Positions 1-64,000 of a DNA stretch of 64,000 nt are shown here, one piece after another. Position 1 is the first letter of the stretch. Each line of letters starts with the position of its first letter. The translations under genes were made by a program, and so were the position numbers. This DNA is from Wielerella bovis. GTDB lineage: Bacteria; Pseudomonadota; Gammaproteobacteria; Burkholderiales; Neisseriaceae. A model generated the notes under the pieces. That model searched no databases and had not been told where the DNA came from. It was given only the letters and a program-made list of their open reading frames with translations. The stretch is taken from NCBI RefSeq assembly GCF_022354465.1, contig NZ_CP092361.1, forward strand, positions 1,054,001 through 1,118,000. The letters are read 5' to 3'.

Positions 1-2154
1 GCCTTTCAAAATATCGCGTTCAATGTTTTCGCGTTGTGGCATAGCTGGGTGTTTGTAGTTTTCGTTCATCACGGTCAAGTAGTAGAACACGTCTTCTTGT
101 TCCACATACATGCGGCGCAAACCGTCTTGTACAATAACCGCCAATTCGTATTGATATGTTGGGTCATAAGACAAGCAGTTGGGAATTAAGTCTGCCTGAA
201 TGTGGCTGTGACCGTCTTCGTGTTGCAAACCTTCACCGTTCAAAGTCGTGCGACCAGCCGTGCCGCCAATCAAGAAACCGCGTGCATGCATGTCGCCAGC
301 TGCCCAAGCCAAATCGCCTACGCGTTGGAAACCAAACATTGAGTAATAAATGTAGAATGGAATCATGGCATAGCGATTGTTCGCGTAAGAAGTTGCCGCG
401 GCAATCCAGTCTGCCATTGCACCCGGTTCATTGATGCCTTCTTGCAAAATTTGACCGTCAATGGATTCTTTGTAGAACATCAACTGGTCTTTGTCTTGTG
501 GCGTGTACAACTGACCTTTCAAGTTCCAAATGCCGTATTGACGGAACATACCTTCCATACCAAAAGTACGGCTTTCGTCTGGCACAATCGGTACAATGCG
601 TTTGCCCAGTTGTTTGTCTTTCAACAAAGTATTCAAAATGCGAACGAATGCCATTGTGGTAGAAAATTCACGGTCGCCACTGGATTGTAATTGTGTATCA
701 AATGTTTCCAAAGCAGGAATTGGCAAGGCATCGTTTACAGGATTACGCGCTGGCAGATAACCGCCCAAAGCATTGCGACGTTCGCGCAGATAGCGCATTT
801 CTTCGCTGTCTTCTGGGAAACGGAAGTAAGGCAAATCGCCACTATCAATTTGCTCATCAGTAACTTGAATGCCAAAACGAGTACGGAATTGTTTCAAGGA
901 TGCCACGTCCATTTTTTTGGCTTGGTGTGCTACGTTTTGACCTTCACCAGATGCACCCATACCATAACCTTTAATGGTTTTTGCCAAAATCACAGTAGGA
1001 CGACCGTCTGCATTATTCACCGCTTCGTGGTAAGCAGCGTAAATTTTGTGTGGGTCATGACCACCACGGTTCAGCGCCCATACTTCATCGTCTGACATAT
1101 TCGCAACCATGGCTTTCAATTCAGGCGTATTGAAGAAATGTTCACGTACATATGCGCCGTCTTTTGATTTGTAAGTTTGGTAGTCGCCGTCCAATACTTC
1201 TTCCATGCGTTGTTTCAATAGATTGTCAGTATCGTTTGCCAGCAAAGCATCCCAACGACGACCCCAAATTACTTTAATCACATTCCAACCTGCGCCACGG
1301 AATGTGCCTTCAAATTCCTGAATGATTTTGCCATTACCGTGAACAGGACCGTCCAAACGTTGTAAGTTACAGTTAATCACAAAAATCAGGTTATCCAAAC
1401 CTTCGCGTGCAGCCAATGAAATCGCACCCAAAGATTCAGGTTCGCTCATTTCGCCGTCGCCACAGAAACACCATACTTTGCGACCAGCGGTTTTGCTCAA
1501 ACCACGAGAATCCAAGTATTTCAAGAAACGTGCTTGGTAAATCGCCATGAGTGGACCCAAGCCCATAGATACGGTGGGGAATTGCCAGAAATCAGGCATT
1601 AAATGTGGATGTGGGTAAGAAGACAAACCATTGCCTTCAATTTCTTGACGGAAGTTGTTCAATTGTTCTTCGCTCAAACGACCTTCCACAAACGCGCGAG
1701 AATACACACCTGGTGCAGCATGACCTTGGATGAAAATCATGTCACCTTCTTCACCATTTTCGCCTTTGGCTTTCCAGAAGTGGTTAAAACCAACATCATA
1801 CAAAGTTGCTGATGATGCGAAAGACGAAATGTGTCCGCCCAATTCCAAATCTTTTTTACCTGCACGCAGTACCATTGCGGCAGCATTCCAGCGAATCGCA
1901 GAACGAATACGGTGTTCCAATTCATGATTGCCAGGAGATTTGACTTCTTTACCAACAGGAATGGTATTCAAATAAGCAGTAGTGGCGTCAAAAGGTAAAT
2001 GCACACCGCGACGACGGGTGTATTTAACCAAGTTTTCCAAGATAAAATGAGCGCGTTCTGCGCCTTCATTTTGCAGAACTGACGCTAATGAATCCAACCA
2101 TTCTTGGGTTTCAATAGGGTCAACATCATGAACTGCATTGTGTGTTTGAGACAT
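1..2154 (-). CDS. aceE: Pyruvate dehydrogenase E1 component (partial, C-terminus off window)
   Basis: This is the decarboxylating, thiamine-diphosphate-dependent E1 subunit of the pyruvate dehydrogenase complex, which turns pyruvate into acetyl-CoA in the cytoplasm. The frame is open for 718 codons from the ATG at 2154 to the left edge, so the gene is cut by the window. The family is about 890 residues long, so roughly the last 170 are missing. An AAGGA ribosome site precedes the ATG. Visible hallmarks are an N-terminal HxxFxLxNL-like stretch, the histidine-rich QGHAAPGVYSRAF region near residues 143-155, and the thiamine-diphosphate motif beginning GDGE at about residue 232 and ending INCN near 260. 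The lipoyl transferase gene aceF would be expected further left. Assignment is secure. Confidence 0.97.
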   Translation of the reverse strand, partial: MSQTHNAVHDVDPIETQEWLDSLASVLQNEGAERAHFILENLVKYTRRRGVHLPFDATTAYLNTIPVGKEVKSPGNHELEHRIRSAIRWNAAAMVLRAGKKDLELGGHISSFASSATLYDVGFNHFWKAKGENGEEGDMIFIQGHAAPGVYSRAFVEGRLSEEQLNNFRQEIEGNGLSSYPHPHLMPDFWQFPTVSMGLGPLMAIYQARFLKYLDSRGLSKTAGRKVWCFCGDGEMSEPESLGAISLAAREGLDNLIFVINCNLQRLDGPVHGNGKIIQEFEGTFRGAGWNVIKVIWGRRWDALLANDTDNLLKQRMEEVLDGDYQTYKSKDGAYVREHFFNTPELKAMVANMSDDEVWALNRGGHDPHKIYAAYHEAVNNADGRPTVILAKTIKGYGMGASGEGQNVAHQAKKMDVASLKQFRTRFGIQVTDEQIDSGDLPYFRFPEDSEEMRYLRERRNALGGYLPARNPVNDALPIPALETFDTQLQSSGDREFSTTMAFVRILNTLLKDKQLGKRIVPIVPDESRTFGMEGMFRQYGIWNLKGQLYTPQDKDQLMFYKESIDGQILQEGINEPGAMADWIAAATSYANNRYAMIPFYIYYSMFGFQRVGDLAWAAGDMHARGFLIGGTAGRTTLNGEGLQHEDGHSHIQADLIPNCLSYDPTYQYELAVIVQDGLRRMYVEQEDVFYYLTVMNENYKHPAMPQRENIERDILKG

Positions 2155-2492
2155 ATTGTCTATCCTTCAAAATCAAGTGCGAAGTTGAAATAAAACTTCA
2201 ATTTAGTTGTAATAGTTGCATGGTAACAAATGAAGATTAAATTATATCTTGAATCATTTGTATTCATGCAGACGAAAAACTTGTAGATTGTATTCCTAAT
2301 TTGATATAAATTCAAATTGAGGCAGCCTGAAAACTAATTTTGTGTCATAAAACTCAGTTTTTATCATAAAAAATGAAATTATTTGTTTCTTTGTATCAAT
2401 AGGGTACATTGACAAGGAATTTATTTGCTTGTTGTGAAGTTAATGTGGCACAATTCTTGGTTTTTCTTTTGCAAGGTACTTGGTTATTTTTT
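2155..2492. other. Divergent intergenic region between aceE and trkH
   Basis: This AT-rich stretch separates the divergently transcribed aceE and trkH genes. It contains one full uptake sequence near 2320 and no convincing open reading frame. Both promoters must lie here, but no single -35/-10 pair stands out enough to be named. A reading frame continuous with trkH extends back to a TTG at 2409, but this is not favoured as the trkH start. Confidence 0.5.
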
Positions 2493-3947
2493 ATGCGAAA
2501 AATTATTCCCATTATTCATATTTTGTCTAAACTGGGTATGTTATTTGCCTTGCTAATGGCGTTTCCAGCAATCGTTTCATTTATTTATGATGATTCCGCG
2601 TTTTCTATTTTTTGGCGTATTGCAGCAATAACAGAAATAATATCATTTGGTATTTGGTTTATTACACGCGAATATCAGCGTGAATTGCGTCCTCGGGATG
2701 GTTTCTCGCTTGTTGTTATGCTTTGGGTGGGATTTGCCATCATTGCCGCGACTCCATTCTATTTTTATTTTCCCGATATGTCGTTTACCGATGCTTTTTT
2801 TGAAGCTATGAGTGGTTTAACAACCACAGGAGCAACCGTCATTTCAGGTTTGGATACATTGCAACCTTCTCTTAATTTTTGGCGACACATGCTCAATTGG
2901 CTCGGCGGTATGGGAATTATCGTGTTGGCGGTTGCTGTTTTACCAATATTGGGTGTGGGTGGTACGCAATTATTTAAAGCAGAAATTGCAGGTATTGATA
3001 AAGACAGCAAAACAGCACCACGCATTTCGCAAACTGCTAAACAATTATGGCAATTTTATGTAATGTGTACATTATTGGTTTGTTTGGCATTACGTTGGGC
3101 AGGCATGAATTGGTTTGATGCGATTTGTCATGCTATGTCATCATTTGCTTTGGGAGGCTTCTCTACGCATGATGATAGTATTGCGTACTTTGATTCCGTT
3201 GCGATAGAAATTGTGATTATGACAGCAACATTAATAGGAGGGATTAATTTTGCCAATCACTTTGCGGTATTAAGGCAGAAAAAATTGCGTATATATTGGC
3301 GCGATGCAGAAGTTAGGGTCATGACAACTGTTTTGATTAGTAGCATATTGATTGCAAGTTGGTATTTATCCTACAAAGGTTTTTACACATTTACCGATGC
3401 CTTACGTTATGTCAGCTTTAACTATGTATCTATTGGTCTAGCAAGTGGATTTGCCAATGCTGACTTTGCTACTTGGCCATTATTAGTTTCACTATGGATG
3501 TTTTTATTGGCGAATTTGCTAGCCAATACAGGTTCAATGGGTGGCGGCATTAAACTCGCTCGCGTTATTGCATTGGCAAAAATTTTTCTTCGTGAAACAA
3601 CGTTATTGCAACATCCAAATGCAGTTCATACAGTTAAAGTAAATGGTAGGGCATTATCTGACCATGTAGCAATGGCAATTATGGCATTTATTTTTGCTTA
3701 TTTTGTAACCGTTGTATTGTTTACATTTTTGATGATGATGACAGGGATGGATTTGGTTACAGGTTTAACTGCTATTATTGCTTGTATTACCAACGCTGGG
3801 CCAGGTTTAGGGTCGGTTGGTCCTAGTCAGAATTATGCCGAGTTAAGTATTATTCAGAAATGGTTGTGTACCATTGTCATGCTATTAGGACGATTGGAAA
3901 TTTTTACAGTTCTTATTTTATTTACACCGACTTATTGGAAAAAATGA
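2493..3947 (+). CDS. trkH: Trk/Ktr-type potassium uptake membrane subunit
   Basis: This is an inner-membrane potassium channel subunit of the TrkH family, normally gated by the cytoplasmic NAD-binding protein TrkA. The 484-residue product matches the usual length of about 483 when the ATG at 2493 is used; a TTG 28 codons upstream is possible but adds an unmatched leader. The protein is strongly hydrophobic. It shows the repeated pore loops of the family, recognisable by their glycines: SGLTTTGATVI near residue 110, GGFSTHDD, ASGFANADF and TNAGPGLGSVG. The conserved C-terminal region GRLEIFTVL is present. No trkA is seen in the window, so its partner must be encoded elsewhere. The gene stands alone and diverges from aceE. 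Confidence 0.95.
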   Translation: MRKIIPIIHILSKLGMLFALLMAFPAIVSFIYDDSAFSIFWRIAAITEIISFGIWFITREYQRELRPRDGFSLVVMLWVGFAIIAATPFYFYFPDMSFTDAFFEAMSGLTTTGATVISGLDTLQPSLNFWRHMLNWLGGMGIIVLAVAVLPILGVGGTQLFKAEIAGIDKDSKTAPRISQTAKQLWQFYVMCTLLVCLALRWAGMNWFDAICHAMSSFALGGFSTHDDSIAYFDSVAIEIVIMTATLIGGINFANHFAVLRQKKLRIYWRDAEVRVMTTVLISSILIASWYLSYKGFYTFTDALRYVSFNYVSIGLASGFANADFATWPLLVSLWMFLLANLLANTGSMGGGIKLARVIALAKIFLRETTLLQHPNAVHTVKVNGRALSDHVAMAIMAFIFAYFVTVVLFTFLMMMTGMDLVTGLTAIIACITNAGPGLGSVGPSQNYAELSIIQKWLCTIVMLLGRLEIFTVLILFTPTYWKK

Positions 3948-4130
3948 GACACTTTTTGCAAAATTTTCAGTAAAGTTTACTTTTTATTTGCCTAATTGTT
4001 AATTTGGCTAGACAGTCTAAAAAATGTGTGTAGAATGCGAAAAATTGAGAACATGATTTCCTGAAAATAAAGCATGAAATCTTAAATATCATTTAATAAC
4101 ATACATTTAATCAAGTTAAGGAGCTAAATA

Positions 4131-4331
4131 ATGGCACAATCAAAAATTATGGTAAGTGGTATGAACAGTAAGCAAGATGGCGATAAAGTGGCAGAACAAA
4201 CCAGCAATATAGCAGGTGTTAAATTTGTCAATGCCAACCATGAGCAAGGTTTTGTTATTGTCACTCATGGCGATGATTTTGATGAAGCTGCATTCAAAGC
4301 AGCAGTTGCAGCAGCTGGGTTTAGTGCATAA
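4131..4331 (+). CDS. Small HMA-fold-like protein without the metal-binding cysteines
   Basis: This 66-residue cytoplasmic protein starts at an ATG preceded by AAGGAG. Its length and pattern (IMVSGMN, then a helix, GVKFVNANHEQGFVIVTH, then a C-terminal helix ending AAAGFSA) resemble CopZ-type heavy-metal-associated domains. Where those carry GMTCxxC, this protein has GMNSKQD and contains no cysteine at all, so classical copper(I) binding is not possible. The strong ribosome site and clean codon use argue that the gene is expressed. It is isolated, 180 bp after trkH and before a repeat cluster. The HMA relationship is inference from pattern only; it could also be another small beta-alpha-beta protein. 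Confidence 0.7.
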   Translation: MAQSKIMVSGMNSKQDGDKVAEQTSNIAGVKFVNANHEQGFVIVTHGDDFDEAAFKAAVAAAGFSA

Positions 4332-4379
4332 ATTTTATATAAAAAATTAAGGCAGCCTGAAATCTTTGCAAAATCCAAA

Positions 4380-4574
4380 AAGGTAGTTTGGATTCTTTAA
4401 TCTAATATTTTCTATATTTAACAGTAATTTATTTTATAGTCGTTTCAAATACAAATAGTACAGCGTTGCCAACGCCCTTATGTACTAGATGTACACGGCG
4501 GTCGTTGTCGCCTTGTACGTGTTAATTTGAAACGACTATATTTGAAAATTGTCAGATGCAAGTATCAAATCTAC
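4380..4574. repeat. R5-family element (GTAGGTC ends), copy interrupted by a Correia-like element
   Basis: The two flanks (about 4380-4434 and 4541-4574) match, as one interrupted sequence, the dispersed element at 24250-24338 read in reverse. The left flank keeps GGATTCTTTAATCTAATATT and the right flank keeps ATCAAATCTAC. The Correia-like element at 4435-4540 sits inside it, so this copy is older than that insertion. Confidence 0.65.
4435..4540. repeat. Correia-like inverted-repeat element, copy A (106 bp)
   Basis: The element has perfect 16-bp terminal inverted repeats, TATAGTCGTTTCAAAT and its complement. Its core contains GTACAGCGTTGCCAACGCCC, TTATGTACTAGATGTACACG and GTTGTCGCCTTGTACG. 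Termini, size and core layout parallel Neisseria Correia repeat enclosed elements, but the sequence is distinct. It encodes no protein. It lies inside an older R5 repeat, with the element ends abutting TA. Confidence 0.85.
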
Positions 4575-4643
4575 AAGTTTTCAGGCTGCCTAAATAGATT
4601 GTGCAGGGATTTTAATCTGAAAATCTGCATTTACAGCACAATT

Positions 4644-4916
4644 TTAAGATTGGTATTTATCAATCAACTTAACAGTTTTCACTTTATTTTTATCACTTTG
4701 ATTGCGCCAATTATCAATATAATTTTTTAAAGTTTCATTATTCAAAATCAACTTCACTAATTGTTTCATATTTTCTGGGTTATCTTTATTGAAACCATGT
4801 TCTGATATAAAAGCGTTCTGGTTTTTACCCAGTGTTTCGGCAATTTCTTTTTCTGATTTAGTCGTCAATTGAGCAATAAAATCATAGTCATCAATCAAAC
4901 TTTCTTTATCCTCCAC
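4644..4916 (-). CDS. Hypothetical protein, 90 residues
   Basis: This is a small, highly charged, probably cytoplasmic protein of no recognised family. The frame opens with GTG at 4916; a GGAGG directly overlaps that codon, so translation may really begin at the in-frame TTG six codons later. The predicted product is helix-rich (DYDFIAQLTTKSEKEIAETL near the N-terminus, LVKLILNNETLKNYID near the middle). It has no signal peptide or membrane segment. It lies between two Correia-like elements, a typical place for gene remnants, so it may be a fragment. Codon use is plausible but support is weak. Confidence 0.4.
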   Translation of the reverse strand: MEDKESLIDDYDFIAQLTTKSEKEIAETLGKNQNAFISEHGFNKDNPENMKQLVKLILNNETLKNYIDNWRNQSDKNKVKTVKLIDKYQS

Positions 4917-5003
4917 AAAATACCCATACCCACAATATTATAAATTTTGCTAAAAATTGAGGTAAATAACAAATTTGTGTATTTCAAGGCAGCCTGAAAT
5001 TTT

Positions 5004-5141
5004 TGTAATCTCCTAGATTTGCATTCAACTCAAATTGATGATTCTAAAAAAGAATTTATATATGAATTGTGTGGATTAGTGGTGCATGACAAAGAAATGT
5101 ACCTAAAGATGGGCTTGGATACAGATTTTAATTTCTACTAG
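5004..5141 (+). pseudogene. Possible decayed coding remnant
   Basis: A 45-codon open frame ends at TAG 5141 and has no ATG start or ribosome site. It reads through IDDSKKEFIYELCGL and then HDKEMYLKMGLDTDFNFY, which looks protein-like rather than random. The frame is closed upstream by a TGA inside an uptake sequence. The family is unknown and this may be coincidence. Confidence 0.2.
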
Positions 5142-5350
5142 AGGCTAATGATACTATTTAGTGATATTGAGTGTGATGTTGATTTTGTAGGATAATATAT
5201 CCAATTTGAGTAAAGATAGCAAATTGATTTGTGTAGCTAAAATGCAAGTTAATACTGTTTATTGGTAAGTATTTTCAATTTTACATTGGGTGTTATTGAA
5301 TGATATTGGTATTTTCGTTGATTTGCTGTAAATAACGCCAGTTTAAATGA

Positions 5351-5457
5351 TATAGTCGTTTCAAATACAAATAGTACAGCGTTGCTAACTCCCTTATGTA
5401 CTAGATGTACACGGCGGTCGTTGTCGCTTTGTATGTGTTAATTTGAAACGACTTATA
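5351..5457. repeat. Correia-like inverted-repeat element, copy B
   Basis: This is almost identical to copy A at 4435-4540, with the same TATAGTCGTTTCAAAT left end and the same core. The right end reads ATTTGAAACGACTTATA, carrying one extra T that breaks perfect pairing of the last bases. It is non-coding and lies about 250 bp upstream of dut. Confidence 0.85.
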
Positions 5458-5705
5458 CATTTTTAAAATTAACTAACTTATCGCGTAGATACCACACAAG
5501 AGCTTTTAGGCTGCCTGAAAAAATGAAATGATGTGGATGTATAAAGTCGCATGAGCAATGGGTGCTTATCCTACGCCATTGTAAATAGTACATAAACTGG
5601 CTGATAATGCTGTATTGTTTTTATTTTAACACCTATAAAACCAGTTTTTATCAAATTATCAATTTGATAAATATAGATTCGGAATATTTTTTGAGGAAAA
5701 AAAAC

Positions 5706-6161
5706 ATGGCTCAACCTACAGTACAATTAAAAATTATCAACCCAAAAATGGCTCAACAGTTGCCGCAATATGCTACCAGCGGTAGTGCAGGATTGGATTT
5801 ACGCGCGTGCTTGGACGAGCCCATCACTTTGCAAGCAGGCGAAACTAAATTAATTCCAACAGGCATTGCCATTTATTTAGACAATCCCAATTTGGCGGCG
5901 ATGTTGTTGCCTCGCTCGGGTTTGGGACACAAACATGGCATCGTATTGGGCAATTTGGTTGGTTTGATTGACTCGGATTATCAAGGCGAATTGATGGTTT
6001 CCCTGTGGAATCGTGGACAAACTGCATTTACGATTGAGCCAATGGAACGCATCGCGCAAATGGTCATTGTGCCTGTGGTTCAGGCAGCCTTTGAATTGGT
6101 AGATGAATTTGCGGCAAGTGAACGTGGTGAAGGTGGTTTTGGTAGCACAGGACGCGCGTAA
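5706..6161 (+). CDS. dut: Deoxyuridine 5'-triphosphate nucleotidohydrolase (dUTPase)
   Basis: This trimeric enzyme hydrolyses dUTP to dUMP and pyrophosphate, supplying thymidylate synthesis and keeping uracil out of DNA. The 151-residue product has all five family motifs in order: [24 protein letters not shown] with the catalytic aspartate, ERIAQMV, and the C-terminal glycine-rich lid [11 protein letters not shown]. The ATG at 5706, preceded by GAGG, gives the usual length; an upstream in-frame start would add 33 unmatched residues. The stop overlaps the start of the next gene by one base (TAATG), which indicates translational coupling with fau. Confidence 0.97.
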
Positions 6162-6781
6162 TGTTTGCCCCATTGGAAAATGTGTCAAACAAAAAAGACG
6201 TGCGCCATTATTTGCGCCAACTGCGTAAAAGGCAGCCTGAAAATAGTCGCAAAATAGCGGAAAAACGTGCTAATCATTATTTAAAACCATGGATTAAACG
6301 TGGAAAACGAATTGCGGTTTATTGGGCGATTGGTAGCGAAATGCGTTTGGATTCGTTTATTCAGGCTGCTCAACAGCGCGGCGCATACATTTATTTGCCA
6401 TATATTGAGCCACATTCTTTGCGTTTATGGTTTACACCGTTACCCACAAAAATAAAAGGCAGCCTGAAACCTGAACGCCAACGTGTGAAAAATAAGTTGC
6501 ATATTCCCCAGTTTGCAGGGAAAAAAATCCGTGCTGACCGTTTGCATACGCTGGTGTTGCCGATGGTTGGGATTGACCAGCATGGTTATCGTTTGGGGCA
6601 GGGCGGTGGTTATTATGATTACACATTGGCATCGTGCATGGGCAAACGTGTGCCACAGAAAATTGCGTTCGGTTTTGCCTGTCAAGCGGTAGCAGAATTG
6701 CCGTGTGAACCACATGATATGCGTATGGATTATTTTGTTTGTGAAAAAGGTGTAATCAAAATAGGCAGCCTGAAAAGATAA
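6161..6781 (+). CDS. fau: 5-formyltetrahydrofolate cyclo-ligase
   Basis: This cytoplasmic enzyme of folate salvage converts 5-formyl-THF to 5,10-methenyl-THF using ATP. The 206-residue product contains the family signature around LGQGGGYYDYTL, the N-terminal basic segment KRQPENSRK and the mid-region VYWAIGSEMRLDSFI. The start overlaps the dut stop by one base. Uptake sequences are read in frame three times: as RQPE near residue 24, as GSLKPE near residue 100, and as GSLKR at the C-terminus, where the sequence sits directly before the stop. The downstream lipoprotein gene follows after four bases, so dut, fau and that gene probably form one operon. Confidence 0.95.
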   Translation: MFAPLENVSNKKDVRHYLRQLRKRQPENSRKIAEKRANHYLKPWIKRGKRIAVYWAIGSEMRLDSFIQAAQQRGAYIYLPYIEPHSLRLWFTPLPTKIKGSLKPERQRVKNKLHIPQFAGKKIRADRLHTLVLPMVGIDQHGYRLGQGGGYYDYTLASCMGKRVPQKIAFGFACQAVAELPCEPHDMRMDYFVCEKGVIKIGSLKR

Positions 6782-6785
6782 ATAA

Positions 6786-7484
6786 ATGATAAAAAAGATT
6801 ATTTTAATTTTATTATTGTGTGCGCAAGCAGCGTGTACTTCGGTGATTTGGAATGGTGGTATTTACGATGCCGACCGTGCGATTGATACGGAAAACATCA
6901 CGCAGCATACCGAAAACGATATGATTGTAGGCGTTTCTGTAGTAACGGAAACGCCGAATGAGCCATTATCGGGTCGTTTGGTCTTGCAAGGCGTGCGTTA
7001 TTGGTATGCGGTGCGAGCGGATGTGTCGCGTGATTTGACGTATGTTTTACAAACCAAATTGCCTCGCCAATATCGGATTGTGGCACCGTATAGAGGTAAT
7101 GTATTGCGCCAATTACCTGTGGTAGTGCAAGATAAGTATCAGTTTCATAGTGATTTTTGCTTGGATTATTGGGTTCGTGCAAATGAACCTAATTCGGCAC
7201 AAACATTGCGAGCAATGGGGTTTCAGCAGCAAATAGCGGATACGCATTGGCGTAAATGTTTTGCCTTAGTGGGCGATGTGTATGCTAAACCTGATTATGC
7301 GGCGCAAAAGGTGCAAGTTTTAACACAACGCATTCCTGTTGCATTAACCATGAAAAGCATGCAAACCAAAGTGCAGCCTGAAAAATTGGCGCGTAATGTA
7401 TTGCTTACACCATTGGGTTTGGCGATAGATGTGATGGGTGGTGCGATTATGTTGCCTATATTGATTATTGGCGATTTGTTGTGA
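6786..7484 (+). CDS. Putative lipoprotein, 232 residues
   Basis: An N-terminal signal (MIKKIILILLLCAQAAC) ends in a lipobox with the acylated cysteine at residue 17, so the mature protein should be a membrane-anchored lipoprotein. The body has two further cysteine-containing stretches (FHSDFCLDYW and HWRKCFALVG) and a hydrophobic C-terminus, LGLAIDVMGGAIMLPILI, which could be a membrane segment. No enzymatic family is recognised. It follows fau by four bases and is likely co-transcribed. It ends before a hairpin of two opposed uptake sequences shared with the convergent hydrolase gene. Function unknown. Confidence 0.85.
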   Translation: MIKKIILILLLCAQAACTSVIWNGGIYDADRAIDTENITQHTENDMIVGVSVVTETPNEPLSGRLVLQGVRYWYAVRADVSRDLTYVLQTKLPRQYRIVAPYRGNVLRQLPVVVQDKYQFHSDFCLDYWVRANEPNSAQTLRAMGFQQQIADTHWRKCFALVGDVYAKPDYAAQKVQVLTQRIPVALTMKSMQTKVQPEKLARNVLLTPLGLAIDVMGGAIMLPILIIGDLL

Positions 7485-7518
7485 TTTTTAGGTGGCTTGA
7501 ATAGGTATTGCAACAGTT

Positions 7519-7563
7519 TCAGGCTGCCTTTTTTGGTCATAAATCATAAAAGGCAGCCTGAAA
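7519..7563. terminator. Uptake-sequence-pair hairpin between convergent genes
   Basis: Two opposed uptake sequences (TTTCAGGCTGCCTTTT and AAAAGGCAGCCTGAAAA) form a stem with T- and A-rich flanks, suited to terminate transcription from both sides. It separates the convergent lipoprotein gene and the isochorismatase-like gene. Confidence 0.7.
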
Positions 7564-7567
7564 ACAT

Positions 7568-8104
7568 TTATTGAATTAACTGAGAAATTTCTTTGAAATG
7601 CGGATGTTTCGCATCTTGCATCAGCATAAACAATAGGCTTTCAATATTACTGATGATTGCACCTGCTGCACGCATTTGCTCCAAGCCATTGATTTTGTTT
7701 TCAATCGCTCGAGAGGTAACGCATTCTTGTGGCACATAAACATTCAAGCCAGCATCGCGCATATCCAATGCGGTTTGCAGCACGCAAATATGGGTTTCGC
7801 AGCCAATTAAGATGATATTTTCAGGCTGCCTTGTGCGGACAATGGCATGAATATCATCAATCCACGCCGAAAAACGTATTTTGGCAAATATGGGTGCATC
7901 GGGTATTAAGGTGATAATTTCAGGCAGCGTTGCGCCTAAACCTTTGGGATATTGCTCGGTTATGGCGATAGCTACGTCCAAAATATTTGCACCTTCAATC
8001 ATGCGACGACTAGCAGCGGTAAATTCGGTATTTTGATGTAAAACGGGTAGCAAGCGTTCTTGAATATCCACCACCAATAATAATGTATTGTCGGGCGTGA
8101 GCAT
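7568..8104 (-). CDS. Isochorismatase-like cysteine hydrolase
   Basis: This 178-residue cytoplasmic protein belongs to the isochorismatase-like fold, closest in style to the YcaC group. The catalytic triad can be placed as Asp13 (LLVVDIQ), Lys75 (IFAKIRFSAW) and Cys107 (GCETHICVLQ). The physiological substrate of this branch is not known, so calling it an isochorismatase would over-reach. The ATG at 8104 is preceded by AAAGGAAA; an upstream start would add 20 residues without family support. An uptake sequence read in frame gives RTRQPENI near residue 92. The gene appears monocistronic, with terminator-like hairpins on both sides. Confidence 0.88.
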   Translation of the reverse strand: MLTPDNTLLLVVDIQERLLPVLHQNTEFTAASRRMIEGANILDVAIAITEQYPKGLGATLPEIITLIPDAPIFAKIRFSAWIDDIHAIVRTRQPENIILIGCETHICVLQTALDMRDAGLNVYVPQECVTSRAIENKINGLEQMRAAGAIISNIESLLFMLMQDAKHPHFKEISQLIQ

Positions 8105-8181
8105 ACGGTTTCCTTTCTTGTGTTGTGCGGACAAGCGCAAAATTATACGCTGGATATAGGGCAAAAATAATGGCTGGCTTG

Positions 8182-8215
8182 AAAAAAGACCAAAACAAAA
8201 GTTTTGGTCTTTTTT
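8182..8215. terminator. Intrinsic terminator downstream of the 8228-8731 lipoprotein gene
   Basis: A perfect stem of AAAAAAGACCAAAAC and GTTTTGGTCTTTTTT around an AAAA loop. Read on the minus strand it ends in a T run just after the lipoprotein stop codon. Confidence 0.8.
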
Positions 8216-8227
8216 CAGGCTGCCTCA

Positions 8228-8731
8228 TTAACGTTGAGTTACCGAACCGTTTTTATAATTATATTGCTGCATCACATTACCATTGATGGCGTACACCGTA
8301 TATGTGCCATCTTTGGGGTGCGCGCGAAATTCAAAAACGCTGTCGCGTGGCAACAACATCACATCAGTGCGTTTTTCACCTGTGCCATAAAAATCTTGCA
8401 CCAAGAAACCATCGCTTTGTTTGCTGATGAGTTTACGATAGAAACCACCTTTAACTGCGCTATCGGTTGGTGTGCCTTGTGTGTCAAAATAGGTCAAAAT
8501 TTGTGTTTCGGTAACATGAATGCCACCATTGCTGACCGTTTCGCTGCTAACCGTTGGTTTATTTTTATCAAAAGTCAGCGGAATATTGATGCTTGTCCCC
8601 AAGCCCACATGGTTGCCAATCATGCCACCCAAACCGACACCTAATGATACACCACTACCATTGACACCAACGCCTGTGCAGCCTGAAAGTATCATTGCCA
8701 CACAAATAGCTGAAAATGAAGTTTTTTTCAT
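8228..8731 (-). CDS. Putative lipoprotein, 167 residues
   Basis: The protein begins MKKTSFSAICVAMILSGC, a signal peptide with a lipobox cysteine at residue 18. It continues with a glycine-rich region (VGVNGSGVSLGVGLGGMIG) that could form a membrane-associated hairpin. The rest is polar and ends KNGSVTQR. A GGAT ribosome site precedes the ATG at 8731, which fits the signal sequence better than the start seven codons upstream. No functional family is recognised. It is single, with an uptake-sequence hairpin upstream and a strong terminator downstream. Confidence 0.85.
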   Translation of the reverse strand: MKKTSFSAICVAMILSGCTGVGVNGSGVSLGVGLGGMIGNHVGLGTSINIPLTFDKNKPTVSSETVSNGGIHVTETQILTYFDTQGTPTDSAVKGGFYRKLISKQSDGFLVQDFYGTGEKRTDVMLLPRDSVFEFRAHPKDGTYTVYAINGNVMQQYNYKNGSVTQR

Positions 8732-8782
8732 TATATTTATCCTATTTAACAAGAATCAAAACAAGTTTAATCATACAAGCAA

Positions 8783-8816
8783 AAAGGCAGCCTGAAAGTA
8801 TTTTCAGGCTGCCTTT
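8783..8816. terminator. Uptake-sequence-pair hairpin after erpA
   Basis: Opposed AAAGGCAGCCTGAAA and TTTCAGGCTGCCTTT are separated by four bases. The hairpin lies ten bases beyond the erpA stop on the minus strand and upstream of the next lipoprotein gene. Confidence 0.7.
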
Positions 8817-8825
8817 GCACAAATT

Positions 8826-9164
8826 TTACACAGAGAATGATGAACCACAACCGCAAGTGGTGGTTGCATTGGGATTGCGAATCACAAATTGCGAACCTTG
8901 CAGACTTTCGGTATAGTCAATTTCCGCACCGATTAAATATTGATAACTCATCGGGTCAACCAAAAAGGTTAAACCATTTTTTTGAATTTCAAAGTCATCA
9001 TCGTTCTTGATTTCGTCAAAAGTGAAACCATATTGGAAACCAGAACAGCCGCCGCCATTAACAAAAACGCGCAACATTAAATCAGGATTGTTTTCTTCTG
9101 CCACCAGTTCCGCCACTTTATTGCAGCAAGATTCGGTGAAAATGATTGGGGATTCGTCAGACAT
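8826..9164 (-). CDS. erpA: Iron-sulfur cluster insertion protein ErpA
   Basis: This is an A-type carrier that receives [Fe-S] clusters and inserts them into apoproteins, including enzymes of isoprenoid synthesis such as IspG, encoded at 11659-12924. The 112-residue product has the three invariant cysteines: Cys40 in NGGGCSGF, and Cys104 and Cys106 in CGCGSSF at the C-terminus. Acidic [11 protein letters not shown] and the VDPMSYQYL segment are typical of the family. A GGAG site precedes the ATG at 9164. The gene stands alone and diverges from rng. Assignment to ErpA rather than IscA rests on the overall pattern and the lack of an isc cluster nearby. Confidence 0.93.
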
Positions 9165-9370
9165 AGTTGTCTCCTAAAAAGATTGTTTGATGTGTAGCCG
9201 CTATTTGGGGTGTATTGGAAATATTTCAAGTGGGATAATGGAAATTTTAACGTAAAAGTGCATCTGATAGGAAACAAATCAGCGGTATAATGCAGCCTGA
9301 AAACATTTTGCAATGACTCTATTTGCATACAGTCATTGCAAAATGTTTTTAAAATCAAAGAGAAATTATT

Positions 9371-10867
9371 ATGCTATTTGAAACCATCCCTTTGCCCAAA
9401 GATATGCCTCGTCCACCAGAAACGGTGTTGGTGAATATTACGCCGCAAGAAACGCGTGTGGCGATATTGGAAGAAAACAAAATGTGCGAGCTGCACATTG
9501 AGCGCAATAGCGGACACAGTTTGGTCGGCAATATTTATTTGGGTTTGGTGCGCCGTGTATTACCTGGTATGCAAAGTGCGTTTATTGATATTGGTTTGGA
9601 ACGTGCCGCATTTTTGCATATTATGGATATTATTGAGCAGCGGCAAAATCCCGATTCGCATCAACGCATTGAGCATGTGTTGTTTGAAGGGCAAACGGTG
9701 TTGGTGCAAGTCATCAAAGACCCGATTAACAGCAAAGGTGCGCGTTTATCCACGCAAATTTCGTTGGCAGGGCGATTTTTGGTGCATTTGCCACAAGATG
9801 AACACATCGGCATTTCGCAGCGCATTGATAAGGAAGATGACCGCAATTTGTTGCGGCAACGTTTGAATAATTTGCTACCTGAAAATGCGTGCCATGGCTA
9901 CATTATCCGTACCAGCGCGGAAACGGCAACCGATGCAGAATTGCAAGCAGACATAGATTATTTGACCAAAGTGTGGCGCAATATCCAAGCGCAAGCCAAA
10001 GTGAGTGCACCTGAAACCTTGTTGTATGAAGATTTGCCGCTGGTGTTGCGTGTGTTGCGTGATATGTTTAATGATAATACGCGAGAAATTTTGGTGGATT
10101 CGCGCCGTAATTTTGAACGCATGCAGCAATTTGCTCAACTGTATGTACAAAATGCAGCAGATAAATTGCAACTTTTTAAAGGTGAGCGTCCCTTGTTTGA
10201 GACGTTTGGGGTGGAACACGAAATCGCCTATGCCTTGCATCCGCGTGTGAATTTGAATTTTGGCAGCTATCTCATCATTGAAACCACCGAAGCCATGACC
10301 ACTATTGATGTTAATACAGGCGGATTTGTAGGTGCTAAAAATTTTGATGAGACTGTTTTTAAAACCAATTTGGAAGCGTGTCACGCGATTGCGCGAGAAT
10401 TGCGATTGCGTAATTTGGGCGGCATCATCATCATTGATTTTATTGACATGATGTTGGAAGAACATCAAGAAGCCGTATTGCAGGAATTGGCAAAAGCGTT
10501 AAGTTTTGACCGCACACGCGTTACTTTGAATGGTTTTACTAGCTTGGGTTTAGTGGAATTGACACGCAAACGCAGTCGTGAAAGTTTGCAACAAGTTTTG
10601 TGTGAACCATGCTCAACATGTCAGGGTAGAGGCAGCCTGAAAACAGCGCAAACATTGTGTTATGAAATTCAGCGTGAAATTGTGCGTGAAAGTCGTCGTT
10701 TTGAAGTGCGCGAATTTCGGATTATTGCGTCGCCACAAGTGATTGATTTGTTTTTAGATGAAGAATCGCAATCATTGGCGATGTTGATTGATTTTATTGG
10801 TAAACCCATTTCGTTGGCGGTAGAAAGTTCATATTCACAGGAGCAATATGATATTGTGTTGATGTAG
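9371..10867 (+). CDS. rng: Ribonuclease G
   Basis: This endoribonuclease of the RNase E/G family takes part in 16S rRNA 5'-end maturation and mRNA decay. The 498-residue length matches RNase G and lacks the long C-terminal scaffold of RNase E. An S1-like domain lies at about residues 38-125. The catalytic region holds DVNTGGFVGAKNFDETVFKT and IIIIDFIDMM with the metal-binding aspartates. The zinc-link CEPCSTCQGRG follows, then the small domain. An uptake sequence is read in frame as GSLKTA next to the zinc link. AGAGAAATT lies upstream of the ATG. A downstream in-frame ATG (at MPRPPETV) is also possible. No maf or other usual neighbour is present. Confidence 0.95.
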   Translation: MLFETIPLPKDMPRPPETVLVNITPQETRVAILEENKMCELHIERNSGHSLVGNIYLGLVRRVLPGMQSAFIDIGLERAAFLHIMDIIEQRQNPDSHQRIEHVLFEGQTVLVQVIKDPINSKGARLSTQISLAGRFLVHLPQDEHIGISQRIDKEDDRNLLRQRLNNLLPENACHGYIIRTSAETATDAELQADIDYLTKVWRNIQAQAKVSAPETLLYEDLPLVLRVLRDMFNDNTREILVDSRRNFERMQQFAQLYVQNAADKLQLFKGERPLFETFGVEHEIAYALHPRVNLNFGSYLIIETTEAMTTIDVNTGGFVGAKNFDETVFKTNLEACHAIARELRLRNLGGIIIIDFIDMMLEEHQEAVLQELAKALSFDRTRVTLNGFTSLGLVELTRKRSRESLQQVLCEPCSTCQGRGSLKTAQTLCYEIQREIVRESRRFEVREFRIIASPQVIDLFLDEESQSLAMLIDFIGKPISLAVESSYSQEQYDIVLM

Positions 10868-10921
10868 CAGATGGACAAAGGTTTCAGGCTGCTTTTTGAT
10901 AACTTGATTAAAATATAATTT

Positions 10922-11010
10922 TATAGTCTTTTTTTTAAAATTAAAATAATACAGCGTTATCAGCTCTCTTATTAGCTGTACACAGCAGTCGCTGTTGCTT
11001 TGTCTTATTT
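10922..11010. repeat. Correia-like element, truncated copy C
   Basis: It starts TATAGTC and keeps a degraded core (ATACAGCGTTATCAGCTCTC, AGCTGTACACAGCAGTCGCTG, TTGTCTTATTTTA). Its right end is interrupted by the complete element at 11011-11109 and is too degraded beyond it to be restored exactly. Confidence 0.6.
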
Positions 11011-11109
11011 TATAGTGAATTCAATTTAAACCAGTACAGCGACCGCCGTGTACACATAGTACATAAGGGAGTTGGCAACACTATACTGGTTTAAATTGAA
11101 TTCACTATA
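11011..11109. repeat. Correia-like inverted-repeat element, copy C-inner (99 bp)
   Basis: Perfect terminal repeats TATAGTGAATTCAATTTAAA and its complement enclose the same core as other copies, in the opposite orientation (AGTACAGCGACCGCCGTG, CATAGTACATAAGGGAGTTG). It has inserted in the edge of the older copy to its left. Confidence 0.85.
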
Positions 11110-11222
11110 ATTCGTATACAGTTGTTTTGTGTTAAATTTGTTTCAATCCAAATAGGTTTGGCAAAAGTTTCTATCTGCAAAACTAACACCGCTACGCTAC
11201 ATTAGCCCTTAGTATGTAGCGT

Positions 11223-11619
11223 TTAGTTAAACTGTGCCAATAAACTTTGTGCAAATGCAGTAAATTGTCGATATTTTTCAGATTTACTGATGCTTTCTCC
11301 ACTTAAACTGATTTCAAGTAAAGTTCCTGTTTTATTCCCATATATTACCGTATTTTCTATTTGATACAATGTTTTACCATCTTTTTTAAATGGCGTGATA
11401 AATGCTTGCATCATTTCTCCTGATGGTAAATTTTGCAAAATAATGTTTTTTTTCGCGGTATAGGGGAGGGCGCTACTGACATAGTGGAACGGATTGGTAG
11501 AAACATCTACGATGCCGCAATAGCTGTAAATAAATACTTGGTGTTCCAGCTTGGGATTATTTTTGAGATACAGTTGCAATAATTAAGCTACGTAAATCAG
11601 CCAAAGGGGTAGTGGGCAT
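11223..11619 (-). pseudogene. Probably frameshifted hypothetical gene
   Basis: A 118-codon frame (11223-11579, minus) ends KYRQFTAFAQSLLAQFN and looks genuine, but its only start is a TTG directly after a stop and without a ribosome site. Forty bases upstream, in a different frame, lies an ATG at 11619 with a good AAGGAAAAAATT leader, encoding MPTTPLADLRSLI before running into the second frame's region. The simplest reading is one gene of about 130 codons broken by a single-base indel near 11580-11590. The protein has a beta-rich pattern with no signal peptide and no recognised family. A sequencing error cannot be excluded. Confidence 0.6.
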
Positions 11620-11658
11620 AATTTTTTCCTTACAATGTTTTAAATCCAATAGGTTTTT

Positions 11659-12924
11659 TCAGGCTGCCTGAATCGGAATAATCTTATTAGTGGCACGTTT
11701 TTTGCCACCTTCGCCATAGTTTGTTTCAACGTATTCTTGCACAATCGTCAAAAATTCCTGTGCCATATTGTCGCCTTTAAGTGTAACTTTGCGTTCGCCG
11801 TCCACATACACGGGGGCGACTGGCGTTTCGCCTGTACCTGGTAAAGAAATGCCAATATCCGCCAATTTGCTTTCGCCTGGTCCATTCACGACACAGCCCA
11901 TTACTGCCACATTCAGACTTTCCACCCCTGGATATTGCCAACGCCACACCGACATTTGTTCGCGCAAATATTGCTGAATATCACGCGCCAATTCTTGAAA
12001 AACCGTACTCGTGGTGCGCCCACAACCTGGGCAAGCCGTAACCATAGGCGTGAACGAGCGCAAACCCATTGTTTGCAAAATCTCTTGTGCGACAATCACT
12101 TCTTGTGTGCGTGATGAATTGGGTTCGGGTGTCAAAGAAATGCGAATCGTGTCGCCAATGCCTTCTTGCAACAAAACCGACAAGGCTGCGGTTGATGCGA
12201 CAATGCCCTTGCTGCCCATGCCCGCCTCGGTCAAACCCAAATGCAATGGATATTCACAACGCGAACCCAAATCGCGGTAAACCTGAATCAAATCCTGCAC
12301 ATTGGAAACCTTGCACGACAAAATAATCTTGTTTTCAGGCAGCCCCAAATCCACCGCCTTTTGCGCCGATTCCAAAGCCGACACAATCAAGGCTTCTTTC
12401 ATCACTTCATCGGGCGATTTGGGGTTGGCGGACGCCAAATTTGCGTCCATCATTTTTTTAGCAAGGCTTTGGTCTAAACTGCCCCAGTTTACGCCAATGC
12501 GGACGGCTTTGTCGTGTTCGGCGGCGGTGCGTATCATGTAGGCAAATTTCTCATCGCCTTTCGCGCCTTTGCCCACATTACCGGGGTTAATGCGGTATTT
12601 GGACAAGGCTTTGGCGCAATCAGGAAACTCCGCCAACAAGCGTTCGCCATTGAAATGGAAATCGCCCACCAATGGCGTACTGCAACCCATGTCGTCCAAA
12701 CGGCTGCGGATTTCCGCCACTTTGGACGCGGCTTCGGGTGAATTAACGGTAATGCGTACCAACTCCGAGCCAGCGTCTGATAATTCTTTTACTTGTTGGG
12801 CGGTGGCAATCGCATCAGCTGTGTCGGTATTGGTCATGGATTGCACGACAACGGGTGCTTGTGAACCAACGGTAATATGGTCAATGTGAACTTGGTGGGT
12901 TTGACGACGAATAATGTTTGGCAT
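11659..12924 (-). CDS. ispG: 4-hydroxy-3-methylbut-2-en-1-yl diphosphate synthase
   Basis: This [4Fe-4S] enzyme of the methylerythritol phosphate pathway converts MEcPP to HMBPP, feeding isoprenoids and thus the squalene enzymes HpnD/HpnE encoded at 18.8-21 kb. The 421-residue product has the N-terminal TIM-barrel region starting [13 protein letters not shown]. Its C-terminal cluster cysteines lie in ACPGCGRTT and in [10 protein letters not shown]. The last codons, IQAA then stop, are supplied by an uptake sequence (CAG GCA GCC TGA). It is the final gene of the rlmN-pilF-rodZ-ispG cluster, though a 145-bp gap with three uptake sequences separates it from rodZ and may insulate it. Confidence 0.97.
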
Positions 12925-13069
12925 AATGATTGAAATATATGAAATATAGTTTTTCAGGCTGCCTATTCATAATGCAGCCTGAAAATATGAAATTCTATAA
13001 TAAATTTCGTTTGATAGGGCAGCCTGAAAAATAAATAGGCAAATATATTTTCAGGCTGCCTTAATGTGA

Positions 13070-13933
13070 TTATTGAGTTGTGGTACCACCTGCGGTAAAT
13101 ACGGCTGTTTTGCCACCTTTGCGTGCAGCTTGTACATCAATTTCCTCACCACTAAAAGTTGCAGTTGAGCCACTTGCGTAACCCAAGCGAACTTCAAATG
13201 GCGCACCATCTTTAAAGCGGTGTTCACTGCGTGCTGGCACAATTTGATTGATTAAAATCTCACCATTTGCGTTGGTAACAGTCAGCATAGTGCGATAGCG
13301 TGTATTGATGACTAATTCGCCTGCTACACCCGTTTGTAACAATGGATTGCCCGATGTTGGTGGTGCAGATGCTGTTTCGGTTTGCGTATCGCTAGCTGTC
13401 ATCGGTTTCACAATGACATTGCTATTGTTAAGTGCTGATGCAGCAGGATTGCTGGCGATAACATTAGTCAGAATGCTGTTGTTGGCTTCCTGTTCAGCAT
13501 TGTCTTTATTGGATTTGTTTTGCCAAGCGTACACACCATAACCAATAGCACCGATTGCCAATAAACCTAAAATCCATGTTGGGAATGGTTTTTTACGTTT
13601 AGTATTACTGAAATTTAAATCAGTATGATGACCTAAATGTGTATGTTTTGTGCCCGCAGCAGGTGGATTAATATGTTCTAATGCTCTATCCAAAACATTT
13701 TCGTCTAAATCCAAAAAGCGACCATAGCTACGCAAGAAACCGCGTACAAAAACAGGTTCGGGCAAGTTTTCATATTGACCGCTTTCCAAAGCTTCAATCT
13801 GACGTGCGGGCAATTTTAGACGTTCTGATACTTCGCCAATGGATAAATTTTTCTTTTCACGTTGGAGGCGCAATTCGTTACCCAATTCAGCAGCAGAATG
13901 GATAATAGTTGGGGTTTGCTCTGTCGGTTTCAT
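13070..13933 (-). CDS. rodZ: RodZ-type cytoskeletal/cell-shape protein
   Basis: This is a bitopic inner-membrane protein that links MreB to the wall-elongation machinery in rod-shaped relatives. The 287-residue product has an N-terminal helix-turn-helix domain (about residues 15-80, including LSIGEVSERLKLPARQIEAL). A basic stretch KRKKPFP is followed by a transmembrane segment TWILGLLAIGAIGYGVYAW near 120-138. A low-complexity Asn/Ala/Thr region leads to the C-terminal beta domain, which includes INQIVPARSEHRFKDGAPFE. The start overlaps the pilF stop by one base (TAATG), so the two are translationally coupled. Confidence 0.93.
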   Translation of the reverse strand: MKPTEQTPTIIHSAAELGNELRLQREKKNLSIGEVSERLKLPARQIEALESGQYENLPEPVFVRGFLRSYGRFLDLDENVLDRALEHINPPAAGTKHTHLGHHTDLNFSNTKRKKPFPTWILGLLAIGAIGYGVYAWQNKSNKDNAEQEANNSILTNVIASNPAASALNNSNVIVKPMTASDTQTETASAPPTSGNPLLQTGVAGELVINTRYRTMLTVTNANGEILINQIVPARSEHRFKDGAPFEVRLGYASGSTATFSGEEIDVQAARKGGKTAVFTAGGTTTQ

Positions 13934-14739
13934 TATTCGGCATTTCCTGTGCTAAGCAATTTTAGTTCATCGGAGTATGGGAAATTGGTTTTTAGTTGCA
14001 ATTCATATTCATATGCAGCATGCGTTTCCCCATTGGCATTGGCAATTTTCCAGCCAAGCAATAAATCATCTGGATTGAGTGCATTCACTCTACTTTGATA
14101 CTGACGGAATTGTTGGTCAGCTTCAATGTTTTTACCTGCGCCCAAAAAGGCACGCGCACGTTCCTTATAAACAGGTATGAAATCGGGGTTATTTTGCAAG
14201 GCACGCTCAAAATAAGCGTCTGCCATATTATTTTGTCCCGATTTGGCAGTACAAATACCTTTATTTAAATAACTAATTTCAGGTGTTGGGTAGGTTGGGT
14301 CTGCTAATGCTTTATCAAAATAAGCAATACCTGCTGTTGGTTTATTCATCACACCACACAGAAACCAACCATAATTGTTGTTGATTTCTGCATTATTAGG
14401 ACTCAATGCCAAAGCTTTTTTGAAACTTTCTTCAGCTTTATCAAATGTTTTCAAATGTTGATAGATTTGAGCGCGAATCAACCAAGCCATCTCATAAGAA
14501 GGGTTTTGTTGGATAACAGATTCAATTGTGCGCGTTGCTGCACGGTAATCGCGTGCATTCATATATTCTACCGCTAATTGTGTTTTAATGCGCATAGATT
14601 CTTGTTCAATTTCACTACGGCTGCGGTCTTTAAATCGAGTAATGTTTCTACCGCTGTTATCTACCGTAACGCAGCCTGAAAGCCATGCGCCCACACAGCA
14701 AGCAATCATCCATTTTGTTAATAAACGTTTGTTTATCAT
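13933..14739 (-). CDS. pilF: Type IV pilus biogenesis/stability lipoprotein PilF (PilW)
   Basis: This is the outer-membrane pilotin-type lipoprotein needed for PilQ secretin assembly and stable type IV pili, which also drive DNA uptake through uptake sequences. The 268-residue product starts at ATG 14739 with a signal peptide and lipobox (VGAWLSGC). It is then composed of tetratricopeptide repeats, visible in DYRAATRTIESVIQQNPSY, AEESFKKALALSPNNAEI and ADAYFERALQNNPDF. The start overlaps the rlmN stop by one base, and its stop overlaps rodZ in the same way. The gene order rlmN-pilF-rodZ-ispG is widely conserved in beta- and gammaproteobacteria. An uptake sequence underlies the start of the lipobox region. 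Confidence 0.94.
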   Translation of the reverse strand: MINKRLLTKWMIACCVGAWLSGCVTVDNSGRNITRFKDRSRSEIEQESMRIKTQLAVEYMNARDYRAATRTIESVIQQNPSYEMAWLIRAQIYQHLKTFDKAEESFKKALALSPNNAEINNNYGWFLCGVMNKPTAGIAYFDKALADPTYPTPEISYLNKGICTAKSGQNNMADAYFERALQNNPDFIPVYKERARAFLGAGKNIEADQQFRQYQSRVNALNPDDLLLGWKIANANGETHAAYEYELQLKTNFPYSDELKLLSTGNAE

Positions 14740-15830
14740 TATTTTGTCTCCAAATAAATTTGCTGCCATTTGGCTTGGCGTTTAGTTTTATCTTGTACCT
14801 GTCCTGCCAGCTGACCGCAGGCTGCGTCAATGTCATCGCCGCGTGTTTTGCGCACAGTCGTGATGATGTCGGCTTCCATTAAAATCTCTTTGAAAATATT
14901 GATGTTTTTATTGGTGGAACGCTCGTACCCCGAATTTGGGAATGGGTTAAATGGAATCAAATTGAATTTGCACGGCGTGTCTTTGACCAACTCAATCAAT
15001 TCACGCGCGTGTTCGGGTTTATCATTTACGCCGTCCAGCATCACATATTCAAACGTAACAAAATCGCGTGGTGCTTTCTCTAAATAACGGTTGCAGGCTG
15101 CCATCAATTCTTTGAGTGGGTATTTTTTGTTTAATGGAATGATTTCATCGCGCACTTTATCATTGCTCGCGTGCAAAGACACGGCAAGCGCAACAGGCAT
15201 GTCTTCTTTCAATCTGTCCATTTGCGGCACCATGCCCGATGTGGATACGGTAACACGGCGGCGCGATAAACCATAACCATGGTCGTCCAGCATAATAGAT
15301 AAGGCGGTAACCACATTATCATAATTGGCAAGCGGTTCGCCCATGCCCATCATCACGACATTGGAAATCACACGTTCATTTTTTGGGGTAACCCCCAACG
15401 CTTTGTTTGCCCACCACAATTGTCCGATGATTTCGGCAGCGGACAAATTGCGGTTAAACCCTTGTCGTCCCGTACTACAAAAGGTGCATTCTAAAGCGCA
15501 ACCAACTTGTGATGAAATACACAAAGTACCGCGTTCCGCTTCGGGGATAAATACGGTTTCCACTCCATTGCCTGTGCCTACGTCCAACAGCCATTTGCGT
15601 GTACCGTCTTTGGATTCTTGTGCTGCCATCAAATCGGGAATGCCGACAACAGCTTGCTGCTCCAATTTGGCGCGTAAACTTTTCGCCAAATCGGTCATTT
15701 GTTCAAAATTTTCTGCTCTGCCTTGGTGTATCCAGCGCATGACTTGTTTGGCGCGAAAAGGCTTTTCGCCCATTTGTGCGAAATGGTCGGTTAATTGTGC
15801 AAGGTTGTAATTGAGCAGATTGGTTTTCAT
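14739..15830 (-). CDS. rlmN: Dual-specificity 23S rRNA/tRNA adenine-C2 methyltransferase
   Basis: This radical-SAM enzyme methylates A2503 of 23S rRNA and A37 of certain tRNAs. The 363-residue product carries the radical-SAM cluster motif as [11 protein letters not shown] near residue 115 and the SAM-binding glycines in [13 protein letters not shown]. The methyl-carrier cysteine is in the C-terminal [12 protein letters not shown]. The N-terminal accessory domain ([14 protein letters not shown]) is complete. It is the first gene of a coupled operon; pilF overlaps its stop by one base. Uptake sequences lie just upstream in the leader. Confidence 0.97.
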
Positions 15831-15925
15831 GTGTTTGTGTTTCTTTAAATCATTTTGGGATAAATTAAGTTTTCAGGCTGCCTGAAATAATTAATATTTA
15901 TTTTTCAGGCTGCCTGAAAAAATGT

Positions 15926-16717
15926 TTACCAATATTTTTTATATAATTGGTCATAAGTGCCATTGGCTTTCACTTTTGCCAAACCATCGTTTAATTTTTG
16001 TGCCAATTCTGCATTGCCTTTGCGGACGGCAAATACATAATTTTGCGCTGGTAAACTGGTATCTTGAATTAATTTTACTTCATCTTTGGCATATTGTTTG
16101 GCGTAATAACTCAATGGTGCGCTACTGCCGATTGCGGCATCAGCTTCGCCAGATAAAACGGCTTTTGTGGCTAACCAAATAGTATCGGTGCGTTGAATAT
16201 TGCTTTCATCGGGTAAGGCAAACATCGGTGCTAAACTTTCCGATACAGAGCCCTTTTGTAAGGCAACTTTCATGCCGCGAAATGCAGCAAAGTTGGTTTG
16301 ATTATCCAAATCTTTCCGTACCAACATGGTGTAGCGATATTCAAAATGTGGATTGGAAAAATCCATTATTTTGGCGCGTTCATCGGTATAAGTTACTGCG
16401 CCAGCCAAAATATCAGCTTTACCTGTATCTAGGTTTTGAAACAAACCTTGCCATGGATGGACATCAAAGCGCAATTTAAAACCTTGTTGTTCCGCAATGG
16501 CGGTTAGTAAGTCATATTCAAAACCTGTCAAGCCACTTTTTTCATGACTATCACGAATAATGAATGGAATGGTGTTTAATTCTGTCATTACAACATAAGT
16601 AGGGCGATTATCGTCCACTTCTTTTGTTGTAGATTCGGCTGTATTTGTAGTTGTTTCTGATTTACAAGCTGCTAATGCTAAAACACTAATAGCTAAAAAA
16701 ACATATTGTTGTTTCAT
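15926..16717 (-). CDS. Amino-acid ABC transporter substrate-binding lipoprotein (family 3), paralogue 1
   Basis: This 263-residue periplasmic solute-binding protein of the SBP_bac_3 family starts MKQQYVFLAISVLALAAC, a lipoprotein signal with Cys18. Family features are the opening PFIIRD...GFEYDLLTAIAEQQGF, the hinge region DFSNPHFEYRYTMLV, and MKVALQKGSVSE. The ligand is probably a polar amino acid, but specificity cannot be read here. No permease or ATPase gene adjoins it. A paralogue lies immediately upstream (17051-17866), and the pair probably arose by tandem duplication. A GGAG-type site (AGGAGATAA) precedes the ATG. Confidence 0.9.
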   Translation of the reverse strand: MKQQYVFLAISVLALAACKSETTTNTAESTTKEVDDNRPTYVVMTELNTIPFIIRDSHEKSGLTGFEYDLLTAIAEQQGFKLRFDVHPWQGLFQNLDTGKADILAGAVTYTDERAKIMDFSNPHFEYRYTMLVRKDLDNQTNFAAFRGMKVALQKGSVSESLAPMFALPDESNIQRTDTIWLATKAVLSGEADAAIGSSAPLSYYAKQYAKDEVKLIQDTSLPAQNYVFAVRKGNAELAQKLNDGLAKVKANGTYDQLYKKYW

Positions 16718-17050
16718 GATTTATCTCCTCATCAATAAATTATTGAAACTTTAATGTGAAATCTTAAAGTTGGATTTCTTTAAAGTATGAGCTAATAGCG
16801 TAGCGGCGTTAGGCACAATATTAGTTTTGCAGATAATACGCTCAATATCTAAAGGTAAGCATCAAAAATACGATGAGTACAGCTAAAATGTAAGCCAATG
16901 CTTTATTCATTGACAAGTATTTTCAACGCAGAATTGGATGATTTTAGTGCAAAATCCAATTGTACCTAACATCGTTTTGCTGTGATTATCTCTAGCGTGG
17001 TGGCTAGATTTTGGGTCGGTTTATTTCATAGAAAGTCTATTATATTTATT
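16718..17050. other. Intergenic region between the two binding-protein genes
   Basis: No gene is seen. Two short diverged repeats are present: 16790-16850 resembles the reverse complement of 11139-11220, and 16883-16945 resembles 5236-5300 (shared AGCTAAAATG and AAGTATTTTCAA). These suggest further decayed mobile repeat families. Confidence 0.45.
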
Positions 17051-17866
17051 TTAAGGCAATTGATATGGTACATTAGGCCAATATTTTTTGTACAAACGTT
17101 CGTAAGTACCATCTTGTTTTGCTTGTTCTAAGCCAGCATTTAATTTATTTAATAATATAGTGTCTCCTTTTTTCACAGCCCAGCCATAATAGGATTTAGG
17201 TGCATTATTTTCATATACAATATGGAAGTTATGGTCTGTATATTGATTCTGATAATACTCAAGTGTGACGCTTGCACCTACCATTGCATCAGATTGTTTG
17301 GATATTAAACTGCGAACTTGTTCCCAAACGGTTTCTGGGTAAACGATATTCTCTCCCTCACCTACGCTGAAAATAGGTACCATTTTTTCGTATACAGTAT
17401 TTTTGCGTAAATTCACTTTTTGACCACGTAATTCATTGAATGATTTTACTTTAGATAATTCAGGCTGCACCATAATACCTGTTTGATATGCCAAGACAGG
17501 TTGAGTAAAATCCATCCGTTCTCTTCGTTCATCTGTAATTGTTATCGAACCAACAAGGATATTGGTATTGTCTGAATCTAAATTTTTAAATAAACCTTCC
17601 CAAGAATCAATATTATATTTCACAGTAAAGCCTTGGCTATCAGCAATACTTTGCAATAATTCAGCTTCAAAGCCAGATGCCATACCGCTCCCATCGTGCA
17701 TAACCATAGGAACTTTTGACATTTCGCTACTGACATAATATACCGTTTTGTTTGTATTGGTATCATTGTTAGTAGCAGTAGATTGGGTAGTAGTATTGGT
17801 TTCACTCTGTTGGCAAGCGCTCAAAACGCAAGCTAATACAGATAAACTGATTATTTTATAAATCAT
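17051..17866 (-). CDS. Amino-acid ABC transporter substrate-binding lipoprotein (family 3), paralogue 2
   Basis: This 271-residue paralogue of the protein at 15926-16717 has the same architecture. A lipoprotein signal ends VLACVLSAC at about residue 16, followed by a Thr/Asn-rich linker and then the bilobed family-3 domain with GFEAELLQSIADSQGF, DFTQPVLAYQTGIMV and QKVNLRKNTVYEK. The ATG at 17866 has an ACGGAG ribosome site; an earlier in-frame ATG adds nine residues before the signal. It ends YKKYWPNVPYQLP, close to the YKKYW end of paralogue 1. As with its twin, no transporter membrane genes are nearby, so it may act with a distant permease or in sensing. Confidence 0.9.
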   Translation of the reverse strand: MIYKIISLSVLACVLSACQQSETNTTTQSTATNNDTNTNKTVYYVSSEMSKVPMVMHDGSGMASGFEAELLQSIADSQGFTVKYNIDSWEGLFKNLDSDNTNILVGSITITDERRERMDFTQPVLAYQTGIMVQPELSKVKSFNELRGQKVNLRKNTVYEKMVPIFSVGEGENIVYPETVWEQVRSLISKQSDAMVGASVTLEYYQNQYTDHNFHIVYENNAPKSYYGWAVKKGDTILLNKLNAGLEQAKQDGTYERLYKKYWPNVPYQLP

Positions 17867-17971
17867 AATTATTTCTCCGTATAAAATATTCAATCATTAT
17901 TTTTATTATCAACAAACTGCTTGGGTATCAAAAAATATGATGTTTATACCATTCAGGCAGCCTGAAATGTT

Positions 17972-18100
17972 GAGAACCATGTATTCATGGATTTTAGTAG
18001 TTTGTTTCCATTGTTACTTCATGCATCTACTGCGCTGATTTTTAAGCCAATAGTTCTGATATTGGCTTGAAAATCAGCCTTGTGTTTGCATACAGGTTTT
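17972..18100. repeat. Degenerate R2-like element upstream of the binding-protein gene
   Basis: It begins GAACCATGTATTCATGG and ends TACAGGTTTTG. Internal TACTGCGCTG, AAGCCAATAG, TTGGCTTGAAAA and GCCTTGTGTTTGCA match the layout of the 165-bp R2 elements near 56.2, 59.9 and 63.8 kb, but with many differences. Confidence 0.5.
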
Positions 18101-18104
18101 GAAA

Positions 18105-18536
18105 TTAACGTGTACGAGGACAAATTTCGGTTGCCGCAAAGAAATACGCAATTTCAATCGCAGCATTTTCCAAGCTATCCGAGCCATGAACAGCATTTTC
18201 TCCCATGCTGGCAGCAAAATCTTTGCGGATAGTGCCTTCATCGGCATTGGCAGGATTGGTTGCACCCATGATTTCACGGTTTTTGGCAACGGCATTTTCG
18301 CCCTCCAACACTTGAATCATCACAGGACCGCTGGTCATAAACTCAACCAATTCGCCGAAGAAAGGACGTTCTTTATGAACAGCATAGAAACCTTCCGCTT
18401 CGCTACGGCTCAAATGCTTCATTTTGGCGGCAACAATTTTTAAACCCTTGCTTTCAAAACGGTCGTAGATTTTGCCAATCACGTTTTTACCAACAGCATC
18501 GGGTTTAATGATAGAAATAGTGCGTTCAATAGCCAT
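18105..18536 (-). CDS. ndk: Nucleoside diphosphate kinase
   Basis: This enzyme transfers the gamma phosphate between nucleoside triphosphates and diphosphates to balance the (d)NTP pools. The 143-residue length is standard. The N-terminus [16 protein letters not shown] and the active-site motif NAVHGSDS with the phospho-accepting His117 are both present, as is [12 protein letters not shown] at the end. The ATG at 18536 is preceded by GGAG. In many relatives ndk precedes the rlmN-pilF-rodZ-ispG cluster; here two binding-protein genes intervene. Confidence 0.97.
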
Positions 18537-18776
18537 GATATTTATCTCCATTGTTAATAGATACTACGGTTGAAATGATAAGATACTACGGGTTAAAACT
18601 TGCGCATTTTATCAAGATTTCTCTAATTTATATAGCCTTGTTTTCAGGCTGCCTATATTGTTTGTAAACATAAAATGTTTTCAAAACTATAACAGGCAGC
18701 CTGAAAAACAAATCATTTGGTCTATATCAATAAAAAACGTTACAATCTTGTCAATAAAAATGATTTGAATGCAACC

Positions 18777-19628
18777 ATGAAACCGATAGATTATTGCCGT
18801 GAAAAAGCCCAAGCCAGCGGTTCTAGTTTTCTTGCTGGCTTTAAATTTTTGTCTGCAAAACAACAAGATGCCATGTTGGTTTTGTATGCCTATTGTCGTG
18901 AATTGGACGATGTGGTGGACGAATGCAGCGATGTCAATGTAGCACGACAAACGCTGATTTGGTGGCGCAGCGATTTGGAAAAGGTTTTTCAGGCTGCCTC
19001 TGTACCAGAACACCCTGTCAATCAGGCATTGCAAAATGTTGTAGCGGATTTTGCTTTGCCGCAAGATGAGTTGGTGGAATTGATTAACGGCATGGAAATG
19101 GATTTGCATCATGTACGATATCAAACATTTGAAGATTTGCAATATTATTGCTATCGCGTGGCAGGCGTAGTTGGGCGGTTGATTGCGCGTATTTTGGGTT
19201 TTCAATACAAGCAAACACTTGAATATGCAGAAAAATTAGGCTTGGCATTGCAATTAACCAATATTATCCGCGATGTGGGCGAAGATGCGCGAATGGGGCG
19301 AATTTATTTGCCGATGGACGAATTACAGCAATTTAATGTGCCAGCCAATACCATTTTATCCTACACAACTACGCCTGAATTTGCAGCGTTGATGCGTTTT
19401 CAATTTGAACGCGCACAGCAAATTTATCGTGAAGCGGTGGCATTGCTGCCCGATGCGGACAAAAAATCGCAAAAAGCAGGTTTGGTCATGGGCAGTATTT
19501 ACCATGCTTTATTGCTGGAAATTGAGTGTGATGGTCTGCAAAATGTGTTGAAATATAAAATTAAAATTCCCAGTCCACGCAAAATGCGTATTGCTTTGTG
19601 GACTTGGTTATTTGGTTTTAAGCCATAA
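18777..19628 (+). CDS. hpnD: Presqualene diphosphate synthase (HpnD-type squalene/phytoene synthase)
   Basis: This trans-prenyltransferase joins two farnesyl diphosphates into presqualene diphosphate, the first step of bacterial squalene synthesis. The 283-residue product has both aspartate-rich Mg-diphosphate motifs: RELDDVVDE at residues 41-49 and RDVGEDARMGR near 160, followed by IYLPMDEL. The ATG at 18777 gives the normal family start; an in-frame TTG 20 codons earlier is not favoured. An uptake sequence is read as FQAAS near residue 75. The oxidase-like partner HpnE follows at 19713 across an uptake-sequence hairpin. No HpnC is seen in the window. Confidence 0.9.
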   Translation: MKPIDYCREKAQASGSSFLAGFKFLSAKQQDAMLVLYAYCRELDDVVDECSDVNVARQTLIWWRSDLEKVFQAASVPEHPVNQALQNVVADFALPQDELVELINGMEMDLHHVRYQTFEDLQYYCYRVAGVVGRLIARILGFQYKQTLEYAEKLGLALQLTNIIRDVGEDARMGRIYLPMDELQQFNVPANTILSYTTTPEFAALMRFQFERAQQIYREAVALLPDADKKSQKAGLVMGSIYHALLLEIECDGLQNVLKYKIKIPSPRKMRIALWTWLFGFKP

Positions 19629-19643
19629 TTAACCGTGAAATAA

Positions 19644-19692
19644 TTTTCAGGCTGCCTTTTTGGGATAAACAAACAAAAAGGCAGCCTGAAAA
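19644..19692. terminator. Uptake-sequence-pair hairpin between hpnD and hpnE
   Basis: TTTTCAGGCTGCCTTTTT and its complement form an 18-bp stem with a 13-base loop between two genes of one pathway. It may cause partial termination and so set the hpnD:hpnE ratio. Confidence 0.6.
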
Positions 19693-19712
19693 CACATCAA
19701 CAGAAAGTTACC

Positions 19713-20987
19713 ATGAAAAAAATAGCCATTATTGGAGCTGGGTGGGCAGGACTGGCAGCCGCAGTAGAACTTGCGCCACATGCCGATGTTACTTTATTTG
19801 AAGCCAGTCGCGTGGCAGGTGGACGTGCGCGTGGCGTGGCGGTTGCGCCATTTTCGTTTGCGGACAATGGGCAGCATCTATTGATTGGCGCCTATCGGGC
19901 GATTTTTGCGCTATTGGATAAAGTGGGCGTGGACATGGATACCGCGTTTGTACGCCAACCTTTGCAATGGTATTTGCATGATGGCGTGCGTTTTCAGGCT
20001 GCATCTGGTTTGCCTGCACCATTGAATTTATTGTGGGCAATTTTGACGGCACAAAATGCAACATGGGCAGACAAGTTTTCATTGTTGAAGCAAATGCAGG
20101 TATTGCAAACGCATCATAAAAAAAATCTGCCCGACCAATCGGTGCAATCGTGGTTAGATGCGCAGCGTGTCAGCCAAAAATGGCGCGATGAATTTTGGTT
20201 ACCGATGGTATGGGGCGCGTTGAATACGCCTTTGGAACGCGCCAGTTTGCAGCGTTTGTGTCATGTGCTGGCAGATGGTGTGTGGGCGAGTCGTGCGGCG
20301 AGCGATTATTTGATTCCGCGCAAGGATTTAGGGTGCGTATTTGCTGAACCTGTATTGCATTATGCGTGCCAGCAGGGCGTAAAATGGCAGCCTGAAACAC
20401 GGGTGCGTGAATTGGGTTTATCGGCGCAAGGTGTGCAAATTAATGGACAGGATTTTGATGCGGCGATTGTGGCGACTGCGCCGTATCATGCGGCACAATT
20501 GTTGCCCAAAACATTAGGGCAATCGGTGCGTGCGGCGATTGATGCACTGAAATATCATGCGATTACAACGGTTTATTTGCAATACGCACAATCTTTCAGG
20601 CTGCCTGCTTTGATGACGGGTTTGGCACAAGGTACGGCGCAATGGTTGATTGACCGTTCGCGTTTGAATGGGGCAAATGAAATTGCGGCGGTGATTAGTA
20701 TGTCGGACGATGTTTCAGGCAGCCTGAAAACCGATTGGGCGGCGCGTGTACAGGCTGATGTGTTGCGTGTGTGTCCCGATATTGGCGAGCCAATCGCACA
20801 ACAAGTGATTACCGAAAAACGCGCGACCATTGCCAGTACGGTGCATCGTGTCGCGCCTGATATGGCGGATTTGAATGCGCGTGGTATTTGGTTGGCAGGC
20901 GATTGGTTACACAGTCGTTATCCTGCGACATTGGAAGCGGCGGTGTTGAGTGGACAGGAAGTGGCACGGCAGATTTTGCGTTGTTAA
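19713..20987 (+). CDS. hpnE: Hydroxysqualene dehydroxylase / squalene-associated FAD enzyme HpnE
   Basis: This FAD-dependent oxidoreductase of the amine-oxidase/phytoene-desaturase superfamily reduces hydroxysqualene to squalene in the HpnC-HpnD-HpnE route. The 424-residue product opens with the dinucleotide-binding motif IIGAGWAGLAAAVEL and FEASRVAGGRARG. It closes with GIWLAGDWLHSRYPATLEAA, the usual FAD-binding C-terminal signature. Several uptake sequences are read in frame, including FQAASGLP, SFRLPALM and GSLKTDW, with no loss of family motifs. It follows hpnD in the same orientation. No squalene-hopene cyclase gene is in the window. Confidence 0.9.
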   Translation: MKKIAIIGAGWAGLAAAVELAPHADVTLFEASRVAGGRARGVAVAPFSFADNGQHLLIGAYRAIFALLDKVGVDMDTAFVRQPLQWYLHDGVRFQAASGLPAPLNLLWAILTAQNATWADKFSLLKQMQVLQTHHKKNLPDQSVQSWLDAQRVSQKWRDEFWLPMVWGALNTPLERASLQRLCHVLADGVWASRAASDYLIPRKDLGCVFAEPVLHYACQQGVKWQPETRVRELGLSAQGVQINGQDFDAAIVATAPYHAAQLLPKTLGQSVRAAIDALKYHAITTVYLQYAQSFRLPALMTGLAQGTAQWLIDRSRLNGANEIAAVISMSDDVSGSLKTDWAARVQADVLRVCPDIGEPIAQQVITEKRATIASTVHRVAPDMADLNARGIWLAGDWLHSRYPATLEAAVLSGQEVARQILRC

Positions 20988-21163
20988 ATATCAGGCAGCC
21001 TGAAAAATAATGGATAAGCTGTAAAATTCTGTAAAGAAATACATTGCCCGATTGGGCGCATTCGTTTAAGATGTTAAATCTGAAAATTTGGTTTTCAGGC
21101 TGCCTATTTCATTTCATGATAAGGCAGCCTGAAAAAATATATCACGCAAGAAAAGGTATCGCC

Positions 21164-21889
21164 ATGAGTCAACAAGTGTTAGAAAACAAAACGATTTTGG
21201 TAACAGGCGCATCGCAGGGTTTGGGCGAGGAAGTCGCCAAAGCCTGTGCCAAAGCAGGTGCAACGGTGATTTTGATGGCGCGTAGTCAGAAAAAATTAGA
21301 AAAAGTATATGACGAAATCGTGCGTTCAGGCTGCCCCGAACCGTTTGCGATTTGTTTTGATATGATTTCTGCCGAAGAAAAAGAATTTGAGCAATTGGCG
21401 CAAACTATCGCCGAAGCCACAGGTGGCAAATTGGACGGCATTATTCATTCAGCAAGTTATTTTTATGCTTTGTCGCCATTGGATTTTCAAACGGTGGGCG
21501 AATGGGTCAATCAATATCGCATCAACACGGTTGCGCCGATGGCTTTAACACGCGCTACTTTGCCGATGTTGAAAGCATCGCCCGATGCTTCGGTGATTTT
21601 TGTGGGCGAAACGCATGGCGAAAGACCGCAAGCCTATTGGGGTGGATTTGGCGCATCTAAAGCGGCGTTGAATTATTTGTGTAAAGTGGCGGCAGATGAA
21701 TGGGAACGCTTTGAACATTTGCGTGCAAATGTGTTGGTTCCGGGGAGCATCAATTCTCCGCAGCGGATTAAATCGCACCCTGGTGAAGCAGCGGAAGAGC
21801 GCAAAAACGTAGCAGAAGTTGCACCACAATTTGTGTGGTGGATGAGCGAGCAGAGTCGCGGTCGCAGTGGTGAGATTGTTTATTTGTAA
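21164..21889 (+). CDS. Short-chain dehydrogenase-like protein lacking catalytic Ser/Tyr (YciK-like)
   Basis: This 241-residue Rossmann-fold protein is of the classical SDR type, close to YciK. The NAD(P)-binding motif VTGASQGLG (residues 13-21), the HSAS segment (95-98) and Asn121 of the catalytic tetrad are present. Around the active site, however, VGETHGERPQAYWGGFGASK puts Phe at the position of the catalytic Tyr (162, four before Lys166) and Glu at the expected Ser (149). The enzyme may therefore be inactive or use a different chemistry. The ATG at 21164 gives the standard N-terminus. Upstream lie several uptake sequences, one of which falls in an in-frame but unlikely extension. Confidence 0.88.
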   Translation: MSQQVLENKTILVTGASQGLGEEVAKACAKAGATVILMARSQKKLEKVYDEIVRSGCPEPFAICFDMISAEEKEFEQLAQTIAEATGGKLDGIIHSASYFYALSPLDFQTVGEWVNQYRINTVAPMALTRATLPMLKASPDASVIFVGETHGERPQAYWGGFGASKAALNYLCKVAADEWERFEHLRANVLVPGSINSPQRIKSHPGEAAEERKNVAEVAPQFVWWMSEQSRGRSGEIVYL

Positions 21890-21937
21890 GCTAAAATAAT
21901 TTTCAGGCTGCCTTTATTGGATGAAAGGCAGCCTGAA

Positions 21938-22075
21938 ACCTTTGCAAAATCCCCATCTTTGGCACATTTCTGCGCGATGCGTTTCTTAAACGCTTGCCTA
22001 TCTATATGATATGTCTGCGCATTTTGCGATACTATCGCTTTGAACTGTGCTCAAATCTGGGGTTTTGCAAAGGTT
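21938..22075. repeat. R4 inverted-repeat element (TTTGCAAAATCCCC ends)
   Basis: A non-coding element of about 138 bp is bounded by CCTTTGCAAAATCCCCA and the near-complement TGGGGTTTTGCAAAGG. The interior carries its own partial symmetry (CAGATTTGAGCACAGTTC-like, TGCGCGATGCG). Uptake sequences abut both ends. Related ends occur at 63490-63600 and as solo remnants near 4366, 24215 and 56143. Confidence 0.65.
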
Positions 22076-22131
22076 CCAGCCTGAAAACATTTTTAATTTT
22101 ATCAATTAAACATTTTCAGGCTGCCTCAATA

Positions 22132-22830
22132 TCAATATTCTGAAATATCTATTTCAATTTCATCATTTTCATTTTTTGCATTATCCATATTATCCAATAA
22201 CACCGCACCAGCCGATGCGCCAATCCGTGTTGCACCAGCAGCGACCATATCCGCCATATCTTGCGCAGTACGAATGCCACCTGATGCTTTCACACCTAAC
22301 TTATCACCCACACACTCGCGCATCAATTTCACTGCTTCCACCGTTGCGCCACTGGTAGAAAAACCTGTGGATGTTTTCACAAAATCCACTTTTGCTGCAA
22401 TAGCACAAGCACAGGCTTGACGGATTTCATCATCGGTCAGCAAGCAAGTTTCCAAAATCACTTTCACGATTGTATCTTTGCCTGCCGCCTGAACGACACC
22501 AATCATATCTTGTTGGACTTTGTCCCATTCGCCATTCTTCGCCCAGCCAATGTTTAACACCATGTCTACTTCATGCGCACCATTGCGAACTGCATCTGCT
22601 GTTTCCAAGGCTTTCATGGTTGGCGTATTCGCACCCAAAGGAAAGCCGATTACGGTACATACTTTTACGCCAGAATCAGCCAATCGTTGCGCGGCAAATT
22701 CCACCCAAGTTGGATTCACGCATATTGAATAAAAATCGTGTTCAACCGCTTCACGGCATAATTGTTCAATTTGTGGTTGTGTTGCTTTGGCAGCTAATAA
22801 AGTGTGGTCAATTAATTTACTGTCGTTCAT
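22132..22830 (-). CDS. deoC: Deoxyribose-phosphate aldolase
   Basis: This class I aldolase cleaves 2-deoxyribose 5-phosphate to glyceraldehyde 3-phosphate and acetaldehyde, completing deoxynucleoside catabolism. The 232-residue product has the Schiff-base lysine in VDFVKTSTGFSTSGAT near residue 151 and the second active-site lysine in GVKASGGIRT near 180. The N-terminal LIDHTLLAAKAT is typical. An AAGGAG site precedes the ATG at 22830. The C-terminus carries an acidic tail, NAKNENDEIEIDISEY, not needed for the fold. No deoA/B/D neighbours are present. Confidence 0.96.
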   Translation of the reverse strand: MNDSKLIDHTLLAAKATQPQIEQLCREAVEHDFYSICVNPTWVEFAAQRLADSGVKVCTVIGFPLGANTPTMKALETADAVRNGAHEVDMVLNIGWAKNGEWDKVQQDMIGVVQAAGKDTIVKVILETCLLTDDEIRQACACAIAAKVDFVKTSTGFSTSGATVEAVKLMRECVGDKLGVKASGGIRTAQDMADMVAAGATRIGASAGAVLLDNMDNAKNENDEIEIDISEY

Positions 22831-22905
22831 CAAGATTCTCCTTATAGATAAATAAATCAGCTATAATTTTGCCACAAGATAAGGCAGCCTGAAAACTTAA
22901 AATCT

Positions 22906-23712
22906 ATGAAACTAGACATCATTATCCCTTGTTACAACACTACCACTACATTACGCCGTGCTGTAGAAAGCAGCCTGAAACAACCCGAACTGAATACATT
23001 GTGGCTGATTGACGACGCATCAACAGATGATACGTGGCAGTTAATTCAATCACTTGTCAAACAATATCCCAATAAAATTCAAGCACAAAGGCTGCCTGAA
23101 AATGGTGGCGTAGCACGCGCACGAAACTGGGGTGCATTGCAAAGTCAAGCCGATTTACTCGCATTTTTGGATGCAGACGATGCCTATCAAGATAACGCAC
23201 TTTCCGCCGCTTATTTCTCGTTTCAACATTTTGCTTATCTCGGTTTGATACGTTTACGTTTGCAGCCCGTTGGTTTGCCCGAAAAATATGCCACACATCC
23301 CAAATTGGCGCGTGGCTGGCGCGTATTGGAAATGACTGTTGGCGGCAATACCGTGTTTCGCCGCAACTTTTTGCTTGCTTGTGGCGGTTTTCCACAAGAT
23401 GCGCTGTTTCGCACATTTGGTGGCGAAGATGGCGCATTAGGCATCGCTACCGTGCATAACAGCGTGGTCGGAACTTTATTTGATGCGAACGAACCTGCTG
23501 TGTTGCATTATTGCCGCGAAGGCATGCATGCTGAACGTTTATTGGATGCGGAATTATTTGGTATCCACGACAGCAATGTGCAGCCTGAAAATATGCGCGA
23601 AGCCCAAGCCGTAACCGAGCGCATCGGACAACAGTTAGGCAGCCTGAAAACCATTTTGAATATGCCTGAACATGGCACCATGCCGCTGATTGTCAGCCGA
23701 AGTGAGGCGTGA
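22906..23712 (+). CDS. Family 2 glycosyltransferase
   Basis: This 268-residue GT-A-fold glycosyltransferase begins DIIIPCYNTTTTLRRAVESS, the nucleotide-sugar-binding start of GT2 enzymes. It continues with LIDDASTDDT and the metal-binding DxD as FLDADDAY near residue 93. GGEDGALG and HYCREGMH further on fit acceptor or catalytic elements. It is likely cytoplasmic and may act on lipooligosaccharide or another surface glycan; acceptor and donor cannot be told. Uptake sequences contribute SSLKQPE, RLPENGG, VQPENMR and GSLKTI. Its stop overlaps the next start by one base (TGATG), so the two genes are coupled. Confidence 0.88.
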   Translation: MKLDIIIPCYNTTTTLRRAVESSLKQPELNTLWLIDDASTDDTWQLIQSLVKQYPNKIQAQRLPENGGVARARNWGALQSQADLLAFLDADDAYQDNALSAAYFSFQHFAYLGLIRLRLQPVGLPEKYATHPKLARGWRVLEMTVGGNTVFRRNFLLACGGFPQDALFRTFGGEDGALGIATVHNSVVGTLFDANEPAVLHYCREGMHAERLLDAELFGIHDSNVQPENMREAQAVTERIGQQLGSLKTILNMPEHGTMPLIVSRSEA

Positions 23713-24212
23713 TGTATTGGCTTATTGCATTGTTATTGTTGATTTTTTTCTTATTGCTATTGCCTTGTATCATTTTAAAACGCAAAGAAAAAAATCCGTT
23801 TAAAGACAAAAAACGTGTCTTGCCATATTTTCGTCGCCCATTGATGACACCGACTGAATTAGACGTGTACGCCATCTTATTGGAAGCCTTGCCCAAGTAT
23901 ATGATATTCAGCCAAGTGCAAGCCTCACGCGTATTGGATGTACCCGTCAATAAAGAAACCTATTATTGGTTCAATTTCGTCAGCCGATTGAGTTACGATT
24001 TCGTGATTTGCCGCACCGACAGCACACCGATTGCTGCGATTGAAATTGACGACAGCAGCCATGATTTGCCTGAACGTCAAGAAGTTGATTTTCGCAAGGA
24101 TAAGGCGACTTTAACCGCTGGTGTCGCCATGATACGTTGGAAAGTTGGTGAAACACCCGATGTGAAAGAAATTGCTGAATTAATTGAAAAAATAGATAAA
24201 AAGGCAGCCTGA
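23712..24212 (+). CDS. DUF2726-domain membrane-anchored protein
   Basis: This 166-residue protein has an N-terminal transmembrane anchor (LIALLLLIFFLLLLPCIIL), a basic linker and a DUF2726-type domain. The domain contains LMTPTELDVYAILLEALP, YDFVICRTDSTPIAAIEID and RKDKATLTAGVAMIRWK. DUF2726 resembles restriction-endonuclease-like nuclease folds; the I-A-A-I-E-I-D-D and R-x-x-D-K-A motifs fit, but activity is unproven. The ATG at 23712 overlaps the glycosyltransferase stop. The final codons KKAA-stop are formed by an uptake sequence. The functional link to the upstream glycosyltransferase is unknown. Confidence 0.82.
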   Translation: MYWLIALLLLIFFLLLLPCIILKRKEKNPFKDKKRVLPYFRRPLMTPTELDVYAILLEALPKYMIFSQVQASRVLDVPVNKETYYWFNFVSRLSYDFVICRTDSTPIAAIEIDDSSHDLPERQEVDFRKDKATLTAGVAMIRWKVGETPDVKEIAELIEKIDKKAA

Positions 24213-24249
24213 AACTTTGGCAAAACCTCTTCAGGCTGCCTGAAGAGTT

Positions 24250-24338
24250 GTAGGTCGGATACTTATACCTGATAGTTTTGAAATCAAAGCAAAAAGTTGT
24301 TAAATATAAAAAATGTTGGATTCAAGAATATGACCTAC
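24250..24338. repeat. R5-family element, intact copy (GTAGGTC ... GACCTAC)
   Basis: An 89-bp non-coding element is bounded by GTAGGTC and GACCTAC, with GGATACTTATACC near the left end and TTGGATTCAAGAATATG near the right. Related copies occur at 4380-4574, 56174-56431, 57891-57966 and 60078-60147. It lies between the DUF2726 gene and the convergent end of rnc. Confidence 0.65.
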
Positions 24339-24376
24339 TATTTTAGATTTTTGTACCAAAGTTCACAAATAAATCA

Positions 24377-25078
24377 TTATTTTCCAAATTGCTGTATTAG
24401 CCACGCCAAAGCTTGTTTGGCGCAATCTTGTTCAGCAACGCGGCGACTATTTCCAGTTGCATAAAAAACTTGTCCCAATTCGCCCAAATCACAGGATACA
24501 TCGAATCGTGCTTCATTGCCCTCGCCTGTTTGTTTTTCAATGCGATATTTAGGTAAAGCAAATTTACGCGCTTGCAAAAACTCTTGTAACTGCGTTTTGC
24601 TATCTTTGATTTGCGTATCCAGATTTAACCGTCTGATACGTTCGGCAAATAATCGATAAATGACTTGTTCGGCAGCCTGAAAATTGGCATCTAAACTAAC
24701 TGCAGCGAATAACGCTTCTAGTGCATCAGCCAAAATAGAGGCGCGGTCGCTACCACCGCTTTTAAGTTCACCAACACCTAATAATAAAGCGTGCCCTAAT
24801 CCTAATTCACGGGCAATTTCTGCCAATGTTGCTTCTTTAACTAATTGCGCACGTAGGGGCGATAAACGTCCCTCTGGCAATTGTTTGAATGCATCAAACA
24901 GCATTTTGGCAATGACATAATCTAAAATACTGTCGCCAATGAATTCAAAACGTTCATTGTTTTGTGAGCCATAACTACGATGTGTTAGCGCTTGATTGAG
25001 ATAGGTAATTTGTTTGAAAGTATAACCAATTTTCTGCTGAATACGGTCAAGATGTTGCTTGCGAGGTGTGGATTTCAT
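24377..25078 (-). CDS. rnc: Ribonuclease III
   Basis: This double-strand-specific endoribonuclease processes rRNA precursors and many mRNAs. The 233-residue product has the catalytic signature ERFEFIGDSILDYVIA near residues 42-57, the second acidic cluster ILADALEALFAAV, and a C-terminal double-stranded-RNA-binding domain (DSKTQLQEFLQARKFALPKY onward, ending QDCAKQALAWLIQQFGK). No lepB or era neighbour is present, unlike the usual arrangement. A nested pair of Correia-like hairpin elements lies 45 bp upstream of the start, where the messenger leader would run, suggesting self-cleavage and autoregulation. Confidence 0.96.
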   Translation of the reverse strand: MKSTPRKQHLDRIQQKIGYTFKQITYLNQALTHRSYGSQNNERFEFIGDSILDYVIAKMLFDAFKQLPEGRLSPLRAQLVKEATLAEIARELGLGHALLLGVGELKSGGSDRASILADALEALFAAVSLDANFQAAEQVIYRLFAERIRRLNLDTQIKDSKTQLQEFLQARKFALPKYRIEKQTGEGNEARFDVSCDLGELGQVFYATGNSRRVAEQDCAKQALAWLIQQFGK

Positions 25079-25123
25079 GATTAATCTATCGGAAAAAATA
25101 TGAATGATACAGAAATGTTTCTG

Positions 25124-25300
25124 TATAGTCGTTTAAAATAAAATAAGACACGGTGGTCACAATCACCTTGTCTTATTTTATAGTGGATTCAATTTAAATC
25201 AGGAGAAAGCGACAGCGACCGCCATGTACACATAGTACATAAGGGAGCTGGTAACGATGTACTGGTTTAAATTGAATTCACCATATTTTAAACGACTATA
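25124..25300. repeat. Correia-like element, outer copy D (interrupted)
   Basis: Outer ends TATAGTCGTTTAAAATAAAA and TTTTAAACGACTATA bracket a second element. Removing the inner copy and one TA restores TCTTATTTTATTTTAAACGA followed by CTATA, an exact complement of the outer left end. The outer element is therefore an older insertion that was hit by the inner one. It lies in the presumed leader of rnc. Confidence 0.85.
25179..25285. repeat. Correia-like element, inner copy D
   Basis: Ends TATAGTGGATTCAATTTAAA and TTTAAATTGAATTCACCATA surround a core with GACAGCGACCGCCATG, CATAGTACATAAGGGAGC and ACGATGTACTGG. It is flanked by TA inside the outer element. The termini are slightly mismatched, so it is not pristine. 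Confidence 0.8.
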
Positions 25301-25322
25301 TTTAGATTGTGAATGTGGACTT

Positions 25323-25970
25323 TTACACCACACCATATTTTGTGCGATACGATTTCATTGGTTCAACAAATTGCGCCAATTCTGGACTGTCATTTTGTTC
25401 CAATAGTTTGAATAAATCCAATAAATTGGCAATCGCTACTACTGGTAAACCGTATTGTTGTTGCACTTCTTGCACGGCAGAAAGTTCGCCTGTCCCTTTT
25501 TCCATACGGTCAAGTGCAATTGCAACGCCAGCCGCTTGTGCGCCTGCGTTTTCAATAAATGTCAAACTTTCGCGTACCGAAGTACCAGCCGAAATCACGT
25601 CATCAATAATCAGCACTCGACCTTTGAGTGGTGCGCCGACTAAAACGCCACCTTCGCCATGGTCTTTGGCTTCTTTGCGGTTGTAGGCAAAAGGCACGTT
25701 TACGCCGTGTTCTGCCAACATCATGGCGGTGGCGGCGGCTAAAATAATGCCTTTGTACGCAGGTCCAAACAGCATATCAAATTGCACGTTGCTTTCCAAA
25801 ATCGCTTGGGCATAGAAACGTGCTAGTTGCAGTGTGGATGCACCATCGTTAAACAAGCCTGCATTAAAAAAATAAGGAGATTGGCGACCTGCTTTGGTAG
25901 TGAATTTACCAAATTTTAGGACGTTTTGTTGCAGGGCAAAGTTAAGAAAATCTTGATGGAAGTTAGACAT
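25323..25970 (-). CDS. pyrE: Orotate phosphoribosyltransferase
   Basis: This enzyme converts orotate and PRPP to orotidine 5'-phosphate in pyrimidine synthesis. The 215-residue product shows the type-I PRTase PRPP loop VLIIDDVISAGTSVRESL near residues 120-137. FGPAYKGIILAAATA and the YNRKEAKDHGEGG catalytic loop with its lysines are also present. The ATG at 25970 gives the family start; upstream codons come from an uptake sequence and are not coding. The XRE regulator gene ends 53 bp upstream on the same strand and may be co-transcribed. Confidence 0.97.
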   Translation of the reverse strand: MSNFHQDFLNFALQQNVLKFGKFTTKAGRQSPYFFNAGLFNDGASTLQLARFYAQAILESNVQFDMLFGPAYKGIILAAATAMMLAEHGVNVPFAYNRKEAKDHGEGGVLVGAPLKGRVLIIDDVISAGTSVRESLTFIENAGAQAAGVAIALDRMEKGTGELSAVQEVQQQYGLPVVAIANLLDLFKLLEQNDSPELAQFVEPMKSYRTKYGVV

Positions 25971-26023
25971 TTTGGGTTCCTTGTTTTGAGATTTTTGCGT
26001 AAGGTTTTCAGGCTGCCTACACA

Positions 26024-26407
26024 TTATTTTCGCAATAATGTGATGATTTCTTCTTTGGCAGCAAGTTCGCGGTCTTTTTGGGCAAGCAGTTCGTTTTTGT
26101 GTTGGATAATCAGTTGGAGTTTTTCAATTTCAGAAATCAAATCAGATGATGATGTCCCATAGAATGAAGTTTGATGATTATTATCGCCACCTAATTGGAT
26201 AACCAATCCAGCGTCATTTTTTAATAATTCAGAAACATTGATATTCAATATTTGGGCAATTTGTTGCAATCTGTTTAAATTGATTGCACTTTCCCCTCGC
26301 TCAATTTTTGCATAACCACCAGCCGTAATGTTCAATTTTTCTGCCATTTCTTCTTGTGTGAGTTGATTGAGTTCGCGCATGGTGCGGATTTTTTCGTGGG
26401 TTTCCAT
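26024..26407 (-). CDS. XRE-family helix-turn-helix regulator with C-terminal coiled coil
   Basis: This 127-residue DNA-binding protein has a Cro/CI-type helix-turn-helix at about residues 8-62 (LNQLTQEEMAEKLNITAGGY, IERGESAINLNRLQQIA, INVSELL). A middle segment with QTSFYGTSSSD follows, and then a heptad-like C-terminal helix (IEKLQLIIQHKNELLAQKDR). That architecture suggests a dimeric repressor or antitoxin-like regulator. The ATG at 26407 has an AAGGAC site. It diverges from two small genes, and a 25-bp near-perfect palindrome lies in the shared intergenic region as the likely operator. Confidence 0.9.
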   Translation of the reverse strand: METHEKIRTMRELNQLTQEEMAEKLNITAGGYAKIERGESAINLNRLQQIAQILNINVSELLKNDAGLVIQLGGDNNHQTSFYGTSSSDLISEIEKLQLIIQHKNELLAQKDRELAAKEEIITLLRK

Positions 26408-26463
26408 GATTTTGTCCTTACAGTTCAAAAACTGCCTTTTTAGTAGCTGGTTTAAATGGTTAA

Positions 26464-26488
26464 TTTCAGTAAAATTATTTTACCGAAA
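26464..26488. promoter_or_regulatory. Candidate XRE operator palindrome
   Basis: TTTCAGTAAAAT, a central T, then ATTTTACCGAAA form inverted arms that match at 11 of 12 positions. The site lies between the divergent XRE gene (start 26407) and the 76-residue gene (start 26556), where a repressor would control both. Binding is inferred. Confidence 0.6.
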
Positions 26489-26555
26489 CGCTATTTTAAG
26501 CGAAGTAAGTGAAAAATTCTATGTCTTTTGAAATAACTGATGATGAGGTAATGAC

Positions 26556-26786
26556 ATGTCTCTTATGGATAAGATTATTAGCGGTTTGGATACCACTATT
26601 AAAGTTGGGATTAAATATGGTGTTCCAGCAGTTAAAAAAACCATTAGTGCAGTTGAAACTGCTGGTTATCACGCAGCCAAGCATAATTTAGAAAATAATC
26701 CAAATTATAGAACAGGCGAACAACGAGAAAAAGCAGAGCGTGTAATTGCTCGTTATGAAGCAAAACAGAACAATAAGGAGGATTAA
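26556..26786 (+). CDS. Small protein of 76 residues next to the XRE regulator
   Basis: This protein of unknown function begins MSLMDKIISGLDTTIKVGIK and ends with a charged helix (KAERVIARYEAKQNNKED). The N-terminal half (IKYGVPAVKKTISAVETAGY) could be an amphipathic helix associating with membrane; the rest is soluble. GAGGT lies seven bases before the ATG. It diverges from the XRE gene with a candidate operator between them, and is followed 65 bp later by a 49-residue gene. The layout recalls small phage- or plasmid-derived regulated cassettes, but no family is recognised. Confidence 0.7.
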   Translation: MSLMDKIISGLDTTIKVGIKYGVPAVKKTISAVETAGYHAAKHNLENNPNYRTGEQREKAERVIARYEAKQNNKED

Positions 26787-26851
26787 GAAACAAAGTTAAA
26801 TACAAAAAAATCCCATTTTTAATTTTCTTTTTTATTTTTAAGGAATGAATA

Positions 26852-27001
26852 ATGAAACGTTACGAAGTAAAATACCAACATAATGGTAGTTCTGGAACTA
26901 CTTCAACTATTGTAACTGCCAGCAGTGCCGCACAAGCAAAAGAGCAAATTAAAGCTCGTTACAATGGGAAAATTAAGATTATTTCATGTGTTGAGAAATA
27001 A
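26852..27001 (+). CDS. Small protein of 49 residues
   Basis: The open frame MKRYEVKYQHNGSSGTTSTI and so on, ending KIKIISCVEK, follows an AAGGAAT leader with good spacing. The predicted pattern is beta-beta-alpha-beta, with a helix SSAAQAKEQIKARY between strands. Small proteins of this general style occur in mobile and phage-linked contexts, but no named function can be given. It is the second small gene opposite the XRE regulator. Its stop TAA is followed directly by an uptake-sequence pair that probably ends the transcript. Confidence 0.65.
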   Translation: MKRYEVKYQHNGSSGTTSTIVTASSAAQAKEQIKARYNGKIKIISCVEK

Positions 27002-27045
27002 TGAATAGGCAGCCTGAAAGGGATTTCAGGCTGCCTGAATTTCAC

Positions 27046-28515
27046 TTACTTCTGATGCGATTTCTTACTAGAAACTTGCCGTTTCTTCGTTTTGCCACCG
27101 CTATTACGCGCTTTTTCATCTTTGCGCCCTTCGCGTTTGGCAATGCGATTACTCAAACTCACACGTCTCAACGGCTTGTTTTTCACTTCTTTTGCCGTTT
27201 CTTCATACGGATTTTCGCTCACATTACACTGAATCCGCAACGGCGTTCCCTGTAAATTGAACGCCTTACGGAACGTTTGCGTGAGATAGCGCGTGTAGCT
27301 GTCGCCAATCGCGTGCAGCGAATTGCCGTGAATCACAATCACAGGCGGATTGCTGCCGCCTTGGTGCGCGTAACGCATTTTCGGGCGCACCAAACCTGCG
27401 CGTGGTGGCTGTTGGCGTTCCACAGCCGTTTGCAAAACGCGCGTGATTTTCGGGGTCGGCATTTTGATAAACGCCGCATCGTAGGCAGCCTGAATGCTGT
27501 CAAACAGCCCGTCAATGCCCTTTTCTTTCAGCGCGGAAATATAGTGAAATTTCGCAAAATCAAGGAAATACAGTTTACGCGCAATATCGCGCTTGATGTC
27601 GTTGCGGCGTTCTTCGGAAATGCCGTCCCACTTGTTCACGGCAACCACCAACGCGCGCCCCGCTTCCAGCGCAAAACCTGCAATGGTCGCGTCTTGGTCG
27701 GCGATGTCCTGCTGCGCGTCCAACACCAAAACCGCCACATTTGCCGCTTCAATCGCTTGCATGGCTTTGATGACGGAGAATTTTTCCACAGCCTCGTCCA
27801 CCTTGCCGCGTCTGCGCACACCAGCCGTGTCAATAATCGTGAACGGCTTGTTTTCGCGTTCAAAATCAATGTGAATGCTGTCGCGCGTTGTGCCAGCCAT
27901 GTCAAACGCAATCACGCGCTCTTCGCCCAAAATCGCGTTGACCAGCGTGGATTTGCCCACATTCGGACGACCGATAATGGCAAAAGTCGGATGTTTGTTT
28001 TCGTTAACTTCTTCTTCGGCATCGGGAAAATGTTCCAACACATCTTCAATCAAATGGTAAACGCCATCGCCGTGTGCACCCGAAATCACGCGCGGTTCGC
28101 CCAAAGCCAATTCGTAAAACTCGGCAGACAACACGGCACGGTTACCGCCTTCGCCCTTATTTACAGCCAAAAACACGGGGCGCGGACTTTGGCGCAAACG
28201 GTCGGCGATGATTTTGTCTTGTGGCGTTAAACCTGTACGCGCGTCCACTAAAAAAATCACGGCATCGGCTTCATCGACTGCCTGTAAGGTTTGTTTTGCC
28301 ATTTCGTGCAAAATGCCGCTATCCACCACAGGTTCAAAACCGCCTGTATCCACAACGAGATAGGGTTTGGTGCCGACACGTCCGTGTCCATAATGGCGGT
28401 CGCGTGTCAAACCCGGTAAATCGTGGACAAGCGCGTCTTTGGTGCGCGTTAAACGGTTGAATAAGGTGGATTTGCCGACATTTGGGCGACCCACCAATGC
28501 GATTGTTGGTTTCAT
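27046..28515 (-). CDS. der: Ribosome-associated double GTPase Der (EngA)
   Basis: This essential GTPase acts in 50S subunit assembly. The 489-residue product has two complete tandem G domains: the first with [12 protein letters not shown] (residues 8-19), DLPGLTRD and NKGEGG, the second with [12 protein letters not shown] near 180, DTAGVRRRG and NKWDG. They are followed by the KH-like domain ([17 protein letters not shown]). The C-terminus is a very basic extension ([20 protein letters not shown]) likely to contact rRNA. In many relatives der ends the rlmN-ispG-hisS-yfgM-bamB-der cluster; here it stands alone. Confidence 0.97.
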
Positions 28516-28718
28516 GTTTCTTGCTTTCTCTGTTTCAGGCTGTCTGAAAATGCTGCGCGTGCAGCGAAAAAGGTTTTTCAGGCAACAAGCAGGTGTATTA
28601 TTGAAAATACACAGGGTTAATCAAAATATTTCAGGCAGCCTGAAAAAATAAGCTGCCTGAAAATCAAGTTTTATTTCATCATTTTAGCATGGATTTGGCT
28701 TTCAGGCAGCCTGAAAAA

Positions 28719-29399
28719 TCACATGCCGTACCACACAGCCGTTCTGGCGTTTTCTTCGCCCTGTTTGGCGGAACGTCTCATGTACTCGCTTGCTTTTTGT
28801 TCATCTTTTGGGACGATTGTGCCTTGTGAATAGGCGATTGCCATATTGGTTAAGGCAATGGGATTGTCTTTTTCTATTGCTTTTTCAAACCAATACAGGG
28901 CTTTCTTGTTGCTTTTCTCAACCAAATTGCCATTTGCGTACATCAAGCCTAAATTGCCTTGTGCCGCAGAAATACCTGATTTGGCGTGTCGGGTTATAAT
29001 ATCAACTAATTCCTTTTTCTTTTCAATTGGTTGTGAACGTATATATTGCTCAATCACGCCACGATATAAATAAGATGCCAAAATTTCGGCTTTGGGAAAA
29101 TAACGATGACGCGATAAATCATAAGCCATTGCCAATTCACACGATTGGCGATTGTTCACAGGGCAAGATTGCAATATTTTTTGCAACCGTTTGCTGGTTT
29201 CACGCATTTTGTTGGCATCATTTTTGTGATTTGCCCTGACATTTTGAACATCATCCATTAAAGTATGCCAACCTTCTGGCAAATGTTGGCGTTCATCATG
29301 GTTTTGCCATGCGACCAAGCCAAACCACAATGTCATAGTTATCAGTACCATGCCCAGTAATAGAGCAATTATGGCGATTTTTTTACTGATGATATTCAT
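28719..29399 (-). CDS. Membrane-anchored Sel1-repeat protein
   Basis: This 226-residue protein has an N-terminal transmembrane segment (IAIIALLLGMVLITMTLWFG) and a periplasmic part with Sel1-like TPR repeats. The repeats are visible in GISAAQGNLGLMYANGN, KKALYWFEKAIEKDNPIALT and MAIAYSQGTIVPKDEQ. Two cysteines (SCPVNNRQSC) may form a disulfide. Sel1 proteins are usually scaffolds for protein complexes; a specific role is not evident. It lies between der and the hisS-yfgM operon and is flanked by uptake sequences on both sides. Confidence 0.82.
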   Translation of the reverse strand: MNIISKKIAIIALLLGMVLITMTLWFGLVAWQNHDERQHLPEGWHTLMDDVQNVRANHKNDANKMRETSKRLQKILQSCPVNNRQSCELAMAYDLSRHRYFPKAEILASYLYRGVIEQYIRSQPIEKKKELVDIITRHAKSGISAAQGNLGLMYANGNLVEKSNKKALYWFEKAIEKDNPIALTNMAIAYSQGTIVPKDEQKASEYMRRSAKQGEENARTAVWYGM

Positions 29400-29479
29400 T
29401 GTAAATGCCTTTCTGTGCGCTGCTATTTCAGGCTAAAACGTTTTCAGGCTGCCTGTTATGAATAGGCAGCCTGAAAACA

Positions 29480-30076
29480 TTATAATTGCCCAAGTTTCAA
29501 TTCTACCAATTCACGATTGGCAGAATTTTCAGGCAATTTATCCAATGCTAATTTATACGCATCTGCGGCTTCTTTATTTTTACCCTGTGCGCTGTACACG
29601 TCGCCTTTAATTTCGTTGATGATAGGAGCAAAACTATCATCAACAGGCGTATTTAAAATCGCCAAAGCATCGTCAAATTTCTTTTGTTGCAAGAAAACAT
29701 TCGCCAAATTTTGCACGGCGGCTGCCTGAAATAAGGGTTCTTTATTATTATCCAATATCCAGCGATAGGCGGAGGCAGATTCATCAAGTTTACCATTATC
29801 AAACAATAATTTAGCGGATTCTAAGGTGGCGAGTGCAGTAGCAGATGATTTAGCATGTGATTGTTGCAATGCTGCTAATTTTGCACTGTCGCCATTAACT
29901 TGTGCGGCAAGTGTTGCTGCTTTTTGATTGTTGCTTTCCACTTGCCCCTTGTAAATCACATTGCCCAAATAACCCAAAGCCGCTGCTACCAAAACCGCAA
30001 ATACCCATTTGCCACCTTTGTGCCACAAATGCTTGGCGTTTTCTAATTCCTGTTGTTCATCATGATGTGCTGACAT
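29480..30076 (-). CDS. YfgM-type tetratricopeptide protein (ancillary SecYEG translocon subunit)
   Basis: This 198-residue bitopic inner-membrane protein has a short cytoplasmic N-terminus, a transmembrane segment (WVFAVLVAAALGYLGNVIY) and a periplasmic TPR domain (AAAVQNLANVFLQQKKFDDA, GKNKEAADAYKLALDKLP). It matches the YfgM family, which binds the SecYEG-PpiD chaperone site. The ATG at 30076 overlaps the hisS stop by one base; an ATG four codons earlier is also possible. The hisS-yfgM pair is conserved, but the usual next gene bamB is absent here. Confidence 0.88.
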   Translation of the reverse strand: MSAHHDEQQELENAKHLWHKGGKWVFAVLVAAALGYLGNVIYKGQVESNNQKAATLAAQVNGDSAKLAALQQSHAKSSATALATLESAKLLFDNGKLDESASAYRWILDNNKEPLFQAAAVQNLANVFLQQKKFDDALAILNTPVDDSFAPIINEIKGDVYSAQGKNKEAADAYKLALDKLPENSANRELVELKLGQL

Positions 30077-31368
30077 TATGCTTTCCATTCATTTAATTTT
30101 GAAATTAATTCATTGGCGGGAATCGTGATTTGCCCACGCTCGCCACGCAAATCTTTCAAGGTAACTTCTTGATTTGCCAATTCACTTTCCGCGATAATCA
30201 AAGCGAATTGTGCGCCCGATTGGTCGGCGCGTTTAAATTGATTTTTCAATTTGGTGCTGCCTGAAAATTGAGCCACGTCAAAGCCGTTTTCGCGTAATTG
30301 CGCTGCGTATTTCATCGCTTGTAAAGTTGAGCCTTCGCCTTGCTGCATCACGAAAACATCAGGCACATCAGCTACTTGCAGGCTGCCGTGTTCGCGCACC
30401 AACAACAACAAACGCTCAATCCCCATCGCAAAACCAATAGACGGCGCGGCTTTGCCCCCCAATTCTTCAATCAAACCATCGTAACGTCCACCGCCACACA
30501 CGGTCGCTTGTGCGCCCAATTTATCGGTCGTCCACTCAAAAACTGTGTGATTGTAGTAATCCAAACCGCGCACCAAACGCGGATTTTCCACAAATTGAAT
30601 GTCCAAACCCGTCAGCAAATCTTTGAATGTTTGATAATGTTTTTGGGAATCTTCGCCCAAATAATCAATCAAACGCGGCGCATTATTGCAAATTTCTTGC
30701 AAATCTGGATTTTTCGTGTCCAAAACGCGCAATGGGTTGGTGTGGAGACGGCGTTTGCTGTCATCGTCCAATTTGTCTTCAAATTCAGTCAGATAGGCGA
30801 CCAAAGCGGCACGGTAGGTGGCACGTTCTTCTCGATTGCCCAAGCTGTTGATTTCCAAAGTTAAATATTGCAAGATACCCAACTCTCGCCACAAATCGGC
30901 GCACATCGCCACCATTTCCGCATCAATATCGGGGTCAGCAAAACCGAGTGCTTCAATGCCAACTTGGTGGAATTGGCGGTAACGCCCTTTTTGTGGGCGT
31001 TCGCGGCGGAACATCGCGCCCATATACCACAATTTGCGTGGCGCTTCGTGCAAGAGATTGTGTTCCACTACGGCGCGTAAACAGCTGGCTGTGCCTTCGG
31101 GGCGCAGGGTCAGGCTCAATGTGTCGTTGCTGTCGGAAAAGGTGTACATTTCTTTGCCGACCACGTCCGTTTCTTCGCCGATGGAGCGCACAAACAAACC
31201 TGTTTGTTCCACGATGGGTGTGCGGATTTGTTTGTAATCAAATCGGCGTGTCCAGTTTTGAATTTTGTTTTCAAAGGCTTGCCAATAAGCGGCGGTGATT
31301 TTGAAATCTTTTTGTTCTACGGGCAGAAGGTCATTCATGCCTTTAACGGATTGGATTTTTTGTCCCAT
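30076..31368 (-). CDS. hisS: Histidyl-tRNA synthetase
   Basis: This class II aminoacyl-tRNA synthetase charges tRNA-His. The 430-residue product has motif 1 near [20 protein letters not shown], motif 2 within [20 protein letters not shown], the histidine-specific region [13 protein letters not shown] and motif 3 in [15 protein letters not shown]. The C-terminal anticodon-binding domain is also present. Its stop overlaps the next start by one base, so hisS and the YfgM-type gene are coupled. A cluster of uptake sequences lies upstream of the start. Confidence 0.97.
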
Positions 31369-31537
31369 GATTTTGTTTTTCCAATGAAAAATATTTTTCA
31401 GGCTGCCTGAAAATGAAAATAGTGAAAAATGGGTATGATTATAACCGATTTTGACGCTTTTCAGGCTGCCTGAAATGGGAAATACCGCTTGAAATCAGAT
31501 TCAAACGGTATTGGGGTAATTCAGGCAGCCTGAAAAT

Positions 31538-31861
31538 TCAATCCCATTCACGCTGAACCAATGGCGCAAAACCGCGCTGTTTGGCGTGTTCCAAATCATC
31601 GGCGGCGATGGTGTAAACATTGATGTGTGGCGTGCCACCGCCACAAACGGCAGGGAACATCACGCCGCGTTGCACATCTTTTCGGGCTTGGTAAACTTGA
31701 ATGCCAGATAATTGTGTTTGCATGGTTTCGGGCGAAATGCCACCACCTTGGCATTGGCGTGAACCGTCGTGTTTAAAAACATCTACTGTTTTGGTAGCGG
31801 TGGGCGTGCTGACGCAGGCTGCCTGAAAACACAGCGCACACAATAAAAGTGTTTTTTTCAT
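31538..31861 (-). CDS. Small putative lipoprotein, 107 residues
   Basis: The protein opens with a lipoprotein signal MKKTLLLCALCFQAAC (lipobox cysteine at 16) followed by a Thr-rich linker. The mature part has two cysteine-glycine motifs (SRQCQGGGIS and PAVCGGGTPH) that may form a disulfide. It ends FAPLVQREWD. An AAGGAAA site precedes the ATG at 31861. An uptake sequence overlaps the signal peptide. No family function is recognised. It is monocistronic and sits beside the R3 hairpin element. Confidence 0.8.
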   Translation of the reverse strand: MKKTLLLCALCFQAACVSTPTATKTVDVFKHDGSRQCQGGGISPETMQTQLSGIQVYQARKDVQRGVMFPAVCGGGTPHINVYTIAADDLEHAKQRGFAPLVQREWD

Positions 31862-31929
31862 GATGATTTTCCTTATGTGAAAATGCGTTATTATACTGTT
31901 TTTCTCAAACCGTTTTTTAGGCAGCCTTA

Positions 31930-32050
31930 CAGTACACGACAATTTTTTGAAGTTGTAGGTCGGGCATTGATGCCCGACACAATGCGCCGTGATTCATCAA
32001 TGTCGGGCATGAATGCCCGACCTACGGAAATGATTTTTTGTCGTGTACTG
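31930..32050. repeat. R3 inverted-repeat element (CAGTACACGACAA ends), copy a
   Basis: A 121-bp element is bounded by CAGTACACGACAA and TTGTCGTGTACTG. Inside are GTAGGTCGGGCAT, a central GTGATTCATCA and ATGCCCGACCTAC, giving stacked hairpins. Uptake-sequence halves abut both ends (GGCAGCCTT on the left and GAGGCTGCCTGAA on the right). A second copy is at 37061-37171. Confidence 0.75.
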
Positions 32051-32075
32051 TGAGGCTGCCTGAAAATAATATTTT

Positions 32076-32996
32076 ATGAAACACAACAATCCTTTACCTA
32101 TTTTAAACGGCGTGAAACCCAGCTATTTGATTCTGCCACACGACAAACGTTTTGACGGCAAAACGCTGTTGTATTTTCTGTGCCAACATTTTCCATTTGT
32201 GAGCGAAAGTGCATGGCAAGCACGGTTAAACAGCGGCATGGTGGTGAACCAAAATGGCGAAATGCTCAATGAACACACGCCATTTGTTTCAGGCAGCAAG
32301 ATTTTTTATTATCGCGAAATCAGCCGTGAAGACGAACCGCGCATTCCATTTGATGAAGAAATATTATTGGTAAATAATCACTTGATTGTGGTGGATAAAC
32401 CCCATTTTTTACCCGTAACCCCAAGCGGTCGATTTTTGCGTGAAACGCTTTTAACGCGCTTGCGTTTGCACCTCGATTTGCAACATTTGAATGTGGCAGA
32501 CATCACGCCCATTCATCGTTTGGATAAAGATACGGCTGGTGTGATGTTGTTGTCGCACAATCCCGAAAGTCGCGCCATTTATCAAAAATTGTTTGAAAAT
32601 AAAACAATACAAAAAACCTATCACGCCCTTGCACCCACCCGCACGGATTTGCATTACCCATTGGAAGTCAAATCGCGTTTGGTGCGCGGTGATGCGTTTT
32701 TCCTCACCCAAGAAGAAGCGGGCGAACCCAATTCACATACCATTGTGAATTTATTGGAAAATCGCGGTGAAATGAGCTTGTATGAATTGAAACCCATCAC
32801 AGGAAAAAAACATCAATTGCGTGTGCACATGATGAAATTGGGCATGCCTTTGTTGAATGATATGTTGTATCCAATTGTGCATGAAGTGGGCACGGAAGAT
32901 TATAATAAGCCATTAAAATTATTGGCAAAACGCATTGAATTTACCGACCCCATTTCGGGGGAGTATTGTGTTTTTGAAAGCAAACAATTTTTATAA
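32076..32996 (+). CDS. RluA-family pseudouridine synthase
   Basis: This enzyme isomerises uridine to pseudouridine in rRNA or tRNA. The 306-residue product has an N-terminal S4-like portion (SESAWQARLNSGMVVNQNGE). The catalytic motif HRLDKDTAGVMLL near residue 147 holds the nucleophilic aspartate, and KPITGKKHQLRVHM is typical of the family. Which uridine it modifies cannot be told from sequence; RluA, RluC and RluD subgroups differ subtly and none is asserted. The gene lies just after the R3 element and ends at a hairpin shared with the convergent gcvH. Confidence 0.9.
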   Translation: MKHNNPLPILNGVKPSYLILPHDKRFDGKTLLYFLCQHFPFVSESAWQARLNSGMVVNQNGEMLNEHTPFVSGSKIFYYREISREDEPRIPFDEEILLVNNHLIVVDKPHFLPVTPSGRFLRETLLTRLRLHLDLQHLNVADITPIHRLDKDTAGVMLLSHNPESRAIYQKLFENKTIQKTYHALAPTRTDLHYPLEVKSRLVRGDAFFLTQEEAGEPNSHTIVNLLENRGEMSLYELKPITGKKHQLRVHMMKLGMPLLNDMLYPIVHEVGTEDYNKPLKLLAKRIEFTDPISGEYCVFESKQFL

Positions 32997-33000
32997 GGAA

Positions 33001-33035
33001 AAGGCAGCCTGAAAATGTGTTTTTCAGGCTGCCTT
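33001..33035. terminator. Uptake-sequence-pair hairpin between convergent genes
   Basis: AAGGCAGCCTGAAAA and TTTTCAGGCTGCCTT form a stem with a five-base loop. It is shared by the pseudouridine synthase gene and gcvH. Confidence 0.7.
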
Positions 33036-33050
33036 GTGTACTTTTATGAT

Positions 33051-33437
33051 TTATTCGTCAATTTCTTTGGCATATTGTTCCGCTGTCAGCAATTCATCAA
33101 AATCTGCATCCACACTTGGGCGGATTTGAAAAAACCAGCCTGTATCATAAGGTTGGCTGTTGGCTAATTCTGGCGCGTCCAATAACGCAGCGTTGATGGC
33201 AACTACTTCGCCTGCCACAGGACAATACACATCGGATGCGGATTTAACTGATTCCACCGTTGCAGCGTGTTGTTGCGCGGAAAGCATATCGCCAATTTTG
33301 GGCAACTCAACAAAAATAATATCGCCCAAAGTTTCTTGCGCATAATCGGTAATGCCAATGGTGGCAATGCCGTCTGTTTCGGTGCGTAACCATTGATGTG
33401 TGGCGGTATAAGCCAAATTTTCAGGGATTTGTGACAT
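33051..33437 (-). CDS. gcvH: Glycine cleavage system H protein
   Basis: This lipoylated carrier shuttles the aminomethyl intermediate between the P, T and L proteins of the glycine cleavage system. The 128-residue product shows ATHQWLRTE, the turn [14 protein letters not shown] and the lipoylation site [11 protein letters not shown] with Lys65. [15 protein letters not shown] follows. The ATG at 33437 has an AAAGGAA site and gives the standard length; the frame is open for 107 codons upstream, but those codons include Correia-type termini and uptake sequences and are not coding. gcvT and gcvP are not in the window. Confidence 0.96.
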
Positions 33438-33500
33438 AAATATTCCTTTCGTATTTTCAGGCTGCCTATTGTATGTGAAAGGCAGCCTGAAAGCTATTTT

Positions 33501-33518
33501 TATAGTGAATTCACTATA
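33501..33518. repeat. Solo Correia-like terminal pair (TATAGTGAATTCACTATA)
   Basis: An 18-bp perfect palindrome consists only of the two element ends joined together with no core. It looks like the footprint of an element that lost its interior. It lies in the divergent gcvH-fabD region, where it could affect promoters. Confidence 0.55.
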
Positions 33519-33642
33519 TAACGAATGATATTTTATCTCCAATCCCAATCTAATCCACGCTATAAGCAATAAAAGCTGCTGAAAATCATGCTGTGTGCTA
33601 TCATTTTGGCGATTTTTTGACTCTATTTTGAAGGATAATTTT

Positions 33643-34569
33643 ATGTCTTTTGCATTTTTCTTCCCTGGGCAAGGCTCACAAAGTTTGCATATGATGGACG
33701 GTTTTGACGGCGTGCAAGTGGTACGCGATACTTTTACCGAAGCATCGGACGCGCTCAATCAAGATTTGTGGGCAATGATGAATGGCGAAGATGCTGAAAT
33801 CATTGGGCAAACGGTCAATACGCAGCCCTTGATGCTGACGGCTGGTGTGGCGACTTATCGTGCTTATTTGGCGGCTGGCGGTGCGTTGCCCAGCGTTGTG
33901 GCTGGACACAGTTTGGGTGAATACAGCGCGTTGGTGGCAGCAGGCAGCCTGAAATTTACCGATGCGGTGAAATTGGTGCGGTTGCGTGCAGAGTTAATGC
34001 AATCTGCCGTACCACAAGGCGTGGGCGCGATGGCGGCAATTTTGGGTTTAGATGATGATGTGGTGCGCCAAATTTGTGCCGATGCCGAGCAAGGCGAAGT
34101 GTGCGAAGCGGTGAATTTTAATTCCATCGGACAAATTGTGATTGCAGGCAATGCGGCGGCGGTAGAACGTGCCATGACGGCAGCAAAAGAAGCTGGTGCA
34201 AAACGTGCTTTGCCTTTGCCTGTTTCCGTGCCATCGCATTGTCGTTTGATGCAAGCGGCAGCGGAAAAATTGGCGGTAGCATTGCAAGATGTGGCGTTTA
34301 TGCAGCCTGAAATTCGTGTGATTCACAATGCAGATGTGACTTCATACAATGATGCGGCGCAAATTAAAGATGCGTTGGTGCGCCAGTTGTATTCGCCTGT
34401 ACGCTGGACAGAAACCGTGCAATTATTGGTGCGCGAAGGCATAACCCAATCGGCGGAATGTGGACCGGGTAAAGTATTGGCTGGTTTGGCAAAACGCATT
34501 GAAAAAGAAGCGGTGTGCAGCGCATTGGTATCGCAAGAAGCGGTTGATGCGTTTATTGCAGCGCATTGA
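33643..34569 (+). CDS. fabD: Malonyl-CoA:acyl carrier protein transacylase
   Basis: This enzyme moves malonyl from CoA to ACP for fatty-acid synthesis. The 308-residue product has [10 protein letters not shown] at the N-terminus, the nucleophile elbow [14 protein letters not shown] with Ser90, the arginine region [15 protein letters not shown] and the catalytic histidine in [11 protein letters not shown] near 200. The ATG at 33643 has an AAGGA site. An uptake sequence is read as AAGSLKFT near residue 103. Unlike most genomes, no fabH, fabG or acpP flanks it, so it is an isolated fab gene. Confidence 0.97.
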
Positions 34570-34603
34570 TTTTCAGGCTGCATATAATTAAGAAGACCAA
34601 GTA

Positions 34604-35648
34604 ATGAACAGTAAACCCGTGATTATTATGGGCATGCCCCATTTTCATGAAGTACATAAAATGGTGGAAGCGAATTTACGATTTTGCGGCTTTGAAGTCA
34701 TCAACTTGACGGAAGATGACAGTCAATTTCGCTATCCATCGTTATGGGCGCGACTGAAAACACAATGGCGAAAACATGTTTTGAAAGATAAAACAGCAAA
34801 ACGCTATGCCAAAGTTCCTTATTTAAAACAATGCTTGGATAAAAAATTAGCCACTTACTCGGGGGGGGGGGGCGGATTTTGCCTTACTGATTAGTGGCGA
34901 TTTTTTCCATCCAGAAATATTGCGCTATATTCGTAGCAAATCACGACATGGCGTAGTTAATTATCAATGGGACGGTTTGGAACGGTATCCTGAAATTTGG
35001 CAATGTATTGCTGAATTTGATAGATTTTATGTATTTGATTCTGATGATTTAAATCGTCCAGATTATTCATTTTTACCTGCGACCAGTTTTTATTTTGACC
35101 ACTGCATAACACCAAGTGCGGTTTCATCACAAACCTTGTTCTTTGCAGGTTCTCATCAACCACATCGTGCCAAAATAGTTCAAGATTTTGCGCAATTTGC
35201 CAGCGATGCAGGTTGGCAAGTGGATTTTCGGATAATGTGGGCAGATAACCGCAATATGCAACAAGCAAGAAGATGTTATCCTTGTGAAAATATACGCTTA
35301 ACGCATCGTGGTAAGACGTATGCAGAATACTTAACCGATGCGCAACAAGCAGGTATTTTGGTGGATTTTCTGGAAAATGTGCATAATGGTTTGTCGTTGC
35401 GAACGTTTGAAGCACTCGGCTACCGCAAAAAACTCATCACAACCAATCACCATGTTGCCACATACGATTTTTACCACCCAAATAATATTTATATTTTAAC
35501 AGCTGATAATTTCGCTGGTGTTGCCGAGTTTTTGGCAAAACCCTATCAGCCATTAGACGATAAAATCTATGAAAAATATGGGTTTACTAATTGGTTGCGT
35601 TATGTTTTGAATATAGAACCGCATCAAAAAATAACCTTGCCACAATAG
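34604..35648 (+). pseudogene. Phase-variable glycosyltransferase gene, OFF at a 12-G tract
   Basis: One coding region is split into two frames by a run of 12 G at 34861-34872. The 5' part (ATG 34604, MNSKPVIIMGMPHFHEVHKM) reads through the tract and stops at 34894. The 3' part, in another frame, continues ADFALLISGDFFHPEILRYI up to 35648. A tract of 11 or 14 G would join them into a protein of about 347 residues. The C-terminal half has GLSLRTFEALGYRKKLITTN, the acceptor-end pattern of CgeB/GT4-like glycosyltransferases. A poly-G tract inside a glycosyltransferase is the classic mark of slipped-strand phase variation of a surface glycan. It is marked as a pseudogene only because the sequenced state is off. 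The substrate is unknown. Confidence 0.85.
34861..34872 (+). repeat. Poly-G contingency tract (12 G)
   Basis: An uninterrupted run of 12 guanines lies within the glycosyltransferase coding region, about 255 bp after its start codon. Removing one G or adding two would bring both halves into one frame. No comparable homopolymer was noticed in the rest of the window. Confidence 0.9.
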
Positions 35649-35687
35649 TTTTCAGGCTGCCTTATTTTAAAAAGGCAGCCTGAAAAC
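35648..35687. terminator. Uptake-sequence-pair hairpin between convergent genes
   Basis: GTTTTCAGGCTGCCTT and AAGGCAGCCTGAAAAC form a 16-bp stem that separates the glycosyltransferase from the convergent DMT gene. Confidence 0.7.
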
Positions 35688-36121
35688 TATTTCTTCATCA
35701 AAAAATACAAACCCGACAAAGTCAGTAAAATCCCCATAAATTTTGTCCACGAAAATGGCTCATGGAATACCAACAAACCCACAGGTAATAACAGTAAAGC
35801 TGCCATGCCGCCCACCGCCACGCCAGACCATTGCACTGAACCACCGCTGTGATACGCCAACACAAAGCCCAATTCCACCAACATCGTGCCAAATGCCACC
35901 GTCCACACTTTCCAATCCAGCACAATTTGGTGAATTTCCTGCACCGAAACCTTGCCAAAAAACGGAATCAGCAGCAAAGTCATCAACCACGCCGCACCAT
36001 AAATCAAGTTCAAAATTAACATCGGCTGCGCGTTAGTGGCACCATTCAATGCTTTTTGCGACAAATGATAGGTTGCGCTGCCACAAGCTGAAATAATCAA
36101 AAAAATGAACGCAGGTTTCAT
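35687..36121 (-). CDS. Half-size DMT/EamA-type membrane transporter, paralogue 1
   Basis: This 144-residue inner-membrane protein has about five hydrophobic segments and resembles one half of an EamA-type drug/metabolite transporter (FIFLIISACGSATYHLSQKA at the start, ILLTLSGLYFLMKK at the end). Conserved family features include the glycine-rich GGSVQWSGVAVGGMAALLLL and the helix end VFHEPFSWTKFMG. Half-size members work as dimers. The ATG at 36121 has an AAGGAG site. A close paralogue lies directly upstream on the same strand, so the two could form a heterodimer. The substrate is unknown. Confidence 0.83.
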   Translation of the reverse strand: MKPAFIFLIISACGSATYHLSQKALNGATNAQPMLILNLIYGAAWLMTLLLIPFFGKVSVQEIHQIVLDWKVWTVAFGTMLVELGFVLAYHSGGSVQWSGVAVGGMAALLLLPVGLLVFHEPFSWTKFMGILLTLSGLYFLMKK

Positions 36122-36207
36122 CACATCACTCCTTTATAGATACGGAAAATAGATAGAAAAATTTCAGGCTGCCTTTTGTATTGACACACAAAAAGCAGCC
36201 TGAAAAA

Positions 36208-36642
36208 TTATTTACGCACCAAAATATACAAACCTGTCAGCGTAATCACAATGCCCAATACTTTTGACCACGAAAAATGTTCATGGAACAATACAATACT
36301 CAATGGAATCAACAATAAAGCTGCTGCACCATTAACTGCCACGCCACCCCATTGTGCCGAACCACCTGCTTGATACGCCAACAAAAAACCCAACTCAATA
36401 AACATAATCCCAAACGATACCAACCACACGCGCCAGTTGCTCAATAAAGTTGCCGCATAAGATATTTCTACTTTACCAAACAAGGGGATAGCCAGTATGC
36501 ACAACATCATAGACAAGCCATAAAACACGCTTAACATAAACATGGGATTAGCGGTTTCCGTGTGCAGCGATTTTTGTCCGATGTGGTATGAGCAATTGCC
36601 TGCCACTGCAATCAATAAAAAGAGTAAAAATTTGATATTCAT
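36208..36642 (-). CDS. Half-size DMT/EamA-type membrane transporter, paralogue 2
   Basis: This is a 144-residue paralogue of the protein encoded at 35687-36121, of the same length and sharing GGSxQWxGVAV, VFHExFSW and the terminal LTGLYILVRK. It has about five hydrophobic segments and an N-terminal signal-anchor-like helix (FLLFLLIAVAGNCSYHIGQK). The two genes are 87 bp apart with an uptake sequence between them and clearly arose by tandem duplication. They may be co-transcribed and act together in the inner membrane. The substrate is unknown. Confidence 0.83.
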   Translation of the reverse strand: MNIKFLLFLLIAVAGNCSYHIGQKSLHTETANPMFMLSVFYGLSMMLCILAIPLFGKVEISYAATLLSNWRVWLVSFGIMFIELGFLLAYQAGGSAQWGGVAVNGAAALLLIPLSIVLFHEHFSWSKVLGIVITLTGLYILVRK

Positions 36643-36673
36643 GATATTTTTCCTATTTCAGGCAGCCTGAAAA

Positions 36674-37033
36674 TCACAGAGTACGCAAAAAACTTTCGTG
36701 TAATAAACGCACAATTTCATCTTGTTGCAGCGAATCGTCCAAACGCAGCGTCAGCCAATGCGTTTTATTCATGTGATACGCAGGCGCAAAACCTGCTTGC
36801 CCACTCAAATGCGCCACCCATTCAGGCGGCAATTTTACATTAACAATATCCACCATCGCTGTATCTGCTAAACCAATCAGGCTGCCTGAAACGCGCATCA
36901 CAATCGCAAACCATTTACCATTTTTGCGATGCCGAAACACAGCAAATTCGGGATGATTTGCCCATAAATATTCAGGCTGCGTATCGTATTTTTGCGCGAT
37001 ATAATCCAATAAAAAATCTTTTTGAGAAGACAT
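36674..37033 (-). CDS. MmcQ/YjbR-family DNA-binding-like protein
   Basis: This 119-residue cytoplasmic protein belongs to the MmcQ/YjbR family (CyaY-like fold). Typical features are the N-terminal FLLDYIAQKYDTQPEYLWAN, the core FAVFRHRKNGKWFAIVMRV, VNVKLPPEWV and the C-terminal HMNKTHWLTLRLDDSLQQDE. Family members are small and mostly uncharacterised, so the role here is unknown. The ATG at 37033 follows GGAGTCA. The R3b repeat and an uptake sequence lie directly upstream. Another uptake sequence is read in frame as RVSGSLIG-like near residue 49. Confidence 0.88.
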   Translation of the reverse strand: MSSQKDFLLDYIAQKYDTQPEYLWANHPEFAVFRHRKNGKWFAIVMRVSGSLIGLADTAMVDIVNVKLPPEWVAHLSGQAGFAPAYHMNKTHWLTLRLDDSLQQDEIVRLLHESFLRTL

Positions 37034-37060
37034 GATTGACTCCGTTTTCAGGCTGCCTTG

Positions 37061-37171
37061 CAGTACACGACAAAAAATCATTGCTGTAAGTCGGGCATTT
37101 ATGCCCGAAACCATGTGCCGTGATTCATCATGTCGGGCATGAATGCCCGACCTACAATAAATCGTGTACTG
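37061..37171. repeat. R3 inverted-repeat element, copy b
   Basis: The 111-bp element is related to 31930-32050, with CAGTACACGACAA at the left, TCGGGCATTTATGCCCGA and GTCGGGCATGAATGCCCGAC hairpins inside, and ATCGTGTACTG at the right. Full uptake sequences sit at both outer edges in opposite orientation. Confidence 0.75.
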
Positions 37172-37199
37172 AAAGGCAGCCTGAAAACCCAAAATCCCA

Positions 37200-38153
37200 T
37201 TATTCTGCCAACGCCGCACTCAATTCTGCAAACGAACACACCGCTGTCCCCAATTTTGCCACCACTACACCAGCCGCCGCATTTGCCGTGTGCATCGCAT
37301 CGCGCAAATCGTATCCCGCCGCCAAACACAAACCCATCGTTGCAATCACCGTATCGCCTGCACCCGAAACATCGTATACTTCCTGCGCGCGCGTGGGTTG
37401 ATGGTCAATTTGTCCTGCGCGATACAAACTCATGCCTTCTTCACTACGGGTAAGTAATAGCGCATCTAAATCCAAATCATCACGCAATTTTTGTGCTTTC
37501 TCCGTCAAACTGGATTCAGATGACCAGCCACCGACCGCTTCACGCAATTCAGCGCGATTGGGCGTGAGCAAAGTCGCGCCTGCATATTTATCATAATCCG
37601 CACCTTTGGGGTCAATCAACACCGCTTTGCCCAAAGCACGCGCAGCCGCAATCATCACCGCCACATCGCCCAACACACCTTTGCCATAATCCGACAAAAT
37701 TACCGCATCGTATTGCGCCACCAATTCAGCATATTTTTGCGCCACGATTTTCAGGCTGCCTGTATCGGGCGTTTCTTCAAAATCCAAACGAATCAATTGT
37801 TGATTGCGCGATAAAACACGCAATTTTAATGTGGTTGGAGCCGATGAACTGCGCAACAAATAATCGGCAATGCCATCTTGGCGCAACAAATCTGCCAAAG
37901 TATCCGCTGCTTCATCATCGCCCACTACCGATAATAAGGCGACTTGTCCGCCCAAAGCGGCAATATTGCGCGCCACATTTGCCGCACCGCCAGCGCGATG
38001 GTCGGTTTTGTTAATTTTTGCTACAGGAACAGGAGCTTCGGGCGAAATGCGGTTTACATCGCCAAACCAATAACGGTCGAGCATTACATCGCCCACCACC
38101 AACACTTTGGCAGCCTGAAAATCTGATAATAAGGGAGTGCGAGATAAAGTCAT
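37200..38153 (-). CDS. hldA: D-glycero-beta-D-manno-heptose-7-phosphate kinase
   Basis: This PfkB-family sugar kinase makes heptose 1,7-bisphosphate on the ADP-heptose route to the lipooligosaccharide inner core. The 317-residue product is a single kinase domain, not fused to the HldE adenylyltransferase. Features are LVVGDVMLDRYWFGDVNRIS at the N-terminus, GGAANVARNIAALGG, and the ATP-binding and catalytic motif DVSGAGDTVIATMGL near the C-terminus. An uptake sequence is read as DTGSLKIV. Two others lie near the ends, one coding DFQAAKV in the N-terminus. Other heptose genes are not in the window. Confidence 0.95.
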   Translation of the reverse strand: MTLSRTPLLSDFQAAKVLVVGDVMLDRYWFGDVNRISPEAPVPVAKINKTDHRAGGAANVARNIAALGGQVALLSVVGDDEAADTLADLLRQDGIADYLLRSSSAPTTLKLRVLSRNQQLIRLDFEETPDTGSLKIVAQKYAELVAQYDAVILSDYGKGVLGDVAVMIAAARALGKAVLIDPKGADYDKYAGATLLTPNRAELREAVGGWSSESSLTEKAQKLRDDLDLDALLLTRSEEGMSLYRAGQIDHQPTRAQEVYDVSGAGDTVIATMGLCLAAGYDLRDAMHTANAAAGVVVAKLGTAVCSFAELSAALAE

Positions 38154-38176
38154 AATAATGATTGTCCAAAATAAAA

Positions 38177-38202
38177 AAATCGGGGAAATTTTACCCCGAT
38201 TT
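38177..38202. terminator. Hairpin upstream of hldA
   Basis: AAATCGGGG and CCCCGATTT form a GC-rich stem with A/T-rich flanks. On the minus strand it would end transcripts arriving from the AhpD-like gene before hldA. Confidence 0.5.
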
Positions 38203-38246
38203 GTGGATTTTTGCTGGATTTAAATCTGCAAAAGGCAGCCTGAAAA

Positions 38247-38457
38247 TATAGTCGTTTCAAATTAACACGTACAAGGCGACAACGCCCGCCGTGTACAAAT
38301 AGTACATAAGGGCGTTGGCAACGCTGTACTATAGTAAATTAAAATAAGAAATCTGCTTCGTTGCCCACGCCCTTATGTACTATTTGTACACGGCAGGCGT
38401 GGTCGCCTTGCATCTTTCTTATTTTAATTCACTATATTTGTATTTGAAACGACTATA
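38247..38457. repeat. Correia-like element, outer copy E (interrupted)
   Basis: Its ends are TATAGTCGTTTCAAAT and ATTTGAAACGACTATA, as in copies A, B and H. It is split by the inner element at 38330-38436. Removing that element and one TA rebuilds the sequence of copy A in reverse orientation across the junction (GCTGTACTATTTGTATTTG). It lies between hldA and the AhpD-like gene. Confidence 0.88.
38330..38436. repeat. Correia-like element, inner copy E (107 bp)
   Basis: Ends TATAGTAAATTAAAATAAGA and CTTATTTTAATTCACTATA surround a core with GCCCACGCCCTTATGTACTA and TTTGTACACGGCAGGCGTGG. It is inserted in the outer copy with a TA duplication. This is the best-preserved nested pair. Confidence 0.88.
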
Positions 38458-38505
38458 CAAACAAAAAAATCACCCCACCATTCAATCAGCAAGGCGATGA
38501 TGTGA

Positions 38506-39054
38506 TTAAGCAAACGCTTGCAATTCTGGATTGATTTCCGATTGCGCCAAGTTATTGGTGTAGTTGCACAAAGTTGCCAACGCCACGCCCAAAACCACTT
38601 CTACCGATTGCTGTTGCGTGTAACCCGCATCAAAAAATGCTTGCAACTGTGCATCGGAAACCGCGCCTTTGTTTTCCATCACGGCAATCGTGAAACTCGC
38701 CAATGCCGCCAATTTGGCATCATCAAATTCGGCTGGATTAACCGCGCGAGAGGCCTGAATCGCTTGTTCGGACAACAATTTTTTCAATGTCGCCAATTTG
38801 GTATGACCTGCCACGCAAAAACCACAAGCGTTGCGGCGTGCGGCGATGATTTGTACCACTTCGCGTTCGCCACCTGTTAAACTGGTCGCGCCGTTTAATT
38901 TGCCCACTTCTTGATAAAACGCCAATGCTTCGGGCGAATTTGCCAGCACGCCAATCAAATTAGGCAAAAAGCCGTTGGCATTTAAGGCAGCCTGAACGCG
39001 TGGTTTAGCGGCTTCGGGAGCGGTTTCTACAGTGTGTACGGGTAAACGTGCCAT
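38506..39054 (-). CDS. AhpD-like carboxymuconolactone decarboxylase-family protein
   Basis: This 182-residue all-helical protein of the AhpD/CMD superfamily has the redox motif ACGFCVAGHTKLA with Cys77, Cys80 and His84. The motif points to a peroxidase or disulfide reductase role rather than muconolactone decarboxylation. Also typical are GEREVVQIIAARRNACG and the second helix region QQSVEVVLGVALATLCNY. The ATG at 39054 is preceded by AAGGAAA; a start 13 codons earlier is not favoured. No ahpC gene adjoins it. The oxidative-stress role is inferred from the family. Confidence 0.9.
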   Translation of the reverse strand: MARLPVHTVETAPEAAKPRVQAALNANGFLPNLIGVLANSPEALAFYQEVGKLNGATSLTGGEREVVQIIAARRNACGFCVAGHTKLATLKKLLSEQAIQASRAVNPAEFDDAKLAALASFTIAVMENKGAVSDAQLQAFFDAGYTQQQSVEVVLGVALATLCNYTNNLAQSEINPELQAFA

Positions 39055-39284
39055 GATTTTTCCTTGTAAATAAATAATTGATGCAAGCATCATAACAAAA
39101 TAGACAGCTTGAATAAAGATTATATTTTCATGTATGTTAGAAGATTTTTTTATATGATTTTTTTGTCGTATTTGACGGGGTAGGACAGCCTGAAATTTTG
39201 CTTGTTGAATAAGCTATTTTTGGTTTTCAGGCTGCCTGTTGTAAAATGCAGCCTGAAAAATATCAATTGAATAAGGATACAAAT

Positions 39285-40214
39285 ATGAAAGTGATTTTCG
39301 CAGGTACGCCCGATTTTGCCGCCGCCGCATTGCAAGCGATACACGCGGCTGGTTTTGAGATTCCATTGGTTTTAACGCAACCCGACCGCCCGAAAGGTCG
39401 CGGCATGCAATTGCAAGCTTCGCCCGTGAAACAAGCGGCGTTGGATTTGGGTTTACGCGTGGCGCAGCCTGAAAAATTGCGCGGCAATGCGGAAGCACTG
39501 GCGATGTTGCGCGATGTGGGCGCAGACGTGATGGTGGTGGCGGCGTATGGCTTGATTTTGCCGCAAGATGTGTTGGACACGCCCAAACACGGCTGTCTGA
39601 ATATCCACGCTTCGCTCTTGCCGCGTTGGCGCGGTGCTGCGCCGATTCAACGCGCCATTGAAGCGGGCGACACGGAAACAGGCGTGTGCATTATGCAAAT
39701 GGACGTGGGTTTGGACACGGGCGCGGTGGTCAGCGAACACCGTTACGCCATCAAACCGACCGACACCGCCAACGAAGTCCACGATGAATTGATGAGCATA
39801 GGCGCGGCGGCGATTGTGGCGGATTTGCGTGAATTGGTGCGTTCAGGCAGCCTGAAAAGTGTCGCGCAGCCCGAAAATGGCGTTACCTACGCGCAAAAAT
39901 TGTCCAAAGAAGAAGCGAAAATCAATTGGCAGGAATCGGCAGATGTGGTTGCCCGCAAAATCCGCGCGTTCAATCCCGTGCCGACTGCGTGGACAGACTG
40001 GCAAGGCAAACCGATGAAAATTTGGGCAGCCAACACAGTGGCGCAACACGGCACGGCTGGCACCATTTTGGCAGCAAACGCGGACGGCATTGTGGTGGCG
40101 TGTGGCGATGGCGCGGTACAAATCACAGAATTGCAGCCTGCTGGCGCGAAACGGATGACGGCGGCGGCGTTTTTGGCGGGGCGCGAATTGAGCATTGGCA
40201 CAGTATTTGAATAA
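39285..40214 (+). CDS. fmt: Methionyl-tRNA formyltransferase
   Basis: This enzyme formylates the initiator Met-tRNA using 10-formyl-THF. The 309-residue product has FAGTPDFAAAAL at the N-terminus, the catalytic region GCLNIHASLLPRWRGAAPIQ with Asn, His and later Asp, and the C-terminal OB-fold domain. The ATG at 39285 is preceded by AAGGAT; an upstream in-frame start inside an uptake sequence is rejected. In-frame uptake sequences give AQPEKLRG, RSGSLKSV and AQPENGVT. The usual partners def and rsmB are not adjacent. Codon use and GC content look higher than in neighbours, as is typical of this gene. Confidence 0.97.
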   Translation: MKVIFAGTPDFAAAALQAIHAAGFEIPLVLTQPDRPKGRGMQLQASPVKQAALDLGLRVAQPEKLRGNAEALAMLRDVGADVMVVAAYGLILPQDVLDTPKHGCLNIHASLLPRWRGAAPIQRAIEAGDTETGVCIMQMDVGLDTGAVVSEHRYAIKPTDTANEVHDELMSIGAAAIVADLRELVRSGSLKSVAQPENGVTYAQKLSKEEAKINWQESADVVARKIRAFNPVPTAWTDWQGKPMKIWAANTVAQHGTAGTILAANADGIVVACGDGAVQITELQPAGAKRMTAAAFLAGRELSIGTVFE

Positions 40215-40525
40215 TTTTTCAGGCAGCCTGATAGTACAAAAAAATTAAAGTTTGCCTACGGCGTGCGCTCTATCGCCGCGCGGCGACTTACTTTTTAGAA
40301 AAGTAAGCCAAACAATAAAATCAAAAAATATTATTCAAATTCAAATGGTTTGAAATTTTAGGCTGCCTGAACTATTTTATTTTTGTGAATGAGACTGTTG
40401 GACTTGTTTCATTTGGCTTACTTTTTTGATAAACAGCGTAGGTCGGTTTTCCAAACCAACATTCACAAAATGACAACACGCCCAACAATAACCCGATGTT
40501 TCAGGCAGCCTGAAAAAGGAAACCT
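40215..40525. other. Intergenic region after fmt
   Basis: No gene is seen. A hairpin CTTACTTT/AAAGTAAG (40287-40307) follows a GC-rich tract with GCCGCGCGGCG, and a related GGCTTACTTTTTTGATAAAC appears at about 40423. Uptake sequences flank the region. It probably contains the fmt terminator and a decayed repeat. Confidence 0.5.
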
Positions 40526-40843
40526 ATGAATTTACTGTTTATTTGTTCACGCAATCAATGGCGCAGTCCTACTGCTGAACAATTGTTTTATCGCCACCCC
40601 ACCCATCAAGCGCGTTCTGCTGGCACGAGCAGAAATGCGCGGCACACCGTTTCCGCCACCGATATTGCGTGGGCTGATCATATTTTTGTGATGGAAGAAA
40701 AACACCAAGCACGTTTGAAAGCAGAATTTGCCCGCGCCTTGCAATATAAACCTTTGACGGTACTGGATATTCCCGATGATTACCGTTATATGGACGCAGA
40801 ATTAATAGAATTATTGCAAACCAGTTTACAAGATTACTTATAA
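40526..40843 (+). CDS. Low-molecular-weight tyrosine-phosphatase-like protein
   Basis: This 105-residue cytoplasmic protein has the phosphatase P-loop C-x5-R-S as FICSRNQWRSPTAEQLF with Cys7 and Arg13. SAGTSRNARHTVSA follows, and then a late acidic segment DIPDDYRYMDAELI. It is shorter than classical LMW phosphatases (about 150) and matches the short COG4551-like group. Substrate unknown. AAGGAAACCT precedes the ATG. It is isolated between two non-coding gaps. Confidence 0.85.
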   Translation: MNLLFICSRNQWRSPTAEQLFYRHPTHQARSAGTSRNARHTVSATDIAWADHIFVMEEKHQARLKAEFARALQYKPLTVLDIPDDYRYMDAELIELLQTSLQDYL

Positions 40844-41354
40844 TATTCAGGCAGCCTGAAAAAATAAATTGATAATGTTAATTCGGTTAATCAAAATAGA
40901 GGTGATTTATTCTCTTTTATTTTATCAGCATTCTTGTGAGGTGGGAGTGGCTTGGATTTTTTTAATTTGATAAAATTTTAATGAAAATAAATAGTTATAA
41001 ATAAAAATGTCAGATGTAAATATCCAGTCTATCTATGTTTAGTTACGCAGGAATATACAATTTATTCTATAATGGTGTGGTAATTTTATCTCTTCAGGCT
41101 GCATATATCATATAAATGCAGCCTGAAACTATTTTTTTCAACAAGTTGCGTATATAATCACTACATGGAATATATAGTGAATGGCAGTTGTTTAAAATAA
41201 AAATAATACAGCGTTGCCAGTTTCCTTGTGTACTTATTTGTATACGACTATATATTGACCAAAATAGAGTTAGTTTGTCTTGATTTTAATCGAAATTTGA
41301 TTCACTATATCTTTAAATCACATCTAAAATATATGCAGAAAGACGGTACATATT
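40844..41354. other. AT-rich intergenic region before the HTH-UbiX fusion gene
   Basis: A 511-bp stretch without a convincing gene. It contains an uptake-sequence pair (about 41094-41130) and a heavily decayed Correia-like remnant at 41173-41309. The promoter of the fusion gene is expected near the right end. Confidence 0.5.
41173..41309. repeat. Decayed Correia-like element, copy F
   Basis: It begins TATAGTGAATGG and ends TGATTCACTATA. Inside it keeps AATAATACAGCGTTGCCAG, TGTGTACTTATTTGTATACG and a stray ACGACTATATA, the end of a second copy. It may be a collapsed nested pair. Confidence 0.5.
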
Positions 41355-42233
41355 ATGAAAACATTACATCAAATTCGCTTTGAAAATTTTGAAACACTCA
41401 TCAAAGAGGCAGGTAGCGTGGCAGAATTGGCGCGTCAATGTGGTTATAATAAACCTGCGTATTTTTACCAAGTGCGTAGCCAAACCATTAAACCCAATGG
41501 CAAACCTTTGCAATTAGGAAAACGCATTTGTGCCAATTTGGAACGTGGTATGGGTAAACCTTTTGGCTGGATGGATGTGGACCATAGTTCAACTGCAGGT
41601 TTACCTGCGCTAACAGGCAAATTAAAAGAAAGCAATGGCACAATTACTTTAGCATTGACAGGTGCATCTGGCGCATTGTATGGCATGCGGTTATTGGAAT
41701 GTTTATTGTCGGCAGGTAAAACCGTTTATGTATTGATTTCGGCAGCGGCGCGTACGGTTGCCAAACAAGAATTGCAACTGGATTTGCCTGAAAGTGCCAA
41801 AGCTACACAAAATGTTCTGTGCACGCGTTTTGCAGTGAAACCTGCACAACTGCGCGTATTTGCCAACGATGATTGGTTTGCTCCTATTGCATCTGGCAAT
41901 GGTTCGGCAGATGCAATGGTTATTTGTCCTGCCAGCATGGGAACGGTTGCTGCGCTTGCACACGGTACTTCCGATAGTTTGATGGAACGTGCGGCAGACG
42001 TTATGATTAAAGAACGTCGTCCTGTGGTGATTGTGCCGCGTGAAGCTCCTTTGTCTACCATTCATTTGGAAAATTTGTTGAAATTGTCGCAAGTGGGTTG
42101 CACCATTTTGCCACCTGCCGCTGGTTTCTATCACAATCCACAAACAGTTGATGATATGGTGGATTTTGTGGTTGCCAAGATTTTGGACCAACTGCATATT
42201 ACGCATTCACTCGTACCTAAATGGGGGCAGTAA
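41355..42233 (+). CDS. ubiX: HTH-domain / UbiX-type flavin prenyltransferase fusion
   Basis: One 292-residue frame joins two domains. Residues 1 to about 80 look like a Cro/CI helix-turn-helix domain of the phage-repressor type: FETLIKEAGSVAELARQCGY, a basic PAYFYQVRSQTIKP, then LGKRICANLERGMGKPFGWM. From about residue 95 the protein is a complete UbiX: ITLALTGASGALYGMRLLEC, then GSADAMVICPASMGTVAALA, then PVVIVPREAPLSTIHLENLL. UbiX attaches dimethylallyl to FMN to make the prenylated cofactor of UbiD decarboxylases in ubiquinone synthesis. The ATG at 41355 is the only good start and lies in the HTH part. ubiD is not nearby. Fusion with a DNA-binding domain is unusual. Confidence 0.88.
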   Translation: MKTLHQIRFENFETLIKEAGSVAELARQCGYNKPAYFYQVRSQTIKPNGKPLQLGKRICANLERGMGKPFGWMDVDHSSTAGLPALTGKLKESNGTITLALTGASGALYGMRLLECLLSAGKTVYVLISAAARTVAKQELQLDLPESAKATQNVLCTRFAVKPAQLRVFANDDWFAPIASGNGSADAMVICPASMGTVAALAHGTSDSLMERAADVMIKERRPVVIVPREAPLSTIHLENLLKLSQVGCTILPPAAGFYHNPQTVDDMVDFVVAKILDQLHITHSLVPKWGQ

Positions 42234-42311
42234 GTGGAAGGACTGTACGAATTAGTTTCTTTATTACTGCGTTTTGTGGCGTGGTTATTTGGGCTATTTC
42301 GTTCGGATTGA
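42234..42311 (+). CDS. Possible 25-residue membrane peptide
   Basis: A short frame begins GTG directly after the fusion gene's stop and reads MEGLYELVSLLLRFVAWLFG followed by LFRSD. It is a single hydrophobic helix with charged ends. GGGGGCAG lies upstream within the end of the previous gene and could serve as a ribosome site. It could be a small membrane protein coupled to the UbiX fusion, or chance. Confidence 0.35.
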   Translation: MEGLYELVSLLLRFVAWLFGLFRSD

Positions 42312-42444
42312 TATATATCAAAATAATTTGATAAATTTATTTATATAATTCCGAGTATATTACTCGGGTATGTCTCAAATTAGGCAGCCTGAAAAATATT
42401 TTTCAGGCTGCCTATTATATTTTTTGATAGTAAAAGGGAAAATC

Positions 42445-42960
42445 ATGAAAAAAGTCTTGTTCACTATATTAAGTGCTGCATTATGCCAAACCGCTTTTGC
42501 CAAAGGCATTCAAGTTAGCGATGCTTATGCTTATCCTACCGTTGGCAGCATGAATGCAGGTGGCGTGTTTTTGAGTTTGACTAATACCGATGCGCGTGCT
42601 GATAAATTAATCGGTGCAAGTGTGGCAGACACATTGGCGGAAAAAGTTGAAATCCATACACACATTAACGATAACGGTGTGATGCGTATGCGCGAATTAA
42701 AAGGTGGTTTAACATTGCCTGCTGGCAAAACGCAAGAGTTAAAACGCGGTAGCTATCATGTGATGTTGATGGGTTTGAAAAAACCATTGTCGGTGGGTGA
42801 TACTTTCCCTGTAACCTTGAAATATCGTCGCAATAAAGCGCAAACCGTAACCGTAACCGTGCGTGAGCAGCAATATAAGGCCAATGCAGCGCACTCGCAT
42901 GAACATCATCACGACCATCATCATGGTCATCATCACGAACACAATCATCATCAACATTGA
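42445..42960 (+). CDS. PCuAC-family periplasmic copper chaperone with His-rich tail
   Basis: This is a secreted copper(I) chaperone of the PCuA(C) family that supplies copper to the CuA site of cytochrome oxidase or other periplasmic cuproenzymes. The 171-residue product has a signal peptide (FTILSAALCQTAFA, cleavage near residue 19). The domain has copper ligands in VEIHTHINDNGVMRMREL and YHVMLMGLKKPL. The last 24 residues are an extreme histidine tail (HSHEHHHDHHHGHHHEHNHH) able to bind Cu2+, Zn2+ or Ni2+. The ATG at 42445 has AAGGGAA. The domain is bracketed by uptake sequences. SCO and oxidase genes are not nearby. Confidence 0.93.
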   Translation: MKKVLFTILSAALCQTAFAKGIQVSDAYAYPTVGSMNAGGVFLSLTNTDARADKLIGASVADTLAEKVEIHTHINDNGVMRMRELKGGLTLPAGKTQELKRGSYHVMLMGLKKPLSVGDTFPVTLKYRRNKAQTVTVTVREQQYKANAAHSHEHHHDHHHGHHHEHNHHQH

Positions 42961-43123
42961 TTGTGCTTTTAATTAGGCAGCCTGAAAAAACTAAAATATA
43001 TTTTTCAGGCTGCCTCAATCAATTCATCAAAAAATAAACCCTATAAATTACTGGAATATTCATGCTTGCATTCAGGCAGCCTGAAAACTATCCTTATATT
43101 TTTTATACAGCAACACATCTACT

Positions 43124-44173
43124 ATGAATCATCTTATCCAATCCATTTCCATTCCACACACCAATCGCACCATCGGCAGCGAAAAAGCATTAATTTCAGC
43201 ACAAGAAGCCGCAGGCAGCCTGAAAGTTGAATTATCATTTGGTTTTCCAGCACAACATTTAGCCGATGAAATCCGTGCTGAAATTGCCCAAGCCACAGGC
43301 AAAAATGTGGATTTGACTATTCGCACCAACATTGTTGCTCATAAAGTTCAAAACGGCATTGCCACTATTAAAGGCGTGAAAAATATTATCGCCGTTGCAT
43401 CGGGCAAAGGTGGCGTAGGCAAATCCACTACCACCGCCAATCTCGCCAGCGCAATGGCAAAAATGGGCGCACGCGTGGGCGTATTGGATGCAGATTTATA
43501 TGGTCCCAGCCAACCAACCATGCTTGGTGTGGCAAATAGGCAGCCTGAACAACGTGATAATCATTTTATTCCTGTAACAAATGCAGATGGTATTCAAGTG
43601 ATGTCCATTGGTTTTTTGGTTAATCCCGACCAAGCCGTTGTGTGGCGCGGACCGATGGTGTCGCAAGCCTTGCAACAGTTATTGTTTCAAAGCCAATGGG
43701 ATGATGTAGATTATTTGTTTGTGGATTTACCCCCAGGAACGGGTGATATACAACTGACTTTGTCGCAAAAAATTCCCGTAACAGGTGCGATTGTGGTTAC
43801 CACGCCGCAAGATATTGCGTTGATTGATGCACGCAAAGCCATTGATATGTTTGACAAAGTGAACATTGATATTATGGGTGTTTTAGAAAATATGTCGGTA
43901 CACATTTGCAGCAACTGCGGACATCACGAAGCCATTTTTGGCGTAGATGGTGGCAAAAATCTAGCAGAAAAATTGAACGTGCCATTATTGGGACAACTGC
44001 CGTTAAGTTTGCCTGTGCGCGAAGCAATGGACAAGGGCGCTGCAAGTGATTTGTTGAAACAAAATCCAAGTGTTGCCGACATTTACACACAAGCCGCGTT
44101 TGCCGTTGCTTTGGCGGTGGCAGATAAAGGGCGCGATTTCAGCAGTAAATTTCCGAAAATTGTGATTGAATAA
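43124..44173 (+). CDS. Mrp/ApbC-type iron-sulfur cluster carrier ATPase
   Basis: This P-loop ATPase carries [4Fe-4S] clusters to target apoproteins. The 349-residue product has an N-terminal MIP18-like domain, the deviant Walker A VASGKGGVGKSTTTANLA near 92-108, LDADLYGPSQPTMLG, the Walker B region VDLPPGTGDIQLT, and the cluster-binding CxxC in HICSNCGHHEAIFG. Uptake sequences are read as AAGSLKVE and NRQPEQRD. It converges with hisE across a hairpin. The NBP35/ApbC family role is well established; specific clients are unknown. Confidence 0.95.
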   Translation: MNHLIQSISIPHTNRTIGSEKALISAQEAAGSLKVELSFGFPAQHLADEIRAEIAQATGKNVDLTIRTNIVAHKVQNGIATIKGVKNIIAVASGKGGVGKSTTTANLASAMAKMGARVGVLDADLYGPSQPTMLGVANRQPEQRDNHFIPVTNADGIQVMSIGFLVNPDQAVVWRGPMVSQALQQLLFQSQWDDVDYLFVDLPPGTGDIQLTLSQKIPVTGAIVVTTPQDIALIDARKAIDMFDKVNIDIMGVLENMSVHICSNCGHHEAIFGVDGGKNLAEKLNVPLLGQLPLSLPVREAMDKGAASDLLKQNPSVADIYTQAAFAVALAVADKGRDFSSKFPKIVIE

Positions 44174-44176
44174 TGC

Positions 44177-44211
44177 AAAGGCAGCCTGAAAAAGTTTTCA
44201 GGCTGCCTTTT
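44177..44211. terminator. Uptake-sequence-pair hairpin between convergent genes
   Basis: AAAGGCAGCCTGAAAA and TTTTCAGGCTGCCTTTT form a tight stem shared by the mrp-type gene and hisE. Confidence 0.75.
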
Positions 44212-44216
44212 TATAC

Positions 44217-44534
44217 TTATTCTGCACGCGATGCTTTTTCCACTAAACCCGACAAACCTTGTCGCCGTGCCAATTCTTGTAACACATCTTCCACGCGCAA
44301 ACCATGATGTGTCAGCAAAATCATCGCGTGAAACCACAAATCCGCCACTTCATAAATCAAATGCTCACCACCGCCATCTTTGCTTGCCATCAACACTTCG
44401 CCCGCTTCTTCAATTACTTTTTTCAAGATTTTATCTTCGCCCTTGTGTAGTAATTGCGCGACATACGATTCTTCTGGATTCGCAGTTTTGCGCTGTTCCA
44501 ATACATTTTGAATTTCGCTTAAAATTTCCGACAT
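44217..44534 (-). CDS. hisE: Phosphoribosyl-ATP pyrophosphatase
   Basis: This enzyme performs the second step of histidine synthesis, hydrolysing PR-ATP to PR-AMP. The 105-residue product has the MazG-like helical fold with SYVAQLLHKGEDKILKKVIE, EEAGEVLMASKDGG and HLIYEVADLWFHAMILLTHH. It is a separate gene, not fused to hisI. The hisI gene lies 130 bp upstream on the same strand with an uptake sequence and a short repeat remnant between them. Together they form a creA-hisI-hisE unit. Confidence 0.96.
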   Translation of the reverse strand: MSEILSEIQNVLEQRKTANPEESYVAQLLHKGEDKILKKVIEEAGEVLMASKDGGGEHLIYEVADLWFHAMILLTHHGLRVEDVLQELARRQGLSGLVEKASRAE

Positions 44535-44664
44535 TGATTTATCCTTATTGTGTTAAATATATTTTCAGGCTGCCTGTAACTTGTCCTCTCCCACGCTGGT
44601 GGGGAAGGGATAGATTCGTGCTTATTTTAAAAAATTGTCGTGTACTGATGAGGCAGCCTGAAAA
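44535..44664. repeat. Repeat remnant between hisI and hisE
   Basis: It carries CCTCTCCCACGCTGGTGGGG, related to the GC-rich hairpins at 59270-59400, then AAATTGTCGTGTACTGATG, the right end of the R3 family. An uptake sequence follows. It appears to be a decayed composite of the same type as 59240-59431. Confidence 0.5.
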
Positions 44665-45066
44665 TCAAATATGCGTTTTACCATAAATCGCCATTTCATC
44701 TTTCAAAACCGCATCGCACACCACCCATTGTTCACCGTCCCACACACGATAAAAACAACTTTCGCGCCCCGTATGACACGCAATGCCACCCACTTGCTCA
44801 ATCAACATTATGACCGCATCACCATCACAATCCAAACGCAATTCATGGACTTTTTGCATATGTCCAGATTCTTCCCCTTTTTGCCATTGTTTTTGGCGCG
44901 AACGGCTGTAATAATGCGCCAAACCAGTTTCCACCGTTTGTTGTAATGCTTCAGCATTCATATATGCGACCATTAACACACGGTGCGTTTGCCAGTCTTG
45001 CGCAATGGCGCACACCAAACCATTTGCGTCCCACTTAATTGCATCAAGCAAAGTTGTATTCATCAT
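44665..45066 (-). CDS. hisI: Phosphoribosyl-AMP cyclohydrolase
   Basis: This zinc enzyme performs the third step of histidine synthesis, opening the adenine ring of PR-AMP. The 133-residue product shows [20 protein letters not shown], the metal site around [15 protein letters not shown] and the cysteine pair in [14 protein letters not shown]. Two adjacent ATG codons begin the frame; either may be used. It follows creA by 18 bp, so the two probably share a transcript, and hisE follows. Confidence 0.96.
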
Positions 45067-45084
45067 TCTCTCTTTTCAGGCTGC

Positions 45085-45630
45085 CTATTTATTTACTGAA
45101 ACTTCCACAATGCAGCCACCATGTATTTGTTTATTTGGCTGATTTTGCACTACTTGTGGATTGATAGCAGGTGCGCCAGCACAACTAAATGCACTCAAAG
45201 AATTTTTTGGCGAACCTTGCACAATCTTATCGCTATACACCAAATACGCAAACGCCTTACGCTTGGCATCATAATAACGCACGATTTGCAAACTCTTAAA
45301 TGCAAAACTTGCGTTACGTTTAAATACCTTACGTGGTTTAGCCACCGCATTTTCATTGTATTCCACCATTGGCGCAGTTTGCACACAAGAAACGCTGGCA
45401 TCGGACGCATCTTCTTCTAAATTAACTGTTTCTTTTAAGCCTCCTTTTTTTGCATAAGATAAAAAGCATGAGACACCACGCACATCTGGGTCATCAAATG
45501 CTTCCACTTCAATGCGGTCATTTTTACCCAACACATTGAATACGGTAGAAGCCTCGCCAATTTTATCTGTTTCCTTGCCACATGCTGCCAAACACAATGC
45601 AGCTGTTAGTACAAGCCATTTTTTCATCAT
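45085..45630 (-). CDS. creA: CreA-family lipoprotein
   Basis: This protein of the CreA family has conserved but poorly understood function. The 181-residue product opens with a lipoprotein signal ending ALCLAAC. It carries the family core RIEVEAFDDPDVRGVSCFLS, YAKKGGLKETVNLEEDASDA, FKRNASFAFKSLQIVRYYDA and VYSDKIVQGSPKNSLSA. The C-terminal extension has NKQIHGGCIVEVSVNK, longer than the E. coli protein. Tandem ATG codons follow an AAAGGAAAA site. It is the first gene of a likely creA-hisI-hisE unit. Confidence 0.93.
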   Translation of the reverse strand: MMKKWLVLTAALCLAACGKETDKIGEASTVFNVLGKNDRIEVEAFDDPDVRGVSCFLSYAKKGGLKETVNLEEDASDASVSCVQTAPMVEYNENAVAKPRKVFKRNASFAFKSLQIVRYYDAKRKAFAYLVYSDKIVQGSPKNSLSAFSCAGAPAINPQVVQNQPNKQIHGGCIVEVSVNK

Positions 45631-45823
45631 GCTTTTCCTTTCATTATAAAAATTGTGCCATTTTCAGGCTGCCTTATTGATGAGTATGGTACAAGATTTC
45701 CCAACAAAACGTATCAAATTTTACAAAGAAATATGTTTTCTAAATAGGCAGCCTGAAAATCACATACAAATGTACAAATTATTTTATAATAATGCCCTTT
45801 TTTCAGGCTGCCTATTTTGTTTT

Positions 45824-46390
45824 ATGAATCAAACTCCCACGCCCGATGCGCTGATTGAAGCTGCTTTGCTCACCCATACCGAACCTTTAAGTGAACGTGA
45901 AATGCGCGAATTATGCGACCCTCATTTATCGCAAGACAAATTGATTGACGTATTAAGCGCACTCAAATTACGTTGGCATAATCGTGCTCTACAACTGGTG
46001 CACAGCGCACAAGGCTGGCGGTTTCAAATTGCACCAAGCGCATTTGAACGATTAGGTAGTCTGCACGAACAGCGTACGCCTCGTTATTCACGTGCTGTTT
46101 TGGAAACTTTGGCGATTATTGCGTACCAACAACCCGTTACACGCGGTGATATTGAAGCCATTCGCGGTGTCAGCGTATCACAAAATGTCATACAGACGTT
46201 ACAAGAACGCGGCTGGATTGAAATTATTGGGCAGCGTGATACGATTGGTAAACCCGCATTATGGGCGACCACTAAGCAATTTTTAGCTGATTTGCAACTG
46301 GAAACACTCGCTGATTTGCCGCCGCTTACAGAATTGGGTGAATTGGTGTTACCTGAAACATTGACCATTTTACCAACTGATGATGAGTAA
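45824..46390 (+). CDS. scpB: Segregation and condensation protein B
   Basis: This is the winged-helix partner in the SMC-ScpA-ScpB condensin complex, required for chromosome compaction and segregation. The 188-residue product has LIEAALLTHTEPLSEREMRE at the N-terminus, TPRYSRAVLETLAIIAYQQP, the hallmark GDIEAIRGVSVSQNVIQTL and RGWIEIIGQRDTIGKPALWA. The ATG at 45824 gives the normal start; uptake sequences lie directly upstream. scpA is not adjacent. It converges with the acid phosphatase gene. Confidence 0.96.
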   Translation: MNQTPTPDALIEAALLTHTEPLSEREMRELCDPHLSQDKLIDVLSALKLRWHNRALQLVHSAQGWRFQIAPSAFERLGSLHEQRTPRYSRAVLETLAIIAYQQPVTRGDIEAIRGVSVSQNVIQTLQERGWIEIIGQRDTIGKPALWATTKQFLADLQLETLADLPPLTELGELVLPETLTILPTDDE

Positions 46391-46393
46391 AAT

Positions 46394-46436
46394 AAAGCAG
46401 CCTGAAAAGTATCCAAACTACTTTTCAGGCTGCTTT
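46394..46436. terminator. Uptake-sequence-pair hairpin between convergent genes
   Basis: AAAGCAGCCTGAAAAGTA and TACTTTTCAGGCTGCTTT form an 18-bp stem. The uptake sequences carry one variant base (AGCAGCC) on both sides, keeping the pairing. Confidence 0.75.
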
Positions 46437-46444
46437 ATTTCATT

Positions 46445-47362
<918 letters not shown>

Positions 47363-47366
47363 TTAT

Positions 47367-47515
47367 ATGCAACTAGAAACTAATAGCTGTGTAGCTATGC
47401 TGGACGTGATATTGATTTTGTAGATAAATTCAAAGTAGCAGCGACAGATAGTACATTACATAAAGAGTTGATAGTTCTGTATGATTTTATGCTAGTTAAA
47501 AATAAAGTAGTATAG
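47367..47515 (+). pseudogene. Decayed small coding remnant
   Basis: A strong AAAGGAG precedes ATG 47367, but that frame stops after 18 codons. A different frame over the same DNA reads GRDIDFVDKFKVAATDSTLH then KELIVLYDFMLVKNKVV to a TAG at 47515. This suggests a frameshifted remnant. No family is recognised. Confidence 0.3.
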
Positions 47516-47593
47516 CTAGTTTTCTTATGTACTTAGTTTATTGTACACAGCGGTTGCTGTTGCCTTATCTTAATTTTAATTTGAAACGACTAT
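47495..47593. repeat. Decayed Correia-like element, copy G
   Basis: The right end AATTTGAAACGACTAT and core traces (CTTATGTACTTAG, TGTACACAGCGGTTGCTGTT) are clear. The left terminus is lost into the coding remnant. Confidence 0.55.
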
Positions 47594-47861
47594 GATATAA
47601 GCCGTAAAAATAAATAATAAAAGATTTTTTAAAATTAAAATTCTTAATTTTTCTTAATTTTGAAATAAAGTTTTTTAAATAAGTTCATAAATAATTTATT
47701 TACAGGCGATGATAATTTTACTACACAATATAATTGTTAAATATTGTATTTATTTGTTAAGTACTACACAAATTACGAGAATATTGTTAAAATATGCAAA
47801 TATTGTAATTGAGTAAAATTTTTATAACGAGACGATAATTGTCTCCCAATATTTTTAATAG

Positions 47862-49208
<1,347 letters not shown>

Positions 49209-49233
49209 TTAATGCATTGATTTAAAAAATAGG

Positions 49234-49272
49234 AAATCCCCTGTTTTCATGATGAAAATAGGGGATTTTTTA
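49234..49272 (+). terminator. Intrinsic terminator of gdhA
   Basis: AAATCCCCTGTTTTCAT and ATGAAAATAGGGGATTT form a long stem followed by TTT. It lies 25 bp beyond the gdhA stop and does not use uptake sequences. Confidence 0.9.
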
Positions 49273-49296
49273 GTTTCAGGCTGCCTTATTTGATGA

Positions 49297-51420
49297 TTAT
49301 TCTTCAATAGAAGCAGTTTGTTGTTCAGGCTGTGGCAACAATGCTTTCATAGACAAACGCACACGACCACGCTCATCTACTTCCAATGCTTTCACTTGCA
49401 CGGTTTGACCGACTTGCAAATAATCGCTCACATTGCGTACACGTTCATGCGCAATTTGGCTGATATGCACCAAGCCATCTTTGCCTGGCATAATGGTTAC
49501 AATCGCGCCAACATTGTTGTCCAGCAATTTAATCACTTGACCTTCGTACACTTTACCCACTTCCACTTCGGCAGTAATCATTTCAATGCGTGCTTTTGCT
49601 GCTTCGCCTGCTTCGGCGGTAGTAGCCGCAATGGTTACTGTGCCATCTTCGGCAATATTAATTTCTGTACCTGTTTCCGCAGTGATGCCGCGAATGGTTT
49701 CACCGCCTTTGCCAATCACTTCGCGGATTTTATCGGGGTTGATTTTCATCGTGTACAAACGTGGCGCGTGTTGCGACAATTCTTGTGGGCCCGCAACGGC
49801 TTCCTGCATTTGCGCCAAAATGTGCAAACGTGCTTCTTTGGCTTGAATCAAGGCTACCTGCATGATTTCTTTGGTAATGCCTTGAATTTTAATGTCCATT
49901 TGCAAAGCGGTTACGCCTCCGGTCGTACCTGCTACTTTGAAATCCATGTCGCCCAAATGGTCTTCATCGCCCAAAATATCGGTCAATACGGCAAATTTAT
50001 TGTCTTCCAAAATCAAGCCCATGGCGATGCCTGCAACGTGCGCTTTCAAAGGCACACCTGCCGACAACAAGCTCAAACAACCGCCACACACGCTCGCCAT
50101 AGATGACGAACCGTTGGATTCGGTAATCTCGGAAACCACGCGCATGGTGTAGCTGAAATCTTCGGGTTTGGGCAATACGGCTACCAAAGCGCGTTTTGCC
50201 AAGCGACCATGACCGATTTCACGGCGTTTCGGTGCGCCCACGCGACCCACTTCGCCCGTAGAATACGGTGGGAAATTGTAGTGCAACATAAAGCGGTCGG
50301 TGTATTCGCCGCTCAATGCGTCAATGATTTGCTCATCACGCGCCGTACCCAAAGTTGCTACCGCCAAGGCTTGCGTTTCGCCGCGTGTGAACAATGCTGA
50401 ACCGTGTGTGCGTGGCAAAACATTGGTTTGAATGTTCAATGGGCGCACGGTGCGCGTATCACGACCGTCAATGCGTGGCTGACCTGCCAAGATTTGACCG
50501 CGTACCACGTCCGCTTCCAACTGTTTGAAAATGCCCTTGATTTCGTTTTTGGCGAGCGTGTCGGTTTCTTCGTTAATCAAAGCGGCTTCAACGGCTGCCC
50601 ATGCTTCGTCCAATTTCGCCACACGCGCTTGTTTTTGGCGGATTTTGAAAGCTTCGGCAATCAGGCTGCCTGAAATGTCTTTCACTTTGGCGATTAAATC
50701 GGTGTTTGGTTCAGGGGCTTTCCAATCCCAAACTTCGGGGTTCACTTCGGCAGCAAATTCGTTAATGGCGCGAATCACAGTTTGCATTTGTTCATGACCG
50801 TACACCACCGCACCCAACATCACGTCTTCGGGCAAGATGTCGGCTTCGGATTCCACCATCAACACGGCTTGCGCGGTACCTGCCACCACCAAATCCAATT
50901 GTGAAGTGCGCAATTCGGTTTTGCTTGGATTCAACAAATATTGACCATTGGCATAACCGACACGCGCTGCGCCGATTGGACCTGCAAACGGTACGCCGCT
51001 CAACACCAAAGCGGCAGATGCGCCAATCATGGCAGGAATATCGCTGTCAATTTCAGGGTCGCATGAAACTACCATGGCAACAATTTGCACATCATGGTAG
51101 AAACCTTCGGGAAACAATGGGCGAATAGGGCGGTCAATCAAGCGGCTGGTCAAAATTTCTTTTTCGCTTTGTTTGCCTTCACGTTTGAAAAAGCCACCCG
51201 GAATGCGACCTGCGGCATAAGTACGTTCAAAATAATCCACTGTTAATGGGAAAAAGTCTTGCCCTTCTTTAACTTCTTTATTAGTGGTAACGGCAACGAA
51301 AACAACGGTATCGCCCATAGAAACTTTAACCGCACCTGCCGCTTGGCGTGCCATTTCGCCTGTTTCTAGTGTTACAGTGTGATTGCCGTATTGGAAAGAT
51401 TTAATGTGTTTGTTGAACAT
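49297..51420 (-). CDS. pnp: Polyribonucleotide nucleotidyltransferase (PNPase)
   Basis: This trimeric 3'-5' phosphorolytic exoribonuclease degrades mRNA and can join a degradosome. The 707-residue product has two RNase PH domains, with [11 protein letters not shown] and SRLIDR in the first and [20 protein letters not shown], with its catalytic aspartates, in the second. A KH domain ([20 protein letters not shown]) and S1 domain ([20 protein letters not shown]) follow. The messenger leader contains uptake sequences. rpsO, its common neighbour, is not adjacent. Confidence 0.98.
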
Positions 51421-51766
51421 TATGTGTCCTTAATAAAAGTAGATAAATGTTCGCGCACTAAAACACTATTGATGCACACTTTTTGCCAATGTGCATGGGT
51501 AGTATTTCAGGCTGCGAACGAGTTAAAAAACGATTGGATTTTAACATGAAATTGTGTTTTCAGGCAGCCTGAAAATAGGGTAAATCTTTTTTTCAGGCTG
51601 CTTTGGTGATTTTGATGATTAAACTAGGGTAGGGCGGTGAACAACAGTTTATTTTGGTCTTTATTTTGCTATATGTTTTCAGGCTGCCTGAAAGGTGTTT
51701 CTAATCAAGCCGCAGTCTGCTAAAATCCGCGTTTACGTTTTTCAATTATTAAATAAGGAAAATAAA
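51421..51766. other. Divergent region between pnp and yajC
   Basis: A 346-bp gap holding three or four uptake sequences and no gene. The yajC ribosome site AAGGAA lies at its right end. PNPase leaders in relatives contain RNase III hairpins; here the opposed uptake sequences (about 51557-51603) may form a stem. Confidence 0.5.
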
Positions 51767-52075
51767 ATGAATGATGCTACACAACCTAATCCATGGCTGG
51801 GTATGTTGCCTTGGCTTGCTGTTTTTGCGGTAATGTATTTTATTATGATTCGTCCGCAACAAAAACGCGAAAAACAACGTCAAGCCATGATTAGTACTTT
51901 GAAAAAAGGCGACCGTGTTTTACTGTCATCTGGTTTTTATGGTCGCGTGGTTAAAACGGGCGAACATATTTTTTCTATTGAATTGGGCAAAGGTTTTGTA
52001 GTGGAAGTGGAACGTAATGCTATTTTGTCTAAAGCAGAAGTTCCTGCTGAAAACACACAAGTTTCTGCCGAATAA
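51767..52075 (+). CDS. yajC: Preprotein translocase accessory subunit YajC
   Basis: This small inner-membrane protein is part of the SecDF-YajC complex that assists SecYEG export. The 102-residue product has a single transmembrane segment (LPWLAVFAVMYFIMI) and then RPQQKREKQRQAMISTLKKG, DRVLLSSGFYGRVVK and a C-terminal acidic tail. The ATG at 51767 with AAGGAA gives the family length. It is the first gene of yajC-secD-secF. An uptake-sequence hairpin separates it from secD and may modulate readthrough. tgt is not upstream. Confidence 0.96.
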   Translation: MNDATQPNPWLGMLPWLAVFAVMYFIMIRPQQKREKQRQAMISTLKKGDRVLLSSGFYGRVVKTGEHIFSIELGKGFVVEVERNAILSKAEVPAENTQVSAE

Positions 52076-52076
52076 T

Positions 52077-52117
52077 TTTTCAGGCTGCCTTATCTATCAA
52101 AAAGGCAGCCTGAAAAC
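52077..52117. terminator. Uptake-sequence-pair hairpin between yajC and secD
   Basis: TTTCAGGCTGCCTT and AAGGCAGCCTGAAA with an eleven-base loop lie inside an operon that is normally co-transcribed. It may act as an attenuator. Confidence 0.5.
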
Positions 52118-52152
52118 CGATTTTTATCTTCCAAACAAAGGTTTGATTTGAA

Positions 52153-54012
52153 ATGAACCGTTATCCTCTTTGGAAAAATTTGCTGATTATTTTTACCATT
52201 ATTGTGGCGATTATTTATACATTGCCCAACTTATATGGTGTTACCCCAGCAATTCAAATTTCCACTAATCGTCAGTCGCTGGTGATTAATGAAGCAACTG
52301 AAAAAACTGTAACTGAGGCGCTGCAAAAAGCAAATATTGCTCATGATGGTATGTTTTTTGCAGGAGGCAGCCTGAAAGTTCGTGTTAGTGATGCCAACAA
52401 AATTTCGGCGCGTGATGCGATTGATAACGCATTGGGCGAAGGTTATATTGTGGCACAAAACCAAATTGCAGATAGCCCAGAATGGCTGGAAAAAATTGGT
52501 GCGAAACCGATGTTTTTGGGTTTGGACTTGCGTGGCGGTGTGCATTTTACAATGCAAGTGGATATGAAAGCGGCTTTGGAAAAAACGCTTGACCGTTATG
52601 CAGGTGATGTGCGCCGTCAATTACGTAGTTTAGGCATTCGTTCTGGCACAATTCGTAAAACAGCTGATAGTTTGGTCATTCCGTTCCAAGATGCGGCTGA
52701 TTTGCAAAAAGCGTATCCTGAATTACAAAAATTGTTGGAAGGTGCAACATTGAGTACTGAAGACAATAATGTAACTATTACGCTGCCTGAAACTTTGTTG
52801 CAACAAATTCGTACTGATGCGGTTAAACAAAATATTACGACATTGCACAATCGTGTGAATGAATTGGGGACTTCTGAACCTGTGATTCAACAAGCAGGTG
52901 CAGATCGTATTGTGGTGCAGTTACCAGGTATGACCGATACTGCCAAAGCCAAAGATATTATTGGGCGCACGGCAACATTGGAAGTTCGCATGGTGAGTAT
53001 GGATGCGACTCAGTTTGCACAAGCGCAAGCAGGGAATGTTCCCGCTGGCTATGAATTGCTGAAAGACAAAGAAGGTCATTCTTATTTGGTCAGTAAACAA
53101 GTGGAATTGACGGGCGATAATATTAACTCGGCGCAAGCAGGTTTTGAGCCACAAACTAATCGTCCTGCTGTGAATTTGGCATTAGATGGTGCGGGTAGTT
53201 CTATTTTTGCGGATTTGACTGCTGCCAATAAAGGCAAAATCATGGCGATGATTTTGATTGACCAAGGGAAGTCTGAAGTCATTACTGCGCCGCGTATCAA
53301 CGATACCATTACAGGGGGACGTGTCCAAATTACAGGTATGCAAGGTACGGCAGAAGCCAATGATGTTGCGTTATTGTTACGCGCAGGTTCGCTGGCTGCA
53401 CCAATGGAAATTGTGGAAGAACGTACGATTGGCCCATCTTTGGGTGCGGAAAACATCGCTAAAGGTATCAATTCAACTGTATGGGGCTTTGTGGTCGTTG
53501 CTGTATTTATGATGATTTATTATCGTCTATTTGGTGTTTTTTCAACGATTGCATTAGCATGCAATTTGCTGTTTTTATTCTCTATTTTGTCAGCATTGCA
53601 AGCCACTTTAACTTTGCCAGGGATTGCCGCAATGGCTTTGACTTTGGGTATGGCGATTGATGCTAACGTATTGATTAATGAGCGTATTCGTGATGAATTA
53701 CGCGAAGGCAAAAAAGCACAAGTGGCGATTAAAGAAGGTTATGACCATGCGTGGAATACCATTTTGGATTCCAACTTAACCTCGTTAATTGCTGGTGCAG
53801 CATTGTTAATTTTCGGTTCTGGGCCAGTGCGAGGTTTTGCGATTGTGCATTGCTTGGGTATTATCACGTCTATTTACTCATCGGTGGTGGTATCGCGCAT
53901 GATGGCAAACTGGTGGTATGGTCGTCGCCGTAAATTGCAACACTTGTCTATTGGTATTCGCGTGCCAGCTGTAGTTGATGCGCCCGAAACGCTGCCATCT
54001 GTGAAGGAGTAA
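52153..54012 (+). CDS. secD: Protein translocase subunit SecD
   Basis: This proton-driven RND-like inner-membrane protein pulls exported proteins through SecYEG. The 619-residue product has the first helix (NLLIIFTIIVAIIYTLPNLY), a large periplasmic domain starting at about residue 30, the signature FLGLDLRGGVHFTMQVD, and five further helices from about 460, including GIAAMALTLGMAIDANVLIN with the conserved Asp. It ends CLGIITSIYSSVVVSRMM and a basic tail. An uptake sequence is read as GGSLKVR near residue 70. secF follows after three bases. Confidence 0.98.
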   Translation: MNRYPLWKNLLIIFTIIVAIIYTLPNLYGVTPAIQISTNRQSLVINEATEKTVTEALQKANIAHDGMFFAGGSLKVRVSDANKISARDAIDNALGEGYIVAQNQIADSPEWLEKIGAKPMFLGLDLRGGVHFTMQVDMKAALEKTLDRYAGDVRRQLRSLGIRSGTIRKTADSLVIPFQDAADLQKAYPELQKLLEGATLSTEDNNVTITLPETLLQQIRTDAVKQNITTLHNRVNELGTSEPVIQQAGADRIVVQLPGMTDTAKAKDIIGRTATLEVRMVSMDATQFAQAQAGNVPAGYELLKDKEGHSYLVSKQVELTGDNINSAQAGFEPQTNRPAVNLALDGAGSSIFADLTAANKGKIMAMILIDQGKSEVITAPRINDTITGGRVQITGMQGTAEANDVALLLRAGSLAAPMEIVEERTIGPSLGAENIAKGINSTVWGFVVVAVFMMIYYRLFGVFSTIALACNLLFLFSILSALQATLTLPGIAAMALTLGMAIDANVLINERIRDELREGKKAQVAIKEGYDHAWNTILDSNLTSLIAGAALLIFGSGPVRGFAIVHCLGIITSIYSSVVVSRMMANWWYGRRRKLQHLSIGIRVPAVVDAPETLPSVKE

Positions 54013-54015
54013 AAT

Positions 54016-54957
54016 ATGGAACTATTTCATTTTAAACGAGATATTCCGTTTATGAGCTATGGTAAGCTCACTACGGCGATTTCTTTAATAACTTTCATTT
54101 TGGCAGTAGTATTTTTATTAACGCGCGGCTTGAATCTGTCGGTAGAATTTACGGGCGGTACCTTAATGGAAGTGGAATATTCACAACAACAAGGTGCGGA
54201 TTTAAATCAAGTGCGCCATAGCCTAGACAGTTTGGGTATGGGCGAAATTCAAGTACAGGCATTGGGTACAAATAAGCATATTATGATTCGCTTGCCTAAT
54301 ACTGAAAATTTATCATCTGCCCAGTTGTCTAATAAGGTAATGGATATACTGAAAAAAGAACGTAGTGATGTGTCTTTGCGTCAAGTGGAATTTATTGGAC
54401 CTGCGGTGGGCGATGAATTGGTCAGCAATGGTTTAACTGCACTGGTTGTGGTGATTTTAGGCATTATTGCTTATTTGGCGATGCGTTTTGAATGGCGATT
54501 TGCCATATCTGCCATTATTGCCAATGCGCATGATATTGTGATTATTCTTGGCTGTTTTGCCTTTTTTCAATGGGAATTTTCGCTGACTGTATTAGCTGGT
54601 GTGTTGGCGATTTTGGGATATTCCGTGAATGAATCGGTGGTAGTGTTTGACCGTATTCGTGAGAATTTCCGCAAAGGGTCAATGCGAAACAAATCAGTGA
54701 ATGAAGTTATTGATAATGCCATTACTGCCACAATGGGTCGTACGGTGATTACACACGGTTCTACGGAGGCTATGGTTATTTCCATGCTGATATTTGGTGG
54801 GGCAGCGTTGAAAGGCTTTGCAACCGCGCTGACGATTGGGATTGTGTTTGGCATTTATTCTTCTATTTTGGTGGCAAGTCCTTTGCTATTGATGTTAGGT
54901 TTGAATCGCAGTAATGTGGTTAAACAAGAATCTGAAAAAGAAGAAATTGTGGTATAA
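54016..54957 (+). CDS. secF: Protein translocase subunit SecF
   Basis: This is the partner of SecD in the SecDF export motor. The 313-residue product has the N-terminal helix (LTTAISLITFILAVVFLLTR), VEFTGGTLMEVEY, and a C-terminal RND half with AIIANAHDIVIILGCFAFFQ, GYSVNESVVVFDRIRENFRK and GGAALKGFATALTIGIVFGI. An AAGGAG overlaps the secD end, and the ATG is three bases after the secD stop, so the two are coupled. A long uptake-sequence hairpin follows and separates it from the convergent trxB. Confidence 0.98.
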   Translation: MELFHFKRDIPFMSYGKLTTAISLITFILAVVFLLTRGLNLSVEFTGGTLMEVEYSQQQGADLNQVRHSLDSLGMGEIQVQALGTNKHIMIRLPNTENLSSAQLSNKVMDILKKERSDVSLRQVEFIGPAVGDELVSNGLTALVVVILGIIAYLAMRFEWRFAISAIIANAHDIVIILGCFAFFQWEFSLTVLAGVLAILGYSVNESVVVFDRIRENFRKGSMRNKSVNEVIDNAITATMGRTVITHGSTEAMVISMLIFGGAALKGFATALTIGIVFGIYSSILVASPLLLMLGLNRSNVVKQESEKEEIVV

Positions 54958-54973
54958 ATTAAATATAATCCAT

Positions 54974-55018
54974 GAAAAAAGGCAGCCTGAAAAATATTTT
55001 TTCAGGCTGCCTTTTTTC
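54974..55018. terminator. Uptake-sequence-pair hairpin between secF and trxB
   Basis: GAAAAAAGGCAGCCTGAAAA and TTTTCAGGCTGCCTTTTTTC form a 20-bp stem with A and T runs at the outer edges, so it works as a bidirectional terminator. Confidence 0.85.
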
Positions 55019-55073
55019 ATAGTTGTCAAAAATAGAAATAACACTGTACTATTTTTTAGCCAGCTATATCCAG

Positions 55074-56087
<1,014 letters not shown>

Positions 56088-56173
56088 CTATAGTGGATTA
56101 GGTTTAACAGAATGGGGCAGCAAATTATTTCAGGTACAAAACTTTGCAAAACCTATTCAGTCTGCTTGAAGTT

Positions 56174-56431
56174 GTAGGACAGATACTTAGAACCTGTATT
56201 CACAATCTTAATAACTTGCTTTTATCGCCACTTTATGCGCTTACTGTGTTAACTTTTCATGCCAATATGTTCAATATATTGGCATGAAAAGTCGCCTTGT
56301 ATCCGCAAAAATTGTCAATAAAATCAAGCAATCAATCTTATGAATACAGGTTCTTATATTTGAAAGATTTTCTAAATAAAAACAACTGATTGATAAATAT
56401 AGAAAATGTTGGATTAAAAAATCTAACCTAC
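56174..56431. repeat. R5-family element interrupted by an R2 element
   Basis: The left part GTAGGACAGATACTTA and right part TATTTGAAAG...AAATGTTGGATTAAAAAATC...ACCTAC together match the intact element at 24250-24338. The R2 copy at 56190-56353 lies between them with TTA on both sides, so it inserted into a pre-existing R5. Confidence 0.7.
56190..56353. repeat. R2 inverted-repeat element, copy a (~164 bp)
   Basis: It has ends GAACCTGTATTCA and TGAATACAGGTTC. The interior has AATAACTTGCTTTTATCGCC, GCCAATATGTTCAATATATT, ATGAAAAGTCGCCTTGTATC and AATCAAGCAATCAATCTTA. It is flanked by TTA on both sides and encodes no protein. Confidence 0.85.
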
Positions 56432-56447
56432 AATTTTAGATTTTACA

Positions 56448-56489
56448 AAGTTTTCAGGCTGCCTAATATGTTAGGCAGCCTGAAAACTT
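56448..56489. terminator. Uptake-sequence-pair hairpin downstream of the TbpB-like gene
   Basis: AAGTTTTCAGGCTGCCTAA and TTAGGCAGCCTGAAAACTT form a 19-bp stem with a four-base loop just beyond the stop codon on the minus strand. Confidence 0.8.
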
Positions 56490-56505
56490 TTATCCTAAAT
56501 ATAGA

Positions 56506-57564
56506 TTATTGTTTTTTCGCACCAAATGCACCCAAAATGTCGTCTGTGCTTTTTGAATTGAACACACCACCCATTTCAGCAGCTTTAGGACCGAAGAAAC
56601 GACCTTGTACTTCTACATCATTTTTAGTACCAGAGAATCCATTACCTGAGATTTTGCCTTCTACCGCAATGTCTTTAACTTTATTAACATCAACAGTAAC
56701 ATCGCTAACACCATAGCCTTTGGCAGTATTTTCAATAATGGCATTTCTCATAGCAGATTTTGTTGCATCAACATCGGCTTTAATTGTACCAGTAACTGTT
56801 TTCGCACCATAATCCACATTGAATTGAGTTGTACCAATAATTTTATTAGGGTCTAATGGAGAGTTGGTTGTACCATTTGCATAATAAATAGCGTGACCTT
56901 TGTATTCTGCTTTACCTGTTGTTGGCATATCAGCATTATCAGTCAATTTACCATGTGCAATCATGGTGTCAATGAACTCAGCTTTGTTCGTTGGTTTAAT
57001 ATCTTCTCGTACACGATTTACAACACCAAACCAAGTATAGCTGTAGCCGCCACGACTAGATTGGAAAACAGATTCAGGAGAGAACAAGATATATTCTTCT
57101 TCTGTAATAGGGTCTTTTTCTTTTTTGCCTTCACCTTCAGTTAATACATTTAAACGAGGTGTTTGCGCAGCTTTCATCAACAAGATTTCTTTGCCATCAA
57201 CAATCACTTTATCCAATTGGTCGCCACTTAATACATGTTTGGTATTGCGCAACTGTGGTTGTTGTGTCGCCACGCCACCCCAATTAAATTCTGTATCAAA
57301 GCTCATTGATTTATCAAAGTTGGCATCAGTATATTTAACTACGGAGCTGCTGTTATTAGAAGTAGAAGGTGCTGTGGTATTTGTATTGGTAGTTGAGCTA
57401 TCTGTATTGCTAGCAGTGCCTGAATTGCTAGAACCACTTGAAGCACTACTACCGCCGCCAGAACTTGTTGATAATGATAAACCTTTATTACCACCACCGC
57501 CACAAGCTGCTAATAGTACCGCGCAAGCACAAATTGTTAACTTTCCTAAAAATCGTGTTGTCAT
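56506..57564 (-). CDS. TbpB-like (Slam-type) surface lipoprotein
   Basis: This 352-residue surface-lipoprotein candidate has a signal and lipobox ending VLLAAC (Cys20) followed by GGGG, then a Ser/Thr/Asn/Gly linker of about 50 residues that lifts the domain from the membrane. The mature domain ends with a beta-barrel signature of the TbpB/fHbp/hemophilin group: VQGRFFGPKAAEMGGVFNSK, closing ILGAFGAKKQ. Related proteins bind transferrin, haem or complement factor and are moved to the surface by Slam (DUF560) proteins. No slam gene is adjacent, and the ligand cannot be told. The ATG at 57564 gives a proper signal. A hairpin lies downstream. Confidence 0.85.
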   Translation of the reverse strand: MTTRFLGKLTICACAVLLAACGGGGNKGLSLSTSSGGGSSASSGSSNSGTASNTDSSTTNTNTTAPSTSNNSSSVVKYTDANFDKSMSFDTEFNWGGVATQQPQLRNTKHVLSGDQLDKVIVDGKEILLMKAAQTPRLNVLTEGEGKKEKDPITEEEYILFSPESVFQSSRGGYSYTWFGVVNRVREDIKPTNKAEFIDTMIAHGKLTDNADMPTTGKAEYKGHAIYYANGTTNSPLDPNKIIGTTQFNVDYGAKTVTGTIKADVDATKSAMRNAIIENTAKGYGVSDVTVDVNKVKDIAVEGKISGNGFSGTKNDVEVQGRFFGPKAAEMGGVFNSKSTDDILGAFGAKKQ

Positions 57565-58101
57565 GATGTAAACTCCAAAAATTTCAAAAATTGATGTTAA
57601 TGCAAACGCCAAACGCCAAACGCCATAAACGTCAAACGTAATATTTGTTAAGCATTTTCCCGACCATCTTTGTTAATTATAGCGTGAAATTTTGTAAAAA
57701 GGAAATATTTAAATTATAAGGATATTCTGAAAGATATGTAATATGAAAATGGAGTGATATCATATATATCATTTCACAACAAAATAAAATTATAGTAGAT
57801 TATTCTAGGATAGAGTAATCTTGAATTTAGCTTGCCACTTTGAAGTATATACATGAATTTTTATGAAACTGAAGAGGTAGCCTAAAAATATAGGTAGTTT
57901 GGATATTTGTATCTGACAAATTCTGTGATTTCATCGGAAAATGTTGGATGCGAATATTTGACCTACGGAGAACTTGGCAGGTTTGTTCCAAATAGTCATG
58001 GGGAGATGGATTTCAGGCTGCCTGAAAATTTTTGTTGTATACTGAAAGGCAGCCTGAAAAAAACAAGATTTTATAAATGATTTTAAGATGAGGAATATAC
58101 A
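57565..58101. other. Non-coding gap upstream of rph
   Basis: It includes the promoter region of the TbpB-like gene, with a direct repeat GCCAAACGCCAAACGCC near 57607. AT-rich sequence follows, then an R5 remnant at 57891-57966, and a final uptake-sequence cluster with TTGTTGTATACTGAAAGG, an R3-type end. No gene is seen. Confidence 0.5.
57891..57966. repeat. R5-family element, diverged copy
   Basis: TAGGTAGTTTGGATATTTGT at one end and TTGGATGCGAATATTTGACC at the other match the R5 pattern. The interior GAAAATGTTGGAT is shared with 24250-24338. Confidence 0.55.
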
Positions 58102-58827
58102 ATGACTGACACACGCCAAAATCGCGCTGCCAATGCCTTGCGCGATGTTCAGATTACGCCGAATTTTCTGCCCTACGCGGACGGTTCGGTTTTGATTGCT
58201 TGCGGCAACACGAAAATCATTTGTACCGCTACGATTGATGAAAATGTCCCCTCTTTTTTGCGTGGCAAAGGCGAAGGCTGGGTAACGGCAGAATACGGCA
58301 TGTTGCCCGCGTCCACCCAGTCGCGCATGAAACGCGAAGCGGCGGCAGGCAAACAATCGGGTCGCACGCAAGAAATTCAGCGTTTGATTGGGCGCAGCCT
58401 ACGCGCTTGCGTGGACATGAAAAAATTGGGCGAACGCCAAATTCTGATTGATTGCGATGTGATTCAAGCGGATGGCGGCACGCGCACCGCAAGCATTACG
58501 GGCGCGTATGTGGCGTTGAAAATCGCGGTGGCGAAAATGTTGGCGGACGGCAGGCTGGCTGAAAACCCGCTTACAGGTAGCGTGGCGGCTGTGTCGGTGG
58601 GTGTGGTGGGCGGTGTGCCTTTGCTGGATTTGGATTACCCCGAAGATTCAGGCTGCGACAGCGATGTGAATTTGGTCATGCTCAATGCGGAAAAAATCAT
58701 TGAAATTCAAGGCACGGCAGAAGGCGCTGCGTTCAGCATGGCGGAATTGGCGGAATTGATTGCCTTGGGGCAAAAGGGGATTGCGGCATTGACGGTTTTG
58801 CAGGAGAAGGCGTTTCAGGCTGCCTGA
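58102..58827 (+). CDS. rph: Ribonuclease PH
   Basis: This hexameric phosphorolytic exoribonuclease trims tRNA 3' ends. The 241-residue product has [51 protein letters not shown] and the phosphate-binding/catalytic region [20 protein letters not shown]. It ends [14 protein letters not shown], where Phe-Gln-Ala-Ala and the stop come from an uptake sequence (TTT CAG GCT GCC TGA). GAGGAATAT lies before the ATG. A small membrane protein gene follows after two bases. Confidence 0.97.
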
Positions 58828-58829
58828 AA

Positions 58830-59222
58830 ATGAGTAAATATCTATTTTTAAAAATAAAATCATGGCGATTTTGGCTTATTGGCTATGTTTTGCCGATTGC
58901 GATAATGTTGGCGATGGCGTGTTGGCGAGCTTATGATTTAATCATGAATCCGCCGCAATTATTGGTTTCAGAACATGAATTTGCTGCAGATTTTGGTTTT
59001 GTTTTTGCCGTATTGGTCTTATTTTTGACGGCATTGTGGCAATTTTGCGCTTTTTTATACCATTTAATCAGCAGCCACCGCCAGAAAAAACAGCACACCC
59101 CTGAACAATGGCGCAATCATGTGAAATTAAGTTGGCTATTATTGATTGAATTTATTTTGTATCCCATTGTGATAATTGGTATTTTTATTTTGGTGGAAAA
59201 TTTATTTTATCGTGTACCCTGA
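58830..59222 (+). CDS. Small membrane protein, 130 residues
   Basis: The predicted protein has three hydrophobic segments: WLIGYVLPIAIMLAMACWRA, FGFVFAVLVLFLTALWQFCA and LSWLLLIEFILYPIVIIGIF. A basic cytoplasmic loop with RQKKQHTPEQWRNH lies between the last two. No family is recognised. It starts two bases after the rph stop, with the AAA of the uptake sequence upstream and no clear ribosome site, so it is probably translated by coupling. It ends where the R3c element begins. Confidence 0.65.
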   Translation: MSKYLFLKIKSWRFWLIGYVLPIAIMLAMACWRAYDLIMNPPQLLVSEHEFAADFGFVFAVLVLFLTALWQFCAFLYHLISSHRQKKQHTPEQWRNHVKLSWLLLIEFILYPIVIIGIFILVENLFYRVP

Positions 59223-59239
59223 ATTTTCAGGTAGCCTTT

Positions 59240-59431
59240 CACTACACGACAAATTTTGTTTGCCAACAAGCTGTCCCTCCCCCGTCCTAAACGGGGGAGA
59301 GCTAGGGAGGGGGAAATCGGTGGAGCAAATGAATTTTTTGAAAATCAACGAACCACCCCCACTCTAACCCTCCCCCGCTAGCGTGGGAGGGAACAGGTTT
59401 CAGACAGTCTGAAAGATTTTTGTCGTTACTG
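59240..59431. repeat. R3-type element carrying a GC-rich hairpin insert, copy c
   Basis: The ends CACTACACGACAA and TTGTCGTTACTG are diverged R3 termini. Instead of the GTCGGGCAT hairpins, the interior has CTCCCCCGTCC/CGGGGGAGAG and CCCTCCCCCGCTAGCGTGGG hairpins. Uptake-like sequences with one variant base (AGGTAGCC) sit at both outer edges. A fragment of the same composite lies at 44575-44655. Confidence 0.65.
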
Positions 59432-59466
59432 AAAGGTAGCCTGAAAATTAACATGAAAGAAAAACC

Positions 59467-59886
59467 ATGAGCAAACAACAAGATGACGACAACCGTGAAG
59501 ACACCATGCGCCTAGACAAATGGTTGTGGGCGGCACGCTTTTTCAAAACGCGCTCTTTGGCGAGCAAGCATATTGAGCTGGGTCGCGTGTCGGTCAATGG
59601 CGTGAAAACCAAAACCAGCAAATACATCGTCGTGGGCGATGTGGTGGATTTAACTTTAAATTCATTGCCCTATAAATTGAAAATCCTTGAGCTCAATCAT
59701 CAGCGCAGACCCGCGCCCGAAGCCCGTTTACTCTATGAAGAAGACGTGCAAACTGTCGCCCAACGCGAAGCGCAAAAAGCACTAGACCAAGCCAGCCGCA
59801 TTACCGCTGCTTATCCAGATGGTCGCCCCACCAAACGCGACCGCCGCCAATTGGATAAAATGAAGCGTGGCGATTGGTCATTTTAA
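59467..59886 (+). CDS. hslR: Heat-shock protein 15-type S4-domain ribosome-associated protein
   Basis: This protein binds stalled 50S subunits that carry nascent chain and recycles them. The 139-residue product has the S4 RNA-binding domain MRLDKWLWAARFFKTRSLAS, HIELGRVSVNGVKTKTSKYI and GDVVDLTL at about residues 14-65. A basic C-terminus follows (GRPTKRDRRQLDKMKRGDWS). The start is ATG 59467 (MSKQQDDDN); an alternative at MRLDKW would lose an acidic leader. It stands alone between repeats. Confidence 0.94.
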   Translation: MSKQQDDDNREDTMRLDKWLWAARFFKTRSLASKHIELGRVSVNGVKTKTSKYIVVGDVVDLTLNSLPYKLKILELNHQRRPAPEARLLYEEDVQTVAQREAQKALDQASRITAAYPDGRPTKRDRRQLDKMKRGDWSF

Positions 59887-59901
59887 GCCAAAACTTTGTA
59901 A

Positions 59902-60063
59902 GAACCTGTATTCACAATCTTAATAACTTGTTTTTATCGCCACTTTATGCGCCTACTGCATTGGCTTTTCATGCCAATATGTTCAATATTGGCATGAAAA
60001 GTCGCCTTGTATCCGTAAAAATTGGCAATAAAATCAAGCAATCAATCTTATGAATACAGGTTC
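59902..60063. repeat. R2 inverted-repeat element, copy b
   Basis: It is nearly identical to 56190-56353, with GAACCTGTATTCA and TGAATACAGGTTC ends. TAA stands on both sides as the apparent target duplication. It lies just after hslR. Confidence 0.85.
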
Positions 60064-60077
60064 TAAAACTCAAAATT

Positions 60078-60147
60078 ATAGGTCGGATTCTTGAATCCAA
60101 TATTTGTTTTTTTATTTAAAATCTTCGGATACGACTATCTGACCTAC
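60078..60147. repeat. R5-family element, inverted copy
   Basis: ATAGGTCGGATTCTTGAATC and GACTATCTGACCTAC match the reverse complement of 24250-24338 with a shortened middle. It lies between the R2 element and the end of the NnrS gene. Confidence 0.6.
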
Positions 60148-60188
60148 AAGTTTTCAGGCAGCCTGAATGGCTTTGACCAAGGTTTCAG

Positions 60189-61364
60189 TCAGCCTTCTCG
60201 TCCGTCTAAACGGGGGGTGGTAAGCCATGGCGCATAACGAATAAAATAAATCAACAATGATGCGGCAAACAATACGGCTGATAATCGAAGAGAATGAACA
60301 TACGCTGTTTCGTTAATAAACATCATAATAGCAGCGAATGCTCGCATAATAGTGGCTGCAATCATTAACCAAAATGCGGTAGGCAAATATTTGGGGGCAG
60401 GGTAAAGTTGTCGTGCGGTGTGTCCCAATGCGGTGCGTGTCATCATGCTGAGGGTCAGTAAACCAATGCCACCAACCGCAATTAAGTGTACGCCCAGCGA
60501 GGTAAATTGTGGTGCGATAAATCCTAATGCCATGCCTATCATGCCGAGTGAAGTTAAACCATAACCTGCGTGCAATGTCCATAACATTGGTTCGGACAGA
60601 ATTTCTTTTTGAAACCAACGTTTGGTTTGTAAGCAACCTAAAATTCCTGCGTACATAAGCAGATAAAATGACAGGGCAACGGCAGTTTGTGTCATCATCA
60701 AGATTGCGGCAAGCATGGGTGCGATAAGCGCGGAATGAACGCGCCATGCTGGGCTGCTGATTTGTGGCGTGTTCAAGCGGCGTGAGGTAAAAAAGGGAAT
60801 GATGCGATTGCCGATTAAACCGATGAAACCTGATACCATCATTAAACCAGCGAATAAACCATTGTTTAATGCGCTGCCGTTCATATTGAATAGATAAAAG
60901 TGAAACCATAAATGCGTGAAGCCGAGCATTACAAGAGCAAAAACGGCAATGTAGTTGCGCGAATTTCGGCTACGCCAAATGGCAGTTCCCATGCAATGTG
61001 CAGCGAGAAAATAGAATGCGGTACCAAATAATCCTGTTAAAAATGCGCTGGGTAAAAAAGTGGTTAGGCGAGCTAATAACCATAAAAATACCAATGTCAT
61101 CAACATTTTACCTCGCGTTGGTGCTTGTCCTGTCCATGTTGCACCAGCGGTTAGCAAAAAGGCGACGACAATCGTACCAGCATAGCCCCAAATCATTTCG
61201 TGCGCATGCCAAAAATAAGCGGGCATGCCACGCGTGCCTGTATAGCCGAAACCCCATAATAAAATGGAAATGACGGCGTACAATGATGTCAGTAAATACA
61301 GAGGGCGAAATGCCATCGCCCAAACAGGGTGATTAGGGCAAAAATAGGTTTGCAAATTTTTCAT
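60189..61364 (-). CDS. NnrS-family haem/copper membrane protein
   Basis: This 391-residue inner-membrane protein of the NnrS family has about twelve hydrophobic segments. Family members contain haem and copper and protect against or respond to nitric oxide. Conserved motifs are AMAFRPLYLLTSLYAVI, YFWHAHEMIWGYAGTIVVAF, GFTHLWFHFYLFN, GRIIPFFT-like (GNRIIPFFTSRR) and LTLSMMTRTALGHT. The histidines in HAHEM and in TLHAGY are likely metal ligands. The ATG at 61364 has an AAGAG site. No nitrite or NO reductase genes are next to it. Confidence 0.92.
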   Translation of the reverse strand: MKNLQTYFCPNHPVWAMAFRPLYLLTSLYAVISILLWGFGYTGTRGMPAYFWHAHEMIWGYAGTIVVAFLLTAGATWTGQAPTRGKMLMTLVFLWLLARLTTFLPSAFLTGLFGTAFYFLAAHCMGTAIWRSRNSRNYIAVFALVMLGFTHLWFHFYLFNMNGSALNNGLFAGLMMVSGFIGLIGNRIIPFFTSRRLNTPQISSPAWRVHSALIAPMLAAILMMTQTAVALSFYLLMYAGILGCLQTKRWFQKEILSEPMLWTLHAGYGLTSLGMIGMALGFIAPQFTSLGVHLIAVGGIGLLTLSMMTRTALGHTARQLYPAPKYLPTAFWLMIAATIMRAFAAIMMFINETAYVHSLRLSAVLFAASLLIYFIRYAPWLTTPRLDGREG

Positions 61365-61620
61365 AATATGGCTCTTTCTAGGCAATGGTTTGAACTGTGA
61401 TTTTAAGATTCGTAAAATATGAACATTATGAAGGTGGATTTTACACGCAGTGAAGGTAAATTGCTATTTTCAGGCAGCCTTTATTGTTGATATATAGCTG
61501 TGTAAAACCAATGAGTATATAAACTGGATTATATTAGCGGAAAACCTGTATTCTATTGAATACTATCTCATTACCCATTTGTCAGGCAGCCTGAAACCTA
61601 AATTAAAAAGGAAAAACAAC

Positions 61621-62775
61621 ATGATACCCTACGGTAAACAAACCATTTCCGAAGCCGACATCGCTGCCGTTGTCGCCACACTCAAGTCTCCTTATCTAAC
61701 TCAAGGCAATAAAGTTCCCGAATTTGAACAAGCATTGGCACAATATTGTGGCGCAAAATACGCCGTTTCCGTCAACAGCGCGACTTCCGCGCTGCATATT
61801 GCCTGTCTTGCACTGGGTTTGGGCATAGGCGATGTGTTGTGGACAACGCCCACCACCTTTGTCGCTTCCGCCAATTGCGCCTTGTATTGTGGCGCGAGCG
61901 TGGATTTTGTGGATATTGACCCGAAAACATTCAATATTTCCATTCAACATTTGGCTGAAAAATTAGCCCAAGCCAAAATTGCAGGCTGCTTACCGAAAAT
62001 TGTTGTGCCTGTACATTTGTGTGGCGAACCCTGCGATATGGCAGCCATCAAACAATTGGCGGACGAATACGGCTTTAAAATCATTGAAGACGCGTCACAC
62101 GCGATTGGTGCAAGCTATCGTGGTGGCAAAGTGGGAAATTGCGAATTCAGCGACATCACCGTATTCAGTTTCCATCCTGTGAAAATCATCACCACCGCCG
62201 AAGGTGGCTTAGCAAGCACCAATAATGCTGATTTAGCAAACAAAATGGCGCGACTGCGTTCGCATGGCATTACACGCGAAAGCAGCGAAATGGTAGGTGA
62301 GCCAGATGGCTCATGGTACTATCAGCAAATAGATTTAGGCTATAACTACCGCATGACTGAAATGCAAGCCGCGCTGGGTTTGAGCCAATTATCGCGTTTG
62401 GATGAATTTGTGGCGCGCCGTCATGTGTTGGCAGCACAATATGATGATTTATTAGCGGATTTACCTGTGGGTTTGCCATTCAGGCAGCCTGAAAATGTAT
62501 CGGCTTTGCATTTATATCCCATACTGGTTGTGCCTGAAAAACGCCGACAAGTATTTGATTATTTGCGCCAAAATGGCATTGGCGTAAATGTGCATTATAT
62601 TCCTGTGCATACGCAACCGTATTACCGCGAACAATTCGGTTTCGCGCACGGCGATTTTCCCAATGCGGAACATTATTATGCACAAGCAATCAGTTTGCCC
62701 TTGTATTTTGATTTATCAGATGATGAACAAAAACAAGTGGTTGAGACATTGAAACGTGCATTACAGGCAGCCTGA
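61621..62775 (+). CDS. pseC: UDP-4-amino-4,6-dideoxy-N-acetyl-beta-L-altrosamine transaminase
   Basis: This PLP-dependent aminotransferase is the second step of CMP-pseudaminic acid synthesis. The 384-residue product has MIPYGKQTISEADIAAV at its start and then SPYLTQGNKVPEFEQALAQY. The PLP lysine lies in SFHPVKIITTAEGGLASTNN near residue 188, and LGYNYRMTEMQAALGLSQL follows. The closing LKRALQAA-stop uses an uptake sequence for its last codons. The ATG at 61621 has AAAAGGAAAA. pseF follows after two bases. The PseC call rests on the family pattern and the pseF neighbour; related ArnB/WecE-type transaminases are alternatives. Confidence 0.88.
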   Translation: MIPYGKQTISEADIAAVVATLKSPYLTQGNKVPEFEQALAQYCGAKYAVSVNSATSALHIACLALGLGIGDVLWTTPTTFVASANCALYCGASVDFVDIDPKTFNISIQHLAEKLAQAKIAGCLPKIVVPVHLCGEPCDMAAIKQLADEYGFKIIEDASHAIGASYRGGKVGNCEFSDITVFSFHPVKIITTAEGGLASTNNADLANKMARLRSHGITRESSEMVGEPDGSWYYQQIDLGYNYRMTEMQAALGLSQLSRLDEFVARRHVLAAQYDDLLADLPVGLPFRQPENVSALHLYPILVVPEKRRQVFDYLRQNGIGVNVHYIPVHTQPYYREQFGFAHGDFPNAEHYYAQAISLPLYFDLSDDEQKQVVETLKRALQAA

Positions 62776-62777
62776 AC

Positions 62778-63467
62778 ATGACCCTAGCGATTATCCCAGC
62801 GCGTGGTGGCAGCAAACGCATTCCACGTAAAAACATTAAATTATTTAACGGCAAACCCATGATTGCTCACAGCATACTCGCCGCGCAAAATTCAGGCTGC
62901 TTTGAACGCATTATCGTTTCCACCGATGATGCGGAAATTGCCGAAATTGCACAACAATATGGCGCGGAAGTGCCATTTACGCGCCCAGCCGAATTGTCCG
63001 ATGATTTTGCCACCACAGGCGCGGTTATCGCCCATACAATTGATTTTATGCAAAAACAAGGAGGTTGGCACGGCGACATCGCTTGCTGTATTTATGCCAC
63101 CTCGCCCTTTATTCAGGCTGCCGATTTGCAAATTGGCGCAACAAAATTGCGTGAAACGGGCGCGGATTTTGCCTTTTCTGTAACCGATTACGCTTTTCCC
63201 ATTCAACGCGCTTTGAAATTGGATGATGTGGGCGAAGTGGCGATGTGGCAGCCTGAAATGTTTGCCGTGCGCTCGCAAGATTTGGCAACCGCTTGGCATG
63301 ATGCAGGGCAATTTTATTGGGGAACAAGCACCGCATGGCTCGCGCAAAAACCAATTTTTAACAGCAAAAGTGTGGGTGTGAAATTGCCGCGTTATCGTGT
63401 GCAAGATATTGATACTATTGGTGATTGGGAATACGCAGAATTGATGGCGAAAGTGTTGCTAGAATAG
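62778..63467 (+). CDS. pseF: Pseudaminic acid cytidylyltransferase
   Basis: This enzyme activates pseudaminic acid to CMP-Pse, the donor used to decorate pili, flagella, capsule or lipooligosaccharide. The 229-residue product has the CMP-sugar synthetase N-terminus IIPARGGSKRIPRKNIKLFN, FERIIVSTDDAEIAEIAQQY, YATSPFIQAADL and the C-terminal DIDTIGDWEYAELM. It starts two bases after pseC. The rest of the pathway (pseB, pseG, pseH, pseI) is not in the window; the next 533 bases are repeats. PseF and NeuA are related; the short form and pseC pairing favour PseF. Confidence 0.9.
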   Translation: MTLAIIPARGGSKRIPRKNIKLFNGKPMIAHSILAAQNSGCFERIIVSTDDAEIAEIAQQYGAEVPFTRPAELSDDFATTGAVIAHTIDFMQKQGGWHGDIACCIYATSPFIQAADLQIGATKLRETGADFAFSVTDYAFPIQRALKLDDVGEVAMWQPEMFAVRSQDLATAWHDAGQFYWGTSTAWLAQKPIFNSKSVGVKLPRYRVQDIDTIGDWEYAELMAKVLLE

Positions 63468-63489
63468 AACGAATAGGTTTCGGGGAAAC

Positions 63490-63604
63490 TGAAAATTTTG
63501 CAAAATCCATTCAGGTAGCCTGAAATTTTGTAGCACCTGTATTTTTAACTCTTATTAGGGTTAAAAATACAGGTGCTACCATTTGAGTTTTGCAAAGGTT
63601 TTAG
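63490..63604. repeat. R4-type element with internal 19-bp hairpin
   Basis: ATTTTGCAAAATCCATTCAG on the left and TTGAGTTTTGCAAAGGTTTT on the right resemble the ends of 21938-22075. Inside, GTAGCACCTGTATTTTTAA (63530-63548) pairs perfectly with TTAAAAATACAGGTGCTAC (63561-63579). Confidence 0.6.
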
Positions 63605-63637
63605 CCTGTATTCATCATCTTAAGTTTTCTTCTTTAT

Positions 63638-63723
63638 TATAGTTGTTTCAAATACAAATAGTGCTACAGTGTTGCCAACACTCTAGTGTTGTCGCTTTGT
63701 CCGTGTTAATTTGAAGCGACTAT
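63638..63723. repeat. Correia-like element, copy H with core deletion (86 bp)
   Basis: Ends TATAGTTGTTTCAAAT and ATTTGAAGCGACTAT match copy A, but about 20 bp of the core (the TTATGTACTAGATGTACACG segment) is missing. Confidence 0.75.
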
Positions 63724-63825
63724 CTTACTTCATACGACTACAATATTGCTTTTCAAGCCAATAGACCCGAAATTGGCTTGAAAATTTGCGTTGCATTATA
63801 TTAATATGGCAAATATGGATTCTTA

Positions 63826-63985
63826 GAACCTGTATTCACAATCTTAATAGCTTGCTTTTATCGCCACTTCATGCGCCTACTGCGTTGGCTTTTCATGCCA
63901 ATATGTTCAATATAGGCATGAAAAGCTGCCTTGTATTCGCAAGTGTGTCAATAGAATCAAGCCACCAATCTTATAAATACAGGTT
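63826..63985. repeat. R2 inverted-repeat element, copy c
   Basis: The third full copy, with GAACCTGTATTCA at the left and AAATACAGGTTC at the right. TTA stands on both sides. Internal changes (CTTCATGCGCC, ATATAGGCATG) show it has diverged slightly from copies a and b. Confidence 0.85.
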
Positions 63986-64000
63986 CTTAAAATGCTTTAC

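Follow-up and report, generated by a model that had tools for sequence, protein, structure and literature searches.

Known since the 1980s, Correia elements alter the expression of nearby genes. They account for ~2% of the genome of the meningococcus (PMC3898611); the mechanism by which they are mobilised was undetermined in the account of Snyder 2009 (PMC2649163). A 2009 review proposes IS1106, a member of the IS5 family, for these elements (PMC3898611), and a 2022 survey of gonococcus and meningococcus reports insertion sequences of the IS5, IS30, IS110 and IS1595 groups, not IS630 (PMC9778887). For another short element, RUP, it is an IS630-type transposon, IS630-Spn1, that has been proposed to act in trans (PMC2229807, PMC3049150).

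The locus described here, at 38247-38457 of the window (the whole stretch of DNA analysed, 64,000 nucleotides), contains one Correia-type element within another. With the short form of Correia elements (CREE, NEMIS; 104-108 bp) the elements of this genome have in common their length (105-108 bp here), TATAG ends, TA duplication, a near-palindromic hairpin and the order of the core (…GTTGCC… / …GTACTA…GTAC… / …GTCGCCTTGTCC). They differ from the Correia elements of Neisseria in that the window's genome belongs to another genus and holds at least five terminal types, and in their core letters, element identity being 82-85%. The composite is very probably a non-autonomous Correia-type MITE inserted into another at TA, the most likely mover being an IS630-family transposase that acts on shared ends. 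What is new is that the IS630 family offers a candidate for the Correia transposase, hitherto missing; the literature search found no paper linking Correia elements to IS630, and, with most subscription papers outside its reach, priority remains unsettled.

Nesting at an exact TA

None of the short elements considered below is assigned a strand. The outer element of the composite (38247-38457) has type B ends (TATAGTCGTTTCAAAT), identical over 16 bp, and is split by the inner element at 38330-38436 (TATAGTAAATTAAAATAAG...CTTATTTTAATTCACTATA). According to the preliminary description, removal of the inner element with one TA kept rebuilds the outer one, and the coordinates given for this were correct: the two halves and one TA make 106 bp, which match the reverse complement of 4435-4540 without gaps at 103/106 positions, as against 101/106 when the halves are joined without TA and 103/108 with two. 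The reference at 4435-4540 is an uninterrupted type B element in the opposite orientation; an identical copy lies at G000:C1:499374-499479, many others are found at 83-98%, and three more genomic copies match the rebuilt outer element ungapped over 105-106 bases (L002 and L003 at 97.2%, L004 at 95.2%). The inner element has type C ends (TATAGTAAATTAAAATAAGAA), measures 107 bp and reads TATAGT...ACTATA, with 18 additional copies in the genome at 93-98% identity and near full length. The junction tests place the two copies of the duplicated TA target at 38330-38331 and 38435-38436. Both elements are predicted to form long RNA hairpins, much stabler than those of shuffled sequences (z -8.2 for the inner, -6.5 for the outer). 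The nesting at 38247-38457 is confirmed.

Two genes on the minus strand flank the composite: that for D-glycero-beta-D-manno-heptose-7-phosphate kinase (HldE domain I; 37200-38153, TIGR02198 E 1.2e-124), which starts 94 bp from it, and one of a peroxidase-related family (38506-39093; TIGR01926 E 1.8e-14, below its cut-off). They are not neighbours in the compared genomes, one genome per species being used, and neither a promoter scan nor Rfam gave anything useful.

The junction test was extended to 97 element copies, the flanks of each being joined with 0, 1 or 2 TA and compared ungapped against the stretches around copies from the window's genome, not the whole genome. Six copies (L012, which is the composite, L022, L025, L027, L052 and L082) scored 40-42/42 with one TA, at most 31/40 with none and at most 34/44 with two, so that the exact junction of the composite is not a matter of chance. 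Other elements are the targets of these insertions, save for L082, where the target is an unrelated repeat. A different family of dispersed repeats (…ttgatttTAttgcc…ggatacaaggcga…), seen at window 59969-60064 and at L082, L068 and L070, is a target of the elements. Copy L007 was rejected as a nested copy, its one-TA rebuild not being clean (34/42).

A systematic scan for reading frames broken by elements yielded one convincing case, most elements being intergenic: in a DUF559 gene with the element at G000:C1:296638-296744 inside it, excision of that element with one TA kept restores the conserved ...RFWNNEVLQNTEAVLEQ... The proposal that the family moved by insertion at TA, in the manner of Correia elements and Tc1/mariner-type MITEs, is upheld by the one-TA junctions in several nested copies, by the restored DUF559 gene and by an IS630 element (Tc1/mariner superfamily) with matching ends. 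An exact 2-bp TA duplication is the mark of IS630/Tc1-mariner transposition and not of IS5.

The window holds further elements of the family. A second type B copy, with a worn right end, lies at 5351-5453, and a worn type B element at 63638-63724; a type A element (11011-11109), its core shortened, adjoins a half element at 10922-11010. A second nested pair occupies 25124-25300 and consists of a palindromic outer element (72 bp when rebuilt), the ends of which are perfect inverted repeats (TATAGTCGTTTAAAATAAAATAAGACA), and a type A element inside it at 25179-25285 with the right end ACCATA; the best one-TA junction score of this pair is 33/42, and no full-length uninterrupted copy of its outer element was found among the sequences compared. 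At 33501-33518 stands TATAGTGAATTCACTATA, a perfect 18-bp palindrome made of element ends only, perhaps a remnant of deletion or excision.

Terminal types and membership of the Correia family

The pattern TATAGTNNATTN{60,90}AATNNACTATA has 120 matches in the genome and the pattern TATAGTNNNTTNAAAN{55,85}TTTNAANNNACTATA has 46, about 4 of which overlap the first; the reversed control gave 0 for each. At least 162 elements with both ends intact are therefore present in the 2.29 Mb genome. Their termini fall into at least five recurrent types, A (TATAGTGAATTCAATTTAAACCAGTAC / TATAGTGGATTCAATTTAAATCAGGAC), B (that of the outer element), C (that of the inner), D (TATAGTCGCTTAAAAT...) and E (TATAGTCGKTTAAAAT...), and the initial count of three kinds of termini was too low.

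Related elements occur in 36/83 Neisseriaceae genomes and 7/12 genera. Those of the largest genus read TATAGTGGATTAAATTTAAACCAGTACGGC...GCGACGAAGCCGCAGACAGTACAAATAGTACGGCAAGGCGAGGCAAC... and bear the Correia ends published in PMC2649163, the source of the end patterns used for comparison, with a limit of three mismatches for membership (PMC2649163). Type A ends lie within that limit, with 1 and 3 mismatches, and the ends of the outer (B) and inner (C) elements exceed it. The length expected of a CREE (104-108 or 153-157 bp) is met by the inner element (107) and the outer (106), most copies measuring 103-108 bp, and the TA target duplication by the junction tests. Homology of the core is likewise met, type A being 82-85% identical to the largest-genus elements over the full length, and types B and C about 83-86% identical to type A, again over the full length. 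Since type A comes within 1 and 3 bases of the published ends, the family is Correia. The term "Correia-like" was too cautious for type A, which is Correia by the published end patterns and by full-length similarity to the Neisseria elements; types B and C are divergent subfamilies.

The 107-bp consensus of type A is 100% identical in the window's genome and in a genome of another genus (G066, L086), an identity suggestive of transfer or activity in the recent past.

An IS630-family group with matching ends

A search with DDE_3 (PF13358) gave IS630-type matches in 29/83 genomes. One IS630 group stands apart in the orfB protein tree, at a fork supported 100/100 that also includes streptococcal and Moraxella relatives. 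Its members are elements of ~905 bp with orfA (helix-turn-helix; HTH_Tnp_IS630 PF01710 E 4.5e-25) and orfB (DDE_3 PF13358 E 4.1e-27) in different frames; orfB alone scores 99.9 bits with NF033545, the whole-protein cut-off of which is 100. The preliminary description had recommended a search for a transposase with terminal repeats starting TATAGT, and this group answers to it. In G015 the left end, on the transposase 5' side, is TATAGTCAATTAAAAATAAAATAGTAC and the right end TATAGTCAATTAAAATCAAAATAGGAC, with close variants in G027, G045, G021 (Neisseria elongata), G009, G067 and the window's genome; in the window's genome and its relatives these ends run TATAGT..AGTAC on the left and TATAGT..AGGAC on the right. 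Correia elements share this asymmetry, with GTAC on the left and GGAC on the right at the same positions as in the insertion sequence (IS). At position 12, moreover, the IS left end and type A both have C in the window's genome, and both have A in the largest genus.

When positions 7-27 of both ends were compared, the best match between IS and short elements was 27-32/42 for ten element types, as against means of 14.7-17.6/42 and a single best of 26 for nine other IS630 subfamilies. The observed score was reached by 0/20,000 shuffles for nine element types and by 3/20,000 for the tenth. Type C ends, those of the inner element, fit best (32/42) with the IS subgroup of G019, G037 and G052c, so that two classes of short-element ends parallel two classes of IS ends. 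The short elements have only ~27 bp in common with the IS, from which their cores do not derive, and they answer to the definition of a MITE of IS630: they are non-coding and have terminal repeats in common with an autonomous IS in the same hosts. An IS630 element present in 18 copies in the window's genome was rejected as the mover, its ends (TATAGGTGTAGAATTAAATAAACGGTAC) being a mismatch, and became a control. Its copies (G000:C1, L145-L162) are 896 bp long and >99% identical, and several lie inside Correia-type elements or dead IS copies.

The group co-occurs with the short elements. All 15 of the 83 genomes with the IS group carry short elements, compared with 21/68 others (Fisher p 4.6e-7). 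For the largest genus alone the figures are 11/11 with the group and 17/35 without (p 0.003), with no association between short elements and the other IS630 elements of that genus (p 1). These statistics control only in part for genome kinship, and the 15 genomes include G058, with a distant transposase and different ends.

Besides a remnant, the window's genome has five copies of the candidate IS (near 531, 674, 821, 1707 and 1928 kb); the window contains none of these. Compared with G067, which has copies with an open orfB and identical ends, each of the five lacks the same 5 bp in orfB, and all are dead. They occupy four different sites, two of them sharing an rRNA-operon flank, and a common deletion at four sites implies that dead copies spread, an inference that points to action in trans. 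Removal of the IS at L164 with one TA kept restores a Glyco_transf_8 reading frame, the single clear case of TA duplication by the IS itself; one weak match was the only relative found of the glycosyltransferase so interrupted. Short elements also occur in 21 genomes without a detected IS of the candidate group. From these 21 genomes and from the dead copies of the window's genome it follows that a present source is missing there.

These absences lend some weight to a different reading, that the short elements and the IS merely descend from a common ancestor, which would explain the ends, and that another, unidentified transposase moves or moved the short elements: the IS copies of the window's genome are dead, and several genomes rich in short elements, such as G066, have no detected IS of the group. 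Drafts such as that of G066 (~160 contigs), however, can lose repeated IS copies, and matching ends were found in no other IS630 group tested, which leaves this reading unlikely.

The candidate group extends to the gonococcus. In NZ_CP119142.1 and NZ_CP119140.1, N. gonorrhoeae chromosomes filed as plasmids, the transposase is found at ~65% amino-acid identity in 8 places each. NZ_CP119142.1 has IS630-family copies identified by transposase match (L296-L305, e.g. 37856-38392), of which six of 1057 bp are >=99% identical with flanks that differ (two share the left flank), and two more are partial; no feature is annotated there under the IS match, the gene table for this record being incomplete. 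Each of the six carries a 154-bp Correia element at TA in orfA. Without it, and with one TA kept, 905 bp remain, the length of the IS in G015, and orfA is restored through ...RNKALNYYGQCKN...; the uninterrupted site of G015, AAAC-TA-TTACG, is the empty partner, between species, of the filled gonococcal site. The gonococcal orfB has altered conserved residues (DNARFRR for DNARFHR) and is, by inference from these changes, probably inactive. In the IS copies of G028 (L203/L280) orfA carries a short Correia element (~106 bp) where the gonococcal copies have that of 154 bp, so that one site is taken by both the short and the long form.

It is likely, if less firmly held than the account of the composite, that Correia elements have in the IS630 group their autonomous partner and probable source, a group active or recently active in several Neisseriaceae genera, with the six gonococcal copies as fossils, each broken by a Correia element.

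Proposed mobilisation in trans and its precedent

An older suggestion is that the transposase of IS1106 (IS5 family) moves Correia-type elements, the IS630 end match then being incidental; the ends of IS1106 were outside the comparison. It was made in print from a similarity of Correia elements to the beginning of the gene for the IS1106 transposase (PMC3898611). That similarity, however, is in the gene and not in the ends, and insertion of a Correia element into the gene would produce it. Furthermore, the exact 2-bp TA duplication marks IS630/Tc1-mariner rather than IS5, and the end match and co-occurrence of the IS630 group far exceed controls; there is little left to recommend IS1106. A reading of the composite as a fixed unit, or as a product of assembly or recombination, spread by DNA uptake without insertion, is very unlikely despite the density of uptake-type repeats in the window, given uninterrupted outer and inner copies at many sites with different flanks and the TA-exact junction in the composite and five other copies. 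The uptake-type sequence, GGCAGCCTGAAA, has ~100 copies in the window, on both strands, and elements are frequently beside them.

The preferred reading remains movement by the end-sharing IS630-family transposase. TA-exact insertion, shared ends with left/right asymmetry and co-occurrence are demonstrated; that the transposase acts in trans on the short elements, binding, cutting and moving them, is inferred, without experiment. The transposase would bind the ~27-bp ends wherever an element bears them, cut at the TA borders and join the element to a new TA, cutting and joining at TA being the established mechanism of IS630/Tc1-mariner, and the short elements would supply nothing but their ends and a hairpin core. 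Nested pairs would result from the presence of TA sites within the elements. As the so far missing mover of Correia elements the IS630-family group is a strong candidate, and a candidate transposase with matching ends makes Correia mobilisation directly testable. If the reading is true, TA targeting is explained, the Correia family is extended to several genera, and the ends of the elements change with the transposase subgroup (GTAC/GGAC as against AAGAA ends).

Among described systems, the candidate shares with the IS630 family (Tc1/mariner superfamily) HTH_Tnp_IS630 and DDE_3 in two frames and a TA target. It is set apart by its Correia-type ends and by gonococcal copies that look decayed, with a Correia element within orfA. 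The RUP element of Streptococcus pneumoniae differs from the elements described here in its host and its unrelated sequence, and its link to IS630 is published, whereas one for Correia was not found in the literature searched. Yet RUP, like the Correia elements here, is a 107-bp MITE with a TA target and IS630-like ends (PMC2229807, PMC3049150), and in the orfB tree the streptococcal IS630 transposases share a large fork with the candidate group. By this analogy, the pair of RUP and IS630-Spn1 is a precedent for that of Correia and IS630.

Follow-up and report, generated by a model that had tools for sequence, protein, structure and literature searches.

The gene at positions 41355–42233 of the window (the whole stretch of DNA analysed, 64,000 nucleotides, C1:1054001–1118000 of the closed 2.29-Mb genome G000; G+C content of the window, 42%) raises two questions: whether a UbiX enzyme preceded by a repressor-type helix-turn-helix (HTH) domain is a real product, and what that domain would do there. 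Members of the UbiX family convert FMN and DMAP to prFMN for an enzyme of the UbiD family, the usual client of UbiX. As the earlier note had claimed, the HTH and UbiX parts share a single uninterrupted plus-strand frame of 292 amino acids, which runs from ATG to TAA with no internal stops and has the following layout.

41337–41346, plus strand: weak Shine-Dalgarno-like AGAAAGACGG ahead of the ATG, found by eye from the sequence.
41355–41585, plus strand: HTH domain of lambda-repressor-type fold, residues 1–77 (PHROG 12107, AlphaFold, fold match, and dN/dS).
41586–41642, plus strand: linker, residues 78–96, predicted to be disordered, variable in length and sequence (pLDDT, identity with indels).
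41643–42230, plus strand: UbiX flavin prenyltransferase, residues 97–292 (TIGR00421, gapless alignment to 3zqu).

The extension of about 95 residues described in the earlier note is real, and its make-up is corrected to 77 residues of HTH and about 19 of linker. A survey of UbiX N-termini in Neisseriaceae found the fusion in six genomes of four genera, whereas UbiX of most relatives was unfused and of normal length. The latter would fit a misread start or a sequencing error, in which residue 90 or thereabouts would be the true start of the enzyme, with the HTH left untranslated or belonging to another gene. However, no ATG, GTG, or TTG codon occurs between residues 75 and 101 of the fused frame, so a normal-length UbiX cannot start near its usual position; a short UbiX from an internal start is ruled out by the lack of these codons at residues 76–100. 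A frame error between the domains is likewise ruled out by the same two-domain frame in five other genomes, and purifying selection spans the HTH. In these five relatives, an AGG/AAGG-type Shine-Dalgarno sequence was seen by eye directly before the HTH start codon. We regard a misread start as highly improbable; the fusion is real and selected, and the long product is the only plausible one.

The N-terminal part led to PHROG 12107 and the C-terminal part to TIGR00421. The TIGR00421 match covered residues 97–290 (E 3e-56; 190 bits against a cut-off of 109), the NF004685 match scored 192 bits against a cut-off of 188, and Pfam Flavoprotein matched residues 96–280. Residues 96–292 aligned without gaps with Pseudomonas aeruginosa UbiX (PDB 3zqu; also 4zaf), which lacks the HTH and linker that together add about 96 residues to the N-terminus of the window protein. 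Among the residues that we take to be catalytic or substrate-binding in the P. aeruginosa enzyme (S15, E49, R122, K129, R139, E140, Y169, R185, and W200), the equivalents of all but R185 are kept in the fused UbiX, and R185 is replaced conservatively by K275. The UbiX is therefore complete, as the earlier note had proposed, and activity is favoured by the catalytic residues that it retains.

Searches of the N-terminal part with Pfam and NCBIfam gave only sub-threshold HTH matches. With the domain alone as the query, residues 1–87 matched PHROG 12107 ("transcriptional repressor") with E 6e-14, bearing out the phage-repressor-like HTH recognised at the outset. The helices lie at residues 4–19, 22–28, 35–41, and 56–65, and AlphaFold predicted a four-helix HTH (pLDDT 93) followed by a linker predicted to be disordered (pLDDT <50 over residues 80–93). 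The best solved fold match was the Salmonella-phage repressor 5d50 (Z 11.3, rmsd 1.4 over 71 residues), with P22 c2, 434, and similar repressors next and well below it. The domain profile retrieved S24 repressors in Snodgrassella and many Gammaproteobacteria, a separate match led to an S24 protein of Neisseria gonorrhoeae, and the HTH of the window protein is 43–46% identical to Neisseriaceae S24 repressors. The domain and the N-terminus of S24/LexA-type prophage repressors (PHROG 12107, the gonococcal and Snodgrassella S24 proteins, and Rep 5d50) are homologues with the same predicted lambda-type fold. Matches that would speak for a phage origin were only weak (30–33% identity). In contrast to these repressors, which carry a Peptidase_S24 C-terminal domain, the window protein lacks the S24 autoprotease/dimerisation half (Pfam) and has an enzyme in its place. 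Outside Neisseriaceae, the readable frames among HTH matches in 399 genomes of the order, classified at plus-strand loci, were S24 or short HTH proteins, with no further enzyme fusions.

The recognition helix, SYLSQVR in the consensus of S24 repressors, reads AYLYQVR or AYFYQVR in the UbiX fusions and TYFYQIR in G006. Q39 is invariant across the UbiX-fused HTHs, and the charge of the domain is net positive (12–15 K+R versus 6–9 D+E). By tblastn against 61 related genomes, the two-domain frame was found in G007 and G016 (Conchiformibius) of one genus and in G010 and G019 (Alysiella crassa DSM 2578) of a second; in G006, the fused gene is cut at a contig end, and its HTH and UbiX parts were read separately. 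Each of the six fused genomes has only one HTH match. Pairwise identity among the fusions was 47–91% for the HTH, 16–50% with indels for the linker, and 68–84% for UbiX. Many dS values were saturated for both domains; where dS was finite, dN/dS of the HTH was 0.07–0.22 with one outlier of 0.37 (G019–G006), and that of UbiX was 0.09–0.22. These values indicate that purifying selection acts on the HTH as it does on the enzyme, with the linker drifting. Together with the kept recognition helix, this selection argues that the HTH of the UbiX fusion is still functional.

The gene upstream of the fused gene is presumably low-molecular-weight phosphatase-like, and downstream we take a terminator, a PCu(A)C-like gene, and an ApbC-like gene to follow.

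42381–42414, plus strand: stem of paired DNA uptake sequences (AGGCAGCCTGAA) with a T-rich tail, a likely terminator.

The PCu(A)C-like neighbour is common to G006 and the ApbC-like neighbour to G010. The downstream neighbour of the fused ubiX in G019 is the same as that beside the unfused ubiX in G018, G002, and G021, which suggests that the HTH was joined to ubiX at its ancestral locus.

The same kind of domain occurs on a second enzyme. An HTH-HisB (imidazoleglycerol-phosphate dehydratase) fusion was found in six Neisseria genomes in the first survey, and additionally in N. gonorrhoeae; twelve HTH-HisB protein sequences, whose species may partly overlap with the six genomes, were also compared. 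At L131:2917–3897, L081, L116, and other Neisseria loci, HisB carries the sister HTH as an N-terminal extension. In a survey of 83 genomes of the family, the domain was present in 43 of the 46 Neisseria genomes, mostly in frames of 300–357 amino acids, part of which were read to the end. In the six UbiX-fused genomes, HisB lies in open frames of 198–224 amino acids and is thus unfused, and the two fusions did not co-occur among the genomes checked. The layout of HTH, variable linker, and highly oligomeric enzyme is common to both, whereas the enzyme and the pathway differ. In a tree of 49 HTH domains, the UbiX-fused (98/91) and HisB-fused (100/98) domains each formed one group, and the two together were separate from the S24 domains (93/82). 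This evidence is moderate because the tree is midpoint-rooted and based on 78 columns; to that degree, it supports the HisB-fused HTHs of Neisseria as the closest relatives of the UbiX-fused HTH. The HisB-fused HTH is less conserved than its enzyme (mean identity 62% versus 88%), and some species show drift in its recognition helix, such as K in place of Q39 in N. gonorrhoeae. Two N. gonorrhoeae records of chromosome size (2.17 Mb), L130 (NZ_CP119140.1) and L131 (NZ_CP119142.1), are filed as plasmids, and L130 contains two adjoining genes resembling S24-type repressors.

Judging from sequence and predicted structure, the window protein is most likely a bifunctional enzyme and putative DNA-binding protein. 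An intact flavin prenyltransferase would display, through a flexible linker, an HTH of the kind found in S24/LexA-type prophage repressors. UbiX is a dodecamer according to the titles of UbiX structure entries, so that as many as twelve HTH domains could sit on one assembly, and oligomerisation of the enzyme would make up for the C-terminal dimerisation (S24) half that the repressor lost. A sister clade of the HTH on HisB is as expected if an enzyme can take over this role. The target of the protein would be a specific operator, most likely in the promoter of its own gene or of another, and binding may respond, as in a trigger enzyme, to whether flavin or substrate is bound or to how the enzyme is assembled. 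We give an even chance to this combination of active flavin prenyltransferase and flexibly linked repressor HTH that binds a specific operator, perhaps modulated by the state of the enzyme. Conservation of the fusion, selection on the HTH, the kept recognition helix, the confidently predicted fold, the net positive charge of the domain, and a UbiX that is kept in the window genome although no UbiD was found there favour such a regulator. The lack of any operator that the six upstream regions share beyond chance disfavours it.

Fusions of this layout are known. The window protein, with a DNA-binding-type domain linked to an enzyme domain, has the layout of BzdR and of trigger enzymes. BzdR of Azoarcus combines an XRE-type HTH with a shikimate-kinase-like domain that senses benzoyl-CoA and has lost catalysis, and regulation was also obtained when the active enzyme was used in a synthetic fusion (PMC3602430). 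The two proteins share a repressor-type HTH, a linker, and an enzyme-derived domain, whereas the UbiX domain keeps its catalytic residues and BzdR is catalytically dead. BzdR is the closest tested precedent for a regulator, and HppE-type enzymes for a structural role of the HTH.

Such a structural role is the main rival: the HTH would have lost DNA binding and been repurposed for oligomer packing, as an active-site lid, or for docking of a partner, like the XRE-type HTH of HppE and its relatives. Enzymes with a fused HTH fold have precedents, since chains of the HppE epoxidase and of HEPD and MPnS (XRE-type HTH plus cupin enzyme) appeared among the fold matches of the HTH. The drift of the recognition helix in some HisB-fused HTHs and the failure to find a shared operator upstream of the six fused genes point the same way, and conservation of the HTH in the fusion could have structural reasons. 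However, an HppE-type fusion is packed and has no long disordered linker, whereas the window fusion has a different enzyme and a linker that is long, variable, and predicted to be disordered. The UbiX fusions also keep the recognition-helix consensus, and the unfused UbiX of close relatives works without the domain. We consider a purely structural HTH doubtful, with a smaller but appreciable chance.

The region upstream of the fused gene contains one candidate operator.

41158–41181, no strand: inverted repeat TCACTA-N11-TAGTGA, a candidate operator only, found by eye in AT-rich DNA and possibly a chance occurrence.

Additionally, ATATAGTGAA (41172–41181) recurs inverted as TTCACTATAT at 41301–41310. 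The inverted repeat is not common to the relatives. Neither inspection by eye for inverted repeats nor a dyad search gave a convincing conserved operator upstream of the six fused genes; the best half-sites, TTTAT, TTATAT, and TTTATAT, were equalled in 21, 3, and 8 of 40 Markov-shuffled controls, respectively, in a search of low power that spanned several genera with one genome per species. The window-specific repeat would suit a protein whose DNA binding serves mere localisation of the enzyme (nucleoid tethering) or autorepression only, with no metabolite sensing. This would have the same anatomy, and allosteric coupling of the two domains is less assured across a flexible linker; by sequence, it is indistinguishable from a ligand-responsive version, and the repeat on which it draws is not kept in relatives. 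We consider it improbable.

The earlier note had tied the fusion to ubiquinone cofactor supply. The same HTH lineage is on HisB in Neisseria, so the logic of the fusion is not specific to ubiquinone, and cofactor supply itself may not apply. The window genome has UbiX, UbiA, and UbiG. UbiD was not found there by the family model (E up to 0.001), by the Pfam model or tblastn with Alysiella UbiD (E up to 10), or around the DUF1176-like gene that adjoins ubiD in Alysiella; this copy of UbiX may thus not serve ubiquinone cofactor supply. UbiD was present in G006, G007, G010, and G019. A divergent UbiD was rejected for the part of the window genome open to search, where no match appeared even at E up to 10. 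In G003, another member of Neisseriaceae, UbiA and UbiG were present, and neither UbiD nor a true UbiX match was found. Ubiquinone makers do not always conserve UbiD, and UbiN of Rhodobacter capsulatus can substitute for it aerobically (PMC10626278). Retention of an intact UbiX is therefore unexplained and not proof of a new role. Loss of UbiD alone shows no regulatory role either, because another prFMN user could retain UbiX. A UbiX fusion with no detectable UbiD raises the question of what UbiX is kept for.

HTH-enzyme fusions as such are already known; the UbiX version is real, conserved, and without description in the open-access papers searched, where we found none of an HTH-HisB fusion either. 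If DNA binding holds, it would rank as a regulator based on a flavin prenyltransferase, of which we could find no earlier case, and sister lineages would carry one DNA-binding module on different enzymes, UbiX and HisB. The comparisons suggest that linking metabolic enzymes to DNA in this manner may be a recurrent strategy that has gone unnoticed. A more far-reaching scenario, which we rate as unlikely, is that the HTH was domesticated once in Neisseriaceae as a portable module, placed on UbiX (Alysiella/Conchiformibius branch) and HisB (Neisseria), with each enzyme providing both the oligomeric scaffold and the metabolic sensing for one shared regulatory function, and that this role outlived UbiD in the window genome. 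The unexplained domain on HisB is directly testable in well-studied organisms, as N. gonorrhoeae and the majority of the Neisseria genomes examined have it.

Across the 64 kb of the window, two 12-base uptake sequences also occur in a total of 131 exact copies (98 of AGGCAGCCTGAA and 33 of AGGCTGCCTGAA); both sequences are enriched in Alysiella, Simonsiella muelleri, and Kingella oralis (PMC10715097). Some copies are paired as terminator-like stems, e.g., that at 42381–42414.
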